Shown here: positions 1 to 64,000 of the stretch, one piece after another
Layout of the letters: every line of letters starts with the position of its first letter
How positions within the stretch are numbered: the stretch's first letter is position 1
Assembly: GCF_005144415.1 (NCBI RefSeq)
Contig: NZ_SWJE01000002.1
Span: 323,723 to 387,722, forward strand
Length of the DNA stretch: 64,000 nucleotides
Source: Trinickia terrae
GTDB lineage: Bacteria; Pseudomonadota; Gammaproteobacteria; Burkholderiales; Burkholderiaceae
Reading direction: 5' to 3'
Translations under genes and position numbers: made by a program
Notes under the pieces: model-generated
The model's database searches: none
What the model saw: the letters and a program-made list of their open reading frames with translations, nothing else
What the model was told of the DNA's origin: nothing

Positions 1-808
1 GCGCGAACAGCATCAACTGGCGGTCGGGGTAGATGATCTGGCCGTCCTTGGTGACGACGCCGAGCCGGTCGCCGTCGCCGTCGAACGCGAAGCCGATCTC
101 CGCGTCGGTTTCTTTCAAGGCACGGATGACGTCCTGCAGGTTCTCGGGGTGCGCCGGGTCCGGGTGGTGGTTCGGGAAGTTGCCGTCGATCTCGGTGAAG
201 AGCTCGACGAGCTCGCAGCCAAGCGCCTTGAAAAGCCGCGGCGCGAGCCCGCCCGCCACGCCGTTGCCCGTATCGACGACGATCTTCAGCGGCCGCGCGA
301 GCTTGATGTCGCTCGTGATGCGCTCGAGGTACTTGTCCGCGATGTCGTACTGCTCATAGCTGCCGCTGCCCTGCTCGAAATTGCCGTCGACGATGCGCTT
401 GTAGAGCGCCTGAATCTGCTCGCCGTAGATCGCAGCGCCGCGCAGCACCATCTTGAAGCCGTTGTAGTCGGGCGGATTGTGGCTGCCCGTCACGACCATG
501 CACGAATCGACCTTGCGCTCGCCGCCTTTGAGCGCGAGCGGCACGCTCGCCGCGAAGTAGCCGACCGGCGTCGGCACCATGCCGACGTCGACCGCGTCGA
601 CGCCCGCCGAGCGCAAGCCGTCGGACAAGGCCGCAATCAGCTCCGGCCCCGACAGGCGGCCGTCGCGCGCCACCACGACGGCGTCGCCGCCCTGCGCGCG
701 GATTTCGCTGCCGAACGCGCGGCCGATTTGCCGCGCGACATCCGCATCGAGCGTCTTGCCGATGACGCCGCGAATGTCGTACGCCTTGAAGATGGATTGG
801 GAAATCAT
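1..808 (-). CDS. manB: Phosphomannomutase/phosphoglucomutase, partial
   Basis: The reading frame begins at the ATG at 808 with MISQSIFKAYDIRGVIGKTL, the typical start of the AlgC/ManB phosphohexomutase family, and continues off the left edge, so the C-terminal part is missing. The family interconverts hexose 6-phosphate and 1-phosphate, here most likely mannose for GDP-mannose or glucose for other nucleotide sugars, in the cytoplasm. The N-terminal substrate loop YDIRG is visible; the later segment VVARDGRLSGPEL precedes where the phosphoserine loop should follow. It is divergent from the flippase gene across a 266-bp gap. The mannose versus glucose preference cannot be read from this piece. 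Confidence 0.9.
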   Translation of the reverse strand, partial: MISQSIFKAYDIRGVIGKTLDADVARQIGRAFGSEIRAQGGDAVVVARDGRLSGPELIAALSDGLRSAGVDAVDVGMVPTPVGYFAASVPLALKGGERKVDSCMVVTGSHNPPDYNGFKMVLRGAAIYGEQIQALYKRIVDGNFEQGSGSYEQYDIADKYLERITSDIKLARPLKIVVDTGNGVAGGLAPRLFKALGCELVELFTEIDGNFPNHHPDPAHPENLQDVIRALKETDAEIGFAFDGDGDRLGVVTKDGQIIYPDRQLMLFA

Positions 809-955
809 GATTAGGCTCTCAGTTGCTTGCGAAAGGTGGGAAAGGAACGGGAACGGTGAAACACTCCCCCAGGCACGGGGACATACGCCTGGCGAGCGGC
901 GCGCCGTTTGGGCTCGCCGTCACGGCCGGGCAGTAAGCCGCGCGATGTATCGGTG

Positions 956-984
956 CCGGTTGCAAGCCGGTTCCAACTTATAAT
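956..984 (+). promoter_or_regulatory. Possible promoter between manB and the flippase gene
   Basis: A perfect TATAAT lies at 979-984 in the divergent gap, about 90 bp before the flippase ATG. The -35 side is weak: TTGCAA at 960-965 is only 13 bp away, and 16-18 bp spacing gives CCGGTT-like sequence. The same AT-rich patch could serve the opposite strand. Confidence 0.35.
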
Positions 985-1074
985 TGCGGTTTTTATCAAT
1001 GCGTGCGACGCGCCCATTTTAATGCTTAGACGCCCTCCTGCCGCAACGCTGCCGCCGCAATTTCCATACCGCGC

Positions 1075-2331
1075 ATGCTGAAGCGCTTCGCGAATCAGGA
1101 CGTCGCGAAGGCCGTCGCGAACATCGTCTGGCTCGGGCTCGAGCGTCTCACGCAAATCGGCGTCGCCATCGCGATCAGCGGCATGCTCGCCCGCTACTTC
1201 GGTCCCGACGTGTTCGGCAAGTGGCAATACGCGAACACGCTCCTGCTGGTGCTCGCGCCCATTACCTGGGTCTGCGGCGCCGAAATCCTCGTGCCGACCA
1301 TCGTCCACCGCCAAGCCAGCGAACTCGGCACCGTGCTCGGCAGCGCGTTTGCGCTGCGCCTTGCGGTGTCCGCCGCCGCCTTGCTGCTCACCTGGGCCGG
1401 CATCGCGGCCGGCGCGACCGATCCGCTCGTCGGCGCGATGCTCGCCGGGCTCGCCGTCACGATGCTGTTTCGCGAGCCGTTCGTCGGCGTCATCAACTCG
1501 TGGCTGCAGAGCATGACCTACAGCAAGCCGCAGCTGCTGACGAGCATGACGACGGCGCTCGTCAAGGCGGGCTTCGTCTTCCTGCTCGTGCGCGCCGCCG
1601 CCGCGCCCGCGCGCTTCTCGTGGCTGTGGGCCGCAGAATCGGCGGCCATCGGCATCGTGCTGATTCTCTATTACATGCATAAGAACGGCGGCAAGCTCGG
1701 CTGGCATGTGGAGCGCGCGCTGTTTCGCCACTTCGCGACCGCGGGCACGGTGTTCTGGGTCGGCTTGATCTGCATGTACCTGTTCCTGAAACTCGATCGC
1801 CTGATGCTCGAACGCGCGATTTCGTTCGCCGATCTCGGCCGCTACTCGGCCGCGCAGCAGATCAACGAAAACTGGATCGCGCTCGCGCTGATGCTCGCGC
1901 AGACCATCGCGCCAGCCTTCGTCTATCGCGTGCAGGACGTCGCGCAGCTGAGACGCAACATGTGGCGCCTCACGCTGATGGCCGCCGCGCTGATGACAGC
2001 CGGCGCGTTCGTGCTCGACCTGCTCGCGCACGTCATCATCACGCGCGTGTTCGGGCCCGACTACGAAGACGCAATCGGCATCTTCCGCTGGGCCGTGTGG
2101 CTCTCGGTGCCGGCCGGCATCGAAGCGATCGGCAATCTCGTCGTGCTCAAATACCAGGCGAAGTTCGTGCTGCTGTCGAAATGGCTGCTCGCGCTTGCCG
2201 TCGCGTTCGCCGTGAACCTGCTTGCGATTCCGCGCATGGGCTCGTACGGCGCGCTCGCCGGGCTCGCAGCCGGCTATCTCGCGGCGACATCGGTCAACCT
2301 CTACTACATCCGCTTCAGGCTGCGCCCATGA
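1075..2331 (+). CDS. Lipopolysaccharide/oligosaccharide flippase, Wzx/MATE-type
   Basis: This 418-residue protein is almost entirely hydrophobic segments separated by short basic loops, consistent with about 12 membrane helices, and has the length of the Wzx/RfbX polysaccharide flippase family. Such proteins move undecaprenyl-diphosphate-linked oligosaccharides across the inner membrane. The stretch WVCGAEILVPTIVHRQ and the FGPDVFGKWQYANTL segment fit the N-terminal half of that family. Its TGA overlaps the ATG of the next glycosyltransferase (ATGA at 2328-2331), indicating translational coupling. No Wzy polymerase is recognised beside it, so the product may be a short or singly transferred unit. 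The repeat unit it exports cannot be inferred. Confidence 0.85.
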   Translation: MLKRFANQDVAKAVANIVWLGLERLTQIGVAIAISGMLARYFGPDVFGKWQYANTLLLVLAPITWVCGAEILVPTIVHRQASELGTVLGSAFALRLAVSAAALLLTWAGIAAGATDPLVGAMLAGLAVTMLFREPFVGVINSWLQSMTYSKPQLLTSMTTALVKAGFVFLLVRAAAAPARFSWLWAAESAAIGIVLILYYMHKNGGKLGWHVERALFRHFATAGTVFWVGLICMYLFLKLDRLMLERAISFADLGRYSAAQQINENWIALALMLAQTIAPAFVYRVQDVAQLRRNMWRLTLMAAALMTAGAFVLDLLAHVIITRVFGPDYEDAIGIFRWAVWLSVPAGIEAIGNLVVLKYQAKFVLLSKWLLALAVAFAVNLLAIPRMGSYGALAGLAAGYLAATSVNLYYIRFRLRP

Positions 2332-3161
2332 CGACGCCCTTTCCTTCCACCGTCGTGAACGTCGTGCTCGACGACGTCGCCGTGCTGATACCCGCCTACA
2401 ACGGACAGCAGGACGTCGAGCGCACGCTCGCGTCGTTCGTCGAGAGCGCGCCCGTGCACGTGCTGATCGTCGACGACGGCAGCACGCCGCCGATCGTCGC
2501 TCCAACGCTGCCGAACCTCGCAATCGAAGTGCTGCGCATGCCGGTCAACGGCGGCATCGAACGCGCGCTGCAAGCGGGCATCGACGCGCTCGCCGAACGC
2601 GGCTACCGCTACGCCGCGCGCATCGACGCGGGCGACCTCGCCGCGCCGGGGCGGCTCGCGAAACAGCGCGCGTACCTCGAAGCGCACCGCCAGGCGGCCG
2701 CCGTCGGCATGTGGACGCAAGTCGTGACGCGCGAAGGCAAGCCGCTCTTCATGCTGACGCCGGCCACCGAACCGCGCGCGATCAAGCGCACGCGCTTCTT
2801 CCGTGCGCCGTTCGTGCATCCGGCGATGATGCTGCGCGTCGACGCCGTGCGCGCGGTCGGCAACTATCGCGAGAAATACCGCGCGGCCGAAGACCTCGAT
2901 CTGTTCCTGCGGCTGATGGAGCATTACGACTGCGCGAACCTGCCGGAGCTCGGCCTCTACTACGAGCTCAACGAAGGCGGCATCAGCGCGACGAAGCGGC
3001 GCCGCCAGGTGATGTCGACACTCGCGCTGCAGCTGCGCTACTTCAATCCGTTCAATCCGTTCGACTGGCTCGGCCTCGCCAAGAACCTGCTGCACTTCGT
3101 GACGCCATACACGCTGCTGCAGCGGATCAAGCGCTCGCTCTTCGCGCCGCGCACGGCTTGA
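2328..3161 (+). CDS. Glycosyltransferase family 2
   Basis: The 277-residue product opens with VAVLIPAYNGQQDVERTL and HVLIVDDGS, the nucleotide-binding start of a GT-A fold family 2 glycosyltransferase. ARIDAGD at about residue 100 occupies the DxD metal/nucleotide-sugar position, and AEDLDLFLRL near 195 is the ED acceptor-site motif. The start ATG overlaps the flippase stop by four bases. It probably adds one sugar to a lipid-linked oligosaccharide at the cytoplasmic face. Donor and acceptor cannot be predicted. The frame ends with an Arg-rich tail and no obvious membrane helix. Confidence 0.85.
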   Translation: MTTPFPSTVVNVVLDDVAVLIPAYNGQQDVERTLASFVESAPVHVLIVDDGSTPPIVAPTLPNLAIEVLRMPVNGGIERALQAGIDALAERGYRYAARIDAGDLAAPGRLAKQRAYLEAHRQAAAVGMWTQVVTREGKPLFMLTPATEPRAIKRTRFFRAPFVHPAMMLRVDAVRAVGNYREKYRAAEDLDLFLRLMEHYDCANLPELGLYYELNEGGISATKRRRQVMSTLALQLRYFNPFNPFDWLGLAKNLLHFVTPYTLLQRIKRSLFAPRTA

Positions 3162-3211
3162 ACCGAGCGGCGGCCTGGTCACGCGCAGCCGCATCCCTTT
3201 CCACGAACCGC

Positions 3212-4369
3212 ATGAAGCCCCGCATGAAGCCTGCCTCCAAGCCGCTCGCCATCAGTCTCGTCTGCAACACCGCCTGGGCGATCTATACCTACCGGCACGG
3301 CCTCATCAAGATGCTGACGAGTCAAGGCGCCGAGGTGACGGTGCTCGCGCCGCGCGACCGCACCTTCCCGCTGCTCGAGCAGATGGGCTGCCGCTGCATC
3401 GACCTGCCGGTCTCATCCAAAGGCACGAATCCGCGCCACGACCTGAGCACGCTCATCGCGCTCTACCGGCTCTACCGCGCGATCAAGCCGAACCTCGTCT
3501 TCCATTACACGATCAAGCCGAACATCTATGGCTCGATCGCCGCGAAACTCGCGGGCGTGCCCTCGGTCGCGGTGACGACCGGGCTCGGCTACGTCTTCAT
3601 CCAGCAGAGCCGCGCGGCGCAAGTCGCCAAAAAGCTCTACCGCTTCGCGTTTCGCTTTCCACGCGAAGTCTGGTTCCTCAATCGCGACGATCAGGCCGCC
3701 TTTCTCGACGAGCGCCTGCTCGCGCATCCGGAGCGCGCGCGTCTCATGCATGGCGAAGGCGTCGACCTCGAGCACTTCGCGTACCAAACTCTGCCTGAAA
3801 AAAATTCAGAATTTATTTTTGTATTAATCGGACGCTTGCTTTGGGATAAGGGCGTCGGCGAATATGTCGAGGCCGCGCGGCGCCTGCGCGCGAAATATCC
3901 GCAGGCGCGCTTTCAGCTGCTCGGGCCGGTCGGCGTCGCGAATCCGAGTGCGATCTCGCAAGCCGAAGTCGACGCGTGGCAGCGCGAAGGCCTGATCGAG
4001 TATCTCGGCGAAGCGCACGACGTGCGCCCTCACATCGCGAATGCCGATTGCGTCGTGCTGCCGTCATATCGCGAAGGCGTGCCGCGCACGCTGATGGAGG
4101 CGTCGGCGATGGGCCGCCCGATCGTCGCGACTGACGTGCCGGGCTGCCGCGAAGTGGTCGCCGACGGCGTCACGGGCCTGCTCTGCGAAGCGCGCAGTGC
4201 GGACAGCCTCGCGGCCAAGCTCGCGCAGATGCTCGACATGAGCCACGACGCGCGGCGCGCGATGGGCGAGAACGGCCGCAAGAAAGTCGCGGCGGAATTC
4301 GACGAGGCAGCGGTCGTCGAACGCTACAAGGACACCCTGCGCACCTGGACTGGCGCATCACTCTTCTGA
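3212..4369 (+). CDS. Glycosyltransferase family 4
   Basis: The 385-residue protein is a GT-B fold family 4 transferase. The N-terminal domain has the SLVCNTAWAIYTYRHGLIK and VFHYTIKPNIYGS segments seen in PglA/WbpH-type enzymes. The C-terminal domain has LIGRLLWDKGVGEYVEAA and then VLPSYREGVPRTLMEASAMG, the E-x7-E nucleotide-sugar motif. ATG at 3212 is chosen because homology starts at once; a second in-frame ATG follows at 3224. A short stretch at 3786-3846 is markedly AT-rich with A/T-ending codons unlike the rest of the gene, yet stays in frame. It lies between the GT2 gene and galE on the same strand. Confidence 0.87.
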   Translation: MKPRMKPASKPLAISLVCNTAWAIYTYRHGLIKMLTSQGAEVTVLAPRDRTFPLLEQMGCRCIDLPVSSKGTNPRHDLSTLIALYRLYRAIKPNLVFHYTIKPNIYGSIAAKLAGVPSVAVTTGLGYVFIQQSRAAQVAKKLYRFAFRFPREVWFLNRDDQAAFLDERLLAHPERARLMHGEGVDLEHFAYQTLPEKNSEFIFVLIGRLLWDKGVGEYVEAARRLRAKYPQARFQLLGPVGVANPSAISQAEVDAWQREGLIEYLGEAHDVRPHIANADCVVLPSYREGVPRTLMEASAMGRPIVATDVPGCREVVADGVTGLLCEARSADSLAAKLAQMLDMSHDARRAMGENGRKKVAAEFDEAAVVERYKDTLRTWTGASLF

Positions 4370-4388
4370 CTTCTGACGGAGAACGGCA

Positions 4389-5411
4389 ATGGCGGACAAG
4401 GGCACGATTCTGGTGACGGGCGGAGCGGGCTACATCGGATCGCATACGGCGGTCGAATTGCTGGCGAGTGGCTACGACGTCGTCGTCATCGACAATCTCG
4501 TCAACAGCAATCGCGAAGCGGTAAGGCGCGTCGAGCAGATCGCCGGCAAGCCGGTCGCCTTCCACGAAGCCGACGTGCGCGACGAAGCCGCGCTCGCGCG
4601 CATCTTCGATGCGCATCCGATCACGGGCGCGATTCACTTCGCGGCGCTCAAGGCGGTCGGCGAATCGGTCGCGAAGCCGATCGACTACTACCGCAACAAC
4701 ATCGGCAGCCTGCTCGTGCTGCTGGAGACGATGAAGCAGCGCGACGTCAAGCAGTTCGTGTTCAGCTCGTCGGCAACCGTGTACGGCGTGCCGGAAAGCT
4801 CGCCGATCGACGAGACGTTTCCGCTCTCAGCGACCAACCCCTACGGCCAGACCAAGCTGATCGCCGAGCAGATCCTGCGCGATCTCGAGATCTCTGATTC
4901 CGATTGGCGCATTGCGACGCTGCGCTATTTCAACCCGGTGGGCGCGCACGAGAGCGGCTTGATCGGCGAAGACCCGGCCGGCGTGCCGAACAACCTGATG
5001 CCCTACGTCGCGCAAGTGGCGGTCGGCAAGCTCGCGAAGCTGCGCGTGTTCGGCAGCGACTACGAGACACCCGACGGTACCGGCGTGCGCGACTACATCC
5101 ACGTGGTCGATCTGGCGCGTGGGCATATCGCGGCGCTCGATGCTTTAACGACGCGCGATGCGAGCTTTGTCGTCAATCTCGGCACCGGTCAGGGCTACAG
5201 CGTGCTCGACGTGGTGAAGGCGTTCGAAGCGGCGTCGGGGCGTCCGGTGCCGTATGAGCTCGTCGAGCGGCGTCCCGGCGACGTGGCCTCGTGCTACGCG
5301 AATCCGGCCGCCGCCGCCGAAGTGCTCGGCTGGCACGCCGAATACGGCATCGAGCGCATGTGCCAGGATCACTGGCGCTGGCAGGAAAAGAATCCGCACG
5401 GGTTTGCCTGA
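4389..5411 (+). CDS. galE: UDP-glucose 4-epimerase
   Basis: The 340-residue product is an extended short-chain dehydrogenase/reductase. GGAGYIGSH near residue 10 is the NAD-binding glycine motif, SSSATVYG gives the catalytic Ser, and NPYGQTK the Tyr-xxx-Lys pair. LRYFNPVGAHESG, DGTGVRDYIHVVDLA and NLGTGQGYSVLDVV are GalE signatures and the length is normal for GalE. It interconverts UDP-glucose and UDP-galactose (possibly the N-acetyl forms) for the preceding glycosyltransferases. A GGAG ribosome site precedes the ATG, and the gene starts 19 bp after the family 4 transferase, so it closes this small plus-strand operon. Confidence 0.95.
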   Translation: MADKGTILVTGGAGYIGSHTAVELLASGYDVVVIDNLVNSNREAVRRVEQIAGKPVAFHEADVRDEAALARIFDAHPITGAIHFAALKAVGESVAKPIDYYRNNIGSLLVLLETMKQRDVKQFVFSSSATVYGVPESSPIDETFPLSATNPYGQTKLIAEQILRDLEISDSDWRIATLRYFNPVGAHESGLIGEDPAGVPNNLMPYVAQVAVGKLAKLRVFGSDYETPDGTGVRDYIHVVDLARGHIAALDALTTRDASFVVNLGTGQGYSVLDVVKAFEAASGRPVPYELVERRPGDVASCYANPAAAAEVLGWHAEYGIERMCQDHWRWQEKNPHGFA

Positions 5412-5907
5412 AGGCTGTTCTTGCCGTTCAGGTTGTCGTGCAACTTTGATTTCGCAGCGTTCCGTATAGTCCGTCCCTCCCCGGGACCGGGGTCACTTTT
5501 GTCCTTGCCAAAAGTAACCAAAAGCGCGTCCTCGCCGGACGGCCTCGCCCGGAGGCACTCAACACTGTTAGAGCCGAAGTACCGAGTGCAGGCGTGGGAA
5601 ACCGTTGTCGCGCGACGTACGTCCCTTCAGTACGCGGCACCGAATAGCGCAGTTTCGAAATAAATCGAAGCTATCGATTGGGCGGCGCTCCATCCTTTCT
5701 TCGCCTTCCGGCCGTACCGCCTCCCTCTGTCGAACGGACAGGTTGATCGGATGACTGACTATCCATACAGTGATTCGATGACTTCCGATAAACCCAATCG
5801 CTTACACAGGAGGCACACGCATCTGATGCCGTAAACGCAGCGCGGGCCGTATGGGCGGCAACCCGTACGACCCGCTGACCACCATCAACTCTGTACAGGA
5901 GTCGACT
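5412..5907. other. Non-coding spacer with dispersed repeat and symE leader
   Basis: No convincing gene lies here. The stretch holds one copy of the dispersed repeat (5495-5561) and then the leader of the SymE-like gene. A strong AGGAGG at 5808-5813 precedes only a two-codon frame (ATG CCG TAA, 5826-5834). The leader could therefore carry a tiny upstream frame or a regulatory RNA site. Confidence 0.6.
5495..5561 (+). repeat. Dispersed repeat, copy A
   Basis: The sequence has a small stem (ACTTTTG 5495-5501 / CAAAAGT 5509-5515) and runs on through the AAAGCGCGTCCT and GCACTCA blocks. The same blocks recur in reverse complement at 8944-9028. Only part of the long palindrome found in copy B is present here. 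It is likely a member of a multicopy intergenic repeat family of the host genome. Confidence 0.75.
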
Positions 5908-6132
5908 ATGGCTGACGCCAATCTTACCTCACGTCCCGCTCACCCCGAGCGCCGCGTCACGATTCAGCAATCCCGTCGCTGGCGGCCCTATTCGCCTCGG
6001 CCCCGTAACGGCCCGCCCCTCATGCTCTGGTTCAAGCTCTCCGGGCGATGGCTCGAACACGCCGGTTTCAAACCCCATCAGCAACTCAAGATCGAAGTCC
6101 AACAAGAACGGCTTGTGATCACGCCCGCGTAA
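5908..6132 (+). CDS. symE: SymE-like toxin family protein
   Basis: The 74-residue product ends with LSGRWLEHAGFKPHQQLKIE and then VQQERLVITPA, the pattern of the SymE/AbrB-like beta-swapped domain (PF08845). The basic N-terminus RRVTIQQSRRWRPYSPRPRN resembles SymE proteins of Burkholderia. In E. coli, SymE is an SOS-induced, DNA/RNA-associated toxin whose translation is blocked by the antisense RNA SymR. The start is the ATG at 5908, served by AGGAG at 5897-5901; an upstream in-frame ATG at 5851 lacks such a site. No partner protein is seen, so an antisense RNA antitoxin would be expected but is not demonstrated. Confidence 0.75.
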   Translation: MADANLTSRPAHPERRVTIQQSRRWRPYSPRPRNGPPLMLWFKLSGRWLEHAGFKPHQQLKIEVQQERLVITPA

Positions 6133-6148
6133 GTGATCGCATAGTCAG

Positions 6149-6170
6149 CGAACCCGGCGCGCCGGGTTCG
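6149..6170 (+). terminator. 22-nt palindrome after symE, possible terminator
   Basis: A perfect GC-rich palindrome (CGAACCCGGC followed by its mirror) starts 16 bp after the symE stop. It has no T-run, so it is a weak intrinsic terminator at best, or a protein-binding or mRNA-stabilising hairpin. Confidence 0.45.
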
Positions 6171-6582
6171 TCTCCCCGCTGCTCTCCGAGGGAGGAGAAT
6201 TTAATCTGCCCTGGCATCAAGGCAACAGAGCTTGTTAGATTTTGGGTATCCGCATTTCGTGGTCGATGTCGACAAACTCTCCTGCGTTGCGGAAATTAGG
6301 GCGCTGACTGTGCGTGGCTCGACCGGTTGAATCCGCAACCCATCTCGGACGCTCGACCGCGTGCCGCATTAAAGGCAGGTCCCAAGTGCAGAGCGGCCAT
6401 TCGTCCAGTGCGATATTGGTCCTTTCGGCGATGAACGCCGCCGTATCGGCGTTGCCCACTGAATCTGCCGCATCGATTTCGCGATTTGCGCGCGATGCAG
6501 TTTGGGCGATGACAGAGGTATAAGTCGCACCGCGCTGACTTTCCGGGCGAAGGCTTGCGGTTGCCGACATCGCGTTCCAATT
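6171..6582. other. Mostly non-coding; possible decayed gene remnant on minus strand
   Basis: One minus-strand open frame (6570 down to 6235, 111 codons) contains NADTAAFIAERTNIALDEW. This weakly resembles the last helix of Dps-type ferritins, but the rest of that family is absent and there is no ribosome site. It is best treated as a fragment or chance frame. Confidence 0.3.
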
Positions 6583-7209
6583 TCACCAGAGCGGTGGGCT
6601 CATGGTGGTGTCATAGTCAGCAAACATGATGTTGAAGCTGACGCTCACGCGTGCTTGCGCACTTGTGTTCGCCGACACCGAATGCGGTAGCCAGGCTGGA
6701 AACAGCAACAACGTGCCTTCGCTGACTGGCAATACCACCTGATCGGTGTTGTAAGCCGTCAACTCAGTCACGGGCGGACGAATGACGGTCGTCTGTGGGC
6801 GCGGATCATGAAAATTGATCGTGTCGGCACCAGCTTGCGAGCGCAGGTAATACACGCCGCTCAGGAAATTGTTGGGATGGCTGTGCATCGCGTGTGTCCC
6901 GCCTGGATCCAGCACATTGACCCAGCATCCGGTAATGTGAAATGGGGCATCTGCGACTTTGAGAAACGTGAGTACGTCGCGCGCAGCCCGTCCGATATGC
7001 GCGATCAACTCAGAAAACTCCGGCCTTTTATGTTGCTGGTGACCAGATTGCCACGCGGCGCCGTTACGGATGCCGCTGCCGCTGCAGATTAAGGTGTCGA
7101 CGTACGCCATCAGCTCACGATCAAGCGGCTCGTAGCACTCCTGCTCGAGGAGACGCCGCCAAACGAAAGTCGGGAAAAGTCGGACGATATCCGGAGCGGA
7201 GGCTTCCAT
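6583..7209 (-). CDS. Putative 2OG-Fe(II) oxygenase (TIGR02466-type)
   Basis: The 208-residue protein matches the small bacterial 2-oxoglutarate/Fe(II) oxygenase family TIGR02466. Its start IVRLFPTFVWRRLLE is typical, HAMHSHPNNFLSGVYYL carries the proximal histidine region, LLLFPAWLPHSV holds the distal His, and ARVSVSFNIMF supplies the Arg for 2-oxoglutarate. Such enzymes hydroxylate proteins or small molecules; the substrate of this family is not known. The ATG at 7209 is followed directly by the family start. It stands alone, on the opposite strand to its neighbours, within a repeat-rich islet. Confidence 0.8.
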   Translation of the reverse strand: MEASAPDIVRLFPTFVWRRLLEQECYEPLDRELMAYVDTLICSGSGIRNGAAWQSGHQQHKRPEFSELIAHIGRAARDVLTFLKVADAPFHITGCWVNVLDPGGTHAMHSHPNNFLSGVYYLRSQAGADTINFHDPRPQTTVIRPPVTELTAYNTDQVVLPVSEGTLLLFPAWLPHSVSANTSAQARVSVSFNIMFADYDTTMSPPLW

Positions 7210-7335
7210 TGCCGGTTGCGCAACGCGCTAGTCGAGACGCTCATCCATCACTATAGGCGTGGAACAGCCGTTTCCGGAATGAAGCGGACGCTTGAATAGC
7301 CAAGTCGCGGTTGCAGCGAATGTCGCGTTCTGGCC

Positions 7336-7475
7336 GAGGCTGTGTGAAAACGCAAAAGTACTCGGTTTTCAGGTGTCGCTTTACCCTTCCCGAACTGCTG
7401 CCAAGCCATTACAGCGCGATCTGAAGGGTCGAATATCCAGAACAGCACATCCGACACGCGTTTTCACACAGCCTC
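7336..7475. mobile_element. 140-bp element with IS1182-type terminal inverted repeats (MITE-like)
   Basis: Perfect 18-bp inverted repeats GAGGCTGTGTGAAAACGC (7336-7353) and its complement (7458-7475) enclose about 100 bp with no transposase. The same end with one mismatch occurs at 8345-8362 in front of an IS1182 transposase start. About 17 bp upstream of both left ends is also similar (GAATGxxxGTTTCTGGCC-like). This looks like a non-autonomous or internally deleted IS1182 derivative. Confidence 0.7.
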
Positions 7476-7605
7476 GACCCCAAACCGCCGTCTACGACGG
7501 TCGGCTGTTGAGGAAGGCTGGTAGCATACCGGGAAGTTCACGACTATCCCGGGCAACTTATCGTCGCCCGGTTTACGTATCGTACAGAGAACGGGGGATC
7601 TACCG

Positions 7606-8295
7606 ATGTGGCCAAACGGTCTGGGGCTCATGCTCTACAACGGGGCGAGCGGGCTCATCTACTACTCCAGCATGGCTGCTCGCGTATTCGTCAGCAACGC
7701 GGGCTTAATCACAACGATCGCAATTGGCGGATATTTTTTCCCCGAGGAAACTGTGGCCGGGGTGGTCGGTGCCGTGGCGATACGTGGTGCGAACTGGATA
7801 ACGAAAAAAGTCGATCCCGAGCATAGAGTTCATATCGCCACAGGCATCGATCGGCTCCTCTCTCACATGCCGAACTATGTCAGCGTGAACTACATCAGAG
7901 CGTCGCGCGTGATCGCACGTCCGCAAGGATACGTCAGTACCGGGATAGCGAACACCCCGCAATTGAGTTGGGTTAACGAAAGCCTTGCCACGGAACTGTT
8001 GTCACCGTTCCTGGAAGAATCGATTTTCCGGGTGGGTGTTCAGGAAGGGCTGGCTCTCGGTTTGATGGCCGTCGGCGTACCTCGACCGGCAGCAAGTTTC
8101 CTGTCGGGCTCGATCTCGGCGTCGCTCTTCGCGGGTGCGCACAACGCCAACCCTGACAGCGATCAGTATCGCGACACGATCATTGCGGGAATCGGGTTCG
8201 GCGTCATGATGTATTTGCACGGCCTGCCCGCCGCAGTGGTCGCCCATTCCACGTACAACGCGGGCGACCGGCTGGAAGAGTTTTTCAGGCATTAA
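7606..8295 (+). CDS. CPBP family intramembrane metalloprotease
   Basis: The 229-residue membrane protein carries the three motifs of the CAAX-protease/bacteriocin-processing (CPBP, Rce1/ABI) family: EESIFR (EExxxR) near residue 138, FAGAHN (FxxxH) near 172 and HSTYN (HxxxN) near 216. These Glu and His residues form the active site within the membrane. In bacteria, relatives act in bacteriocin self-immunity, signal cleavage or prenyl-protein processing. A GGGGGA ribosome site precedes ATG 7606. It sits between two IS1182 fragments with no obvious peptide partner, so its substrate is unknown. Confidence 0.85.
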   Translation: MWPNGLGLMLYNGASGLIYYSSMAARVFVSNAGLITTIAIGGYFFPEETVAGVVGAVAIRGANWITKKVDPEHRVHIATGIDRLLSHMPNYVSVNYIRASRVIARPQGYVSTGIANTPQLSWVNESLATELLSPFLEESIFRVGVQEGLALGLMAVGVPRPAASFLSGSISASLFAGAHNANPDSDQYRDTIIAGIGFGVMMYLHGLPAAVVAHSTYNAGDRLEEFFRH

Positions 8296-8344
8296 CGACG
8301 GCTTTGTAGCGAGCTTGCGGCGACGCGAATGACTGTTTCTGGCC

Positions 8345-8511
8345 GAGCCTGTGTGAAAACGCACTGATCGCCTAGACTGAATCAACGCATTCAGACTGGG
8401 TGACTCATGAAGCGATTCGTTGAAGGCGATGACCGCAAGCAGGTTTCACTTCTTCCCGAATGCATCGACGACTACATCGGACAGGACAACCCGGTCAGGA
8501 TCGTAGACGTC
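8345..8511 (+). mobile_element. Truncated IS1182-family insertion sequence
   Basis: The left end GAGCCTGTGTGAAAACGC (8345-8362) is followed by an ATG at 8407 reading MKRFVEGDDRKQVSLLPECI and then DDYIGQDNPVRIVDV. This is the standard N-terminus of IS1182 transposases. Homology stops at about 8511, where the 42-bp tandem repeat begins, so only about 35 of the roughly 450 codons remain. The element cannot transpose itself. Confidence 0.85.
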
Positions 8512-8522
8512 GAACCTCGCAC

Positions 8523-8752
8523 ATGGGCCTCAAAGCCCCGCGCGCCGCGGTCTGCGCCTCGCGCATGAGCTTCAAACCTTCGCGTGCCGCGGTCCGAGCC
8601 TCGCGCATGAGCTTCAACCCCTCGCGTGCCGCGGTCCGAGCCTCGCGCATGGGCCTCAGAGCCTCGCGCGCCGCGGTCCGAGCTTCGCTCATGAGCCTCA
8701 AAGCGTCGCGCGCCACGGTCCAAGCCTCGCGCATGAACCTCAAACCCGACTG
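8523..8752. repeat. 42-bp tandem repeat, about 5.4 copies
   Basis: Five full units start at 8523, 8565, 8607, 8649 and 8691, with a partial unit from 8733. On the plus strand each reads a 14-residue unit like MSFKPSRAAVRASR. On the minus strand each reads an amphipathic unit like LMREARTAAREGLK. Units differ at a few positions, so the array is not freshly duplicated. No ribosome site supports translation of either strand. Confidence 0.85.
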
Positions 8753-8943
8753 AACGGAAGGTCGGGCCCAAGAGGGCGGATTGAGGTTTTGTGGCGCATG
8801 CGTCGCAAGACGAGCCTTTTCAGACGCTTCCCGACCGCCGACATGGGTTTGATTCGAAGCCGAGGCAACCACGAGCCGCGTGCGCTTCGGCCGTTCGTCG
8901 TGCGGAGACGCTGGAACCCAAAGACCGCTACCGCCAACAGGAC

Positions 8944-9028
8944 TGAGTGCTAACGGGCCAAGGCCGTCCGCCCAGGACGCGCTTTTGGTTACTTTTGGCA
9001 AGGACAAAAGTAACCAAAAGCGCGTCCT
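8944..9028 (-). repeat. Dispersed repeat, copy B, with 24-bp perfect palindrome arms
   Basis: Arms at 8974-8997 and 9005-9028 are perfect inverted complements around the 7-nt loop GCAAGGA. The outer part continues into the reverse complement of copy A (5495-5561). A transcript through it would form a very stable hairpin. It lies about 110 bp downstream of the last gene of the ABC-importer operon and could end or protect that mRNA. Confidence 0.85.
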
Positions 9029-9137
9029 GGGGAGGGACGGACTAAACGGACCGGCGCGAATTCAAAGTTTTCGCGAAAACCTCAAACTTCCGATCCATCA
9101 GAACGACAAGCACCGTTAGAGAACCGAAGGCAAGCGA

Positions 9138-9974
9138 TCAAGCAATCGCCCGCGCCGCGTTACGCCCGCGCAACCATTCGAGCGCAAGCAGCAAGCAAGT
9201 CGAGAACACGATCAGGATAGTGGCAAGCGCAGCGATAGTAGGGCTGATGTTCTCGCGAATGCCGGTGAACATCTGACGCGGCAAGGTGACCTGATTCGCA
9301 CCTGCGAGGAACAACGTCACGACCACTTCGTCGAACGACGTCGCAAACGCAAACAGCGCCCCTGAAATGACACCCGGCGCGATCACGGGCAGCGTGATCC
9401 TGAAGAACGTCGACACCGGATTCGCCCCCAGCGACAAACTCGCGCGCACGAGATTGTGATTGAAGCCCTGCAGCGTCGCGCCCACCGTCGTCACGACGAA
9501 CGGCACCCCGAGCGCGGCATGCGCGAGTATCAGGCCCACATAGGTGTTGGCGAGCCCGAGCGGCGCGAAAAACAGATACATCCCGACGCCCACCACCACG
9601 ACCGGCACGATCATCGGCGAGATCAGCACGGCCATCAGCAGGCCCTTGCCGCGAAAGTTCGCCTTGGAAAGACCGATCGCGGCCAGCGTGCCGAGCACCG
9701 TCGCGACCACCGTCGCGGACGGCGCGACGATGAAGCTGTTCTTCGCCGCCATCCGCCATTCGTCGGACGCGACCAGGTTCTGGTACCAGCGCAGCGACCA
9801 GCCCGGAATCGGATACACGAGAAACGTGCTCGACGAAAACGACAACGGCACGATCGCGAGCACCGGCAGGATCAGGTACAGCAGCGTGAGCACGCACAGG
9901 CCGCGCAGCGCGAAATACCAGGCGCGCTCGGCAAGCGACATATGCGGCGCGAACATCGGTCGAGAGAATTTCAT
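9138..9974 (-). CDS. ABC transporter permease, PotC-like
   Basis: The 278-residue inner-membrane protein has six predicted helices and the cytoplasmic EAA loop with SLGANPVSTFFRITLPVIAPG at about residues 185-205, typical of the PotC/YdcV permeases of polyamine-type importers. SFDEVVVTLFLAGANQVTLP is another family hallmark. It pairs with the preceding permease to form the channel. It is the last gene of a four-gene minus-strand operon (ATPase, binding protein, permease, permease), and ATG 9974 starts 22 bp after the preceding permease. Substrate is probably a polyamine or related cation, inferred from family only. Confidence 0.9.
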   Translation of the reverse strand: MKFSRPMFAPHMSLAERAWYFALRGLCVLTLLYLILPVLAIVPLSFSSSTFLVYPIPGWSLRWYQNLVASDEWRMAAKNSFIVAPSATVVATVLGTLAAIGLSKANFRGKGLLMAVLISPMIVPVVVVGVGMYLFFAPLGLANTYVGLILAHAALGVPFVVTTVGATLQGFNHNLVRASLSLGANPVSTFFRITLPVIAPGVISGALFAFATSFDEVVVTLFLAGANQVTLPRQMFTGIRENISPTIAALATILIVFSTCLLLALEWLRGRNAARAIA

Positions 9975-9996
9975 CGATTGGCCCTTTAGCGATCGT

Positions 9997-11268
9997 TCAG
10001 CCGAGGCTCAGGCTCGAGCGGGTGAAGCGTCCATACACGACGTACAGCACGAGCGTCGCAGCCAGCAGCAGGCCGCCCAGTGCGCACGCCATGCCCCAGT
10101 TGATCGTGACGTTCGTGAAATAGGCGACGTAGTAGCTCACCATCTGATCGTTCGGCCCGCCCAAGAGCGCGGGCGTGATGTAGTAGCCGATCGCCAGGAT
10201 GAAGACGAGCAGCGCGCCCGCGCCGATGCCCGGATAGGTCTGCGGCACGTACACACGCCAGAACGCCGCGAACGGGTGGCTGCCGAGCGACACCGCCGCG
10301 CGCTGATAGCTCGACGGAATCGACTTCATCACGCTGTACAAAGGCAGGATCATGAAGGGCAGCAGGATGTGCGTCATCGAAATGTAGACGCCCACGCGGT
10401 TGAACAGCAGCGCGAGCGGATCGTGAATCAGCCCGCTGCCGATCAGCGCCTTGTTGACGAGCCCTTCGCTTTGCAGAATCACGATCCACGCGGCGACGCG
10501 CACGAGGATCGACGTCCAGAACGGGATCAGCACCAGGATCATCACGAGGTTCGCGCGGCGCTCGTCAAGCGTCGAAATCCAGTAGGCGAGCGGATAGCCG
10601 AGCAACAGGCAGAACACCGTCACCGCTGCGCTGATCGCGAACGTCCGGCTGAACACGGTGAGGTAGATCTGCTGATCCGGGTCGCTCGGCGCGATATGGC
10701 CGAACGCATCCTGCCTATGGTCCAGCGACGCGAGCAGATAGAACGGCGAATACGCGCTGCCGTTCTTGGCGATGGCCTGCCAGTACGCGACATCGCCCCA
10801 GCGCGAATCGAGCTCGACCAGCTTGGCCCGGATTTGCGCGGGCGGCAGCGCGTGGCCGGCATCGTCGTTGAGCGGCATCGCGCGCGCCGTCTTCGCGGCG
10901 AGCGAGCGATAGCCTGGAATTTCGGTGTTCAAGCGGCGCGCCAGCGCACCGAGCACTTCGCCCTCTTGGTTCGCGGTGAGGTCGGCCGCGAGCGCCGCGT
11001 AGGCGGCGTCGCCCGGCGGCGACTTGCGGTCCCAGCCGCGCAGCGCGTCGACCGTATGCGGCAATGCGGTGGCGATCTCGGGGTTCTGCACGGCGCGCGT
11101 CAATAGCGCGCCGATCGGCACGACGAAGATCAGCAGCAGAAAAATGGCCAGCGGCGCGACGAGCAAGAGCGCCATCGTGCGCTTTCTCGCTTCCGCGGCC
11201 TTCAGCTCGCGCTTGAGCTTGTGCGCCGACGCTGTCGTCGAATCGGCGGCGATTGTCATCGTGCTCAC
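9997..11268 (-). CDS. ABC transporter permease, PotB-like
   Basis: This 423-residue permease is longer than the usual 280-310 because about 150 residues lie between the first helix (LLLVAPLAIFLLLIFVVPIG) and the second. That extension probably forms a periplasmic domain. The rest has the standard helices and the EAA loop SLGSHPFAAFWRVYVPQTYPG. It forms the importer channel with the PotC-like partner. A block of three hairpin repeats separates it from the upstream binding-protein gene. Long-insert PotB-like permeases are known in Burkholderia operons of this kind. Confidence 0.9.
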   Translation of the reverse strand: MSTMTIAADSTTASAHKLKRELKAAEARKRTMALLLVAPLAIFLLLIFVVPIGALLTRAVQNPEIATALPHTVDALRGWDRKSPPGDAAYAALAADLTANQEGEVLGALARRLNTEIPGYRSLAAKTARAMPLNDDAGHALPPAQIRAKLVELDSRWGDVAYWQAIAKNGSAYSPFYLLASLDHRQDAFGHIAPSDPDQQIYLTVFSRTFAISAAVTVFCLLLGYPLAYWISTLDERRANLVMILVLIPFWTSILVRVAAWIVILQSEGLVNKALIGSGLIHDPLALLFNRVGVYISMTHILLPFMILPLYSVMKSIPSSYQRAAVSLGSHPFAAFWRVYVPQTYPGIGAGALLVFILAIGYYITPALLGGPNDQMVSYYVAYFTNVTINWGMACALGGLLLAATLVLYVVYGRFTRSSLSLG

Positions 11269-11284
11269 TCCCCTCTCCTGTGTC

Positions 11285-11404
11285 GATCAGAGTTAGCGCT
11301 TCAGCGCTTACTCTGATCCCATGCTGAGGTTGCTTGGAGTTCGTGCTTCAGCACTTACTCCAAGCCCTCAGCGGCCAGCCGCAGTTAGCGCTTCAGCGCT
11401 TACT
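11285..11404. repeat. Three related hairpins between binding-protein and permease genes
   Basis: Three stem-loops share the core AGCGCT-TC-AGCGCT or its TGCTTCAGCA variant: 11285-11318 (GATCAGAGT / ACTCTGATC outer stem), 11333-11364 (CTTGGAGT / ACTCCAAG outer stem) and 11383-11404. The third overlaps the stop codon of the binding-protein gene. Such hairpins commonly protect the upstream message from 3' decay or partly end transcription, giving more binding protein than permease. Confidence 0.75.
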
Positions 11405-12446
11405 TCGCGGCCCACGAGGCGAAGCGCTGCTCCAGCTCGTCGCCGTGGTCGTTCCAGAACGTCAGGTCCTGCAGCACCGCGTTCTTGCCGTTGGCCGGCG
11501 AGTTCGGCAGGTTGGAGAGCGTCTTCGCGTCGAGCGACTTGACCGCGGCGACGTTCACCGGCCCGTACGCGATATGCTTCGCGTAGTCCTGCTGCGGCTT
11601 CGACGACAGCGAGTAGGCGATGTACTTGACGGCCAGATCCTTGTTCGGCGTGCCCTTCGGAATCGCCCAGTAGTCGAGGTCGTAGATGCTGCCGTTCCAG
11701 ACCACCTTCAGGTTCTTGCCTTCCTTCTGCGCGGCGTCGATGCGGCCGTTGTACGCCGTCGACATCACGACGTCGCCCGCCACCAGGAACTGCGGCGGCT
11801 GCGCGCCGGCTTCCCACCATTGGATGTTCGGCTTGAGCTCATCGAGCTTCTTGAAGGCGCGATCCTGGCCTTCCTTCGTCGCGAGCACCTTGTAGACGTC
11901 CTTCGGCGCAACGCCGTCGGCCATCAGCGCGAACTCGAGGTTGTAGCGCGCGCCCTTGCGCATGCCGCGCTTGCCCGGGAACTTCGAGACGTTCCAGAAA
12001 TCGGCCCAGCTCGCCGGCGCGGTCTTCAGCTTGTCCGCGTTGTAGGCAAACACGGTCGACCACACGAAGATGCCCGCACCGCACGTTTGCGGCGCTTCGG
12101 GAATCAGGTCGCCCTTCTTCGCGATCTTCGACCAGTCGAGCTTCTCGTACAGACCTTCGTCGCAGCCGCGGCCAAGATCGCCCGACTCCACTTCGACGAC
12201 GTCCCAATTCACGTGCTTCGCTTCGACCATCGCCTTGACCTTGGCCTGCTCGCCGTTGTACTCGACGGCCGTCACCTTGGTGCCCGACTCCGTTTCGAAC
12301 GGCTGGTTGAACGCGGCTTTCTGCGCGTCGCCGTTCGCGCCGCCGAAGTTGACGACGGTCAGCTCCGCCGCGCCGGCCTGCGCCGCGGAGAATGCGAGCG
12401 CCATGCCGGCAGCCAGTGCACAGCGCGATTTTCCGATCTTCATCAT
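11400..12446 (-). CDS. ABC transporter periplasmic binding protein, PotD/PotF-like
   Basis: The 348-residue product begins with a Sec signal (MMKIGKSRCALAAGMALAF, cleavage near AGAAEL). It continues as a type II extracellular solute-binding protein: LTVVNFGGANGDAQKAAFNQ, WDVVEVESGDL, then SIYDLDYWAIPKGTPNKDLA. These match the PotD/YdcS spermidine/putrescine-binding group. Two adjacent ATGs lie at 12446 and 12443, preceded by a GAGGAAG ribosome site. It delivers the ligand to the two permeases. The ligand may be a polyamine, GABA-like compound or other amine; the pocket was not modelled. Confidence 0.9.
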   Translation of the reverse strand: MMKIGKSRCALAAGMALAFSAAQAGAAELTVVNFGGANGDAQKAAFNQPFETESGTKVTAVEYNGEQAKVKAMVEAKHVNWDVVEVESGDLGRGCDEGLYEKLDWSKIAKKGDLIPEAPQTCGAGIFVWSTVFAYNADKLKTAPASWADFWNVSKFPGKRGMRKGARYNLEFALMADGVAPKDVYKVLATKEGQDRAFKKLDELKPNIQWWEAGAQPPQFLVAGDVVMSTAYNGRIDAAQKEGKNLKVVWNGSIYDLDYWAIPKGTPNKDLAVKYIAYSLSSKPQQDYAKHIAYGPVNVAAVKSLDAKTLSNLPNSPANGKNAVLQDLTFWNDHGDELEQRFASWAAK

Positions 12447-12529
12447 GATGTCTTCCTCTTTTGTGTGGTGATGCGCCAAATAGGGTGGAACGGGGTTGTC
12501 ATGCCGCAGCGTCGAGGCGCCTGTGCGGC

Positions 12530-13645
12530 TCAGGCTGCCTCGGCGAAGATGCGCAGATGCTCTGCCGCGAATTCGAGGGATACCGGTGCGCCGGGGGCGA
12601 AGGCATCGAGCGCATCGGTGCCGAGCGGCACCTTCACGAAGCATTCGTCCTGTTCGCGCACGCCGCAACGCATGCGCACGTGATCGCCGAAATAGATCAG
12701 GCTGCGCGCTTCGCCGTCGAGCGCATTCGCGCTGCGTGATCCGTTCGACGCGCCGTTTGCGCGGCTCGCGAGCTTCATCCGCTCCGGGCGAATGCAGGCG
12801 ACAGCCTTTGCTCCAGCGCGCGCGCCGCCGATATTGCGCCCGACGAGACGCGTGCCGTCGAGCAGATGGAACTCGCAGAACTCGCCGTCGACGTTCGCGA
12901 TCGTGCCGCGCAGCCGGTTGCTGTCGCCGATGAAGTTCGCGACGAACTCGTTGCAGGGCGACTCGTACAGCCGGTCGACGGTATCGAGCTGCTGCACGAT
13001 GCCCTTGTCGAACACGGCGACGCGATCGGACATCGTCAGCGCCTCGCCCTGGTCGTGCGTCACGTAGACGAACGTGACGCCGAGCTTCTCGTGCAGCGAT
13101 TTCAACTCGTACTGCATGTGCTCGCGCAACTGCTTGTCGAGTGCGCCGAGCGGCTCGTCCATCAGCACGAGCTTCGGCTCGAACACGAGCGCGCGCGCCA
13201 ATGCGATGCGCTGCTGCTGCCCCCCGGACAGTTGCGCGGGGTAGCGCTTCGCGAAACTTTCCATGCGGACCATCTTCAACGCGTGATTCACGCGATGGGC
13301 GCGCTCGTCGGCAGGACACTTCCTGACGGTCAGCGGATAGGCGACGTTCTGCTCGACGGTCAGGTGCGGAAACAGCGCATAGTTCTGGAACACCATGCCG
13401 ATGTTGCGCTTGTGCGGCGGCACGGTATTGAGCAGCGTACCGTCGAGCCAGATCTCGCCGCCGGTCGGGAACTCGAAGCCGGCCAGCATCATGAGGCAAG
13501 TCGTCTTGCCGGAGCCCGACGGCCCGAGCAGCGTCAGGAATTCGCCCTGATAGATGTCGAGGTCGAGCTGCTTGACGACGAGCGTCTCGCCGTCATAGGT
13601 CTTGCGCACGCCCCGAAAGCTGACAATCACATCTTCCGTCTTCAT
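12530..13645 (-). CDS. ABC transporter ATP-binding protein, PotA-like
   Basis: The 371-residue ATPase has Walker A GPSGSGKTT near residue 40, the signature LSGGQQQR near 140, Walker B LVLMDEPLGALD near 160 and the switch His in VYVTHDQGEA. The C-terminal third is the TOBE/regulatory domain found in PotA/MalK-type proteins. Start is taken as ATG 13645, preceded by GGAGAC; an upstream in-frame ATG at 13666 is possible. It powers the importer and is first in the operon, facing the MocR-type regulator across a 151-bp divergent promoter region. Confidence 0.92.
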   Translation of the reverse strand: MKTEDVIVSFRGVRKTYDGETLVVKQLDLDIYQGEFLTLLGPSGSGKTTCLMMLAGFEFPTGGEIWLDGTLLNTVPPHKRNIGMVFQNYALFPHLTVEQNVAYPLTVRKCPADERAHRVNHALKMVRMESFAKRYPAQLSGGQQQRIALARALVFEPKLVLMDEPLGALDKQLREHMQYELKSLHEKLGVTFVYVTHDQGEALTMSDRVAVFDKGIVQQLDTVDRLYESPCNEFVANFIGDSNRLRGTIANVDGEFCEFHLLDGTRLVGRNIGGARAGAKAVACIRPERMKLASRANGASNGSRSANALDGEARSLIYFGDHVRMRCGVREQDECFVKVPLGTDALDAFAPGAPVSLEFAAEHLRIFAEAA

Positions 13646-13735
13646 CGTCCAAGTCTCCTTCCGCATTCCTTTCAGGGTATTCCCTAGCTTTCGACCGGCT
13701 CCATCGAAAACGAAGCCAGGCAGCAAACATGGGAG

Positions 13736-13796
13736 CCACTATAGACGGTCACGGTTCTACAATACGGAACCATTTCAATATTCTGGATAGAACCAC
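13736..13796. promoter_or_regulatory. Divergent promoter with repeated GAACC boxes
   Basis: GGTTCTA (13753-13759) and TAGAACC (13788-13794) are inverted, and a further GGAACC lies between them (13766-13771). TACAAT at 13758-13763 is a candidate -10 for the regulator. On the other strand TATAGT (complement of 13736-13741) is a candidate -10 for the importer operon. The boxes overlap both promoters, which suits an autoregulating MocR-type protein. Confidence 0.5.
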
Positions 13797-15323
13797 TTGG
13801 ATACGGTGATCTTGTCGGACTGGCTCGCCGCCCAGCTCGACCGGGGCGCAGCCGAGCCCGGCTACCGGCAGCTGCTGCGCCTCATGCAGCAGGCGATCCT
13901 GACGGGCCAGCTCGCGCCGGGCACCAAGCTGCCCAGCTCGCGAACGCTCGCGACCGATCTGCGGATCGCGCGCAATACGGTCGTGCACGTGTACGACCAG
14001 CTCACGGCCGAAGGCTACGTGCTCTCGTCGACCGGCAGCGGCACCTATGTCGCCGATACGCGGCCGGACACCGCTGCGGTCAACGCGCGCAAGCTCGCGC
14101 CCGATCCGGATCTGCCGGCCTCGACAGCCTCACTGGCCGCGCCGGCCCGCTGTGAAAGAGGCGACCTGTCGGCGCGCGGACAGCGCCTGATCCACAAGGC
14201 CGGCGTGGCGCCGAAGCAATGGGGCGCCTTCATGCCGGGCGTGCCCGACGTCGCCGAGTTCCCCGCGCGCACCTGGAGCCGCCTGCAGGCCAAGCTCTGG
14301 AAAGACGCGAATCCCGACCTGCTGACCTACGCGCCGGGCGGCGGCTACCGGCCGCTGCGGCGCGCGTTGTCAGACTATCTGCGCGTGGCCCGCTCGGTCA
14401 AATGCACGCCGGACCAGATCATCATCACGACGGGCATCCATCAATCCATCGATCTCGCCGTGCGCCTCCTGACCGACGTCGGCGACCGCGCGTGGGTCGA
14501 GGAACCGTGCTACTGGGGCGCGCGCAGCGTGCTCGAATCGCTGGGCGTGAGGCTCGTGCCGGTGCCGGTCGACGACGAAGGGCTCAACCCGCGCGAGCAC
14601 GACCTGCAGGACCCGCCGCACCTCGCGCTCGTGACGCCGTCGCACCAGTATCCGCTCGGCATGGTGATGTCGCTCGCGCGCCGCCGCACCCTGCTCGAAT
14701 ACGCCCGCCAGCACAGCGTGTGGATCATCGAGGACGACTACGACAGCGAATTCCGCTATGGCAGCCGCCCGCTCGCGTCGCTTCAAGGCCTCGACGACGC
14801 GGGCCAGGTGATCTACGTCGGCAGCCTCGGCAAGATGCTGTTCCCGGGCTTGCGCATCGGCTACATGATCGCGCCCGAGCATCTGGTGGACCGGTTCCGC
14901 ACCGGCGTCGCCGAGCTGTATCGCGAGGGTCAGCTGATGCATCAGGCGGTGCTGGCGGAATTCATCATGGACGGCCACCTGACCTCGCACGTGCGCCGCA
15001 TGCGCGCGCTGTACGGCGAGCGCCGCCAGATCCTGATCGATGCGATCACCGCGCACTTCGGCGCCGAGCTGCCGGTGATGGGCGACGAGGCGGGCCTGCA
15101 CCTCGTGCTCGGCCTGCCCGGGCACGCGAACGACCGCGAGGTGACGGCGGCCGCCTACGACGCGGGCGTAATCGTGCGTCCGCTCACGGCCTACTACCAC
15201 AGCGAGGCGCACGTGAGGCAAGGCTTGCTGCTCGGCTATGCCTGCGTGCCGAACGAACGGATCGGCAAAGCGTTTTCGGCGCTTGCCCAGGTCATCGAAA
15301 AGACGATGGTGGCGTGCCCGTGA
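13797..15323 (+). CDS. MocR/PdxR-family transcriptional regulator
   Basis: The 508-residue protein joins an N-terminal GntR-type winged helix (LAPGTKLPSSRTLATDLRIA, then NTVVHVYDQLTAEGYV) to a class I aminotransferase-like domain from about residue 130. YVGSLGKMLFPGLRIGYM carries the PLP-binding Lys, and IIEDDYDSEFRYGSRPLASL is a MocR hallmark. Such regulators sense pyridoxal phosphate adducts of amino compounds. It is divergent from the polyamine-type importer, so it probably controls that operon. No ATG fits; TTG 13797 or GTG 13806 must be used. Confidence 0.92.
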   Translation: MDTVILSDWLAAQLDRGAAEPGYRQLLRLMQQAILTGQLAPGTKLPSSRTLATDLRIARNTVVHVYDQLTAEGYVLSSTGSGTYVADTRPDTAAVNARKLAPDPDLPASTASLAAPARCERGDLSARGQRLIHKAGVAPKQWGAFMPGVPDVAEFPARTWSRLQAKLWKDANPDLLTYAPGGGYRPLRRALSDYLRVARSVKCTPDQIIITTGIHQSIDLAVRLLTDVGDRAWVEEPCYWGARSVLESLGVRLVPVPVDDEGLNPREHDLQDPPHLALVTPSHQYPLGMVMSLARRRTLLEYARQHSVWIIEDDYDSEFRYGSRPLASLQGLDDAGQVIYVGSLGKMLFPGLRIGYMIAPEHLVDRFRTGVAELYREGQLMHQAVLAEFIMDGHLTSHVRRMRALYGERRQILIDAITAHFGAELPVMGDEAGLHLVLGLPGHANDREVTAAAYDAGVIVRPLTAYYHSEAHVRQGLLLGYACVPNERIGKAFSALAQVIEKTMVACP

Positions 15324-15360
15324 ATATTGCCCGGCAGGGTGGGTGACGACGATTCGTTTG

Positions 15361-15366
15361 TATAAT
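15361..15366 (+). promoter_or_regulatory. Candidate -10 box before the WecA-like gene
   Basis: A perfect TATAAT lies 26 bp before the ATG at 15393. No good -35 is seen at 16-18 bp, so support is limited. The transcript would have a leader of only about 20 nt. Confidence 0.35.
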
Positions 15367-15392
15367 TCGGCGTCCGTTTTCAGGCCATTTCA

Positions 15393-16499
15393 ATGCTTAG
15401 CTTCGCGCTTGGTTTTCTCGTTTCGCTGCTGATCACGCTCTTGATCGTGCGCTACGCGCATCTGCACGAAAAATTCTCGACCGATACCGATCTTGCCGGC
15501 GTCCAGAAATTCCACGCCCGGCCCGTGCCGCGCGTGGGCGGAGTCGGCATCCTGTGCGGGCTCGTCGTGGGCGCGGTGCAACTGCACCCTGCCTATCCCG
15601 CGGTCTCGGGCGGCATCCTCGGGCTCATCGCCTGCGGCATTCCGGCGTTCGCGTCGGGCTTGATCGAAGACTTGACCAAGCGCGTATCGCCTCTCGCGCG
15701 CCTCGTCTGCACGATGGGCGCCGCCGCCCTCGCCTATTTCGCACTCGATATCGCGGTCACGCGCATCAGCGTGCCGCCGCTCGATTTCCTGCTGTCGTAT
15801 GCGGTCATCTCGTGCGTCGTGACGGTGCTCGCCGTCGCCGCGCTCGCCAACGCGATCAACATCATCGACGGCTTCAACGGCCTCGCCTCGATGGTCGCGT
15901 TCATGATGTTCGCGTCGCTCGCCTACGTGGCGTTCCAGGTGCACGACCCGATCGTGCTGTCCGCGTCGTTCATCATGATGGGCGCCGTGATGGGCTTCTT
16001 CATGTGGAACTTCCCGGCCGGCCTGATCTTCCTCGGCGACGGCGGTGCGTACTTCATCGGCTTCATGCTCGCCGAACTGTCGATCCTGCTGGTGATGCGG
16101 CATCGCGACGTGTCCGCGTGGTATCCGGTGCTCCTCTTCATGTACCCGATCTTCGAGACCTGCTTCTCGATCTACCGGAAGAAGTTCATTCGCGGGATGT
16201 CACCGGGGATTCCGGACGGCGTGCATCTGCACATGCTCGTCTACAAGCGGCTGATGCGCTGGGCGGTGGGCGTGCGCACGGCACGTGAGCTGACGCGGCG
16301 CAATTCGCTGACGTCGCCCTATCTGTGGCTGCTGTGCCTGGTCGCGGTGATTCCGGCGACGCTGTTCTGGCGCCACACCGTGCATCTGTTCTGCTTCGTG
16401 GTCTTGTTCGCGGTGACCTATGTCTGGCTCTACGTCAGCATCGTGCGGTTCAAGTCGCCAAGGTGGCTCGTGTTTCGCAGGGGGCATCACCGGACATGA
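15393..16499 (+). CDS. Polyprenyl-phosphate sugar-1-phosphate transferase, WecA/MraY family
   Basis: The 368-residue protein has about 11 membrane helices. Its family motifs are KFHARPVPRVGGVGI (start of loop 1), NAINIIDGFNGLAS (Asp-Gly-x-Asn-Gly, catalytic loop), FLGDGGAYFIGF and DGVHLHMLVYKR (the HIH-type loop 5). These enzymes transfer a HexNAc-1-phosphate from UDP-sugar to undecaprenyl phosphate, starting O-antigen or enterobacterial-type glycans. It stands alone, between the MocR gene and a strong terminator, convergent with the wbi operon. A second family member (wbiH) lies nearby, so the two probably start different glycans or use different sugars. Confidence 0.88.
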   Translation: MLSFALGFLVSLLITLLIVRYAHLHEKFSTDTDLAGVQKFHARPVPRVGGVGILCGLVVGAVQLHPAYPAVSGGILGLIACGIPAFASGLIEDLTKRVSPLARLVCTMGAAALAYFALDIAVTRISVPPLDFLLSYAVISCVVTVLAVAALANAINIIDGFNGLASMVAFMMFASLAYVAFQVHDPIVLSASFIMMGAVMGFFMWNFPAGLIFLGDGGAYFIGFMLAELSILLVMRHRDVSAWYPVLLFMYPIFETCFSIYRKKFIRGMSPGIPDGVHLHMLVYKRLMRWAVGVRTARELTRRNSLTSPYLWLLCLVAVIPATLFWRHTVHLFCFVVLFAVTYVWLYVSIVRFKSPRWLVFRRGHHRT

Positions 16500-16526
16500 A
16501 AAAAGGCGCTTCGAGCGCCTTTTTTT
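16500..16526 (+). terminator. Rho-independent terminator, probably bidirectional
   Basis: An A-run, the stem GGCGC-TTCGA-GCGCC (16505-16519) and seven T residues follow the WecA-like stop codon directly. The symmetric A/T tracts let it serve the convergent wbiI operon as well. Confidence 0.92.
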
Positions 16527-16558
16527 ACGACCTTCACTCCCATTCTCGAGCCGTATCG

Positions 16559-18460
16559 TCATGCCGTGCCCGACATGGCGCGGCCAGCCGGCGTCGACAC
16601 ACTTTGCAGCACCGGCGCCGTCGTCGACTGATACTCGGGCACCCAGCGGCGCAGATCGCGGCGCACCTCGTCGTCGGACAGCACGCGATGCTGCATCAGC
16701 CACGGCAGCAACTCATCGAGCAGATGGTCGGGCACCTCACGCGCGCGCGCGATGCGCAGCTTCGGATGCGGCGTGCGCGTGGTGGTCTCGTCATCGGCGA
16801 GCAGTTCCTCGTAGAGCTTCTCGCCCGGACGCAGCCCCGTGAAGACGATCCGGATCTGCTCCTCGCTATAGCCGTAAAGGCGAATCAGGTCGCGCGCCAG
16901 ATCGACGATCTTGACCGGCCGCCCCATGTCGAGAATGAAGATCTCGCCGCCCTGCCCCATGCTCGATGCTTGCAGCACCAGCTGCGACGCCTCGGGAATC
17001 GTCATGAAGAACCGCGTGATTTCCGGATGAGTGACCGTGACCGGACCGCCCTTGCCGATCTGCTGCTGGAACTTGGGGATCACGCTGCCCGCGCTGCCGA
17101 GCACATTGCCGAAGCGCACCGTTTCGAACTGGGTGTGCCCGCTCGTCTGCTGCATCGCCTGGCACGCCATCTCGGCCAGACGCTTGCTCGCGCCCATGAC
17201 GTTGGTCGGGTTGACGGCCTTGTCGGTGGAAATCAGCACGAAGTGCTTGACGCTGTGCCGGATCGCCGCGCGCGCGACGCGATAGGTGCCGAGCACGTTG
17301 TTGCGCACCGCCTGCCAGGCGTTCAACTCCTCCATCAGCGGCACGTGCTTGTACGCGGCGGCGTGGAAGACGATGTGAGGCATGTAGCGCGACATCGTCG
17401 TGTCGAGCAGCAGCGAGTCTTTTGCGTCGCCGACGATCGGCACCACCGGGAGGTCGGGGAAGCGCTCCTGCAGCTCCTCGGCGAGCCGGTACATCGCGAA
17501 TTCGGACAGATCGTAGGCGATCAGCTGGGCCGGCGCGAAGCGCAGGATCTGGCGGCACAGCTCCGAGCCGATCGAGCCGCCTGCGCCCGTCACCATGACG
17601 ACGCGGCCGTGCAACAGCGCTTCGACGTGCGGCATGTCGATCTTGACGGGGTCGCGGCCGAGCAAGTCCTCGAGGTCGATCTGGCGCACCTGCGAGAGCA
17701 CCCCCTGGCCCGGCGCGAGCGTGGTGAGCGCGGGCAGCACCATCGCGCGCACGCCGGCGCGCACGCACAGCGTGGCGACGCGGCGCTGGGCGTCGACCGA
17801 AGCCGACGGAATCGCGATGATCGCGTGCTCGGCGCGCAGCGTCGCGGCCCAGCGCGAGAGCTCGCGGATCGGGCCGAGAACCTTGTGGCCGTAGATTTCG
17901 CGGCCTTGCTTGGCGGGGTCGTCGTCGAGCAGGCCGACGAGACGCCATTCGCCGGAACGCGCGAGCTCGCGGGCCAGGCTCGCGCCGGCACCGCCGGCGC
18001 CGAGCACGATCACGGGCTTGCCCTGGCCGACGAGGCCGCCGTACAGGTAGAACTCCTTGGTGGCGCGGTAGATCGCGCGGGCCCCGCCCATGGTGAGGAA
18101 CAGCAGGATCGGGGAGACGATCAGGACAGAGCGCGGAACGATCGGCTTCGGCTGCACCATCACGGCGGCGACCATGACGACGATGCCGCCCGTCACCACG
18201 GCCTTGGAGATGCGCATCAGGTCGGGCAGGCTCGCGAAGACCCACATGCCGCGGTAGAGGCCGAAGACGCGGAACATCAGGCCGTAGAGCGGCAGCACCC
18301 AGATAAGCGCGTGTAATGCGCCATACCAGAAATCGCCTGGAATCGCGCCATTGAAGCGAATCAGATAGGCGACGAGCCATGTGCCCAGGACAGCGCATAA
18401 ATCGAACAGAAAGGCGCTGAACGACAGCCACGAGGCTTTGAGTCGAAACATCGGCTTCAC
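16559..18460 (-). CDS. wbiI: UDP-sugar 4,6-dehydratase, WbpM/CapD family
   Basis: The 633-residue membrane enzyme has four N-terminal helices, a CoA-binding-like domain (VIVLGAGGAGASLARELARS near 150) and a C-terminal SDR domain (VTGAGGSIGSELCRQIL near 300). STDKAVNPTNVMGASKR has Met in place of the usual catalytic Tyr, as in WbpM-type enzymes that convert UDP-GlcNAc to the 4-keto-6-deoxy sugar. This supplies QuiNAc/FucNAc-type residues. The GTG at 18460 overlaps the wbiH stop (GTGA); ATG 18451 is an alternative. The wbiI name follows the B. pseudomallei O-antigen cluster and is by synteny. Confidence 0.92.
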   Translation of the reverse strand: MKPMFRLKASWLSFSAFLFDLCAVLGTWLVAYLIRFNGAIPGDFWYGALHALIWVLPLYGLMFRVFGLYRGMWVFASLPDLMRISKAVVTGGIVVMVAAVMVQPKPIVPRSVLIVSPILLFLTMGGARAIYRATKEFYLYGGLVGQGKPVIVLGAGGAGASLARELARSGEWRLVGLLDDDPAKQGREIYGHKVLGPIRELSRWAATLRAEHAIIAIPSASVDAQRRVATLCVRAGVRAMVLPALTTLAPGQGVLSQVRQIDLEDLLGRDPVKIDMPHVEALLHGRVVMVTGAGGSIGSELCRQILRFAPAQLIAYDLSEFAMYRLAEELQERFPDLPVVPIVGDAKDSLLLDTTMSRYMPHIVFHAAAYKHVPLMEELNAWQAVRNNVLGTYRVARAAIRHSVKHFVLISTDKAVNPTNVMGASKRLAEMACQAMQQTSGHTQFETVRFGNVLGSAGSVIPKFQQQIGKGGPVTVTHPEITRFFMTIPEASQLVLQASSMGQGGEIFILDMGRPVKIVDLARDLIRLYGYSEEQIRIVFTGLRPGEKLYEELLADDETTTRTPHPKLRIARAREVPDHLLDELLPWLMQHRVLSDDEVRRDLRRWVPEYQSTTAPVLQSVSTPAGRAMSGTA

Positions 18461-19488
18461 ACCTCAGGTTGTTCGGAAACTGTTGTTTGGAAACGACGCC
18501 AGCGAACATCGATTGCGGCGCCGATCAGCACGAGCAGAACAACCCATATAGCAACAAGCCCCCACTGAAAGGCCGCAGAACGGCCTAGCGCCCATAGAGC
18601 AAGCATTATGCCCACGAGCATCACGACATACCAGCACTGCGCGGTTCGCGCGTGCCCCATGCCGGAACGCACCATCCGTTGATAGTAGTGCTCGCGATGC
18701 GCTTGCCAAAATTTTTCTCCGCGGGCGAGACGCCGCACGAGCGTCACCGACGCGTCGCCGATGAAAGGGGCAAAGGCCATCGCGGGAAACCAGACGGGCC
18801 ACGTACCTGCGCGCCAGCCCCAGTAGCCGAGCGCCCCGGCCAGAAACCCCAACGGAATCGATCCGGCATCGCCAAGAAAAATCCTGGCTGGGTGGTAATT
18901 GAAGAAAAGGAAACCCGCCGCCGCCCCGGCCACGGCCGCGCAGGCGAACGCCAGTTCCTGCGCCGGATGCGGGCCCACAAGCGCGGCGAGCGCATATCCC
19001 CCGAACCCGAACAGCGCCATGCCTCCCGCGAGCCCGTCGGCGCCGTCCATGAAGTTGTAAAGATTGACCAGCCAGAGCATCAGAAATGCAATGCCGGCAA
19101 GCATCCACCACGGCGTTGCCGCCGGGTACGCCAAGATCAGCGCCGCCACGGCCACGAAATGCGCCGCGAAGCGAACCCTCGCCGGCAAGCCCTGCCGGTC
19201 GTCGATCTGCGAAACGGCAGCGAGAAAGAGCGCGCAGACCGCCACGAGCCACAATCCGGGCGCCACCAACAGGATCGCCGCGACGCTCACCGGGGCGATG
19301 CCCCATCCACCCACGCGCGGGGTTGGACGCACGTGGAGCGAGCGATCGTTCGGGATGTCGGTGGCAAGGCGCCAAGCCAGGCCGGTTTTCAATAACGTCG
19401 AAAGCACCGCCCCGCACGCGAACGCCGCGCCTATCGCGAGGAACAAAACGCCGGGCCAGGAATGAAGCCAGTTTTGGTAGGTCGACAT
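18457..19488 (-). CDS. wbiH: Polyprenyl-phosphate sugar-1-phosphate transferase, WbpL/WbiH-like
   Basis: The 343-residue integral membrane protein belongs to the MraY/WecA superfamily in its WbpL branch. LHVRPTPRVGGWGI marks loop 1, LYNFMDGADGLAGGMALFG the DGxDG catalytic loop and ARIFLGDAGSIPLGF the next motif, with HREHYYQRMV as the C-terminal His loop. WbpL-type enzymes start O-antigen synthesis by moving FucNAc- or QuiNAc-1-phosphate to undecaprenyl phosphate. The flanking wbiG and wbiI would provide that donor. ATG 19488 is preferred over the TTG two codons earlier. Confidence 0.9.
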   Translation of the reverse strand: MSTYQNWLHSWPGVLFLAIGAAFACGAVLSTLLKTGLAWRLATDIPNDRSLHVRPTPRVGGWGIAPVSVAAILLVAPGLWLVAVCALFLAAVSQIDDRQGLPARVRFAAHFVAVAALILAYPAATPWWMLAGIAFLMLWLVNLYNFMDGADGLAGGMALFGFGGYALAALVGPHPAQELAFACAAVAGAAAGFLFFNYHPARIFLGDAGSIPLGFLAGALGYWGWRAGTWPVWFPAMAFAPFIGDASVTLVRRLARGEKFWQAHREHYYQRMVRSGMGHARTAQCWYVVMLVGIMLALWALGRSAAFQWGLVAIWVVLLVLIGAAIDVRWRRFQTTVSEQPEV

Positions 19489-19500
19489 TGCCAAGTCGTC

Positions 19501-20457
19501 TCAATGCGTGGAGCGATACCAGCGCGCGGTGGCGGCCAGTCCCTCGTCGACGGAATACGGCGGCTGCCAGCCCAGCACAGCACGAATGCGCGAGATATCG
19601 ACGCGCAGGTCGCCGACCAGCCGCTCGACTTGCGCCGACCGCCCGGTGAGCCGCCCCGCCATGCGCAGCAAGCCTGCCGACAGCGGAACGAGCCGCGCCG
19701 GCCTCTGCAAATGCTCGCCGAGTGCTCGCGCGAGTTCGGTCACCGTCGGATCGTCGCCGTCTGCGACATGGAAACGGCCGTGCGCCGCGCGGGGATCGAT
19801 CGCGCAGCGCAGCAGCGCATCTGCGAGATTGTCGACATAGACAAGGCTGCGCCGTGCCGAAATCGACCCAAGCGGCAAGGGCCGGCCTTTCGCAATCGCT
19901 TCCATCAGGCGCAGAAAGTTGGCGCGCACGCCCGGACCGTAGACCAGCGGCGGACGGACGATCACGACGTCGAGTCCCGATGCCTCGCCGAAGCGAATGA
20001 GCGCCTGCTCGGCTTCGAGCTTCGAGTGGCCATACGGGTCCTGCGGCTGCGGCGGATCGTCCTCGCGCAACGCGCGGCCCGAATCGGCTTCCGCAACCGC
20101 CTTGATGCTGCTGACGAACACGAACCGCGCCGCCCCGTTGCGCTGCGCGGCTTGCGCTACGCGCAGCGCGCCGTCGACGTTAGTCGCACGAAAAGCGGCC
20201 AACGGATCGGCCGCGCGATCATCCATGACGTGCACTCGCGCCGCCAGGTGGACGACCGAGTCGACTGTCAAGCCGGAACGCCACGCCGCGTCCAGGCCAA
20301 TGAAGTCCTGGCTTTGCTGCACCCACTCCGACACGCCCTCGATACACCCGCCGGCGTGCCTCGCGAGGCCGGTCACCGCGTGCCCCTGCCGGACGAGCGC
20401 ACGGCACAGCGCCTGCCCGACGAAACCGTTGGCGCCCGTGATCAGGACGCGGCTCAT
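19501..20457 (-). CDS. wbiG: NAD-dependent epimerase/dehydratase, WbpK/WbiG-like
   Basis: The 318-residue SDR has the start MSRVLITGANGFVGQALCRA, the catalytic SSIKAV serine region and YGHSK as the Tyr-xxx-Lys pair. In WbpM-WbpL-WbpK style clusters this enzyme reduces or epimerises the 4-keto-6-deoxy-HexNAc made by the dehydratase. It should finish the UDP-FucNAc or UDP-QuiNAc donor for WbiH, which begins 13 bp downstream. ATG 20457 overlaps the upstream TGA as ATGA. An ATG two codons earlier (20463) is possible. Confidence 0.9.
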   Translation of the reverse strand: MSRVLITGANGFVGQALCRALVRQGHAVTGLARHAGGCIEGVSEWVQQSQDFIGLDAAWRSGLTVDSVVHLAARVHVMDDRAADPLAAFRATNVDGALRVAQAAQRNGAARFVFVSSIKAVAEADSGRALREDDPPQPQDPYGHSKLEAEQALIRFGEASGLDVVIVRPPLVYGPGVRANFLRLMEAIAKGRPLPLGSISARRSLVYVDNLADALLRCAIDPRAAHGRFHVADGDDPTVTELARALGEHLQRPARLVPLSAGLLRMAGRLTGRSAQVERLVGDLRVDISRIRAVLGWQPPYSVDEGLAATARWYRSTH

Positions 20458-21299
20458 ACCCATTTCCAGCCAAACCGGTTGAAGAACTTGAACGCCGACG
20501 CGGAGAACATCCTGATGTGGGCGTGCCCCTTGCGCGCCGCGCCGCCGCCGTGATGCAGCACCCGCACCGACGGGGCATAGGCGATGCGCGCGGTGTCGTG
20601 CGTGCGCAGGCTCAAGTCGTAGTCCTCGAAGTACAGGAAGTAGCGGTCGTCGAAACCCGCGAGCCTTTTCAGCACGTCGGTGCGAAACAGCATGAAGCAG
20701 CCGCTGACGATCGGCGGGTCCCAGACGACGTCGCGCTCGTTGATGACGTCACGCATCTCGTAGCGCGCCAGCCGGCGCGCGAAAAACCGCCGCATCGTAG
20801 ATGGCAGGAAGCCTCGCACGAATAGGTCGAGCACGGTGGGATAGCGGCGGCACAGGTACTGCAGCCGGCCTTCGTCGTCGCCGATGCGGGGGCTCAGGAG
20901 ACCGACGTCCGGATGCTGCGCAAAGAAGTCGAGCGCCGCAACGAGGGCGTGCTCATCGAGGTCGATATCGGGATTCAGTACGAGGTGATAGCGGCTGGCG
21001 GCCTTCCCGATCGCCAGGTTGTGGCCGCAGCCATAGCCGACGTTGCCATGGCCCGAGATGACCGAGCTCGCGAGCCCATGCTCGCCGAGCGCCGCGAGTT
21101 CCGCGGAGAGGTCCGGCAGCCCGCCATTGTCGACGAGGCAGAGGCTAACGGCGAAATCGGGGTACGCGGCACGGACTGCCGCGGATGCGGCGGCCAGGCT
21201 TTCCAGCGTGCGCACGAGGAGTGCCGAATCCGGCTGGTACACCACGACGGAAACGGACAAGCCATGGGTTTCGCCAATCGGCGCGCGGGTAGCGTTCAT
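20454..21299 (-). CDS. Glycosyltransferase family 2, rhamnosyltransferase (WbbL)-like
   Basis: The 281-residue protein starts SVSVVVYQPDSALLVRTLES, then has YHLVLNPDIDLDEHALVAAL (the NPD motif in the DxD position) and GCFMLFRTDVLKRLAGFDDR followed by FLYFEDYDLSLR. This order is that of WbbL-like rhamnosyltransferases. It would add a sugar, possibly L-rhamnose from the RmlABCD pathway, to the lipid-linked FucNAc/QuiNAc primer. ATG 21299 is chosen because family similarity begins about 14 residues later; the frame is open further upstream to 21461 without clear homology. It is the first gene of the wbi operon. Confidence 0.87.
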   Translation of the reverse strand: MNATRAPIGETHGLSVSVVVYQPDSALLVRTLESLAAASAAVRAAYPDFAVSLCLVDNGGLPDLSAELAALGEHGLASSVISGHGNVGYGCGHNLAIGKAASRYHLVLNPDIDLDEHALVAALDFFAQHPDVGLLSPRIGDDEGRLQYLCRRYPTVLDLFVRGFLPSTMRRFFARRLARYEMRDVINERDVVWDPPIVSGCFMLFRTDVLKRLAGFDDRYFLYFEDYDLSLRTHDTARIAYAPSVRVLHHGGGAARKGHAHIRMFSASAFKFFNRFGWKWV

Positions 21300-21637
21300 A
21301 GGGAAACTTGCGATGCCGTCCGAAGCGGCACTCTTGTCAATGATGATCGCCCAATCAGGCGGTATTCTTGCGTGTTCGATGAACGGCAATTCTACCGAAA
21401 TCGAACAGCGCATAGGCTCCGGCTCGCCAATCGCCGTCATGATGGCGGCATCACTTCCCAAATTTCCGCATCGAGGCCACGGCCATCTTTGCGGTGCGGG
21501 CCTCGAGGTCTTGGCCGCCAGTCGTCCGGTTCATGTAACATTGCCGGCACGACGGGCTTGCGGCCAAGAAGAGAAAGGCGCACTCCATATCATATGAAGA
21601 ATGGCGACCGTCGGCATTCTCCTCCAGGCATTTGGAT
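21300..21637. other. Divergent spacer upstream of gtrA
   Basis: No gene is supported. The half nearest gtrA (about 21525-21637) is recognisably similar to 29075-29191, with shared blocks such as GTCCGxTTCATGTA and AAGGCG. The spacer therefore probably travelled together with the downstream gtrA when it was duplicated, and may hold its promoter. Confidence 0.6.
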
Positions 21638-22060
21638 ATGACACGTTTTTTTTCGATCGCACTTTTCCGGGAGATTATTACCTTCGGAATCGTCGGCGTA
21701 ATCGGCTTTGTTGTCGACACCACCGTTCTATATCTGTTGAAAGCGCATTTTGGCCTGTTCTATGGGCGAGCCACATCGTTCGCCGCGGCGGCATTCACGA
21801 CCTGGCTGATAAACCGGAAGTGGACTTTCAAGGACAAGCGCTCGTCGCTCGACGCCAAATATGAGTTTGCCGCCTATTTCGCGCTCATGATAATTGGCGG
21901 CGCAGTGAATTATACGGTGTACGCCCTTATGGTTTCGAAATATGCCGTCGCGGCGGAAGCCCCGATTATCGGTGTTGCGGCCGGCAGCATCGCCGGCATG
22001 TTTGTCAACCTCATGACATCGCGCACGCTTTTGTTCAAGAACTTGCGCCCATCGGTTTAG
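21638..22060 (+). CDS. GtrA family membrane protein
   Basis: The 140-residue protein has four predicted helices and the GtrA pattern: REIITFGIVGVIGFVVDTTV in helix 1, FAAAAFTTWLINRKWTFKD between helices 2 and 3, then GMFVNLMTSRTLLFK at the end. GtrA proteins are thought to flip polyprenyl-phosphate-linked sugars to the periplasm. In mycobacteria a GtrA-like protein (Rv3789) lies beside dprE1/dprE2, and here the same kind of genes follow on the same strand. That context suggests a role in decaprenyl/undecaprenyl-phosphoryl-arabinose handling. ATG 21638 is used; a TTG lies two codons earlier. Confidence 0.88.
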   Translation: MTRFFSIALFREIITFGIVGVIGFVVDTTVLYLLKAHFGLFYGRATSFAAAAFTTWLINRKWTFKDKRSSLDAKYEFAAYFALMIIGGAVNYTVYALMVSKYAVAAEAPIIGVAAGSIAGMFVNLMTSRTLLFKNLRPSV

Positions 22061-22191
22061 GCTGCCGCATAGCGCCGCTGCCACACGCCGATCACATCAT
22101 CGCCGCTTGGATTCAGTGCCACATCGGTCGGCGGCCCCGCCAAGCCGCTTGCCTGGATAGAAACCGCAAGAAACGTCGGCTATATACAGGT

Positions 22192-22221
22192 TTGTACAAA
22201 GAACGAGGAAAATAGTAAACT
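22192..22221 (+). promoter_or_regulatory. Candidate sigma-70 promoter before the HAD-UbiA gene
   Basis: TTGTAC (22192-22197), an 18-bp spacer and TAAACT (22216-22221) lie about 100 bp before the ATG at 22324. The surrounding AT content is higher than the neighbourhood. Support is by pattern only. Confidence 0.4.
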
Positions 22222-22323
22222 ACCTCCTCTCAAAATTGCCCGGCGACGGGCTCACCGGGACTCGCTCTTCTGCAAACACGTCCCGGGTACCGAAACTACT
22301 ATTCGCCCTTCCGGGCTGGTTGA

Positions 22324-23748
22324 ATGCTCAGCAGACCACTCGTTGTCGATCTCGATGGCACTTTGATCCGTTCGGACGTTTTGATCGAGTCGGGGTTTGC
22401 CTTTCTCAAGTCCAAGCCCCATCGGTTCTACAAGCCTCTGCTTTGGCTCTTGCGCGGTGGCAAACCGGCATTGAAAGCCGGCCTCGCCGACACGACGAAC
22501 CTCGACGTCTCCGTTCTGCCTTACGACCCCGTGGTCCTCGAATGGCTGACGGCGGAGCGGAAAGCGGGACGCCACCTGGTGCTGGCCACTGCCAGCCACG
22601 AGCGTTATGCGCAGGCGATCGCCTCCCATCTGGATCTCTTCGACAGGACGTTCGCAACGGATGCAGGCACCAATCTGTCTTCCAGCAACAAGCGCGATCG
22701 GCTCGTTGCAGAATATGGAGAAAAGGGCTTCGATTACGCGGGCAATTCGCACGACGACATCGCCGTGTGGCGCTCCGCCAATCGCGCCTACGTCGTCAAT
22801 CCGCATAACGGCGTCGAACGGGCCGCGCAGAAGATCGGCAATGTCGAGCGTGTGATCGAATCACGACCGGCGACGCTGAAAACCTGGAGCAAGTCGCTGC
22901 GACTGCACCAGTGGCTGAAGAACCTGCTGATCTTCTTGCCGCTGTTGGCGGGACACATGCTGAGCTCGCCCGAACATGTGCTCGCAGGGTTACTGGCGTT
23001 CCTGGCTTTCGGACTCTGTGCGTCGAGCGTGTATCTGCTCAATGATCTTCTCGATCTCGAGGACGATCGTCACCACCCGGTAAAACGCAAACGCCCGTTT
23101 GCGTCCGGTGCATTGCCGCTCAGTTTGGGGATCGCCCTATTTCCGATCCTGCTGACAGTCGCGTTTTCCATCGCATGGGTGCTCCTGCCGTGGCGGTTCG
23201 GTGCGGTACTCGCCGGCTACTATGTTCTGACGCTTGCGTATTCGATGCACCTCAAGCGCCGGGTCATGGTCGACGTCGTCGTTCTGGCGTCGCTCTATAC
23301 GACACGCATCATCGCAGGCGCAGCTGCCGTTGGCGTGCAATTGACGTTCTGGCTGCTCGCATTCTCGATGTTCATCTTCCTGAGCCTCGCACTGGTCAAG
23401 CGCTATGCCGAATTGCACGCGATGAAGGAGCGGGGCCTCGTCAAGAGTCGCGGACGCGGCTACGTCGCCAGCGACCTGCCGCTGATCTCGTCACTCGGCA
23501 CCGCTTCGGGTTATCTGGCCGTGCTGGTTCTCGCGCTATACATTCAGGACCCGAAGACAGCGATCTTGTATCGCCATCCGCGCTTCATCTGGCTTGCATG
23601 CCCGCTGCTGCTTTACTGGATCAGCCGCACCTGGATAATTGCGCATCGCGGCTTGATGCACGACGACCCTATTGTCTTTGCCGCACGCGACAAAATCAGT
23701 CTTGCAGTTGTGGCACTGTGTGCTCTTGTCTTTTGGGTAGCCATCTAG
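22324..23748 (+). CDS. HAD phosphatase-UbiA prenyltransferase fusion (DPPR synthase-like)
   Basis: The 474-residue protein fuses two enzymes. Residues 1-180 form a HAD phosphatase: VVDLDGTLIRSD is motif I and AGNSHDDIAVWR motif IV. From about 190 it is a UbiA-type integral membrane prenyltransferase with VYLLNDLLDLEDDRHHPVKR as the first Asp-rich site and RRVMVDVVVLASLYTTRIIA as the second. The closest known role is Rv3806c, which joins phosphoribosyl diphosphate to polyprenyl phosphate. The HAD part could remove the 5-phosphate, giving the next intermediate. It starts the unit continued by the DprE1-like gene 3 bp later. Substrate is inferred from context. Confidence 0.85.
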   Translation: MLSRPLVVDLDGTLIRSDVLIESGFAFLKSKPHRFYKPLLWLLRGGKPALKAGLADTTNLDVSVLPYDPVVLEWLTAERKAGRHLVLATASHERYAQAIASHLDLFDRTFATDAGTNLSSSNKRDRLVAEYGEKGFDYAGNSHDDIAVWRSANRAYVVNPHNGVERAAQKIGNVERVIESRPATLKTWSKSLRLHQWLKNLLIFLPLLAGHMLSSPEHVLAGLLAFLAFGLCASSVYLLNDLLDLEDDRHHPVKRKRPFASGALPLSLGIALFPILLTVAFSIAWVLLPWRFGAVLAGYYVLTLAYSMHLKRRVMVDVVVLASLYTTRIIAGAAAVGVQLTFWLLAFSMFIFLSLALVKRYAELHAMKERGLVKSRGRGYVASDLPLISSLGTASGYLAVLVLALYIQDPKTAILYRHPRFIWLACPLLLYWISRTWIIAHRGLMHDDPIVFAARDKISLAVVALCALVFWVAI

Positions 23749-23751
23749 GCT

Positions 23752-25068
23752 ATGAGTACCGTGCTGTCATGGGGACGCTATCCGTATGCCCCGCAGAAGA
23801 CGCATGCCGTTGCCTGGCGTGACGCCACACATGCAACATGGCGCGAAGCAATGCGCGAAAAGGGCACCACGCTCGCGTTCGGCAACGGACGAAGCTATGG
23901 CGACAGTTGCCTTGCCGCATCCGGCCAGGTTATCCACATTCGACCGTTGGACCGCCTGATTGCGGCCAACTGGGAAAGTGGTGTACTTCGCGCCGAAGCC
24001 GGCGCGACACTCGAGCAAGTGCTTGAAGTCGCCATACCCCGCGGCTGGATGCTGCCCGTCACGCCCGGAACCAAATACGTCACGCTGGGCGGCGCAGTCG
24101 CGAACGATGTCCACGGAAAGAATCATCATGTACGGGGCACGTTCGGAAGACACGTGCGTCGCCTCGGCCTCGAACGTAGCGACGGCGCGTCTTTCGAGTG
24201 CGCGCCCGATTCCGAGCCCGAACTGTTTGCCGCAACGATTGGCGGCCTTGGACTCACGGGCCTCATCACCTGGGTTGAAATTCAGCTGATGCCGATCAGC
24301 TCCAGCCTGATCGACGTGACAAGCATCCGCTTTTCGAACCTCGACGAATTTTTTGCACTCTCCGAGCGACTTGACACGCTCCACGAATACAGCGTCGCAT
24401 GGGTGGATTGTCAAAGCAGAGGTGCCGCGCTTGGACGCGGCATCTTCATGGTCGGCGACCATGCCGGCGATGGACCACTGGAAGTAGACCAGCGCAAGAA
24501 ACGTACGGTCCCCTTCACGCCTCCCGTCCCGTTGTTCAATCGTGTCACGCTGCGCGCGTTCAATGAGCTGTATTACCAGCGTCATCGCCTCGCCGAAATG
24601 CGCTCGCGAGTCAGCTACGACGCCTATTTCTATCCGCTCGACAGCCTGCTCGAATGGAATCGCATCTATGGCCGCGCGGGCTTTCAGCAGTATCAGTGTG
24701 TCGTGCCAACCGGGACGGCGCGAGACGCGACACGTTCGATTCTCGATGCCATTGCAGCGAGCGGCACCGGCTCGTTTCTCGCAGTGCTCAAACGCTGCGG
24801 CGACATCTCGTCACCGGGCCTGCTGTCATTCCCAATCGAAGGCACCTCGCTCGCGCTCGACTTTCCGCAACGTGATGCGGTGAATGCCCGCCTTTTCGCA
24901 AAGATCGATTCGATCGTGCGCGAGGCGGATGGCCGCCTCTATCCGGCCAAGGACGCTCATATGTCGGGCGCGGATTTTCGCGCCGCTTATCCCAACTGGC
25001 AGCAACTCGAAGCGCTGCGCGATCCCGCCATGATGTCCCGCTTCTGGGAACGGACCACTCGAACATGA
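23752..25068 (+). CDS. dprE1: DprE1-like FAD-dependent oxidase
   Basis: The 438-residue flavoprotein has the VAO/PCMH FAD-binding pattern LAFGNGRSYGDSCLA near residue 43. It also has PVTPGTKYVTLGGAVANDVH then GKNHHVRGTFG near 105-130, which is diagnostic of DprE1 decaprenylphosphoryl-ribose oxidase. DprE1 oxidises C2 of polyprenylphosphoryl-ribose so that DprE2 can reduce it to arabinose. At the position of the mycobacterial Cys387 (motif NVCVDFP) this protein has Ala368 (SLALDFP). Its stop overlaps the dprE2-like start by four bases. D-arabinose is inferred from the pair with DprE2 and UbiA. Confidence 0.87.
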   Translation: MSTVLSWGRYPYAPQKTHAVAWRDATHATWREAMREKGTTLAFGNGRSYGDSCLAASGQVIHIRPLDRLIAANWESGVLRAEAGATLEQVLEVAIPRGWMLPVTPGTKYVTLGGAVANDVHGKNHHVRGTFGRHVRRLGLERSDGASFECAPDSEPELFAATIGGLGLTGLITWVEIQLMPISSSLIDVTSIRFSNLDEFFALSERLDTLHEYSVAWVDCQSRGAALGRGIFMVGDHAGDGPLEVDQRKKRTVPFTPPVPLFNRVTLRAFNELYYQRHRLAEMRSRVSYDAYFYPLDSLLEWNRIYGRAGFQQYQCVVPTGTARDATRSILDAIAASGTGSFLAVLKRCGDISSPGLLSFPIEGTSLALDFPQRDAVNARLFAKIDSIVREADGRLYPAKDAHMSGADFRAAYPNWQQLEALRDPAMMSRFWERTTRT

Positions 25069-25805
25069 AAAACATTCTTATCGTCGGCGCCACGTCCGCC
25101 ATTGCTATGGCCTGTGCGCGGCAATGGGCAAAGGAAGGCGCCCGGTTCTTTCTGGTTGCCCGCAATGGGGAACGATTGGAGCAAGTTGCGGCCGACTTGA
25201 AGGCTCGCGGCGCCGATCTCGCCACCTGCTGCCAGCTCGACGTCAATAGCCTTGATCGGCACTCGGCGATGCTCGAGCGATGCGCGTCCGAACTCGGCAC
25301 CCTCGATGTCGTACTGGTCGCCCCGGGCACCTTGCCCGACCAAAGCGAATGCCAGTCAAATCCCGACGTCGCGATCCGAGAGTTCAATACGAATGTAACG
25401 TCCGTGATCGCCCTGCTCACGCCGATAGCCAACATGCTCGAGGCGCAGAAGCGCGGCACGCTCGCGGTCATCTCGTCCGTAGCGGCGGATCGCGGCCGGC
25501 CATCCAATTATCTTTACGGCAGTGCGAAAGCCGCGCTTTCAGCATTCTGCGAAGGGATGAACGCCCGCCTCTTCAAGGCAGGCGTTCACGTACTGACGAT
25601 CAAGCCAGGTTTCGTGGCAACGCCGATGACTGCCGGCCTACCTTTGCCCGGACCGCTTGTCTCGACGCCGGAAAAAGTCGCAAGCGACATCTTGCGCGCC
25701 ATCGAAAAGCGAAAGGACGTTATCTACACGCCCTGGTTCTGGTCACTGATCATGCTGATCATCCGGTCCGTGCCAAAGCCTGTGTTCAAACGAATGTCGC
25801 TCTAA
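25065..25805 (+). CDS. dprE2: DprE2-like short-chain dehydrogenase/reductase
   Basis: The 246-residue SDR begins MKNILIVGATSAIAMACARQ, a Gly-x-x-x-Ala-Ile-Ala NAD(P) motif rather than the common GxxxGIG, as in DprE2. VISSVAADRGRPSNYLYGSA then KAALSAF gives the Ser and Tyr-xxx-Lys catalytic groups, and IKPGFVATPMT is the usual C-terminal loop. The C-terminus ends with a hydrophobic stretch (FWSLIMLIIRSV) that may hold it at the membrane. It should reduce the keto intermediate made by the DprE1-like partner, with which it is coupled through ATGA. It ends the plus-strand unit. Confidence 0.87.
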   Translation: MKNILIVGATSAIAMACARQWAKEGARFFLVARNGERLEQVAADLKARGADLATCCQLDVNSLDRHSAMLERCASELGTLDVVLVAPGTLPDQSECQSNPDVAIREFNTNVTSVIALLTPIANMLEAQKRGTLAVISSVAADRGRPSNYLYGSAKAALSAFCEGMNARLFKAGVHVLTIKPGFVATPMTAGLPLPGPLVSTPEKVASDILRAIEKRKDVIYTPWFWSLIMLIIRSVPKPVFKRMSL

Positions 25806-25973
25806 GACACGTGCGGCGAGATCGGCGCCGCTCAGCGCGCTGATTCGCCCCCGTTCAATCCGTCCCCCTGTGCCCACCCACGAGATCTTCTCGCTATACG
25901 CACGGCACATCGCGCGGATCCAGCCGACCACATAGGCAGATCCCATGCAGACGGCTCTCAGTCTCACTCGTTG

Positions 25974-27923
25974 TTACATCTGACCCGCGTCCTCGAACGC
26001 GGGCTCATAGAGCGTGATAGGTTCCCCGCTTTCGTCGCGCACGATGAGATGCTGAACACCCGGCCCGTCGCCGAGTGCAATGTCACATGGCCGGACCCCG
26101 TCCGGAAAACGCGGATCCGCGATTTTTGCAACATGGCAGCGGCCAACAAGCGCCCCGCCATCGCTTTCGACGATGATGTCCTGATCTTGCGGCGTGATCT
26201 TGATCCCGAACAGGAAGCGACCAGCGCGAGGCGAAGCGGGAACGGAAACAGTCTTGGCAGCCACATAGAGATCGCCCGACTTCGAATCCCGTCCAATCCC
26301 CTGCACGTCCTTGATCGGCACGCTATGCACGACTCTTGCCTGCTCCGGGTCCTTGACGAACACCCGGAACGCCGGCGCGCCGACAAGGTCGATCGTGTAA
26401 AGCGATCCGGCGAGCCGCAGCTTCAGGGCTTTCTGGACGCTTGCCGGAAACAGACCATGCAGCATGAAGACATTCGCGTCATACATTTTGATCAGGTACA
26501 TCTCCGCTTTGTATTGCGGAGGAGCGCCTGCGATCCCGAGTTGCTCGAAGAACTGGCGGGCCTCGGGCAAATCGGCCTTCACAGCACGACTGGCCACCCA
26601 GATCGACTTGGTGTTAAGTCCCGAATAGTCCGCGACATATCCGTTGAACATATACGCCGGATATCCATGCCCGGTCCAGAGCACTGGATGATCTTTCGGC
26701 GCAACGGCATTCGCCAGAACTCCAGACTCTCGACGCTCGGACTCGTACACGATCTGCCAATACCTTGAGTTGATCGGTGCATCGTGATTCATCGGCAGGC
26801 GATACATCAGGATGCCGGCTGCAAGGCAGATCGAAACCGCGGAAAAAGCGAACCGCAGCAGGTTTCGCGGAATACTGAAAGCATCGAAAATGCTAAGCCC
26901 CGCCGCCAGAAGCATCAGTAATTCCGGAAGGGGGTAATACCAGGGCATTTTTTCGCCCGGGTTGTACACAAAATAAAGAAAGAGCGTGCCAATCGCGGCA
27001 GCGGCCATCACAAGCGACGGCAAAAATAGCTTGCGCCGCAAGAACGCAATGACCGGCGTTGCCAGCATCGCGACTCCCATGAGCGCGACACTGATTCGCT
27101 GCTCGCGACTTGCAACCATCGGCTCGAAGAATGGAAACCACGACGTACGCGGTGCCTTCTGGCGGAAATAAAACTTCGACAGGAAGCTTTCGGGCAACGG
27201 GGATCCGAAAACCGCCGTACTAAATGCGATCCACGCAAGAAGCGGGACAATGAAAAAGAAAAACAGCAACCTTATCTGGCTTTTGACTTGGCCTTCGAGA
27301 AAGGCACGAAGCAGCTGCAAGAAAAGCAATCCAGCGACGAGCGACAAGGTGTCGAGCTTCGATACGATCGCCAAGACACCGCAAATGTAAAACGGCACCG
27401 ACTTCTTTTCGAAGAAATACAGGAAGCAGGCGAAGACGAGCCACAAATTCACCGACACTTCAAGGCCGAGATACAGCGTCCCCGGCAAATATGACGAGCT
27501 AAAATAAACTACAAGAACGCCGATGATGGAAAGAACGACAGATTGCGACGCGTGGTAAGCGATGCGGAGCAAGCAGTAAAACATGCCGATCGCCCCGAAG
27601 AGCGATATGATCATGATCGAAGGTTGAGGGTCCAGCCCGATCCAACACAAGATTCCCGCAGCAAGCCCATAGATGAAGCCGCTCACGCCGTATACGGGAC
27701 CGTCTCCGACATTATATGAAAAAAAATGCCCCGCCTGAAAATTTCTCAAATAGCGCATCACGATCGCGCTATCATCGATCGTCGGGATGGTAAATGGATT
27801 GACCAGAGAAAGCAGGTAAAGCGAAAGAAAGACGGAAACAACCAGAAAAACAACATTCCTATTATTTTTCAAGCACCCCGTATATCCCTCAACAGAATTA
27901 CGGACACCAAGAAGTATGGCCAT
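25974..27923 (-). CDS. GT-C membrane glycosyltransferase, possible arabinofuranosyltransferase (AftB-like)
   Basis: The 649-residue protein has about 11 helices in its first two thirds and a soluble, probably periplasmic, C-terminal domain. TIDDSAIVMRYLRNFQAG in the first large loop is the Asp-Asp metal/lipid-phosphate site of GT-C enzymes. The following SYNVGDGPVYGVSGFIYG fits the AftB/TfpW-type group that uses polyprenyl-phosphoryl arabinofuranose. It converges on dprE2 with 168 bp between. Translation is taken from ATG 27923; the frame is open to 28010. Base composition is AT-rich compared with neighbours, a sign of transfer. Sugar and acceptor remain inferred. Confidence 0.75.
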   Translation of the reverse strand: MAILLGVRNSVEGYTGCLKNNRNVVFLVVSVFLSLYLLSLVNPFTIPTIDDSAIVMRYLRNFQAGHFFSYNVGDGPVYGVSGFIYGLAAGILCWIGLDPQPSIMIISLFGAIGMFYCLLRIAYHASQSVVLSIIGVLVVYFSSSYLPGTLYLGLEVSVNLWLVFACFLYFFEKKSVPFYICGVLAIVSKLDTLSLVAGLLFLQLLRAFLEGQVKSQIRLLFFFFIVPLLAWIAFSTAVFGSPLPESFLSKFYFRQKAPRTSWFPFFEPMVASREQRISVALMGVAMLATPVIAFLRRKLFLPSLVMAAAAIGTLFLYFVYNPGEKMPWYYPLPELLMLLAAGLSIFDAFSIPRNLLRFAFSAVSICLAAGILMYRLPMNHDAPINSRYWQIVYESERRESGVLANAVAPKDHPVLWTGHGYPAYMFNGYVADYSGLNTKSIWVASRAVKADLPEARQFFEQLGIAGAPPQYKAEMYLIKMYDANVFMLHGLFPASVQKALKLRLAGSLYTIDLVGAPAFRVFVKDPEQARVVHSVPIKDVQGIGRDSKSGDLYVAAKTVSVPASPRAGRFLFGIKITPQDQDIIVESDGGALVGRCHVAKIADPRFPDGVRPCDIALGDGPGVQHLIVRDESGEPITLYEPAFEDAGQM

Positions 27924-28282
27924 ATAAAATCTAGCGAATGATGAATACGTTAGGTAATACAGAACTTGTCGAACCCGTAGGAAGCAGCGAGGCGGGCCAC
28001 CCTCTTTCACCCCAGACGCCCTTGGGACGTCGGCACACTAGCCGCATCGATGCTGGTCTGCCGCCATTCTATCCGGCCAAGTCCCGCGACCCGCCGAGCA
28101 TTCCTGACGTAATCTTTCCTTCACGTCTACCGCCTGCAGGTCACGTCGACGCATCGCGCACTTGCCAAAGCCCGGTTACTAGGCTGGGCCGCCCCACAGA
28201 ATACCTGGGTGCAACCCGCTTATAGGGGCGGGCTAACGCTGCGCGGCCTGCCTTTCGCTCCAACCCCGAACCCGTAAGAGTC

Positions 28283-28735
28283 TCATTGCTCTGACTTGGC
28301 GCCCCCAAACACGAATTTACGGTCGAGCATATATTTCGAAACATACCCGATCGCCAAGCCAATAACAGCGCCCAAAAATCGCGCCTCTTTTGTGTGAAAA
28401 ATCTGATCAAAGCCGAATTCAAAAGACCAGAAGATCGCAGTAGTAACAAGGCCCATTGCCGCATAGGCAATGAACGTTTGCACATCGTGAGCGGCACTTC
28501 TCGGCTTAAAGGAGAAAATATATTTTTTATCCAGCACATATTTTGCAGCCAGACCGGCAATAGTTCCTACCGCGACCGATGCAAAAATAGAAAAGGCGCC
28601 GGAATATAGGCGAAGCGATATGTCTTGCGCGGCAATATTGACCACCGTTGCTATCGCCGCGAGAGCCGCATAGGTGATCGCGAGCTTTGACACCCCGTTT
28701 AGCTGCGGATTCTTCCGTTGCGTGAGAATTGGCAC
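28283..28735 (-). CDS. GtrA family membrane protein
   Basis: The 150-residue protein has four predicted helices and two GtrA repeats: VGTIAGLAAKYVLDKKYIFS near residue 55 and VIGLAIGYVSKYMLDRKFVF near the C-terminus. It differs strongly from the GtrA at 21638, so it is not a recent duplicate. It lies upstream of the GT-C gene on the same strand, 360 bp away, and could provide lipid-linked sugar flipping for it or for the GtrB-type enzyme at 35.2 kb. The region is AT-rich compared with the host average. Confidence 0.87.
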   Translation of the reverse strand: MPILTQRKNPQLNGVSKLAITYAALAAIATVVNIAAQDISLRLYSGAFSIFASVAVGTIAGLAAKYVLDKKYIFSFKPRSAAHDVQTFIAYAAMGLVTTAIFWSFEFGFDQIFHTKEARFLGAVIGLAIGYVSKYMLDRKFVFGGAKSEQ

Positions 28736-29191
28736 TGCGCGAAATTTCCTTCTATGTTGACAAATATGGCCCCGATTTTCCGACTCATAAAATCAGGAGC
28801 CGACCGAGGTGTAGCCAGAAGCCCGCCGACGGACGCGACTCGAAGTTGACGCACCCGCCATACTAACCCATCTCTTCCGCCCGCTGGCTCTCAAAGACGG
28901 TGGATGCGTTGCATCCGACCTTCACCGCCCCCAGAACCCGCTCGATCGCAGCCGTTACCCCCGCACATCTGCGCAAGACCGGGGCCTACCTCCCACGTTT
29001 GCCGGATCGCCACGGCGAACAACGAAAGAAAGTGAAGGCAAGATCAGCGCCCGTGTCCGCCCCCCCCCCTCGTCTTCGACTGTCCGATTCATGTACCATA
29101 CGCCACACGACAGACTTGCGAACATGGAAGAGGAAGGCGTTCTTCGCGCGAACGGAGGTGGCCGTCAACATCCCCACCAAGGCAATTGCAT
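28736..29191. other. Non-coding spacer before the gtrA remnant
   Basis: No gene is supported. A run of ten C residues lies at 29060-29069. From about 29075 the sequence resembles the leader of the intact gtrA at 21.5 kb. Confidence 0.55.
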
Positions 29192-29440
29192 ATGACTCTT
29201 TTTCTCGACGGCTTTTTTCTCGGAAATCATCGCACCCGGAGCAATCGGTACAATCAGCTTCGTCGTCAACAGAATCGTTCTTTATCTGCTGAATGCGCAT
29301 TTCAACCGGTCCGGTGGACGAGCCGGTTCCTTCGGCGCCTCGAGATTCGCGATTCAGCTGATAAATTGCGCATAAATACTTGAAAATAAGCGCTCATCGC
29401 TCGATGTCGAATGCGAGACAGGCATATGAGCCAGCATCAG
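29192..29440 (+). pseudogene. Decayed gtrA copy
   Basis: An ATG at 29192 is followed by sequence that, after a one-base frameshift directly behind the start, reads FFSTAFFSEIIAPGAIGTIS then FVVNRIVLYLLNAHF. This matches FFSIALFREIITFGIVGVIG then FVVDTTVLYLLKAHF of the gtrA gene at 21638. Nucleotide similarity runs on past the TAA at 29373 (GCTGATAAA, AAGCGCTCxTCGCTCGA) to about 29440. Frameshift, stop and loss of the second half make it non-functional. Confidence 0.85.
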
Positions 29441-29512
29441 ATTTCTCCGCGACAGCGGAGTGCATCGTATTGATTTAAATTCCGACCACCCAAGAAAATA
29501 CCTCTGTTCAGT

Positions 29513-31411
29513 ATGAAGAAATACACCGATATTGCCATCAGGCTTATTGGCCTCATCCGGCGCGATGGCGTATATCCACTGCTGAAGAAAAGCGCGGGCA
29601 TCTTCAGACGGGAAGGGTTGGCCGGACTGAGATGGCGCGCTGGGAATCTCCTGCCCCCCAGCTACGGCTATTCCGAGTGGATAGAGCAATACGACCGCCT
29701 AGACGAGGAAACGATCAACCAGCTGAGGGCCGATATCGCGACCATGGCTGCGTTGCCGCGCATCGCCGTGGTCATGCCGACCTACAATGCCGATCCGATA
29801 TGGCTGGCCGAAGCCATCGACTCCGTCCGGAATCAAATCTATCCGCACTGGGAGCTCTGCATTGCGGACGACGCCTCCACGAGCAAGGAGATTCGCCCGC
29901 TACTCGAGCGATACGCGCAAGAAGACGCGCGTATCCGCGTCGTTTTCCGTAACGAGAATGGCCATATCTCGGCGGCATCGAACAGCGCACTAGCGCTGGC
30001 GACGTCTGACTGGGTTGCGCTCCTCGATCACGACGACGTCCTTGCGCAGCATGCGCTCTATTTCGTGGCGAAAGAAATCATTCGCCGCCCCGATGCCCGC
30101 CTGTTCTATTCCGACGAAGACAAGATCGATTCGAAAGGAAAGCGCCAAGCACCCTATTTCAAATGCGAGATGAACATCGATTTGTTCTATTCGCAAAACA
30201 TGATCTCCCATCTCGGCGTCTACCAGAAGCGCCTGCTCGATGAAATCGGCGGGTTCCGCGTCGGTTTCGAAGGGTCGCAGGATTATGACCTCGCCCTGCG
30301 CTGCCTGGAGCGTATCGGAACGGAAGCGATCGTCCACATCCCCCGTGTTCTCTATCACTGGCGGGTGCATGCAGCCAGCACCTCGGCGTCGGGGGAAGCC
30401 AAGCCCTATGCGTTGCTGGCCGGCGAACGGGCGCTGAACGAGCATTTTGCGCGGCAGGGAATCGACGGCAGCGCGGAAGCCGTGCCACGCGGATATCGCG
30501 CCCGCTACCGCCTTCCCGAACAGCGGCCGCTCGTCAGCCTGATCATCCCTACGCGCAATGGCGTCAAACTGCTAAGGCAGTGTATCGACAGCATTTTGAA
30601 AAAGACGGCTTATTCGCCGTATGAAATCATCGTCATCGATAATGGGTCTGACGAAAAGGCTACGCTCGATTATCTGCGCAGTCTAAGCAACACTGAAAAC
30701 ATCAGGGTGATACGTGACGACCGCCCGTTCAATTACTCGGCGCTCAACAATATGGCGATTTCGAGTGCGAACGGAGAAATCGTCGGCCTGATCAACAACG
30801 ACATCGAGGTAATTACCGAAACGTGGCTCGACGAAATGGTGTCGTTGGCCATCCAGCCGGGCGTGGGCGCGGTCGGGGCGAAACTGCTATACCCGGATGA
30901 AAGAATCCAGCACGCCGGAGTCGTCACCGGCCTCGGCGGCGTGGCAAACCACGCACACAAGTTCCTCCCCCGGAACAGCTACGGCTATTTTTGCCGCAGC
31001 GCCATCATCAGCTCTTTCTCGGCCGTGACCGCCGCTTGCCTGATCGTGCGCAAGGCGATCTACCAGCAAGTGGGCGGATTGAACGAAATCGACTTGGCAG
31101 TCGCATTCAACGATGTCGACTTCTGCCTTCGCGTCAGAGATGCCGGTTATCGCAACGTATGGACGCCATACGCGGAACTGTTCCATCACGAGTCTGCAAC
31201 ACGCGGCAGCGAAGACAATCCGGAAAAAGTGGCGCGCTTCAATCGCGAGGTCTCCTACATGCAGTCGCACTGGGGAGACTCCCTGAACAATGATCCCGCC
31301 TACAGTCCGAATCTGACCCTGGACCATGAAGGCTTCAAATTGGCATGGCCCCCTCGGGTAGAGCCTCTATTGGGCCACGCCGCGCCACACGAGAATAAGG
31401 AAGCGGCATGA
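29513..31411 (+). CDS. Two-domain glycosyltransferase family 2
   Basis: The 632-residue protein has two GT-A domains. The first (about 80-290) shows VVMPTYNADPIWLAEAIDSV, ALLDHDD and FEGSQDYDLALRCLER. The second (about 335-600) shows SLIIPTRNGVKLLRQCIDSI, LINNDIEVIT and VAFNDVDFCLRVRDAGYRNV. Such tandem enzymes usually add two sugars or extend a polymer. The ATG at 29513 lacks a clear ribosome site. Its TGA overlaps the ATG of the next epimerase gene (ATGA at 31408). Linkage and donors cannot be predicted. Confidence 0.9.
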   Translation: MKKYTDIAIRLIGLIRRDGVYPLLKKSAGIFRREGLAGLRWRAGNLLPPSYGYSEWIEQYDRLDEETINQLRADIATMAALPRIAVVMPTYNADPIWLAEAIDSVRNQIYPHWELCIADDASTSKEIRPLLERYAQEDARIRVVFRNENGHISAASNSALALATSDWVALLDHDDVLAQHALYFVAKEIIRRPDARLFYSDEDKIDSKGKRQAPYFKCEMNIDLFYSQNMISHLGVYQKRLLDEIGGFRVGFEGSQDYDLALRCLERIGTEAIVHIPRVLYHWRVHAASTSASGEAKPYALLAGERALNEHFARQGIDGSAEAVPRGYRARYRLPEQRPLVSLIIPTRNGVKLLRQCIDSILKKTAYSPYEIIVIDNGSDEKATLDYLRSLSNTENIRVIRDDRPFNYSALNNMAISSANGEIVGLINNDIEVITETWLDEMVSLAIQPGVGAVGAKLLYPDERIQHAGVVTGLGGVANHAHKFLPRNSYGYFCRSAIISSFSAVTAACLIVRKAIYQQVGGLNEIDLAVAFNDVDFCLRVRDAGYRNVWTPYAELFHHESATRGSEDNPEKVARFNREVSYMQSHWGDSLNNDPAYSPNLTLDHEGFKLAWPPRVEPLLGHAAPHENKEAA

Positions 31412-32346
31412 GAATCACTGTCTTCGGTGGTGGCGGTTTCATCGGATCGACGATCGTCGATCGCCTGCTGCGAGATGGCCACGAGATTTGCGTTTTCGAG
31501 CGCCCGCGCGTCGCGCCTTATCGTGAATTCGACAGCGGCGAAAGCGTGCGCTGGCTGACCGGCGATCTCACCAGCGTGCACGACGTCACGGACGCTATCG
31601 ACGGCGCCGACATCGTCATCCATCTGGTCTCGACGACCCTGCCGAAGAGCTCGAATGACGACCCCATCTATGACGTGCAGAGCAACCTCGTCGCCACGCT
31701 GCAGTTGCTCAATGCCATGGTGGCCAAACGCGTCGGCAAGATCGTATTCATTTCGTCAGGGGGGACGGTGTATGGCGATCCTGTCTATCTGCCGATCGAC
31801 GAGAAGCATCCGACGAACCCCAAGGTTTCGTACGGAATATCGAAACTGGCGATCGAAAAATATCTGCTGCTCTACCAGCATCAATACGGAATCAAGGCAA
31901 ACATCCTGCGCGTAGCCAATCCTTATGGAGAACGGCAGCGCGTAGAGACCGCACAAGGTGCGATCACCGTTTTTCTCGACAAAGCGCTCAGAGGGCAAGC
32001 GATCGAGATCTGGGGAGACGGCACGGTCACTCGCGATTATCTCTATATCGCGGATGTGGCGGAGGCATTTGCCCGCGCCGTTCAATACGATGGCGGCGAG
32101 TCCGTCTTCAATATCAGCTCTGGGCATGGCACGAGCTTGAACGACATCATTGGCATGATGGAAGCCGTTCTCGGACGCGCAATTGAGCGGACATACCGCC
32201 CAGGCCGCCCTTTCGACGTCCCAGTCAGCGTGCTCGATAACGCGCTGGCTCAGAAGGAACTGGGTTGGAAACCCGAGATCGCACTGGACGCCGGAATGAG
32301 AAAAACGGCGTTGTGGCTACGCGATCAGATTCATGAAAAACGGTAA
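31408..32346 (+). CDS. NAD-dependent sugar epimerase/dehydratase
   Basis: The 312-residue extended SDR begins MRITVFGGGGFIGSTIVDRL. It has SSGGTVYGDPVYLPIDEKHP with the catalytic Ser and VSYGISKLAIEKYLL with the Tyr-xxx-Lys pair, then LRVANPYGERQ and DGTVTRDYLYIADVA. It resembles UDP-glucose 4-epimerase-like proteins of O-antigen loci. It is translationally coupled to the two-domain GT2, so it probably makes that enzyme's donor. The exact sugar is unknown. Confidence 0.87.
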   Translation: MRITVFGGGGFIGSTIVDRLLRDGHEICVFERPRVAPYREFDSGESVRWLTGDLTSVHDVTDAIDGADIVIHLVSTTLPKSSNDDPIYDVQSNLVATLQLLNAMVAKRVGKIVFISSGGTVYGDPVYLPIDEKHPTNPKVSYGISKLAIEKYLLLYQHQYGIKANILRVANPYGERQRVETAQGAITVFLDKALRGQAIEIWGDGTVTRDYLYIADVAEAFARAVQYDGGESVFNISSGHGTSLNDIIGMMEAVLGRAIERTYRPGRPFDVPVSVLDNALAQKELGWKPEIALDAGMRKTALWLRDQIHEKR

Positions 32347-32536
32347 ATGTCTGATCGGAACGGATGTAGCGCACCGGAAAATTCGATCTGCCTCACGCAT
32401 ATCCCTCACAGCCCGGAAGAGAACGCGCGCGACTGAGAACGGATAGAGACGTCTTGCCGCGCCTCGGTATCAATAAGATATTGAATGGCCCGATCCGAAT
32501 TGTCGGGCAGTTTCTGGTTCATTCGGGGAAATCCTT

Positions 32537-35203
32537 TTGTCGACGAATATTTGGCGTATCCAGAGAACGGATGCTACACCGCTGCTGCTGATTTTCCTGT
32601 TGCCCGTCATCGCGGCGCTGCCCGCACTGATTGGACTCTACGATGCGAACCCCATGCTGTATGTCGGCGCGCTAGCGCAGCGTTTTACGCATGGCGCTAC
32701 CGGCATCCCATACATCGACCCGAATAACGGCTTCACCACGCAGGCTCTCGGCTATCGCGCCGCGCTGAACTGGCTTAACGGAACCGTGCCCTGGTGGAAC
32801 TATTTCTCGGGAGTCGGTTTGCCGCTCGCTGCTGAATATCAGCCGGCCGCATTCTTTCCTCCGACATTGATGTTGCTGTTGCCCAATGGCATGCTGCTGC
32901 AGCACATCCTGTTGCAAATCCTGGCGGGCTGGGGCACCTACGGCCTGTTGCGGCAATTGGGGCTGGGCCGACTGGCTGCTGTGACAGGCGGCATACTGTT
33001 CGCTTTCAATGGCGCTCTGGCTTGGTTCGATCATGCCTCGGCGCTGCCCGTCCCTTTCCTGCCGTGGATGCTGTGGGGTGTCGAGCGCGCGTTCGCCAAG
33101 GCTGTGCTAGGCGCGCGCGGCGGATGGCGATTGTTCGCCGTAGCGCTGTGGATGGGCCTCGTCGCAGGCTTTCCAGAAACCGCGTATCTCAACGGCCTGC
33201 TTGCCCTGGCTTGGTCCCTGCTGCGTTTGTGGCAGGCCGGCGGTCACAGGCTAGCGTTTCTCTCGCGTCTGACCCTCGGGGGCGTCGTCGGTCTCGCCTT
33301 GTCCGCGCCGCAAATCCTCGCCTTTTTCGAGTTCTTGCCTCACGCGTGGCTTGGCGCGCATGACGGCGCATTCGCCCATGCTGCGCTGAATCCGGCCGCC
33401 CTATTGCCCAGTCTGTTCTTTCCGTATTTTTATGGCCCGATTTTCGCCTATTCGAGAGAATGGGATCCGCTGGGGCCTATTTGGGGGTCGATAGGAGGCT
33501 ATATCAGCCTGATCGTTGTCATCGCCGGGCTGTATGGCGCCATGTTGCGACGTACAGCACTCACCTGGCTGCTCCTGATCTGGCTGCTCACCGTGCTTGC
33601 CAAGTCGTTCGGCATACCGCAGGTAACCGCGTTGTGGAACCTGATTCCGGGCGTAGCGCAAGCCGCCTTCTTCCGGTATGCCGTGCCCACGTGGGAGCTC
33701 GCCTTCATCATTCTGGCGGCCCAGGCCATCGATAGCCTGCGCGGGCAGGATCACGAGCAACCGCCGTATCGACGTCACATCGCGGTCCTTTCCGGGCTGC
33801 TGGTGCTCGCCGGCGTGTTCTATGCGGTGTCGCTCCGGCACCACCTCTACCCCGTTGCCCCGCTGCGCCATTGGGCGCTGGCCGCCATCTTGTGGGTCAC
33901 TCTCATGGTGAGCGCGTTCAACGTGGTTCTGTCGCGCTGCCGGCCGACCCGGGCGGCCACGGCGATCGCGGCGATCCTGGTTTTCGACAGCGCACTCATG
34001 TTCTTCATTCCTACATTGAGCAACCCCCGCTCAGGTGATGTGGACATGAAGGCGATAAGTTTCCTGCAGGAAAACCTCGGACTGCAGCGCTTCTATTCGC
34101 TGGGCCCGGTGCAACCGAACTACGGGGCCTACTTCGGCATCGCGGCGATCAACCATAACTACCTGCCTGTCAACAAGCGATGGGTCGATTGGGTCCCTGC
34201 GCATCTCGACGCCTATGCCGATCCGATCTCATTCACCGGCAACTATCGAGCAGCCGGATCGACCGTACCGACGCCGAGTCAGGAGCTGATCCGGAATCTC
34301 TCTAACTACGAATGGATCGGCGTGAAATATGTCGTCGCACCGACCGGTGTCAATCCGTTCCTCTCGGCCCTCACGAGCAAGACGGACGCGACATCGGTTT
34401 CCCCGCTGCAGATGTCGCCGGGCAACAGCGCGGCCGGGACGTTGCCCGCAGGCCTGACCGACAAGGCCGTCGTGATCGATCGGGTCGGAGTTTCCATCGG
34501 CAATTACAACAACACGTCAGACGGCATCCTGACAGCGGAAGTCTGCGTCGACTCTGCGTGCGCGAGCGGACAGCGCGATTTGAAGGAGTCCATCGACAAT
34601 GCAACGTTCGTGATCCCTCTGAACCGCGATCTGCGGATAGACCCCGTCTCGATCGTCAGCTATCGTTTTACGCGTAACGGCGGCAGCAAGCCGCTCGCAC
34701 TGTGGAAGGCCGCCACGCGCGAGCCAGCCCAGGAGCAGCGACTCGAGGGGCCGACGGGCCCACAGAACGGCTACGGATTACAGATTCGCCTGCAAATACG
34801 GGACGACAAAGCGCCGGCGGCGAAACAAGTGTACGCGGACCGGATCATGACCGTGTACGAACTCAACCAGCCGAGTCCGTATTTCGAGGATCTCCAGCGA
34901 TCGTGCCGCGTGACAGCACACGATCGGGAGCACGTGACGACAGAGTGCTCCGCCCCATCCACGTTGTTGCGGCGAGAGTTGTTCTTCCCCGGATGGGCGG
35001 CAAAGGTCAATGGTTCGCTCACTCCGATTACGGAACATAAAGACCTTTTCCAGGCCATCGCGCTGCCTGAAGGCAAAAGCACCATCGTCTTCCGCTACGA
35101 GCCGCCACATATGATTTGGGCGTGGATTGCCATGTTCGTCGCTTTTGGCGTGTTGATACTATCCACTATGAAAAAGATTCCGCATGAAAGGAAACGTCAA
35201 TGA
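32537..35203 (+). CDS. YfhO-like GT-C membrane protein
   Basis: The 888-residue protein has about 12 helices up to residue 480, a long soluble region and one C-terminal helix (MIWAWIAMFVAFGVLILSTM). This is the architecture of YfhO/BcpA-like GT-C proteins, which transfer lipid-phosphate-linked sugars outside the membrane in three-component (GtrA-GtrB-GT-C) systems. The start is a TTG at 32537 with GGGGA 7 bp upstream. The stop overlaps the GtrB-like gene (ATGA at 35200), tying it to that enzyme. Loop 1 has YIDPNNGFTTQALGY rather than a clear DDxxR motif. The acceptor is unknown. Confidence 0.82.
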   Translation: MSTNIWRIQRTDATPLLLIFLLPVIAALPALIGLYDANPMLYVGALAQRFTHGATGIPYIDPNNGFTTQALGYRAALNWLNGTVPWWNYFSGVGLPLAAEYQPAAFFPPTLMLLLPNGMLLQHILLQILAGWGTYGLLRQLGLGRLAAVTGGILFAFNGALAWFDHASALPVPFLPWMLWGVERAFAKAVLGARGGWRLFAVALWMGLVAGFPETAYLNGLLALAWSLLRLWQAGGHRLAFLSRLTLGGVVGLALSAPQILAFFEFLPHAWLGAHDGAFAHAALNPAALLPSLFFPYFYGPIFAYSREWDPLGPIWGSIGGYISLIVVIAGLYGAMLRRTALTWLLLIWLLTVLAKSFGIPQVTALWNLIPGVAQAAFFRYAVPTWELAFIILAAQAIDSLRGQDHEQPPYRRHIAVLSGLLVLAGVFYAVSLRHHLYPVAPLRHWALAAILWVTLMVSAFNVVLSRCRPTRAATAIAAILVFDSALMFFIPTLSNPRSGDVDMKAISFLQENLGLQRFYSLGPVQPNYGAYFGIAAINHNYLPVNKRWVDWVPAHLDAYADPISFTGNYRAAGSTVPTPSQELIRNLSNYEWIGVKYVVAPTGVNPFLSALTSKTDATSVSPLQMSPGNSAAGTLPAGLTDKAVVIDRVGVSIGNYNNTSDGILTAEVCVDSACASGQRDLKESIDNATFVIPLNRDLRIDPVSIVSYRFTRNGGSKPLALWKAATREPAQEQRLEGPTGPQNGYGLQIRLQIRDDKAPAAKQVYADRIMTVYELNQPSPYFEDLQRSCRVTAHDREHVTTECSAPSTLLRRELFFPGWAAKVNGSLTPITEHKDLFQAIALPEGKSTIVFRYEPPHMIWAWIAMFVAFGVLILSTMKKIPHERKRQ

Positions 35204-36153
35204 AGCCGTCTAAGGTCGCAGTGCTTATCCCTTGCTACAACGAGGAAGTCGCCATCGGCAAGGTGGTCCGTGACTTCCGGCAAGCGCTCCCCGATGCGAC
35301 GATCTATGTCTACGACAACAACTCGCGCGATCGGACCGCGAGCGTTGCCGCACAGGCCGGCGCCGTGGTACGGCACGAGTCCCAACAGGGCAAGGGCCAT
35401 GTGGTGCGCAGAATGTTCCGGGACATCGACGCCGACTATTACATCATGGTCGACGGCGACGATACCTACGAGGCCGGACACGCGCCCGACATGCTGCGCA
35501 CCGCCATGTCCGGTCCTTTCGATCTGGTCAATTACATACGGAAAGAAACCGAGGACGCAGCCTACCGAGGCGGCCACCGTTTCGGCAACCTCATGCTGAC
35601 CGGGGTCGTACGCAAGATCTTCGGCAACCGGGTCAAGGACATGCTCTCGGGCTACAAGGTCTTTTCGCGCCGCTTCGTCAAGTCGTTTCCCGCATTGTCG
35701 TCCGGCTTCGACATCGAGACCGAGCTGACCGTCCACGCGCTCGAATTGTCAATGCCGATTTCGCATGTCGAAGGCCCGTATCGCGGCCGCCCCGAGGGAT
35801 CGGAAAGCAAGCTGCACACGTACCGCGACGGCTACCGGATCCTGAAGCTGATCATGAAGCTGATCCGGCATGAACGGCCGATGTTCTTCTTCGGCTGCCT
35901 GAGCATCCTGCTGACACTGATCGCGCTGGTGCTGGTGGCCCCAGTCGTGTTGCACTACCTGGAAACGGGATTCGTGCCTCGCTTGCCGACAGCGATCCTG
36001 TCCATGGGGCTGATCTTGCTGGCGTCGCTAAGCCTGACGACCGGGACGATCCTGGACACCGTCAGCCGCGGGCGGAGAGAGGTGCGGATGTTAGCTTATC
36101 TGCAGTATCAGCCGCATGAGGTGTCGGAGATGGCTGAGAAGGCAGAGCATTGA
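35200..36153 (+). CDS. GtrB-type polyprenyl-phosphate glycosyltransferase
   Basis: The 317-residue protein has a GT2 domain (KVAVLIPCYNEEVAIGKVVR, then MVDGDD as the DxD and MLSGYKVFSRRFVKSFPALS) followed by two C-terminal helices (about 225-290). This is the layout of GtrB/DPM-like enzymes that load a sugar from a nucleotide donor onto undecaprenyl phosphate at the inner face. Coupled to the YfhO-like gene, it should make the lipid-phosphate donor used by that GT-C enzyme. A GtrA flippase is available at 28.3 or 21.6 kb but not in the same operon. Confidence 0.9.
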   Translation: MKPSKVAVLIPCYNEEVAIGKVVRDFRQALPDATIYVYDNNSRDRTASVAAQAGAVVRHESQQGKGHVVRRMFRDIDADYYIMVDGDDTYEAGHAPDMLRTAMSGPFDLVNYIRKETEDAAYRGGHRFGNLMLTGVVRKIFGNRVKDMLSGYKVFSRRFVKSFPALSSGFDIETELTVHALELSMPISHVEGPYRGRPEGSESKLHTYRDGYRILKLIMKLIRHERPMFFFGCLSILLTLIALVLVAPVVLHYLETGFVPRLPTAILSMGLILLASLSLTTGTILDTVSRGRREVRMLAYLQYQPHEVSEMAEKAEH

Positions 36154-36166
36154 AAAGACCGGATCA

Positions 36167-36201
36167 CTGCTCTGCGCCAAGGGACTATTGGCGTGGAGCA
36201 G
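36167..36201. terminator. Inverted repeat between convergent genes, possible terminator
   Basis: CTGCTC-TG-CGCCAA (36167-36180) pairs with TTGGCG-TG-GAGCAG (36188-36201) around a 7-nt loop, with a small internal bulge. It begins 13 bp after the GtrB-like stop and faces the minus-strand operon. No T-run is present. Confidence 0.5.
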
Positions 36202-36289
36202 AGCGTTGAACGAAGTTCATGCTTCTCGACGCCGCAGTCGTGTCATGGACTTCGCGAATGTATCGGCGGTGTCGGCCAATTGACGCGAT

Positions 36290-37228
36290 CTACAGAGTCC
36301 ATCGATAGAAGTCGTGCACGACGGTACGCGCGCCGAACGCCTCTTTCTGCCCGATCAGTCCCGAGTTAAGGCGAAGCCCTTGCTCTTCCGTCGAAATGCC
36401 GAAGCTGAAGAACTTTCGGTCCCGATACGTCGCGATTACCTCGGCCAGCAAGAAATCAAGTGCGCCGAGGTCGCGACCGACGTCGGAGTTCGCCATGTAT
36501 TGCGTGTGGACGATATGTCCGAAGTCGTACACGAGGGTTCCGGCGAGCAATGTATCGCCGTGCTCAGCGATATACAGCGCAATCTCGGTAGGAAAGCGTC
36601 CAGACAACAAGCGCAGTTCTCCGCACGAATGAACGGGACTGGTACCGAATTTCTCGAGTACATGCGAGAGCAACACATGGAATCCCTCGAAATCATCTGA
36701 TTGCCTGACCGTGATGCCGGATTTTTTTGCCTTGTTGATGGCCCACTTCCTGCCTTTCGAATAGCGCGGCGGCTCATCGAGACCGATCACAGACGATGCG
36801 TCCCTGCGCATCAGCGTTGCACCGGCACATGTGAGCGCGTAGAGATCATTCTGGCACGGCAGTCGATGAAACACCTGCGGAATCGCCTTGTAGATGATCG
36901 ACTGTACGCCCTGCTTCAGATAGTGCTCGCGGATGGCAGCGAACGCGAGCAAGGTGTCGTGCGCGCCGAGTTCGGCGGTATGGATAAGGCCAGCGTAGGT
37001 CAGGCCGCCATGCGAGTTGACCGTGGTGCCAGTCCGGCTCGCGGGAAACACGGCAACGGGCTTTCCATTGCGGAACAGGACCACCGAACAGTCCATGAAC
37101 CTGTCCTTGTGGTAGTCCATATAGTTGCGCACATGGAGAAAATTGCCATTGCATGACTGCCTGACGATTTGGTCCCAGACGGGAGCATCGTCTGCGTCGT
37201 AAGCCTTGAGCGAGATCGTCGTGTCCAA
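36290..37228 (-). CDS. FemAB/GNAT-like acyl- or aminoacyltransferase
   Basis: The 312-residue protein looks like a double-GNAT, FemAB-type transferase. GNFLHVRNYMDYHKDRFMDC and VVLFRNGKPVAVFPAS come early, KWAINKAKKSGITVRQSDDF in the middle, and ALDFLLAEVIATYRDRKFFS near the end. Such proteins in polysaccharide loci add amino acids or acyl groups to sugars or amino groups. It is last in the operon with the amino-sugar genes and could modify the amine those genes create. The only start fitting the full frame is TTG 37228 with no clear ribosome site, so the N-terminus is uncertain. Confidence 0.7.
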   Translation of the reverse strand: MDTTISLKAYDADDAPVWDQIVRQSCNGNFLHVRNYMDYHKDRFMDCSVVLFRNGKPVAVFPASRTGTTVNSHGGLTYAGLIHTAELGAHDTLLAFAAIREHYLKQGVQSIIYKAIPQVFHRLPCQNDLYALTCAGATLMRRDASSVIGLDEPPRYSKGRKWAINKAKKSGITVRQSDDFEGFHVLLSHVLEKFGTSPVHSCGELRLLSGRFPTEIALYIAEHGDTLLAGTLVYDFGHIVHTQYMANSDVGRDLGALDFLLAEVIATYRDRKFFSFGISTEEQGLRLNSGLIGQKEAFGARTVVHDFYRWTL

Positions 37229-37264
37229 TGCGAATTCAACTTAGTGCGTATTGTCGCCTATGCA

Positions 37265-38254
37265 TTACGCCAGAGTGCTCTCGTCGAGCGTAATCCCATT
37301 CGCCTGTGCGCAACCGAAGCCCTCATATCCCATGTTATTGCCGTTATAGAACATGTAGGTTTTGTCTTGAACGGAAATCAGTGCGGGATAGCACAGGGTC
37401 TGAGAATCCCAACCCTCGTCCGAGAGAGAGATGCCTAATTCGTTATCGTGACGTGCCCACTGCACTCCGTCGACCGATCGCGCAAGTCCCGGAAAATAGG
37501 AACCTGAGATCGTGCCCTTCGTGTAGTACATGTAGTACTCACCGTCGATACGGTAAACACGCGGACGGCCGATCCGATATTCGTCGCCTCGCACATCCAC
37601 GCAAAGTTGCCCGCGCCGCGGGATGTCGAGAAGATCGTCGGCCTCGACGTAGTGGACGTTGTACCGTGGAAACGGACGGCCATTGATGATCTCCCAACCG
37701 TCCCCGCACGCGTACCAGAGTCTCCAGCGATTGTTCTCGAATCGCGCGGAGTGAATGGCTCCGATTGTTGATTGTCCCTTGGCTCGATCGAGGACAGGCG
37801 ATTCCGAGATGCGCGTGAACGAATGCCCACCGTCGATAGAGAGCGCCACACCGCTGAATGCGAGGAACTTGGCCTTGGCGACGAGTTGAAATCCGACATA
37901 AAACATATGGATGCCGCCAGGCCCCTCGACGACATCGCCGAGAATCACGCCGTTGTCGTCGAAACATCCATCGCGTCCGATATCGAGCACCGGAGCGTCC
38001 GAGACCCTCAGGATTTTCGTAGGATCTTGGGCCGCCACGTCGACATAGCCGATGCGGCTCACACCCGCTTCGTCGCGAAACCCCGCGTACACGCGGATCG
38101 TATTTTCATCGAGACGGAACGGTGTCGGCGTCAAAGCCGTATTTTTCATCCACGGCTTTCCCTGCTTTGCCGTGTGAAACACGGCACCCAATTTTTCCCA
38201 TTGAATTGTCATGTGCTTGGCAATGGTTGTCGATAGATCACGAGGGTGGTTCAT
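37265..38254 (-). CDS. Five-bladed beta-propeller glycoside-hydrolase-like protein
   Basis: The 329-residue product has repeated short blade-like segments: ENTIRVYAGFRDEAGVSRIG, GIHMFYVGFQL, NNRWRLWYACGDGWE, DGEYYMYYTKGTIS and DKTYMFYNGNNMGYEGFG. This spacing is that of the GH32/43/62/130 five-bladed propeller fold. There is no signal peptide, so it should be cytoplasmic, which is unusual for a hydrolase and suggests a transfer, phosphorylase or editing role. ATG 38254 and ATG 38212 (MTIQWEKLG) are both possible starts. It sits between the acyltransferase and FemAB-like genes. The substrate is not known. Confidence 0.72.
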   Translation of the reverse strand: MNHPRDLSTTIAKHMTIQWEKLGAVFHTAKQGKPWMKNTALTPTPFRLDENTIRVYAGFRDEAGVSRIGYVDVAAQDPTKILRVSDAPVLDIGRDGCFDDNGVILGDVVEGPGGIHMFYVGFQLVAKAKFLAFSGVALSIDGGHSFTRISESPVLDRAKGQSTIGAIHSARFENNRWRLWYACGDGWEIINGRPFPRYNVHYVEADDLLDIPRRGQLCVDVRGDEYRIGRPRVYRIDGEYYMYYTKGTISGSYFPGLARSVDGVQWARHDNELGISLSDEGWDSQTLCYPALISVQDKTYMFYNGNNMGYEGFGCAQANGITLDESTLA

Positions 38255-38297
38255 CAGTGCCGCCGCACGGGTCGGCCACGCTGAAACAGCGCCTCAC

Positions 38298-38963
38298 TTA
38301 AATATCGGTCTCGGTGGCCAGCTTGCCCGGAACGGGCTTGGCCCCTGAACTCACGTAAATGCGGTTGGCTTCCGTATCCTTTGTGATCAGCGAGCCGGAG
38401 CCGATCACGCAGTGATCGGCCACTTTGACGTGGTCATTGAACGTGCTGTTCACGCCGAGAAAACAGGATTCACCGATCTCGCAGTAACCCGAAATCACGA
38501 CATGCGACGAGACGAAGTTGTGATCCTTGATGACCGTTCTGTGTCCGACGTGGTTGCCGCTCCAGAGGATGCAGTTGTTGCCGATGGTCACGAACGGTTG
38601 AATGACGTTGTTTTCGAAAATGAAGGTGTTCTCGCCAATCACTGCGTTGCGCCATACGAATGCTCGCGAACTGATATAGGTTGCGAACCTGTATCCCTTT
38701 TGCTTTGTCTCCAGATAGAAGCGCGTACGCAATGCATTGAGCTGGGACGACGGGATAGCGACGAATAGCGTGTACTCCGACGGCGGGTACAGCGTTTCAA
38801 GCTCTTCGTACGCGATGACCGGCTTGCGGTTAAGTTCCGGTTGGCGGATGTAGTTGCGCTCAACGCAAAACGCGACGACTTCGTAGTCTGAGTCATGCGT
38901 GAAATATTCGTCGGCGATTTCGGCCATTTCGCCGGCACCAATCAGTACAAGCTTCGTTGCCAT
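38298..38963 (-). CDS. Sugar O/N-acyltransferase with left-handed beta-helix (NeuD-like)
   Basis: The 221-residue protein has an N-terminal Rossmann-like part (KLVLIGAGEMAEIADEYFTH) and, from about residue 110, hexapeptide repeats: AVIGENTFIFENNVIQPFV, NNCILWSGNHVGH, NFVSSHVVISGYCEIGESC and HCVIGSGSLITKDTE. This is the NeuD/PglD/WbbJ class that acetylates amino or hydroxyl groups of sugars with acetyl-CoA. Following the aminotransferase gene in the same operon, it is the best candidate to acylate the new amino sugar. A GGAGAG ribosome site precedes ATG 38963. Confidence 0.87.
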   Translation of the reverse strand: MATKLVLIGAGEMAEIADEYFTHDSDYEVVAFCVERNYIRQPELNRKPVIAYEELETLYPPSEYTLFVAIPSSQLNALRTRFYLETKQKGYRFATYISSRAFVWRNAVIGENTFIFENNVIQPFVTIGNNCILWSGNHVGHRTVIKDHNFVSSHVVISGYCEIGESCFLGVNSTFNDHVKVADHCVIGSGSLITKDTEANRIYVSSGAKPVPGKLATETDI

Positions 38964-39011
38964 GCCTGTCTCTCCTTTTCGAGAATCTAAAAAGCGCGAT
39001 CCCGGTTGTCA

Positions 39012-40160
39012 TCAGAGATGATGATCCACTCCGGCCGCACGGTTTGCCGTCCGAGTGCCATCGGTACGCCGGAAGTACTCGAGCACGGCCGCGGCGACAG
39101 TTTGCACGTCGTGCGCACTCAGATAGGTGGCGAACGGAAGGCTGAGTACCTGCGATTGCAATCGCGAAGCGATCGGCAGGTCGGGCCATGTCTGGTCCGC
39201 ATAGGCACGCTGCCGGTGGTTTGCGATTGGATAGTGGACAAGCGTACCAATGCCCTGTTCGCTCAGAAAGATCTGCAAGCCATCACGACACGGCGTCTGC
39301 ACTACGAACAGGTGCCAAACGGGCTCTGTGCCCTTCAGCACGGTAGGCAGATGCAGCGGCGCCGGCGCGAGTGCTTCGGTGTACGCCTGAGCGAGTGCCG
39401 CACGCTGCCGGTTTTCTTCGTCGAGGTGACGCAGTTTGACGCGCAGCACAGCCGATTGCATATCGTCGAGCCGCGAATTCACACCGCGGAGATCGTGATG
39501 ATATTTGACTTCGGATCCATAGTTGCGCAATTTCCGCAGCGTCGCAGCCAGTGCAGCGTCATTCGTCGTAATGGCGCCGCCATCCCCCAGCGCGCCGAGA
39601 TTCTTGCCCGGATAGAAGCTAAACCCCGCAGCATCGCCGAGGCCTCCGGTACGCCGACCGTGATAACGCGCGCCGTGCGCCTGTGCAGCGTCTTCGATCA
39701 CCCGCAGACCATGCCGTCGAGCAATCGCGTTGATCGGATCCATGTCGGCAGGCTGGCCGTACAGGTGCACGGGCATGATCGCGCGTGTGCGTGGCGTGAT
39801 GGCGGCCTCGATCTTTTGCGGATCGATGTTGCAGGTCAGACCGTCGGGCTCTACAGGCACCACGCATGCGCCCGCCTGGCTCACGGCAAGCCACGTCGCG
39901 ATAAACGTGTTGGATGGAACGATGACCTCGTCCCCCTCGCCTATTCCATATGCGCGCAAGATCATATGCAGCGCATCCAGCCCGTTCGCCACGCCGATGC
40001 AGTGTTCGACGCCGCAGTATTCAGCGAATTCCCGCTCGAACGAGAGCGTCTCCTCACCTAACACATACCTGCCAGAGTCAATCACGCGGCCGATGGCATC
40101 GCGGATGTCGTTCTCGAATCGCGTATTAGCCTGCTTGAGATTCAGAAAGTCGATTTTCAT
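39012..40160 (-). CDS. DegT/DnrJ/EryC1 sugar aminotransferase, FdtB-like
   Basis: The 382-residue PLP enzyme shows the family landmarks [33 protein letters not shown] (Asp holding the pyridine nitrogen) and [20 protein letters not shown] with the Schiff-base Lys. Near-identical motifs occur in FdtB/QdtB, which aminate dTDP-3-keto-6-deoxyhexose. The FdtA-like ketoisomerase that makes that substrate is the adjacent upstream gene, 6 bp away. A clear paralogue lies at 46215-47312. The exact sugar (Fuc3N or Qui3N) depends on the stereochemistry of FdtA and cannot be told here. Confidence 0.9.
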
Positions 40161-40166
40161 TCGTCG

Positions 40167-40619
40167 TCAGCGATGTGGCGTCTCTAAGGGATGATTCAGG
40201 TCTCCGCCTTTTTTTGCGTGTACCAAGTGCATGAACTCATCGTGATCGCGGATGTAGTCGGCTGGATCGTAGACCGCCGAGGCAAGCACCATGCAAACGC
40301 CTCCCGACGAAAAGTTGTCGAGCGTCCGCCACATCATGGGGCAAATATAGAGCCCGTAGTACGAACGGTTCAGATGGAAGCGGCGCTGCCGCTCGCCGTC
40401 ATCGAGCACGATGTCGAAGCTGCCGGACATCGCAATGATAAATTGATGCAGGTTGCGGTGCGCGTGGGAGCCACGGTCTGAGCCACCTGGCACATCGTAC
40501 AAGTAGTAAACGCGCTTGATATCGAACGGAATGTGATTGCCGCCTTCAACGAAGGTCAGGTTGCCTCGTGGATCGGTGATCTTTGGCAGCTCGATAATCC
40601 GACAATCATTCAGTGGCAT
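40167..40619 (-). CDS. fdtA: dTDP-4-keto-6-deoxyhexose 3,4-ketoisomerase (FdtA/QdtA, WxcM-like)
   Basis: The 150-residue cupin starts CRIIELPKITDPRGNLTFVE and has YYLYDVPGGSDRGSHAHRNL then HQFIIAMSGSFDIVLDDGER, the conserved FdtA/WxcM pattern with the catalytic His pair. It moves the keto group of dTDP-4-keto-6-deoxyglucose from C4 to C3. The substrate comes from RmlA/RmlB, encoded about 12 kb away in this window, and the product feeds the aminotransferase next door. ATG 40619 has a strong GGAGG ribosome site and is first in a five-gene minus-strand operon. Confidence 0.9.
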   Translation of the reverse strand: MPLNDCRIIELPKITDPRGNLTFVEGGNHIPFDIKRVYYLYDVPGGSDRGSHAHRNLHQFIIAMSGSFDIVLDDGERQRRFHLNRSYYGLYICPMMWRTLDNFSSGGVCMVLASAVYDPADYIRDHDEFMHLVHAKKGGDLNHPLETPHR

Positions 40620-40816
40620 GCTCGCTTTCCTCCAGGCTCAATTCGTCGATTCGTGGTCCACATCGCTGGCGGACCGCACTTCACACACAGGCCTCGTGCC
40701 TTGGATTGGACTTGCTGATACACCGCAGGGAACTTTATGGTTGAACAAACTTGGTGCTTTCCGCGGGGGGAGATCGAACAGACAAGGTGACGTAAAAGTA
40801 GCACAAATCCGCTTGA

Positions 40817-40835
40817 CCGGGCCAAGCTGGCCCGG
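40817..40835. terminator. Perfect 8-bp GC stem with 3-nt loop
   Basis: CCGGGCCA-AGC-TGGCCCGG stands about 200 bp upstream of fdtA in a gene-free stretch. No T-run follows on either strand. It may be a remnant terminator or a binding site. Confidence 0.4.
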
Positions 40836-41316
40836 ACTTTGCTACTCCCTTAGCACGGAGTCATGCTCGATAAGCTCCAAACTGTCGCTTGAGGGATCGC
40901 AAACGAGCGGTGATCTTCCAACTCGCCGATAACTCGTCATGTATGCGCTGTCGCGCCCGAGTTGCGTCCCCTGCCGATGTGTCGGCGCAAACGATCACGC
41001 CTCCAGGTTCTTGAGTTCCGCCTTCATGCGAGCGGAAAGATCGGCAACGATCCGTTATGAGACCGTCTCCGGCAATCGGAGCAACTCCACGCGCGGATAG
41101 TATCAATCCGATTCCAGCCACTGTGCAGCAGCCGAATCCGACGAGACGACGTCAAGCGGTCCCGCTCTGCCGTCATTGATCACCACATTCTTGATTCGGA
41201 ATATGCGTTGCACGGCGGGCGACATCTTACGGGCAACACGAGGTCCGACGATTTGGTATCGCCCAAAGCGAGCAAGAAGGTATTACCAAATCTGTCCTAC
41301 CCCCCTAATTTTCCGG
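40836..41316. other. Gene-free junction region
   Basis: No gene is supported. A minus-strand frame of 86 codons (41121-40861) has no recognisable family and no ribosome site. The region separates the amino-sugar operon from the tRNA relic and looks like decayed DNA. Confidence 0.5.
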
Positions 41317-41391
41317 TTAGGGCGAGAGAATTCGAACTTCCGGCAACCTGCACCCCATGCAGGTCCGCCAGGAGACGGGCACTACGCCCCG
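41317..41391 (-). pseudogene. Degenerate tRNA-Pro (anticodon GGG)
   Basis: Read on the minus strand from 41391, the acceptor begins CGGGGCG with the usual TA at 8-9. The anticodon arm is intact (CCTGC-ATGGGGT-GCAGG, anticodon GGG), and a TTCGAAT T-loop is followed by CGCCC. This is the layout of tRNA-Pro(GGG). The D-arm cannot pair (GTGCCCGTCTCCTGGCGGA), the T-stem has a mismatch and two wobbles, and the last acceptor pair is broken. It is probably a relic rather than a working tRNA. Confidence 0.7.
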
Positions 41392-41520
41392 AAAGACGAA
41401 ACTATAACAGAGAGATTGCTAGGCTCCCGCATCTAGCAGGCAGCGCGATGACGTGCCTCCGGCTTAGAACTGGGCGGGATACTGAATCTTTTGAAAAAAA
41501 TCATCAACGACTTTACGAAG

Positions 41521-42318
41521 ATGACAAGCATTGTTCGCTCGGCGACCGTAAACGACCTCGTTGCACTGGCCCCATCAGTTAGGGACAAGGTCGCCTCCGA
41601 AGGTTTCGTCCTTATTAGAGGTATGTTTGATCGTTTGGAAATACAACAAAAACTTACCTCTCTTTATACTTATGCCAACACTGCCTCGCATAAGCCATCT
41701 GCTGGCGTTTCTCCTGCCGAAATCCGTTGCAATATGACGAAATGGTCGATTGGAGGCCATAGCCAATCTCAAGCCGGTCTGCCGCGATTCATGTTGACGG
41801 TCTACAACCCTCTTTGGGATGAAGATACGTTTAAACTCCACAGTGATTTCAGCAGACTTATCGAGATTCGCGACACCCTTGCCGGCCGTGAAACGCTTAT
41901 CGATGATCGGTTAGCACCAGCAAGATACAACGGATGCCGCGTGCAGATCTACCCTTCCGGGGGCGGTTTTATGGGTGCTCACGTCGACTCACGCGCGGCG
42001 TCGAATCTTGAAGGAACCGCGCACTGCGCGTATATCCAGATGGTATTGCTGCTAACAGAGCGTGGAAAAGATTATCAATCCGGGGGGGCTTTTGTAATCA
42101 GCGATGATAAGACAATTGACTCTGAGGCTGAAAGCCTCGCAGGTGATCTTCTGGTTTATGACGGCAGCACCCATCATGGTGTAGCCGACATAGATTCGAA
42201 TATCGCGTTCGACATCTCCAATTTAAGGGGCCGAGCTGTCGCATTGGTTACCGTTCTTACAAAGGACGACATTCTTCATAAGGTGAAGCCAGGGAAAACT
42301 ACCGGGACTACTGCTTAA
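41521..42318 (+). CDS. 2OG-Fe(II) oxygenase superfamily protein
   Basis: The 265-residue product contains FMGAHVDSRAA (the His-x-Asp iron site) near residue 155 and LLVYDGSTHHGVADID (distal His) near 215, with GYVLIRG-type start SEGFVLIRGMFDRLEIQQKL. This matches phytanoyl-CoA-dioxygenase-like enzymes. The substrate is unknown; hydroxylation of a sugar, lipid or small metabolite is possible. ATG 41521 is used; a TTG at 41491 extends the frame by ten codons. It is the only plus-strand gene in this part and sits between the tRNA relic and a truncated gene, so it is a likely insertion. Confidence 0.75.
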   Translation: MTSIVRSATVNDLVALAPSVRDKVASEGFVLIRGMFDRLEIQQKLTSLYTYANTASHKPSAGVSPAEIRCNMTKWSIGGHSQSQAGLPRFMLTVYNPLWDEDTFKLHSDFSRLIEIRDTLAGRETLIDDRLAPARYNGCRVQIYPSGGGFMGAHVDSRAASNLEGTAHCAYIQMVLLLTERGKDYQSGGAFVISDDKTIDSEAESLAGDLLVYDGSTHHGVADIDSNIAFDISNLRGRAVALVTVLTKDDILHKVKPGKTTGTTA

Positions 42319-42349
42319 CCTTCACGACCAGTAAATGTATGGTCACGGA

Positions 42350-43185
42350 TTAGCATGACAACTCCATCGGTATGGAAGCCGCGCCCATGTCATACTCGGT
42401 GGAATGGGCTCCATATCCAAACGAAAAGAGGTAGCCGAATATTTCTTTGAAATTGGATGCATACCAAGGAACGGAGATTAGCAAAAACACAGCGACACTC
42501 ATGGCCAGTTGCGCTATGTTCCGCATCAAAGTCTTCCAGCTATCCAGCAGCCACACCAAGCCAAAATCCGGTAGAAAAGCGACACTCATTGTCCGGGAAA
42601 GGAGCATCAGACCGAGAGCCGCCCCGATCCAAAATGACCAAAACCACGATGAAAATCGATCAGCTTTATAGTAGGCAAAATTTGCCAGCAAGAAAAATGT
42701 GGCAGGCAGCCCGCATTGATATTTCCTAGTATAAAGAACAATATCAGGCAGGGTTGCAACCAGCAGAGATACGCATATAGCAGCCAGCCTGGAGGATTGC
42801 TCGCGCACCCACCAAAATGTCACGAGTACGGTGGCCGCATAGAATAATATATGAGCGTAAAAGGCGATATTTTCATCCACCCCCAATCGAGCCATCAAAA
42901 TGGACGAAACAATTGGGCTTAGCGGTGCAAATTTCGTTGGGTATGACAATGCAGCCAACCATGCCGGAATTCCGCCATATTTAAGTGCATTTGCATACGC
43001 TATGGCCTGGGACATGCAACCGGCTTCGTCAATCGTCAAAGCCAGACCAAACCGGTTATGTTCGACCCACAGGAGGTTGCTCCAGGACACAAGCGCAGCC
43101 AGAATCAGCGCCGCGCCAACAACTATCGCACGAGACCTTGTTGAATCGAAGGTATTCGAATTCTTATCTTCGCCCCTCGCCTCAT
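42350..43185 (-). pseudogene. Broken GT39-type membrane glycosyltransferase
   Basis: The frame 43120-42350 encodes about 255 residues with repeated helices and TIDEAGCMSQAIAYANALKY, the first-loop pattern of ArnT/PMT (GT39) enzymes. It stops at MELSC, about half the usual length. The natural start appears to be ATG 43185, overlapping the upstream TGA as ATGA. That frame hits a TAG after 20 codons, and the homologous frame is shifted. Without it the open frame would have to start 170 bp inside the preceding gene. A frameshift plus 3' truncation makes it a pseudogene. Confidence 0.75.
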
Positions 43186-44624
43186 GCGGATTTGACCAAC
43201 GCAACAACCTCCTCCACATATCGAGCCATGTCGAAGCTGCCGGCGACATGAGCAGCGAGCTTAGCGACCACCTGTGATCTAAGTTCCGAGGAGAGCAGCA
43301 AACGGCTGGCCTTGTCAGCCAGATCCTCCACATCCAAATAGCCCGCAACACATGTGTCTTTCAATCCAGCGCCTTCCAGAAAGGGCACAATCCCCGTTGT
43401 CTTGTCGAAACAAATTAACGGCTTGTTGAAGAACATGGCATCGATTGCCACATTTGGCAAAGGGTCAAGCCTCGAGCTCAGCAAGAAAAGATCGGACAAC
43501 TCATATGCAGTTTCGATTTCCGTCGTCTCATCGATGATTTCGACGGCCTCCGTCAAACCGGCGCGCATGATCTGGTCTTCCAGATAGACCGAATATGCGC
43601 CATCCTTTCTCGGCTCGTATCCCTGGCCGATCCACACGAACCGGCACTGCCCCTCACCGACCTTGGACGATATCCGACGCGCACACTGCAGGAACAGGTC
43701 GATACCCTTGCGATAACTGACCACACCCGCGCCGAGCACCACGTATTTCCTCGAATCCTCGCCGCCGGGCCGCAGAATGGATCGCAACCTTTGCTGCTCC
43801 CTCTGCGCCGCCTCGTCCTTGACGCGTTTGCCCGGTATGCGGGAGCGCCCCTGAGGCAAGATATGTATCTTCTCCGGCTTGTAGTCGTCGACGTATCTGG
43901 CCGCATCTTTGAATGTGATTTCTGAGGAAAACACGACCTGTTGCGGCACCGTCGTCATTGCTTTAAAAACCGTCGGCGGATCCGGATAGCAGGAAGCAAA
44001 TTCGTGGATCAGGCTCACAGAGGGAGTCCCAATTTGCCGCAATGGCTTGACGACCAACCGCGACTCGACGCTATTCACGATGGCAAAGGCGGGGTTGAAC
44101 TCCCGAACGAGGCACTCGACAACGTGCTCGGCGTGCACTTCGCTGAACCGCGCGTAGTGTGCCGGCACATAGGAAATGTCGAGTTCCTTGAACGAGGCCT
44201 CGAGAATGCCGCCGCCAAGTGAGAGCACGACCACATTCATAGAGCGGGACAACAGTTCCGCCATGTTGTAGACGAGGACGGGGGCGCCAGTCAACGAACA
44301 TTCGTGCGTTACCAGCAAAACGGTTTGGCGCGCAGGATCAAATACCTTGTTCTCGGTATATTCGAATGCCGGGAATCGATAGGCTCTCTCCTCGGCTCGG
44401 CCATATTCGATATAGTGCTGGACCGGATCGACACCCGCCTCACGAACATCGGCATTCAGTTTCAGGTAAGCATCCGGATCGAAATCCTTGAGCTCCTCTA
44501 TCCGCTCTCGCTTGATCTTGAGACCGGCTTTCTCGATTAGATTCTTAACAATTCTCACCAGGTTCACACCGAAATAATTTGCACCGTCTTTGTCAAAGCA
44601 ACGCAGCCCAGCTCTACTTATCAA
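43182..44624 (-). CDS. Glycosyltransferase family 4
   Basis: The 480-residue protein has an N-terminal segment DFDPDAYLKLNADVREAGVD then PVQHYIEYGRAEERAY, a short module common in polysaccharide glycosyltransferases. A GT-B pair follows: VLLVTHECSLTGAPVLVYNM, then VVLGAGVVSYRKGIDLFLQC and LFLLSSRLDPLPNVAIDAMF as the donor-binding E/D-x7 region. It probably adds a sugar to the O-chain exported by Wzm/Wzt. The full frame begins with TTG 44624, overlapping the upstream gene by 11 bp; GTG 44567 is an alternative. No membrane helix is seen. Confidence 0.85.
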   Translation of the reverse strand: MISRAGLRCFDKDGANYFGVNLVRIVKNLIEKAGLKIKRERIEELKDFDPDAYLKLNADVREAGVDPVQHYIEYGRAEERAYRFPAFEYTENKVFDPARQTVLLVTHECSLTGAPVLVYNMAELLSRSMNVVVLSLGGGILEASFKELDISYVPAHYARFSEVHAEHVVECLVREFNPAFAIVNSVESRLVVKPLRQIGTPSVSLIHEFASCYPDPPTVFKAMTTVPQQVVFSSEITFKDAARYVDDYKPEKIHILPQGRSRIPGKRVKDEAAQREQQRLRSILRPGGEDSRKYVVLGAGVVSYRKGIDLFLQCARRISSKVGEGQCRFVWIGQGYEPRKDGAYSVYLEDQIMRAGLTEAVEIIDETTEIETAYELSDLFLLSSRLDPLPNVAIDAMFFNKPLICFDKTTGIVPFLEGAGLKDTCVAGYLDVEDLADKASRLLLSSELRSQVVAKLAAHVAGSFDMARYVEEVVALVKSA

Positions 44625-46215
44625 GCATCACACCAATCAGCCTCCTGACCTTTCCTTTCCAAGATCGTGAAAGTCTTTCAGACATGATTTTCTGCTCCAT
44701 GACTGACGTCTCCAATGCCGCCTTTTCCCGGACCAACTGCGCAATTTGGGCTTGCTGCATCAAAATCGTCTTTCTGTGCTCTTCATACGCGGAACTGACT
44801 TTCATCCATTCGTGGAATATTCTATTTTTCTCAGACTCCAGATGTTCCGCTTCCTGAGCCCTGCGATGCTTTATATCGAGGTAATTCCGTAGCGGGTTCC
44901 CGTGATAGACATGCCACGGCGGCACATGAGCAGCGCAGTCCAGCCCACTGTCAAAGGCTCTCATAAAAGCACCCTTCGAGTAGTAACGCTCGAAATACCG
45001 CAATGCGGATTCGGCGTGCTGCCTCAAGGACTGCTCGTCCCACTGCGCGAAAATCCGACAAAGCTCCTCATATCGGCTCCAGGTATAACAATCTGGATAA
45101 GCGAGATCGCAGCCGCCATGGTTACGAGAGCGGTATGACTCGTGCAGGACAACGGGCACCCCGACCGACATCGCCTCGATCAACGCTTTACCACCGCCAA
45201 TCGGGAAGGAGGAGACATACACGTCCACTGCATTTTCGATCAGCGCCCGAGACAGCGAAGGGACCCACTCGATGTGAATGAATCGATCTCGGCTCACGTT
45301 CTCGGCATCGAGTTCTTGATGAATTTTCTCGAGAAACGCATCGGACAATTCCCCGATGTGCACATGGTACCCGTGCGAAATCTTCAGAATGCAGGCCACC
45401 GCGCGTTCATAACGAAGCACATACGATCCCGATTCGAACTTGGACATCCGCCCGCACGAGCAAGTCGTCAACACTCCTCGATCGAGAAAACTGGTCTTGA
45501 TTTTGGATGGGTGCACAACACTGATCGGCCAATAAAGCTGTTGCGTGACTCCAATCGCCTTTTTACATAATTCAAATGAATTGTTGTGCAAATCGACGTG
45601 CTGAAACGCCTCGCACGTCACGCCGAGGGACAGATGGTGATCGCCATGGTGGATGTAGTAGCGGTTCCTTGCGCCGGGAGCGTGGGCCGCCACAACACAC
45701 ACGACGTCCTGGTTGTGACCCAGGGTCAAAATGGTGGAAGGATTCCATTCGCTGAGCCGAACGGCCAGAGCATCGAGTTTGCCGTCAAGCTCGGTTTCCG
45801 TCGCGATGAACACTTCACAGCCCAGCAGAGACTCCCACTCATTGATCGCCGCGTGATCTACTCGATTGAACAAATCAGTCAAGGCGATGCGAACCGGACT
45901 CTCGAACAATCCGAGAGCCAAATAGTCCTTGATCAGTTCGACATGCCCTCCGGCCCTAACGAGTTCGGAGGCCAGAATGACCGTGCCGCGCCCCTCCCTT
46001 TCGGGGGCATGGCGGCGATCAGCATAATAGGCATCAGCGAGCGTCCGGCACAGCGTATCGAGTTCCCGGCTTGCGAAAACAATGCCAACCGACTCCGGGT
46101 CGTTGATAACTTGCTCGGTAAACGACTTGATGCAGACCATCGCATCCCCGTAAAGCGACTGGGAAAGTCGTTTCATGACCGTTTCTTGCAAACGGTCCAG
46201 ATCGAAATCATGCAT
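44614..46215 (-). CDS. Glycosyltransferase (GT-B) with C-terminal coiled coil
   Basis: The 533-residue protein carries a GT-B core: VILASELVRAGGHVELIKDY in the N-domain, and VDVYVSSFPIGGGKALIEAM followed by SVGVPVVLHE as the donor site. The last about 75 residues (EAEHLESEKNRIFHEWMK onward) form a coiled coil ending in a basic stretch, WKGKVRRLIG. That tail may scaffold or measure chain length, as coiled coils do in some O-antigen polymer systems. ATG 46215 shares one base with the upstream TGA (TGATG). It lies between the second aminotransferase and the family 4 enzyme. Confidence 0.8.
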   Translation of the reverse strand: MHDFDLDRLQETVMKRLSQSLYGDAMVCIKSFTEQVINDPESVGIVFASRELDTLCRTLADAYYADRRHAPEREGRGTVILASELVRAGGHVELIKDYLALGLFESPVRIALTDLFNRVDHAAINEWESLLGCEVFIATETELDGKLDALAVRLSEWNPSTILTLGHNQDVVCVVAAHAPGARNRYYIHHGDHHLSLGVTCEAFQHVDLHNNSFELCKKAIGVTQQLYWPISVVHPSKIKTSFLDRGVLTTCSCGRMSKFESGSYVLRYERAVACILKISHGYHVHIGELSDAFLEKIHQELDAENVSRDRFIHIEWVPSLSRALIENAVDVYVSSFPIGGGKALIEAMSVGVPVVLHESYRSRNHGGCDLAYPDCYTWSRYEELCRIFAQWDEQSLRQHAESALRYFERYYSKGAFMRAFDSGLDCAAHVPPWHVYHGNPLRNYLDIKHRRAQEAEHLESEKNRIFHEWMKVSSAYEEHRKTILMQQAQIAQLVREKAALETSVMEQKIMSERLSRSWKGKVRRLIGVMLDK

Positions 46216-47312
46216 CACTGGAAATCCGCGATCGTTTCACAAACGTAGGCTGCTTGCTCGAGGGTCATGTGCGGTCCTATCGGCAGACTGAGCTCCGTCT
46301 CGGCCAATGCCTCGGCAATAGGGAAAGCCCCCTTTTTGAAGCCGAGGAACTGGTATGCCTGCTGCAAATGAGGAGGAATCGGGTAGTGAATCAGCGCCTC
46401 GATACCCGCCTCCTTGAGGCTCGCTTGCAAAGCATCGCGTCGCTGCAAAAAAACGGGAAACAGATGCCATGACGAGGCGCAATCCGGATGCTGAGCCGGC
46501 ACCCGCACATTGGTATCTTGCAAGTGCTGACGGTAGTAGTCAGCAATCTCCACACGACGTGCGTTCCAGTCGTCGAGGAACTGCAGCTTGACTGCCAGTG
46601 CCGCAGCGTGGATCGGATCAAGCCGGCTATTTACGCCACAAACCTCATTGACGTATTTGACCTTGGAGCCATAGTTTGCAATCGTCCGGATCCGCTCCGC
46701 GAGTTCAGCGTCGTTGGTCGTGACACCGCCCGCGTCACCGAACGCGCCGAGATTCTTGCCGGGATAAAAGCTCCATGTCACAGCGTCGCCGTGCCCGCCG
46801 ATTGACATGCCACGGTAGCGGGCTCCGTGCGCCTGCGCACCATCCTCGAGGACCCGGACGCCTTTGCGACGGGCCAAGTCGAGGATCGGCCCCATTTGCG
46901 CAGGTTGCCCGTACAGATGAACGGGCAGAATGACCTTGGTCTTGCTGGTCATGGCCTGCTCGATGCGCTGCGGATCGATATTGAGGGTGTCGGCATCGGG
47001 TTCGACCGGCACGGGACGCGCACCGCACTGCGTAACCGCAAGCCAGGTAGCAATGTAAGTATTGGACGGAACAATGACTTCGTCCCCTTCGGACACCCCC
47101 ATCGCCATCAAAGCGATCCGCAATGCATCGAGCCCGTTGCCGACCCCGATCGCAAAACGGGCGCCCGTGTAATCGGCAAACGATTTCTCGAATCGGGCCA
47201 CCTCTTCCCCAAAGATATACCACCCAGAATCGAGCGCACGCGCGACCGCCCGATCAAGCTCGGACTTGAGCTCAAGATAGGCACTTCGGACATCAAGAAA
47301 TGGCACCTTCAC
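46215..47312 (-). CDS. DegT/DnrJ/EryC1 sugar aminotransferase, second paralogue
   Basis: The 365-residue enzyme shares the same landmarks as the copy at 39.0 kb: [33 protein letters not shown] and [20 protein letters not shown] with the PLP Lys. It differs in one active-site neighbour (EDGAQ for EDAAQ). It should transaminate a dTDP- or UDP-keto sugar. The start is GTG 47312 with AAGGAA seven bases upstream. It leads into two glycosyltransferases in the same operon as wzt, so its sugar is probably part of the ABC-exported chain. No FdtA copy lies beside it. Confidence 0.9.
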   Translation of the reverse strand: MKVPFLDVRSAYLELKSELDRAVARALDSGWYIFGEEVARFEKSFADYTGARFAIGVGNGLDALRIALMAMGVSEGDEVIVPSNTYIATWLAVTQCGARPVPVEPDADTLNIDPQRIEQAMTSKTKVILPVHLYGQPAQMGPILDLARRKGVRVLEDGAQAHGARYRGMSIGGHGDAVTWSFYPGKNLGAFGDAGGVTTNDAELAERIRTIANYGSKVKYVNEVCGVNSRLDPIHAAALAVKLQFLDDWNARRVEIADYYRQHLQDTNVRVPAQHPDCASSWHLFPVFLQRRDALQASLKEAGIEALIHYPIPPHLQQAYQFLGFKKGAFPIAEALAETELSLPIGPHMTLEQAAYVCETIADFQ

Positions 47313-47361
47313 AATCGTGTTCCTTGCTCTCTAAAAGAATCGCTTTGGCCGCACATTCCCT

Positions 47362-48714
47362 TCACACCGCAACGCTCGCGCCTATCTCCCTAATGTCGAA
47401 AGCGACATCCTGCCAAACCATGGCGGGAAAGATATTCTCGGCGCGCGATCCGAATGTACTTTGGAACACTCTCGCATTTTCCAGCACATCGATAAATTGA
47501 TGGACTTTGTTCTGCTGAACGATGCTCTCGACCCCGACGCTGACGGTATATCCACCTTGAGTCAGCGTGTTGACCCCGGAAATATCGATGCAATAGGTCT
47601 TGCCCGCCTCGAACGACGGCATATCGACATGAGGGAAGTTGGAGTTGATGGCCCCCACAACCTGATTGCCCTTGAAATCGCGCAGTGAATACCCGACCGC
47701 CGGCCGCTCGATATCCGCGTTCGCCCTGACGATGACTCTTACCGTATACGGGTCATGTAATTCCAGCAGTTCGGTCGCCTCTCCATGCGCGTTCATGACA
47801 ATGACGTCCACAATGGTAGCCCGCCCGTCGCCGTAGCGAGTATGGCCGTCGAGAAAGGAGACCGCTTCGTGCGGGACGGCTTCCGGAACCTCGGGCGTCG
47901 CATGATTGGACGCATCCTCTGCCGAATGCCCCGCGGTGATCCGATTGATATCGAGGTTCATCTCGCTGACATAGGCCCCGACTACCTCCCTGGGATCGCC
48001 GCAGGCCACAGCGCGACCCTGCTTGAGCCAGAGCACCTTGCTGCAAATATTGCGAACGCTGCTCATATCGTGGCTGACGAAAAGCACCGTCGTGCCGCCG
48101 TCCATGAGCTCGCGCAAACGGACCATGCACTTGGCCTGGAACGCAAGGTCGCCGACAGCCAGCGCCTCGTCGACAATCAGAATGCTCGGATCCATGCTCG
48201 CGGCGATCGCAAAAGCGACACGCACGAACATCCCCGACGAATACATCTTGACCGGCTGATCGATGAACATGCCTACGTCGGCAAACGCGACGATATCGTC
48301 GTAACGCGCTTCGATTTCCTGCTTGCTGAGCCCAAGCAGGGTTCCGTTCATGAAGATATTCTCGCGCCCGGTGAATTCCGGGTTGAAACCGGCGCCCAAT
48401 TCCAGCAGTGCCGCCACGCGGCCGTTTACTTCGACATGCCCATGCGTCGGACTCAGCGTGCCGCAGATCATCTGCAGCAAGGTGGACTTACCGCTGCCGT
48501 TTCGGCCGATGATGCCGACCGTCTCGCCCTTCTTCACTTCGAAGGACACGTCGTCGAGCGCCCAGAAATCGCTGCAATAGTGTTTCGGCTTGGCGCCGGC
48601 CAGCTTGTAAAGCCGCGGTAGCACGAACTGCTTCAGCCGATCGCGAGGCGTTTCGTAGATCTGGTAGCGCTTGCCGAGCTGGTGAACCCGGATGGCGATA
48701 TCGTCACAGGACAT
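47362..48714 (-). CDS. wzt: O-antigen ABC exporter ATP-binding protein
   Basis: The 450-residue protein has a nucleotide-binding domain with Walker A GIIGRNGSGKST near residue 60, the Wzt-type signature MYSSGMFVRVAFAIAAS and Walker B ILIVDEALAVGD. A further 170 residues after about 270 form the C-terminal carbohydrate-binding domain, seen as VSFLDGHTRYGDGRATIVDV and YSLRDFKGNQVVGAINS. Such domains recognise the capped end of the O-chain before export. ATG 48714 has AAAGGGG upstream and overlaps the wzm end by 11 bp. With Wzm it moves finished polymer across the inner membrane. Confidence 0.93.
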   Translation of the reverse strand: MSCDDIAIRVHQLGKRYQIYETPRDRLKQFVLPRLYKLAGAKPKHYCSDFWALDDVSFEVKKGETVGIIGRNGSGKSTLLQMICGTLSPTHGHVEVNGRVAALLELGAGFNPEFTGRENIFMNGTLLGLSKQEIEARYDDIVAFADVGMFIDQPVKMYSSGMFVRVAFAIAASMDPSILIVDEALAVGDLAFQAKCMVRLRELMDGGTTVLFVSHDMSSVRNICSKVLWLKQGRAVACGDPREVVGAYVSEMNLDINRITAGHSAEDASNHATPEVPEAVPHEAVSFLDGHTRYGDGRATIVDVIVMNAHGEATELLELHDPYTVRVIVRANADIERPAVGYSLRDFKGNQVVGAINSNFPHVDMPSFEAGKTYCIDISGVNTLTQGGYTVSVGVESIVQQNKVHQFIDVLENARVFQSTFGSRAENIFPAMVWQDVAFDIREIGASVAV

Positions 48715-49564
48715 CGGCAAACCCCTTTCTAGTCTTCTGGAACCACGCGTAACCCGCCCATGCCACGCTGCAGGCAGCGAGCATATAAACGGAGAGTCCC
48801 AGCCAGTCGGGCGTGCGCCCCCAAATCAGGACGTCGCGAGTCTGCTCGATAATGAACGTCAAAGGGTTGGCCATGATAAACGGCCGGAACCGCGGCGGGA
48901 CCGCGGTCACGGGATAGAACACGGGCGAAAGAAACATCAGTACGGTCGTCAGCAGCCCAATGGTCTGCCCCACGTCGCGAAGGAAAACGCCAAGCGAAGC
49001 GAGAATCCACGCCAGCCCCAGCGTAACGATGACGAGCGGCAGCAGCACCAGCGGAAAGAACACCACCGTCCATGCGAGGCTGCCATTGAAGACGAAAACC
49101 GCGCACAACAGAACCGCCACGCTGACGCAACTGTGGAACAGCGCTGCACCCATTGCGGAAACCGGGAGCACTTCGATCGGAAAGACGACCTTCTTGACGA
49201 AATTGACGTTCGCGATCACTAGAGTAGGCGCTCGGTTGATCACTTCAGAAAACAAATTCAGCACGATCAAGCCGGCGAACAACAGCATGGCGAACCCGGT
49301 CTTGCTTTGTATCGCGCCGCCAGCGCCACCCCAGCGGGCCTTGAACACCTCGGAAAACACAAAGGTATAGACGGTCAGCATGAACAGCGGCTGAAAGAAG
49401 GACCATGCCAGTCCCATGGCGGAACCTTTATAGCGGCCGAGGACCTCGCGCCGCGTCATCTGCGCGATGATCTGGCGGTGGCGCCAAAGTCCGCAAAGCA
49501 AGGAAACCGGGCCGCAACGCGGTACGGCGTGAGGGTCGGACGCCCGTGTCATCGGCCCACTCAT
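48704..49564 (-). CDS. wzm: O-antigen ABC exporter permease
   Basis: The 286-residue membrane protein has six helices and the ABC-2 type features QMTRREVLGRYKGSAMGLAW in the N-terminal amphipathic helix and FLSPVFYPVTAVPPRFRPFI between helices 5 and 6. The family forms the channel for undecaprenyl-linked polymer export with Wzt. ATG 49564 follows a GGAG site; a GTG lies three codons earlier. It is the first gene of this minus-strand operon (wzm, wzt, aminotransferase, two glycosyltransferases). Confidence 0.93.
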   Translation of the reverse strand: MSGPMTRASDPHAVPRCGPVSLLCGLWRHRQIIAQMTRREVLGRYKGSAMGLAWSFFQPLFMLTVYTFVFSEVFKARWGGAGGAIQSKTGFAMLLFAGLIVLNLFSEVINRAPTLVIANVNFVKKVVFPIEVLPVSAMGAALFHSCVSVAVLLCAVFVFNGSLAWTVVFFPLVLLPLVIVTLGLAWILASLGVFLRDVGQTIGLLTTVLMFLSPVFYPVTAVPPRFRPFIMANPLTFIIEQTRDVLIWGRTPDWLGLSVYMLAACSVAWAGYAWFQKTRKGFADVL

Positions 49565-49573
49565 GCATAACAC

Positions 49574-49901
49574 TCCAATGTTAGTTCCTTAATCCGTGAT
49601 CGCGGCCAATGTGACTACGCAGCCTGCTCCGTCGACCAACACCGCGCGATTATCCAATTCAGGCAGGTGCCGCTCGCCAGCGCATGGCTCGATCGAACGG
49701 ACAAGGCCCACTATTTCAGCGGCGCCCCAGCCGACCAACCCGCCCGTCTCGCAAGCAACTCCGGAATTGCCTTTTTGGACGGCCCCGCCCAAAATACTTG
49801 ATTATTTCATAGCAGGAAGTCGGTGCCCACGTCCTGGCACCGCCCCATGCATCTTGGCTTCTCGCCACCCACAATCTCTTTCGTTGCCAGGCAGGTTGAA
49901 T
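49574..49901. other. Divergent promoter region between wzm and the GT2 gene
   Basis: No gene is supported. A plus-strand frame is open from 49596, but its first 100 codons lack homology. An AT-rich patch (about 49785-49812) could hold the promoter of the GT2 gene. A 67-codon minus-strand frame (49792-49589) has no known family. Confidence 0.5.
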
Positions 49902-50816
49902 TTGTCATACCGCTCCGACGCCGTAGTCGTCACCTATCAACCCGATATCGCCTCACTCCATCGCCTCATCGTTGCGCTCGCGCCGCAAGTCGGCACGATT
50001 ACGATTGTCGACAACGGATCGACAAATCTGGGCGAATGGCAGTACCAACTGCCCGGGGACAACGTTCAGGTCCTCGCGCAGCACGCCAACCTAGGCATCG
50101 CCAGCGCCATCAATGCAGGCTTCGAAGCCGTACGCCGTCGCGGCACGGCTCAATTCGTCGCCCTCTTCGATCAAGACTCGACGCCGTCGGACAGCATGAT
50201 CAACCGACTCGAACGCTATTGCGACGAACTCGCGAGCCGGGGACCGGTTGCTCAGGTCGGCCCTTATTTCTTCGAGCACAATCGCGGGCATCACCTCCCC
50301 TTCATCGAGTTCAAACGCGGCTTTCCCCGCCGAAAGCATCTACGCGGCGAGGAACGCTGGACGACGGCCGATTACCTCATCAGCTCGGGGGCGCTAATCC
50401 CGCTTCACGCCATCGACAAGGTCGGTCCGCTCGATGACACGCTCTTCATCGATTACGTCGACATCGAATGGGGCCTCCGCGCCAAGGCGGCCGGCTTCCA
50501 AAGCTACGGCGCGTTCGATGTCCGGATGGAGCATGCGATTGGCGAAAAAGCCCTGGACCTCGCCGTAGTTCGCTTGGCGATGCACAAACCCATCCGCCGT
50601 TACTACTACTATCGCAACGCGCTACTGCTGTGTCGGCGCAGCTACGTGCCTGTCAGTTGGAAACTCCACGAAGTCGCGCGTCTTGCGCTGAAGTTCTGGA
50701 TCTTTGCCCTGTTCTCACGAAATCGCGCGCCCGATGTCAGGATGATGCTGAAAGGCATCACCGACGGTGTGCTCGGGCGCACGGGCAAACTGCAAGACAA
50801 ACTCAATCCTCGCTGA
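49902..50816 (+). CDS. Glycosyltransferase family 2, rhamnosyltransferase-like
   Basis: The 304-residue protein begins SYRSDAVVVTYQPDIASLHR, then ITIVDNGSTN and QFVALFDQDSTPSDSMINRL, where DQDS is the metal-binding DxD. LFIDYVDIEWGLRAKAAGFQ is the catalytic-base region. This order matches WbbL/RfbF-type rhamnosyltransferases, in keeping with rmlD next door. No ATG fits; TTG 49902 with AGGCAGG upstream is chosen, and TTG 49896 is as likely. It is convergent with rmlD, 7 bp apart. Confidence 0.85.
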   Translation: MSYRSDAVVVTYQPDIASLHRLIVALAPQVGTITIVDNGSTNLGEWQYQLPGDNVQVLAQHANLGIASAINAGFEAVRRRGTAQFVALFDQDSTPSDSMINRLERYCDELASRGPVAQVGPYFFEHNRGHHLPFIEFKRGFPRRKHLRGEERWTTADYLISSGALIPLHAIDKVGPLDDTLFIDYVDIEWGLRAKAAGFQSYGAFDVRMEHAIGEKALDLAVVRLAMHKPIRRYYYYRNALLLCRRSYVPVSWKLHEVARLALKFWIFALFSRNRAPDVRMMLKGITDGVLGRTGKLQDKLNPR

Positions 50817-50823
50817 ATCGCGC

Positions 50824-51723
50824 TCAGCGACTTGCGAGGCACAAGGCAAGCGCCTCCTTCCAACCAGGTGCGCGCAATCCAAACACCCGCTCCAGCTTGT
50901 CGCCCGCCAACCGCGAGTTCGTCGGCCGCTTAGCCGGAGAGGGATACTCGCTCGCCGAAATCGGCAGGACATCAGGCCGATTTTCGAGCTTCGCGAACTC
51001 GAAAATCGCGGAGGCAAAGCCATGCCATGAAGTCGAGCCGCTCGCCGTCAGGTGATACGTCCCGGAATGCGTCTCCCACCATTGCGCACTGTCCTCTGCC
51101 GAACAGGCTTGCGATACCGCATGCGCTGTCAATGTCGCAATGGTATTGCTCCACGTCGGCGCGCCGAATTGATCGGCCACGACCTTCAGTTCCGGCCGTT
51201 CGGCGCCGAGACGCAGCATGGTCAAGAGAAAATTCTTTCCGCGAGTGCCGTACACCCAGCTAGTACGAAATATCAAATGGGGAACGCCAACCGCGGTGAT
51301 CGCTTGTTCGCCGGCGAGCTTGCTGCGGCCGTACATATTTTGAGGTTCAGTAGCGTCCTCTTCGACGTATGCCCCGTCCTTTTCGCCGTTGAACACGTAG
51401 TCCGTCGAATAATGAACCAACGCTGCCCCAAGCCTTTTCGCCTCTTCGGCAAGCACGCCGGGAGCCTCGCCATTGATCCGCATCGCAAGATCCGGCTCAC
51501 TCTCGGCTTTATCCACCGCCGTATAGGCGGCGGGGTTGACGATCAATGCGGGCCTTACCTCGCGGATCAACACGCGCAGCTGGTCGAGGTCCGAAAGATC
51601 AAGCCGCGTACGATCCGCCGCCACGACCGCCCCCAGCCCCTGCAGCGCACGGACCAACTCGAAGCCGACCTGCCCATTCGTGCCTGTCACCAGAATCGTG
51701 CGCTTCGCATCATGTACGTTCAC
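50824..51723 (-). CDS. rmlD: dTDP-4-dehydrorhamnose reductase
   Basis: The 299-residue SDR has ILVTGTNGQVGFELVRALQG at the start, HYSTDYVFNG with the catalytic Ser/Asp region and YGRSKLAGEQAI with the Tyr-xxx-Lys pair. It carries out the last step to dTDP-L-rhamnose using NAD(P)H. GTG 51723 has AAAGG seven bases upstream and gives the normal family length; GTG 51738, overlapping the rmlC stop, is an alternative. It is the last gene of the rmlBACD operon. Confidence 0.94.
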   Translation of the reverse strand: MNVHDAKRTILVTGTNGQVGFELVRALQGLGAVVAADRTRLDLSDLDQLRVLIREVRPALIVNPAAYTAVDKAESEPDLAMRINGEAPGVLAEEAKRLGAALVHYSTDYVFNGEKDGAYVEEDATEPQNMYGRSKLAGEQAITAVGVPHLIFRTSWVYGTRGKNFLLTMLRLGAERPELKVVADQFGAPTWSNTIATLTAHAVSQACSAEDSAQWWETHSGTYHLTASGSTSWHGFASAIFEFAKLENRPDVLPISASEYPSPAKRPTNSRLAGDKLERVFGLRAPGWKEALALCLASR

Positions 51724-51734
51724 TGGGCCGCCTT

Positions 51735-52286
51735 TCACACGCAGACTTCAGCATCGGCGAGACGCTTGCCCGCCACATCTTTCGCCGCCAGCAGCGGCTC
51801 GAAATCGATCGGCCATTCGATGCCGATCTCCGGATCGTTCCAGACGATGCTGCGCTCGTGCTCCGGGTACCAATAATCAGTCGTCTTGTAGAGAAACTGA
51901 GCCGTCTCGGACAACACTACGAAACCGTGCGCGAAGCCTGGCGGAATCCAGAGTTGTCGATGATTGTCGCCCGACAACATCACGCCTTCCCACTTGCCGA
52001 AATTCGGCGAGCTCCTGCGGATGTCCACTGCAACGTCGAACACCTCCCCCTCGACCACGCGCACGAGTTTCCCCTGCGCATGTTCGATCTGATAGTGCAA
52101 TCCGCGCAGCACGCCCTTGGCAGAGCGTGAATGATTGTCCTGCACGAACTCGACGCCGGCAGCGACCTTTTCGGCGAACTCTCGCGCATTGAAGCTTTCG
52201 AGGAAAAACCCGCGCGCATCGCCGAACACTTTCGGCTCGATGATCTTGACTTCAGGAAGCGCCGTGGCGGTTACTTGGATGGCCAT
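51735..52286 (-). CDS. rmlC: dTDP-4-dehydrorhamnose 3,5-epimerase
   Basis: The 183-residue cupin has [40 protein letters not shown] with the catalytic His, and [20 protein letters not shown] with the second His/Asp group. These are RmlC landmarks and the length is typical. It epimerises C3 and C5 of dTDP-4-keto-6-deoxyglucose. ATG 52286 is taken because [18 protein letters not shown] is the standard N-terminus; it overlaps the rmlA end by 16 bp. Confidence 0.95.
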
Positions 52287-53164
52287 GCAACTTGATCCGT
52301 AAGAAGGTTCTTCAGGTACCGCCCGTAGCCGTTCTTCGCCAGAGGCACAGCGAGCTTCTCCAGCTGCTCCGCGTTGATCCATTGCCGGCGATACGCAATC
52401 TCTTCCGGACACGCCACCACCAGCCCTTGCCGCTTCTGCAGCGTGGCAATGAACGTCGCGGCCTCAATCAGCGAATCGTGCGTGCCGGTGTCGAGCCACG
52501 CGTAGCCGCGGCCCATGATCTCGACATTGAGCGCGCCGTTAGACAGATACCGCGAATTCACGTCGGTGATCTCGAGCTCGCCGCGCGCCGAAGGCTTGAT
52601 ATCGGCAGCGATATCGCAAACTTGATTGTCGTAGAAATAAAGGCCCGTCACGGCATAGTGCGAACGCGGCTTGGCCGGCTTCTCCTCGATCGACAGCGCG
52701 CGGAAATCCTTGTCGAACTCCACCACACCGTAACGCTCAGGATCGTGCACGTGATAGGCGAACACGGTTGCGCCAGTTTCCTGCGCATCCGCCCGCTCGA
52801 GCTGCTTCGCGAGATCGTGCCCATAGAAAATGTTGTCGCCGAGAATCAGCGCCGACGGGTCGTTGCCCACAAAATCCTTCCCGATGAGGAACGCCTGGGC
52901 GAGACCGTCCGGCGACGGCTGTACCGCGTACTGGATGTTCATGCCCCACTGGGCGCCGTCGCCGAGCATCGCTTCGAAGCGCGGCGTATCCTGCGGCGTC
53001 GAGATGATCAGCACGTCGCGGATACCGGCCACCATCAGCGTCGACAGCGGGTAGTAGATCATCGGCTTGTCGTACACGGGCAGCAACTGCTTCGATACGA
53101 CGTGGGTGATCGGATACAGCCGCGTCCCCGAACCGCCCGCCAGGATAATGCCTTTACGCGCCAT
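52271..53164 (-). CDS. rmlA: Glucose-1-phosphate thymidylyltransferase
   Basis: The 297-residue enzyme starts [20 protein letters not shown], the nucleotidyltransferase G-x-G-T-R-L loop, and has [20 protein letters not shown] and [20 protein letters not shown], all RmlA signatures. It forms dTDP-glucose from dTTP and glucose-1-phosphate and is feedback-inhibited by dTDP-rhamnose in the family. Its product also feeds RmlB and then the FdtA amino-sugar branch. Confidence 0.96.
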
Positions 53165-53173
53165 GGCTACTCC

Positions 53174-54235
53174 TCACGCGCGCTGCGCATAGTTGGTCTC
53201 GACCCACTTCCGGTACTCGCCGGAAGCCACTTCGTCCACCCACTCCTGGCTCTCGAGATACCAGCGCACGGTCTTCGCGAGACCCGTCTCGAACGTTTCC
53301 GCCGGCTTCCAGCCAAGCTCGCGCTCGAGCTTGCGCGCATCGATCGCGTAGCGGCGATCGTGCCCAGGGCGGTCCGTCACGAAGTGGATCTGGTCGCGAT
53401 ACGAGCCTTGCGCCTTCGGACGCGCTTCGTCCAGCAGATCGCACAGCGTATGGACGACATCGAGATTCTTCTTCTCGTTCCAGCCGCCGATGTTGTACGT
53501 CTCACCCGGCTTGCCGTGCGCCAGCACTTCGCGGATCGCGCTGCAGTGGTCGCCGACGTACAGCCAGTCGCGCACGTTCTGACCGTCGCCATAGACCGGC
53601 AGCGCCTTGCCGGCCAACGCATTGGCGATCATCAGCGGAATCAGCTTCTCGGGGAATTGATACGGGCCGTAGTTGTTCGAGCAGTTCGTCGTCAGCGTCG
53701 GCAGGCCGTACGTGTGGTGGTAGGCGCGCACGAGGTGGTCCGAACCAGCCTTGGTCGCCGAATACGGGCTGTTGGGCGCGTACGGCGTCGTTTCGGAGAA
53801 TTGCGGATCGGTCGCCGACAGAGAGCCGAACACTTCGTCGGTGGAAACGTGCAGGAAACGGAACGCAGCCTTCTCTTCAGCCGCGAGGCCATTCCAGTAG
53901 CTGCGCGCGGCTTCGAGCAGCGTGAACGTGCCGACCACATTGGTCTGAACAAAATCTGCCGGCCCATGAATCGAGCGGTCGACGTGGCTTTCGGCAGCGA
54001 AATGCAGCACCGCACGCGGCTTGTGCTCGGCGAAGAGCGCGTCGAGCGCGGCCCGGTCGCAGATATCGGCACGGGCAAAGACGTGCTTCGCGTTACCTTG
54101 CAGCGACTTGAGCGTACGCAGGTTGCCCGCGTAGGTCAGCTTGTCGACGTTCAGGACCGCCTCATCGGAATCGCGTAGCCAGTCAAGCACAAAGTTGGCG
54201 CCGATAAAACCGGCGCCGCCCGTTACCAGAATCAT
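53174..54235 (-). CDS. rmlB: dTDP-glucose 4,6-dehydratase
   Basis: The 353-residue SDR starts [20 protein letters not shown] and has [11 protein letters not shown] and [20 protein letters not shown], with the Thr-Asp-Glu and Tyr-xxx-Lys catalytic groups of RmlB. It makes dTDP-4-keto-6-deoxyglucose, the branch point to rhamnose and to 3-amino sugars. ATG 54235 gives the family N-terminus. As the first gene it is preceded by a 339-bp divergent region with two TATAAT boxes on its strand. Confidence 0.96.
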
Positions 54236-54360
54236 GGGGTTCCCTCTTGAAGTTCGCGATCGGCAGCCTTGCCCCCGCGCCCGATCGCAGAAGCGGCAGG
54301 TATGTTCGAATTTTCGCGTGACCGGCAATTTTAGCCGGTTGGTCATCGCTGGGCGCGCGG

Positions 54361-54382
54361 ATTATAAGAGACTGCAATTATA
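54361..54382 (-). promoter_or_regulatory. Tandem TATAAT boxes upstream of rmlB
   Basis: Two TATAAT hexamers on the minus strand (complements of 54361-54366 and 54377-54382) lie 126 and 142 bp before the rmlB ATG, 16 bp apart. Matching -35 boxes are weak (TAGTTT 16 bp before the first). Likely promoter for rmlBACD. The rest of 54236-54574 shows no gene. Confidence 0.5.
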
Positions 54383-54574
54383 AAGCGCGGCGGGGCAAAA
54401 ACTAGGCCGCTAACAACTCGAAACAGCTTGACAAAGCCAACCAGGTGACTTAGCCGGATAAGCAAATCTTTTCTTCTTTTCGCATAGATCAGGCAAAATC
54501 CCTCCCTTCGATTCGATTCGCGCACCGGTTGCAGCCGCACAACGCCTCTGTTGCACGCCTCACCCCAATCCACC

Positions 54575-55423
54575 ATGTCAAACCCGCCCTCGCCACCGCC
54601 TTACGCCTTCGGCGACCTCCAAGGCTGCCGCACCCCGTTTCAGCGTCTGCTCCAGCAGTTGTCTCCTTCTAGCGACACTCCCCTCTGGTTTGCCGGCGAT
54701 CTGATCAACCGCGGCCCGGAATCTCTCGCCACCTTGCGGGATGTCGTCGGATTCGGCGGGCGTGCGATCGCCGTGCTCGGCAACCATGACCTGCATTTGC
54801 TCGCCGTCTCCGCAGGCATTCGACGCAGCAAAAACAGCGACACGCTCAGCGACATCCTCGCCGCCCCCGACGCCGCGGAACTGCTCGAGTGGGTCCGCCA
54901 CCGCCCGATCGCCCATTTCGAAGACGGCATGCTGATGGTGCACGCAGGAGTCTTGCCGCAATGGGACGTGACGCTCGCGCTCGAATTGGCCGATGAACTG
55001 CAAAGCGCATTGCGCGCGCCGACCTGGAAGGAAACGCTGAAGGACCTCTACGGCAACGAGCCGCGCCGCTGGAGCCCCGATCTGAAGCGCACCGAGCGCT
55101 TGCGCGTCGCGTTCAACGCGTTCACGCGCATCCGCTTCTGCACGGCCGACGGTGCAATGGAGTTCGCCGCGAACGGCGGCCCGGGCTCGGCGCCCGAGGG
55201 CTATTTGCCGTGGTTCGACGCGCCCGGGCGGAAAACCGAAGACGTGACGGTGGTATTCGGTCACTGGGCCGCCCTCGGCTTGATGCTGCGCGACAACGTG
55301 ATCGGCCTCGATTCGGGATGCGTGTGGGGCAATCGCTTGTCGGCGGTTCGTCTGGCAGCCAGTCCCGCCGAGAGGACCATCGCTCAAGTCGACTGCTCCG
55401 AGTGCAAGGCATCCGGTAATTGA
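54575..55423 (+). CDS. apaH: Symmetrical bis(5'-nucleosyl)-tetraphosphatase
   Basis: The 282-residue metallophosphatase has PYAFGDLQGCRTPFQRLLQQ, WFAGDLINRGPESLATLRDV, VLGNHDLHLLAVSAGIRRSK and VVFGHWAALGL, the ordered ApaH motifs. In the first motif Gln replaces the usual His (GDxHG to GDLQG), a variant seen in betaproteobacterial ApaH. It cleaves Ap4A to two ADP in the cytoplasm. ATG 54575 is preferred. It is divergent from rmlB and is the conserved border gene of the O-antigen locus in Burkholderia. Confidence 0.93.
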   Translation: MSNPPSPPPYAFGDLQGCRTPFQRLLQQLSPSSDTPLWFAGDLINRGPESLATLRDVVGFGGRAIAVLGNHDLHLLAVSAGIRRSKNSDTLSDILAAPDAAELLEWVRHRPIAHFEDGMLMVHAGVLPQWDVTLALELADELQSALRAPTWKETLKDLYGNEPRRWSPDLKRTERLRVAFNAFTRIRFCTADGAMEFAANGGPGSAPEGYLPWFDAPGRKTEDVTVVFGHWAALGLMLRDNVIGLDSGCVWGNRLSAVRLAASPAERTIAQVDCSECKASGN

Positions 55424-55703
55424 TGCCCGCTCATTTGAACGTCGGCACGGCGAATTTATCGCTTCGTGCGGCGCGCTGTCGCGGCGCCATTTAACGATGT
55501 CCCGAAGCGAGGCGAATCCTTAAAGCAGAATCGGCTTTCCCCTACATTCGCCGAGCAAATTCAACTCGTCACGATAATCCGCAATAGAGTTCGTTACGAG
55601 TTTCGCTGCATCACTCAAGGGTAAGGGTCCCAATACAATTAGCCCTCGTGCATCACGGCCCCGATGTTTATTTTTTGAGAGGGCCACAAGCAGGAGGACA
55701 GTC

Positions 55704-56330
55704 TTGGGCAATACCGCGCCAACGCCATCCGAGTCGCGGGCCGACCTCGCCTCGTCCCGATGGAATACCCCCGAGCCCCGCTTTCCACGCGACTACAGTG
55801 GCGTCCTTTGGCTCACCGGCATGTCCGGCGCCGGCAAATCGACCCTTGCGCACGGGTTGAAAGAGCGCCTCCAGGCGGAGCGCTGCACGGCGGTCGTTCT
55901 CGACGGCGACGCGCTCCGCACCGGCCTGAATGCGGGCTTGGGATTCAGCTGCGAAGACCGCCTCGAAAATGTCCGCCGCATCGCCGAAGTCGCCGCGCTG
56001 TTCAAGGCGCAGGGCTTTCTCGTCATCTGCTCGCTGATCTCCCCTCTGAACGTTCACCGCAAGCTGGCGCGGGAAATCGTCGGCGAGCGTTTTTTCGAGA
56101 TCCACATCAGCAGCAGTCTCGCGTGCTGCGAGGCGCGCGATCCGAAGGGGCTTTATGCGCGTGCGCGCCGCAGGGAGATTCCCGAGTTCACCGGGGTTTC
56201 GTCGCCGTACGAAGTGCCGGCTTCGCCGAACCTGTCGATCGATACGGCTGGTGAAGCGATCGACACTTCCGTCAGCAGGCTCGAAGCGTTCGCGCGCGGC
56301 AATATCTGTTTTGCACGCGCGCCGCACTGA
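55704..56330 (+). CDS. cysC: Adenylylsulfate kinase
   Basis: The 208-residue kinase has the P-loop LTGMSGAGKSTLAHGLKERL, VVLDGDALRTGLNAGLGFSC and EDRLENVRRIAEVAALFKAQ. RDPKGLYARARRREIPEFTG followed by SSPYEVPASPNLSIDT is a specific APS-kinase block. It phosphorylates APS to PAPS. Start is TTG 55704 with AGGAGG seven bases upstream. No cysD/cysN or reductase genes are adjacent, so it may serve sulfation or back up an assimilation enzyme elsewhere. It has about 30 extra N-terminal residues before the P-loop domain. Confidence 0.9.
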   Translation: MGNTAPTPSESRADLASSRWNTPEPRFPRDYSGVLWLTGMSGAGKSTLAHGLKERLQAERCTAVVLDGDALRTGLNAGLGFSCEDRLENVRRIAEVAALFKAQGFLVICSLISPLNVHRKLAREIVGERFFEIHISSSLACCEARDPKGLYARARRREIPEFTGVSSPYEVPASPNLSIDTAGEAIDTSVSRLEAFARGNICFARAPH

Positions 56331-56352
56331 CGCCGCGCGCCGAGCTCTTGGC

Positions 56353-57192
56353 TCAGTGACGCGAGGTGATCGCCTCGTCGGCTCCGCCGACGTCGATTGA
56401 CCGTTCCGGCGCCACATCGCTTCCCGCTCGCTCGGCTTCGGCAACGGGCCGCCCGACGGCCGATTGCATTTCGCGCAGCGCGTTGCTGACCGACTCTTGC
56501 GCCTGCGCAGCGAGCGCGCGCCTGTCCATCCCCGGCATGATCGGCGCGCCGACATAGAGATGCGCCGTCAGCGGCCCGTCATTGAGCAGCGCGTTCAGGG
56601 AATCGGCCAGCGACATGTCGCCGATATACGCAGGCGCCGTCGACTGCCGCCCTCTCGCGTCCTCGTACATCAGGCAGATCGGCTGTACCGGACATCCCGC
56701 CGACACCGCCGCCTGAAACATGTTCGCGTGAAACGGCAACAGCGCGAGCCCGTCGGAGGTCGTGCCTTCCGGGAACACGCACATCAGCTCGCCCGCGCTC
56801 AACCGGCTTGCAAGCTCATGCATGATGCGCTTCGCCTCGCTGCGCTTCTCGCGCTGGATGAACACGGTCCCGAGCTGGTGCGCTAGCCATCCCACCACGG
56901 GCCAGTTGCGGACCTCGGCCTTCGAGACGAACGGCGTCGGCCGCCAGGCGTTGATCACGTAGATGTCGATCCACGATACATGGTTGCCGACCACCAGCGC
57001 GCCATGGTCGAGCCGCGCGTCGTCGTTGTGCACGACGAGGCGCATGCCGGCCAGGCGCAGCATCTTCAGCGACCAGGTACGGTTCATCTCGAGCTTCTGT
57101 TCGGCCGTCGCACGCGGGAAACGCGTCGCGACAATCCACATGCCATGCAGCAGATGCAGAACGAGCCGCAGCTTGCTAAGCGCAATTTTCAT
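56353..57192 (-). CDS. plsC: 1-acyl-sn-glycerol-3-phosphate acyltransferase
   Basis: The 279-residue membrane-associated enzyme has VGNHVSWIDIYVINAWRPTP (the H-x4-D motif), NWPVVGWLAHQLGTVFIQRE and MCVFPEGTTSDGLALLPFHA (the EGT motif). These are PlsC motifs I-III. It acylates lysophosphatidic acid to phosphatidic acid. The N-terminal hydrophobic helix (LRLVLHLLHGMWIVAT) anchors it. ATG 57192 gives the usual start and lies 22 bp from the dihydroorotase-like gene upstream on the same strand. Confidence 0.92.
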   Translation of the reverse strand: MKIALSKLRLVLHLLHGMWIVATRFPRATAEQKLEMNRTWSLKMLRLAGMRLVVHNDDARLDHGALVVGNHVSWIDIYVINAWRPTPFVSKAEVRNWPVVGWLAHQLGTVFIQREKRSEAKRIMHELASRLSAGELMCVFPEGTTSDGLALLPFHANMFQAAVSAGCPVQPICLMYEDARGRQSTAPAYIGDMSLADSLNALLNDGPLTAHLYVGAPIMPGMDRRALAAQAQESVSNALREMQSAVGRPVAEAERAGSDVAPERSIDVGGADEAITSRH

Positions 57193-57214
57193 CGTGACAT
57201 CCCGTGTGCGCCGC

Positions 57215-58492
57215 TCAGCGCGCTTCGAACGCAACGCGCCCGGCGACGAGTGTCGCACGCACCCGCGCGGGCAGCTCGTAGCCGAGGAACGGCGTATTGT
57301 GGCCCTGGCTCTTCAGCGCGCGCGGCTCGACGCGCCAGTGCGCGCTCAGGTCGAACACGCACAGGTCCGCCGGCGCGCCAGCCTCGATGCGCCCGGCCGG
57401 CAGCTTCAGCACGCCGGCCGGCGCATGGGTGATGCGGTTCAGCGCCTTTGCGAGCGGCACGCCCGCTTCGCTCGCCCATTTCACGGTCAGCGACAGCAGC
57501 AGCTCCAGGCCCGTCGAGCCCGGCGTCGCCTCGGCGAACGGCAGCAGCTTCTCGTCGTCATCGACCGGGGTGTGGTCGGAGCAGATCGCATCGATGGTGC
57601 CGTCGACGAGGCCCGCGCGAATCGCTTCGCGGTCGCGCTGCCCGCGCAGCGGCGGGTCGAGCCGGAACTGTGCGTCGAAGTAGCCGATGTCGACGTCGAT
57701 CAAGTGGACATGATTCACGGCAACATCGCACGTCACCGGCAGGCCTTCGGCCTTGGCATCGCGCACGAGCGCGATGCCCGCCGCCGACGAGAGATGCAAG
57801 AGGTGCACGCGCGCATTGGTCACGCGCACCAGCTCGAAAATCGTGTGGAGTGCGATCGTTTCCGCGGACACCGGCACGCCCGACAACCCGAGCCGCGACG
57901 CCACCGCGCCGCTCGCCGCCACGCCGCCTTTCGCGAGATATGCGTCCTGCGGGCGCAGCCACACGGTGTAGCCGTAGGTGCTCGCGTACTGCAGCGCGCG
58001 CAGCAGCACCTGCGTATCGAAGATCGGCGAATCCGCCTGCGTGAAGCCGACGCAGCCCGACTCCGTCAGCCCGACCATCTCCGTGATGACCTGTCCCTTG
58101 AGCCCGACCGTCAGCGCGCCGAGCGGATAGACGTGCGCCTGGTTCAGGTTGCTCGCGCGGAACTTGAGCATTTCGACGAGGCCCGGCTCGTCGAGCACCG
58201 GGTCGGTGTCCGGCAGGCAGACCAGGCTCGTCACGCCGCCCGCGACCGCCGCGGCCATCTCGGAGACGAGCGTCGCCCTGTGCTCGTAGCCGGGCTCGCG
58301 CAGCCGCGCCGACAAGTCGACGAAACCGGGCGCCACGTAAAGGCCCTTCGCGTCGATCGTCTTCTCTGCGTTGAAACCGGCCGGCGCCGCGCCGATCGCG
58401 GCGATCTTGCCGTCGGCGACGAAAACGTCGGCCAGTTGTTCGGTGCCGGCCGCCGGGTCGACCAGCGTGCCGCCTTGGATATGGATCTTCAT
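57215..58492 (-). CDS. Dihydroorotase-like protein, probably inactive (PyrC')
   Basis: The 425-residue amidohydrolase-fold protein shows IDAKGLYVAPGFVDLSARLR then EPGYEHRATL, the position where active dihydroorotases have Asp-x-His-x-His. Here it is DLSAR, so two metal ligands are missing. Later motifs (VHLLHLSSAAG, ICSDHTPVDDDEK) remain. In Pseudomonas, such a PyrC' is catalytically dead but needed to hold aspartate transcarbamoylase in a dodecamer. It follows pyrB on the same strand by 52 bp, the expected order. The name pyrC is often applied to it. Confidence 0.92.
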   Translation of the reverse strand: MKIHIQGGTLVDPAAGTEQLADVFVADGKIAAIGAAPAGFNAEKTIDAKGLYVAPGFVDLSARLREPGYEHRATLVSEMAAAVAGGVTSLVCLPDTDPVLDEPGLVEMLKFRASNLNQAHVYPLGALTVGLKGQVITEMVGLTESGCVGFTQADSPIFDTQVLLRALQYASTYGYTVWLRPQDAYLAKGGVAASGAVASRLGLSGVPVSAETIALHTIFELVRVTNARVHLLHLSSAAGIALVRDAKAEGLPVTCDVAVNHVHLIDVDIGYFDAQFRLDPPLRGQRDREAIRAGLVDGTIDAICSDHTPVDDDEKLLPFAEATPGSTGLELLLSLTVKWASEAGVPLAKALNRITHAPAGVLKLPAGRIEAGAPADLCVFDLSAHWRVEPRALKSQGHNTPFLGYELPARVRATLVAGRVAFEAR

Positions 58493-58544
58493 GCGCTGCC
58501 TTTTTCTGCGTTGCTGTCGCTGAATGCTGCTTGACGTGGTCCGT

Positions 58545-59576
58545 TCAATCGTTGTTGCCCGCGACGATGCCCATCACCGCCATGCGCACGGCGATACCGA
58601 ACGTCACCTGGTTCAGGATCACCGATTGCGGGCCGTCAGCGACTTGCGAATCGATCTCGACGCCCCGGTTCATCGGTCCCGGGTGCATGACGATCGCATC
58701 GGGCTTCGCCAAGGCGAGACGCTCGGGCGTCAAGCCCCAGCTCTTGAAGTACTCCTGCGCCGAAGGCAGCAGCGCTCCGCTCATCCGTTCGTTCTGCAAG
58801 CGCAGCATGATGATGACGTCAACGTCCTTGAGCCCCTCGTCGAGGTTGTGGAAGACACGCACGCCCATCTGCTCTAGCCCGCCCGGCAGCAGCGTGCGCG
58901 GGCCGATGGCGCGCACTTCCGGCACGCCGAGCGTGGTCAGCGCGTGGATGTCGGAGCGCGCGACGCGCGAGTGCAGAATGTCGCCGACGATCGCCACGCG
59001 CAGGTTCGTGAAGTCGCGCTTGTAGTGGCGGATCGTGTACATGTCGAGCAGGCCCTGCGTCGGATGCGCGTGGCGCCCGTCGCCGGCGTTGATCACGTGC
59101 ACGTGCGGCGCGCAGTGCTCGGCGATCAGGTACGGCGCGCCGCTCGACGCATGGCGCACGACGAACATGTCGGCGTGCATTGCCGAGAGGTTGTTGATCG
59201 TGTCGAGCAGCGACTCGCCCTTGCTCGTCGACGAGGCGTTGATGTTCAGGTTGAGCACATCCGCCGACAGGCGCGTTGCGGCGATCTCGAAGGTCGTGCG
59301 CGTGCGCGTCGAGTTCTCGAAGAAGAGGTTGAACACCGACTTGCCGCGCAACAGCGGCACCTTCTTCACTTCGCGGTCGGTCACGCTGACGAACTGCTCG
59401 GCGGTATCGAGGATGTGCGTGAGGATCGAGCGCGACAGGCCTTCGATCGACAGCAAGTGCTTGAGCTCGCCGTTCTTCGTGAGCTGCGGGTTGCCCTTCA
59501 GGAAGCCGTAGCGAAAACGCTCGCCTTGGGCGGCCTCGCCGGCGTTATCGGCGCGGCCCGGGGTGTCGGTGTTCAT
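58545..59576 (-). CDS. pyrB: Aspartate carbamoyltransferase catalytic subunit
   Basis: The 343-residue enzyme contains [20 protein letters not shown] (the carbamoyl-phosphate loop S-T-R-T-R), [16 protein letters not shown] and [20 protein letters not shown], all PyrB landmarks. It carries out the first committed pyrimidine step. The about 30-residue N-terminal extension relative to E. coli PyrB is common in the class that binds PyrC'. It lies between pyrR (115 bp upstream) and pyrC'. Allosteric regulation would be through this subunit, since no pyrI is present. Confidence 0.96.
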
Positions 59577-59691
59577 GGTGTGCCTGATTCAAACGTGTGC
59601 TTGACGTGATTCGCAAGCCGACGCGGGCGGGGATCCAGCGCTGCACAGCGGCGCGTCGTCACGGCTTGCGGGTTGGTGCCTGGCTTCGCGC

Positions 59692-60207
59692 TCAGTGAAC
59701 GCGCGCTTCGGTGTGAAACGTAAAGCGGCCGTCGTCGCCGCGCGCGAGCACAAGCGTCGCGTCGGCGCCCACGTCGACCACACCGCCGGTAAAGCGCGCC
59801 GCGACGGGCATCTCGCGCCCGCCGCGGTCGGCGAGCACCGCGAGCTCGACGGCGGCGGGCCGGCCGTAGTCGTACAGCTCGTTCAATGCCGCGCGCACAG
59901 TGCGGCCGGTGTACAGCACGTCGTCGACGAGCACGATGCGGCGATTGTTCACGTCGAACGGCAGCGACGTCGGGCTCGCCTGGATATGCAGCCCCTTCTT
60001 CGCGTAGTCGTCGCGATGCAGCGCAATGTTGACGACGCCGAATTCGGCCGCGCCGAGGTCACGGGCGAGCCGCTCGACGAGCCACGCGCCGCCGCTGTAG
60101 ATGCCGGCGAGCACTGGGCCGTCCGGTACGCCGAACGACGCGCCGCAAGCCGCGCGAATCTGCTCGAGCAACGCGCGATAAAGCGCCTCCGCATCAATGA
60201 AGCTCAT
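59692..60207 (-). CDS. pyrR: PyrR bifunctional regulator/uracil phosphoribosyltransferase
   Basis: The 171-residue protein has the PRPP-binding loop [20 protein letters not shown] and [20 protein letters not shown] at the start, matching PyrR. In Gram-negatives it acts mainly as a regulator or phosphoribosyltransferase; the RNA-attenuation role is known in Bacillus. It overlaps the ruvX end by 14 bp and precedes pyrB, the usual betaproteobacterial order. The 115-bp gap to pyrB could hold a leader, but no clear terminator/antiterminator pair was recognised. Confidence 0.93.
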
Positions 60208-60634
60208 GATCGTCGGAAAGTCCGTCCAGGTATTGTTGAAGGATGATGCGCGCCGCTTCGGCGTCGAGCATGTCGGCGCGTGCGCCGCCTTGGCGAATGT
60301 CCGCCTCCGCCTCGACCGACGAGTAGCGCTCGTCGACCCAGGTCACGGGCAGATTGAAACGGCCGTTCAACTGGTTGCCGAAGCGTTTCGCGAGCTGCGT
60401 CATTTCGTGCGGGGTGCCGTCCGGATGGCACGGCAGGCCGACCACGAGCGCATCGGGCTTCCATTCGCCGATCAGCTTGCCGACCGCTTCGAAGCGGTAT
60501 TCGCGGTTGCGGTTCTGCAGGACGACGAGTGCGCGCGCATTGCGCGTAAGAGAATTGCCGATGGCGACGCCGATGCGTTTTTCGCCGTAGTCGAACGCAA
60601 GCAGCGTCGCCTCACGCCCGACCGGCTGCTTCAT
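60194..60634 (-). CDS. ruvX: RuvX/YqgF putative pre-16S rRNA nuclease
   Basis: The 146-residue RNase-H-fold protein has [20 protein letters not shown] (first Asp), [20 protein letters not shown], and [14 protein letters not shown] followed by [16 protein letters not shown] (last Asp). This is the YqgF/RuvX family, implicated in 16S rRNA 5'-end processing. ATG 60634 overlaps the yqgE stop as ATGA, so translation is coupled. It overlaps pyrR at its end. Confidence 0.94.
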
Positions 60635-61209
60635 GCGTGACCCGCTTCGCCCGAGAGCATCGACAGCGACACGCCGAGCAGAGCCAGCGCCGCTTCGAGG
60701 CGGTCTTCGGCAGGCACGTCGAAAACGATCTTCGGATCCGCCTCGACGGTGAGCCAGCCGTTCTTCGAGATTTCCTCTTCGAGCTGCCCCGCGCCCCAGC
60801 CGGCATGGCCGAGCGTCAGCAGGAAGCGCTCGGGGCCTTTGCCACTCGCGACCGCCTCGAGCACGTCCTTCGAGGTGGTCATCTCGAGCCCGCCGGTCAC
60901 CAGCATCGACGAAGTGTACGAGCTGCCCTCGACGGGCTCGTGCAGCACGAAGCCGCGCTCGGTTTGCACCGGGCCGCCGAAGTAGACGGGGACATGCAAG
61001 AGGGGCTCGATCTCGAGCTTGAGATCGATGCGGTTGAAAAGCGATTCCAGGTCGATGTCGGTCGGCCGGTTGATGACGAGGCCGAGCGCGCCACGCTCGC
61101 TGTGATCGCAAAGGTAGACCACAGTCCCTGAAAACGTGGGATCCACCATGTTCGGCATGGCGATCAGGAACTGGTTGGTCAAATTGATGCGATCGGTACT
61201 CTTGGGCAT
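60631..61209 (-). CDS. yqgE: YqgE/AlgH family protein
   Basis: The 192-residue product starts [20 protein letters not shown] and has [20 protein letters not shown] and [20 protein letters not shown], the conserved YqgE/AlgH blocks. The family is widespread next to ruvX, but its biochemical role is not settled; AlgH affects alginate regulation in Pseudomonas. It is the first gene of the yqgE-ruvX-pyrR-pyrB-pyrC' string. Confidence 0.95.
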
Positions 61210-61414
61210 GGTTCGAATTTTATAGCAAAGACGAGGCGGGATGGCCGGCGGGATCGCCTACCGGGCACATTTGCCCGGATTCTGGAGCGGCGGACCATGC
61301 TGCACTCTAACACGGGCTTACGCTTGGCCCACGGCCGCATGGAGCGGTGGAAAGGCATAGGGCAAAAGGCGTCGGGAGCGCAGCGGAAAGGACAGGATAG
61401 GCGGAAGCGGCGTG

Positions 61415-62824
61415 TCACCGCGCGCCGCGGGTAGCGGGCACGGGCACCCCTTCCCTGCCGCGCTCGATTGCCTGTGTCAGCGCGGCGAGGACCTGCTGCG
61501 AATCGGGCGGCGCGACGCCGGCGGCCACCCGCAGCAGCATCGCCCGCAGCGCCTCGGCGGCGCGTCCGACCGACGCACCGTCGGGCGCATCGATCAGCGT
61601 ACGCGAGTGCGCTTCGGGCGCCACGGCGTCGGCATGCGCGCGGCGCCGCCAGGCGAGGCCCAGCGCGTCGGAAAGCAGCGCCACGTGGCCAAGCCCCAGC
61701 GCGCACGCAGCCGCGCCGAGCCGGTAAGCAGCGTCGCTCGCCAGCAGCGCGGCCGCCGTATCGTGCTGCGCCGCGCCGCTGACCAGGCCGGCATGCTGCG
61801 AGAGCGCGTCGATCGACGCGTCGGCAGTCTGCAGGAAATCCTCATACGCATGCGCGTTGACGCTCAGCACGCCCAGTTCGCGCGTGGGCGCGGCGCCCCC
61901 GGTGGCCTGCCGCTCGGCCTCGGCCGCGCCCGCCTCCCACAGCGCCTCGGACGCCTGCGTGCCCGCGACATGCCAATCGACCGTCAACCCGTAGTCGTTG
62001 AGGAGCGCGACCTGGTCGGCATCCTCGGCGGCGGCGCCGTAAAGCGCGTAATCGCGCCACAGCATCGCAAGGGTCGCCCGCACGAACGAGCGCGGCGCCA
62101 TCACGACGCCGCGCGCCTGGTCGGCGAGCAGCAGATTGCAGCGCGCGTAGAAGCGCTTGGCGTCGGCCGCGCCCGAGCTCGCGCGGCTCGCCGCACGCAA
62201 CGCTCGCGAGCAACCCGCAGCAAGACGCCAGACGTCGTAAGGATCGGGACCGGCGAGCTCCACCATGCATGCTTCGATTTCGTCGAGCGCGCTTTCTGCA
62301 GCCGGATGGCCGCGCAGCACGTACAGCAGCGCCGCTTCGTAGCTCGCCCGCAGCAACGCGAGCCGCTGCGCAGGAACCGTGCGCAGCGTTGCTGGCGGAA
62401 TCGGCCGGTGCGCGAGCGCGAGGTCCTCGTAGGCAACTTCGAACGCGTGAGTATGCTGCGCGAACTGCGCGCTGAGGGTTCGATAGTGATCGAAAAGGGT
62501 GGTCGAACAGGAGAGTTCACGCAAATTGCGCCGCTCGACGGCCACGCTGAAATCGTACAGCGCCACGCCGAAGCGCCGCGCGAAATCGCCGCCGGCAAAC
62601 GGCGACGCGAGCAGCAGCGCATCGGCAAAACGCTGCGCGGCATGCCAGCCCGCCTGGCGCAGCGCCGCAGCGGCATGCATCAGCGGCGCGGCGATGTCGG
62701 CGTGCGCGCCGAAGCCGCGCTGCGCGTCGTCAAGCGCCGTTTCGGCCGCACGCACCGCCGCGCCGCGCGGATTCGGCAGCGCTTCGAAACTCGCGGGAAC
62801 GGCTGAACCCGGTGTCATAGGCAT
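61415..62824 (-). CDS. Uncharacterised alanine-rich helical protein
   Basis: The 469-residue protein is Ala/Arg-rich and predicted mostly helical, with no signal peptide or membrane helix. It begins MPMTPGSAVPASFEALPNPR; another ATG lies two codons later. The position after rubredoxin, a gene often placed near twitching-motility chemosensory genes in these bacteria, suggests the FimL/ChpA N-terminal type (inactive histidine-phosphotransfer-like). Segments such as VNAHAYEDFLQTADASIDAL agree only loosely. Codon use is typical of the host. The function is not established. Confidence 0.75.
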   Translation of the reverse strand: MPMTPGSAVPASFEALPNPRGAAVRAAETALDDAQRGFGAHADIAAPLMHAAAALRQAGWHAAQRFADALLLASPFAGGDFARRFGVALYDFSVAVERRNLRELSCSTTLFDHYRTLSAQFAQHTHAFEVAYEDLALAHRPIPPATLRTVPAQRLALLRASYEAALLYVLRGHPAAESALDEIEACMVELAGPDPYDVWRLAAGCSRALRAASRASSGAADAKRFYARCNLLLADQARGVVMAPRSFVRATLAMLWRDYALYGAAAEDADQVALLNDYGLTVDWHVAGTQASEALWEAGAAEAERQATGGAAPTRELGVLSVNAHAYEDFLQTADASIDALSQHAGLVSGAAQHDTAAALLASDAAYRLGAAACALGLGHVALLSDALGLAWRRRAHADAVAPEAHSRTLIDAPDGASVGRAAEALRAMLLRVAAGVAPPDSQQVLAALTQAIERGREGVPVPATRGAR

Positions 62825-62868
62825 GCGATACGACTGCTCTCGATGTGTGCTTGCGCCACGCGGATGAA

Positions 62869-63039
62869 TCAGATCTGGACCATCTCGAAGTCTTCCTTGC
62901 GCGCGCCGCACTCGGGACACGTCCAGTTGATCGGAACGTCTTCCCAGCGCGTGCCCGGGGCAATGCCTTCTTCGGGCAAGCCGGCTTCTTCGTCGTAAAT
63001 CCAGCCGCAAATCAGGCACATCCAGCTTCTATATTCCAT
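62869..63039 (-). CDS. rubA: Rubredoxin
   Basis: The 56-residue protein has the two iron-binding knuckles MCLICGWIYDEEAGLPEEG and NWTCPECGARKEDFEMV (Cys-x2-Cys twice), with the invariant GTRWEDVP between them. It carries electrons at low potential, for example to alkane hydroxylases or oxygen-reducing partners. ATG 63039 gives the standard length of 54-56 residues. It is on the same strand as, and directly upstream of, the uncharacterised helical protein. Confidence 0.96.
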   Translation of the reverse strand: MEYRSWMCLICGWIYDEEAGLPEEGIAPGTRWEDVPINWTCPECGARKEDFEMVQI

Positions 63040-63288
63040 TCTTATGCCGCGTCGAAAAATCCGTTGATCAAAGAACCACGATGGTACCGTTTTGCCGCCC
63101 GCCCCGCCAGCAATCCGCCCTCCACGCACGCTGGACGCACCCCGAACCGCGCCTCCAAAGACCAAGCGCAAATATGGAAAAAACGGCGCAGCGCGCCAAT
63201 ATAGCCGCATAATTGAGCCACCCGCACGCTATGTGCCCGCTTAACACCGCAGGCGCGCGGCGCGCTCTACCCATCTCCCACACCGTTC

Positions 63289-64000
63289 ATGTCCAGCAAC
63301 ACCCTTCCGATCGTCCTCACCTTCGGCCTGTCCGATCCGACCGGCGGCTCCGGCCTGCAAGCCGACTTGCTGACGCTTGCCAGCATGGGCTGCCACGGCG
63401 TCTCCGTGCTCACCGGCTACACGGTGCGCGACTCGGCGAGCTGCGACGAAGTCACGGGCCTCGATCCCGATACGGTCGCGACGCAAGCGCGGATGCTGCT
63501 GGAAGACATGCCGATCGCGGCGTTCAAGATCGGCGCGGCGACGCGCGCCGAAGTGGTGAGCGCGATCGCCGAGGTCGTCGCCGATTACGACGACATCCCG
63601 CTCATCCTCGCCCCCGATTTCACGCTCGACGACGAGCACGTGCTCGCCGCCGACGAGCTGCGCGAGTCGATCGCCGACCTGCTCGCACCGCAAACGACGC
63701 TGCTCGTCGCCGATACCGCGACGCTGCTTGCGCTCGCGCAGCCGGACGGCGACGCCGAAGTGCCGACGCTCGACGCCGCGATCTCGCATCTGCTGTCGCA
63801 AGGCGCGGAGTACATCCTGTCGACGGAGACGGGCACGCACCGGCTCGTCAATACGCTCTTCTCGGAAGAGGGCCAGTTGCGGCAGGACATGTGGGACCGC
63901 CCCGCGCAGCGCATCATGGGCATCACCGACACGCTCGGCTCGGCCATCGCGGCGCTGCTCGCCAACGGCCAGGAGCCGGCGGAAGCGGCTCGGGAAGCGC
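63289..64000 (+). CDS. thiD: Hydroxymethylpyrimidine/phosphomethylpyrimidine kinase, partial
   Basis: The frame starts at ATG 63289 with MSSNTLPIVLTFGLSDPTGG then SGLQADLLTLASMGCHGVSV, the ThiD ribokinase-fold N-terminus, and runs off the right edge after about 237 residues. FKIGAATRAEVVSAIAEVVA and GITDTLGSAIAALLANG sit where the family has its substrate and anion-hole loops; the usual GTGDT is GITDT here. It phosphorylates the thiamine pyrimidine precursor. It is divergent from rubredoxin across about 250 bp. Confidence 0.9.
   Translation, partial: MSSNTLPIVLTFGLSDPTGGSGLQADLLTLASMGCHGVSVLTGYTVRDSASCDEVTGLDPDTVATQARMLLEDMPIAAFKIGAATRAEVVSAIAEVVADYDDIPLILAPDFTLDDEHVLAADELRESIADLLAPQTTLLVADTATLLALAQPDGDAEVPTLDAAISHLLSQGAEYILSTETGTHRLVNTLFSEEGQLRQDMWDRPAQRIMGITDTLGSAIAALLANGQEPAEAAREA

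Follow-up and report, generated by a model that had tools for sequence, protein, structure and literature searches.

Why should most of the mycobacterial gene set for D-arabinofuranose (D-Araf), a homologue of the transferase AftB included, lie within 7 kb of an O-antigen cluster in Trinickia terrae, and which surface molecule would receive the sugar? Mycobacteria are the best-known source of D-Araf, and the pathway that makes it there is targeted by drugs. The genes were found in a 64,000-nucleotide stretch of DNA (contig NZ_SWJE01000002.1), referred to here as the window. We propose that they probably constitute an exchangeable, serotype-type module that adds D-Araf to the O-antigen in the periplasm. 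This reading draws on homology, catalytic residues, a conserved cassette, the association of a flippase candidate and a GT-C with that cassette, and the presence, absence and GT-C exchange seen between related loci; from these we infer the individual reactions, the flipping step, the O-antigen acceptor and the linkage.

The six genes listed in the first-pass annotation were all recovered through gene calls and domain matches. On the forward strand are GtrA1 (21632-22060), beside the D-Araf module and a predicted member of a separate hexose (GtrA/GtrB) set, a HAD-UbiA fusion (22324-23748; HAD PF12710 at residues 7-147 and UbiA PF01040 at residues 204-441), a DprE1-like FAD oxidase (23752-25068) and a DprE2-like SDR reductase (25065-25805). 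GtrA1 starts at 21632, and the previously noted 21638 is an in-frame ATG two codons downstream. The HAD-UbiA end is separated from the DprE1-like gene by 3 bp, and the 4-bp overlap described between the DprE1-like and DprE2-like genes was confirmed. Oriented oppositely, and convergent to this cassette, are a GT-C-like membrane protein with an extra C-terminal part (25974-28010, reverse strand) and the small membrane protein GtrA2 (28283-28735, reverse strand; NF037976, 178 bits). Translation of the GT-C may in fact begin at an internal ATG, some 29 codons in.

The first-pass annotation had placed these genes in the O-antigen locus of a betaproteobacterium, and both parts of that statement hold. 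The locus carries Wzm together with Wzt and its C-terminal domain (47362-49573, reverse strand; PF14524, PF00005, PF01061), as well as rmlBADC and WecA/WbpM-like genes, and DprE1 and its flanking genes have their nearest named relatives in Paraburkholderia and Caballeronia. The G+C content is 0.54-0.61 over 22-30 kb against approximately 0.65 in the flanks, and DprE1 is absent from both congeneric genomes searched (n=2), as expected for an accessory O-antigen segment. A single DprE1 and a single GT-C of its type were found in the genome, where they are neighbours.

Comparison of the three putative donor enzymes with solved structures gave concordant matches. The UbiA part matched one protein among all solved structures, the M. 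tuberculosis DPPR synthase Rv3806c (8j8j; E 1.6e-31), while DprE1 was the best match of the oxidase (E 4.2e-72) and DprE2, its best solved relative, that of the reductase (E 2.4e-33, the next SDR being at 1e-16); E-values of this size are not due to chance. In the NCBIfam models, HAD-UbiA scored 692.7 bits to NF006088 (cut-off 351) and the reductase scored 367 bits to NF005489 (cut-off 267). None of the window proteins reached the equivalog cut-offs for DPPR synthase, DprE1 or DprE2 (359 bits to NF053785 for the oxidase, cut-off 500; 194 bits to NF053786 for the reductase, cut-off 250), and the three enzymes are therefore not called orthologues by this test. A DprE1 match was obtained in 45 of 299 Burkholderiaceae genomes, representing 8 of 25 genera, and the NF053785 cut-off was passed by none of the 299.

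Catalytic residues are retained in all three proteins. HAD-UbiA has D9/D11, the N240-D241-xx-D244 motif, D248, R360 and E363, which are kept in nearly all of 88 relatives. Its phosphoribose phosphatase (HAD) domain exceeds the PF12710 cut-off, with the nucleophilic Asp D9 invariant in 89 sequences, and its UbiA domain displays the N-D-x-x-D...D and loop IV R/E features of a phosphoribosyltransferase (N240, D241, D244, D248, R360 and E363). By our own reading of the alignment, Y49, H121, K123 and K400 of the DprE1-like oxidase correspond to M. tuberculosis Y60, H132, K134 and K418; these are essentially invariant among about 90 relatives, as is S138-Y151-K155 of the DprE2-like reductase. Cys387 of M. 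tuberculosis DprE1, the site attacked by benzothiazinones, is replaced by A368 in the window, and Ala occupies this position in 90 of 92 aligned sequences. The profile comparison with DprE1, DprE2 and Rv3806c that had been suggested as a check thus places the three enzymes closest to those proteins among characterised ones, with catalytic residues kept.

HAD-UbiA, DprE1 and DprE2 form a conserved cassette. In a survey of 80 named loci retrieved by the DprE1 protein, HAD-UbiA lay alongside DprE1 in 76 and DprE2 in 79, in taxa ranging from Paraburkholderia, Caballeronia and Burkholderia to Pseudomonas, Vibrio and Chlorobi. Chloroflexi loci have a cassette without UbiA within the retrieved stretch, and one Paraburkholderia group as well as locus L106 have an altered gene order with a GtrA2 relative inside the cassette. 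Given this conservation, the homology and the retained residues, the D-Araf lipid donor pathway of the first-pass annotation is supported as the best prediction: lipid-phosphate D-Araf is the predicted product of HAD-UbiA/DprE1/DprE2.

Two GtrA proteins flank the module, and GtrA2 is the one that probably flips the D-Araf lipid donor. Of the 80 loci, 18 have a GtrA2 relative no more than about 0.7 kb from the cassette and, counted from the other side, a cassette gene lies within 1.5 kb in 24 of 29 GtrA2 loci. Among 298 other Burkholderiaceae genomes, DprE1 was present in 33 of the 35 with GtrA2 and in 11 of the 263 that lack GtrA2 (Fisher 5e-32, a value that overstates independence, the genomes being related). 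A GtrA2 relative (62%) overlaps a GT-C gene by 4 bp in L092. GtrA1, which had been put at the head of the D-Araf pathway, was rejected as its flippase, as its relatives adjoin a DPMS/GtrB synthase while GtrA2 tracks DprE1: a relative of the DPMS-like gene at 35200-36153 is the neighbour in 21 of 29 GtrA1 loci, and in L120 the YfhO-like, DPMS-like and GtrA1 genes are consecutive. Based on these neighbours and this gene order, GtrA1 most likely serves a hexose set with 32537-35203 and 35200-36153. GtrA1 is also present in G241, a genome that lacks the D-Araf module.

The GT-C was more difficult to place. The window protein itself has no direct database match, in Pfam, NCBIfam or otherwise, and few genomes have a homologue (2 of 299 in the family and 4 of 398 in the phylum, its own included). 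All strong homologues are in cassette-bearing genomes (L046, L070/L110, L106 and L092). Iterated profiles found further members close to the cassette in L006, L021, L025, L026, L031 and L073; for members L107 and L108, no cassette gene was found within the 12-16 kb retrieved. A profile of the close subfamily (A1) matched no solved structure credibly (9s6t came first, at E 0.61), and a broader profile of eight sequences (A2) had AftB as its sole PDB match (9dlf; E 6.4e-18). Two family members match the AftB model NF041481 (E 3e-15 and 5e-14), with the best relative at 55 bits against a cut-off of 1050 bits and the window GT-C giving no match. The window's own subfamily profile (A3) aligned to a stretch of AftB with E 8.7e-6 and probability 83, where two other membrane GT-C candidates of the window, used as controls, gave E 0.14 and 0.09; A3 also matched the L006/L021 subfamily (E 7.5e-14).

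A structure predicted from the GT-C sequence alone was of no use (mean pLDDT 42.6). With eight homologues the mean rose to 52.3, with residues 80-270 mostly above 70 and the C-terminal part below 50, for which reason we make no claim of a carbohydrate-binding domain. The predicted fold is that of a GT-C, with AftB nearest (ranked first by Foldseek; Z 15.5 and 5.0 A across 358 residues; ArnT, Z 13.3). Residues of importance in AftB have been determined (PMC12041299), and in our own reading of the alignments D62 corresponds to D80 of the window GT-C (in a DD pair, D79-D80), E172 to E184, T91 to S110, T274 to S275 and, conservatively, R221 to K218. The region of R372, at the donor phosphate site, is unaligned; the window protein has W-Y where two relatives have R-Y, and conservation of R372 may be absent. 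We consider the protein a predicted, distant AftB-like GT-C rather than AftB itself, on a link that runs largely via its relatives.

Related loci bear on the choice of acceptor. In G241, the ABC-transporter O-antigen locus is nearly the same as that of the window, with WbpM/WecA-like, GT2, SDR, YfhO-like and DPMS-like genes, and identity to the window is 87% in Wzm, 85% in Wzt, 90% in RmlB, 87% in the DPMS-like protein and 75% in GtrA1. G241 lacks DprE1 and the D-Araf module, and its alignment to the window breaks at approximately 22.0-29.0 kb, which is the module. G264 has the module at the same place (77-82%), GtrA2 included, with two other large membrane proteins, other GT-Cs, in place of the window GT-C. 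The donor part is constant and the GT-C exchangeable, in the style of serotype conversion. Presence or absence of the module and exchange of the GT-C between otherwise alike loci favour the O-antigen as the likely acceptor.

These observations also weigh on two alternatives that keep the same donor. Transfer to a protein, whether type IV pilin or some other, of the kind that TfpW carries out in Pseudomonas paraeruginosa, where related donor genes serve pilin arabinosylation (PMC12369383), seems unlikely here: the genome does encode one PF00114 pilin, but on a separate contig (C45), and the sole DprE1 and the sole such GT-C are within an O-antigen locus whose alike counterparts differ in module presence and GT-C. 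The GT-C could nevertheless act on another glycan or protein. O-antigen loci are known to gather unrelated glycan genes, and the position of the module in such a hot spot could be incidental if D-Araf entered a capsule or exopolysaccharide. A D-arabinan polysaccharide is indeed known from Devosia (PMC8707391), but the scanned window genes revealed no second system for polymer export, and Wzm/Wzt relatives co-occur with the cassette in other groups as well (L020, L061, L066 and L070), so that we regard incorporation into another polysaccharide as quite improbable.

Very improbable, in our estimation, is a third alternative, in which the oxidase/reductase pair makes some other pentofuranose or another lipid-linked sugar. 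It would fit the scores below the curated mycobacterial DprE1/DprE2 cut-offs and the Ala at the Cys387 site, but the catalytic residues are kept and no characterised family scores better for the oxidase; moreover, DprE1/E2 homologues occur in Araf-containing systems, with a different epimerase for Xylf (PMC11127046).

It is hypothesized, then, that D-Araf is added to the O-antigen as follows. The UbiA domain, as a polyprenyl-phosphate phosphoribosyltransferase, would form the donor from PRPP and the fused HAD domain would remove the 5'-phosphate, HAD-UbiA thus performing the first two pathway steps. The DprE1-like and DprE2-like enzymes would invert C2 via oxidation then reduction to yield lipid-phosphate D-Araf, which GtrA2 would bring to the periplasmic side. 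There the AftB-like GT-C would transfer D-Araf to an O-antigen chain that Wzm/Wzt are presumed to export after its polymerisation in the cytoplasm.

A pathway of this general kind has already been described, and the combination of parts found here is new. The three-component pentofuranose pathway comprises a PRP-PPPRS fusion, a flippase and a GT-C, with periplasmic addition to the finished O-polysaccharide; the fusion is established and DprE1/E2 homologues have been proposed for Araf (PMC11127046). UbiA motif residues, the HAD Asp and DprE1/DprE2 homologues are all present in the window. Citrobacter youngae O1/O2 (ORF15 PRP-PPPRS, MATE flippase, GT136) is alike in its HAD phosphatase N-terminal to UbiA, lipid-level epimerisation, periplasmic GT-C and O-antigen context (PMC11127046). 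It differs in its flippase, as no MATE-family protein is among the ORFs of 21.6-29 kb and a GtrA-family protein stands in its place, and in using ORF13 where the window has DprE1/DprE2. The GT-Cs probably differ as well: the active-site residues of GT136 (ORF12) are D31, E34, Y35, H106 and R349 (PMC11127046), and the window GT-C, which relates to AftB, does not show the D31-x-x-E34-Y35 spacing after D79-D80 when set against these reported positions.

The mycobacterial DPA pathway (Rv3806c, Rv3807c, DprE1, DprE2, Rv3789, AftB) has homologues in the window of the phosphoribosyltransferase, both epimerase subunits and AftB, and both systems have a GtrA/SMR-type flippase candidate. In the window, however, a HAD domain joined to UbiA is the phosphatase, the lipid is presumably undecaprenyl and the acceptor presumably O-antigen, the DprE1 Cys387 site is Ala and the AftB R221 site is Lys. 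The window system, differing in flippase and GT-C family, reads as an intermediate between the systems of Citrobacter and of mycobacteria. P. paraeruginosa Pa5196/PA7 (PSPA7_6245-6251 with TfpW) shares a Gram-negative D-Araf donor pathway (PMC12369383), but has no HAD fusion (PMC11127046), has its GT-C at the pilin locus and transfers the sugar to pilin. Gtr serotype-conversion sets (GtrA, GtrB and a serotype-specific Gtr) likewise pair an exchangeable GT-C with donor and flippase genes that stay constant; the donor of the D-Araf module would instead arise via UbiA from PRPP and not from a DPMS-like GtrB. The window appears to carry a Gtr-type hexose set too (GtrA1, 32537-35203 and 35200-36153).

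Within a partial coverage of the literature, no relevant papers on D-Araf in Burkholderia O-antigens were found. If the proposed role is true, the locus would allow DprE1/DprE2, flipping by GtrA-type proteins and AftB-like transfer to be studied outside mycobacteria, and would help to predict which Burkholderiaceae O-antigens contain D-Araf; G241, without the module, and G264, with exchanged GT-Cs, provide a natural comparison. The linkage of the D-Araf is a point of interest. AftB is the terminal beta-D-arabinofuranosyltransferase of mycobacteria and retains the beta configuration (PMC12041299), and PMC11127046 reports no further case of Araf side chains in beta linkage. We tentatively raise the possibility, which we consider doubtful, that the GT-C is a retaining enzyme of the AftB type that would give an ABC-exported O-antigen side chains of beta-linked D-Araf, making terminal arabinosylation of the mycobacterial type an exchangeable serotype module of proteobacteria.

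The D-Araf module is bracketed by direct copies of gtrA1, with the intact GtrA1 gene (21632) at one edge and a decayed gtrA1-like remnant (29196-29435, + strand) at the other. The remnant contains a frameshift and stops, shows 49-53% identity to GtrA1 and is positioned ahead of the 29513 gene. In G241, a related Burkholderiaceae genome whose closely similar O-antigen locus lacks the module, a single intact GtrA1 occupies the corresponding place instead of two copies around a module. These flanking copies, together with the lone GtrA1 of G241, hint at the mode by which the module entered the locus.

GtrA1 probably serves a second lipid-donor set, for hexose, composed of a YfhO-like GT-C and a DPMS/GtrB-like synthase (32537-36153) whose genes overlap by 4 bp. 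Also within the O-antigen locus, the gene at 37265-38254 encodes a protein weakly resembling GH130 (beta-1,2-mannobiose phosphorylase) and adjoins the gene for a FemAB-like protein.

The HAD-UbiA/DprE1/DprE2 cassette is also carried by a Chlorobiaceae MAG (locus L061), in which Wzm, Wzt and the two-domain GT2 are 71%, 63% and 63% identical to the window proteins, respectively, which suggests that O-antigen parts may have moved across phyla. A separate large membrane protein family, other than the window GT-C, was found in 23 cassette loci (27 ORFs); in locus L005 (member at L005:12071-13780) and its relatives, the gene stands directly 3' of DprE2. A Pfam search with this family returned no match, and it is possibly another GT-C. 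At the position of DprE1 Cys387, the benzothiazinone target in M. tuberculosis, the alignment places Ala in the window protein (23752-25068) and in 90 of 92 relatives.
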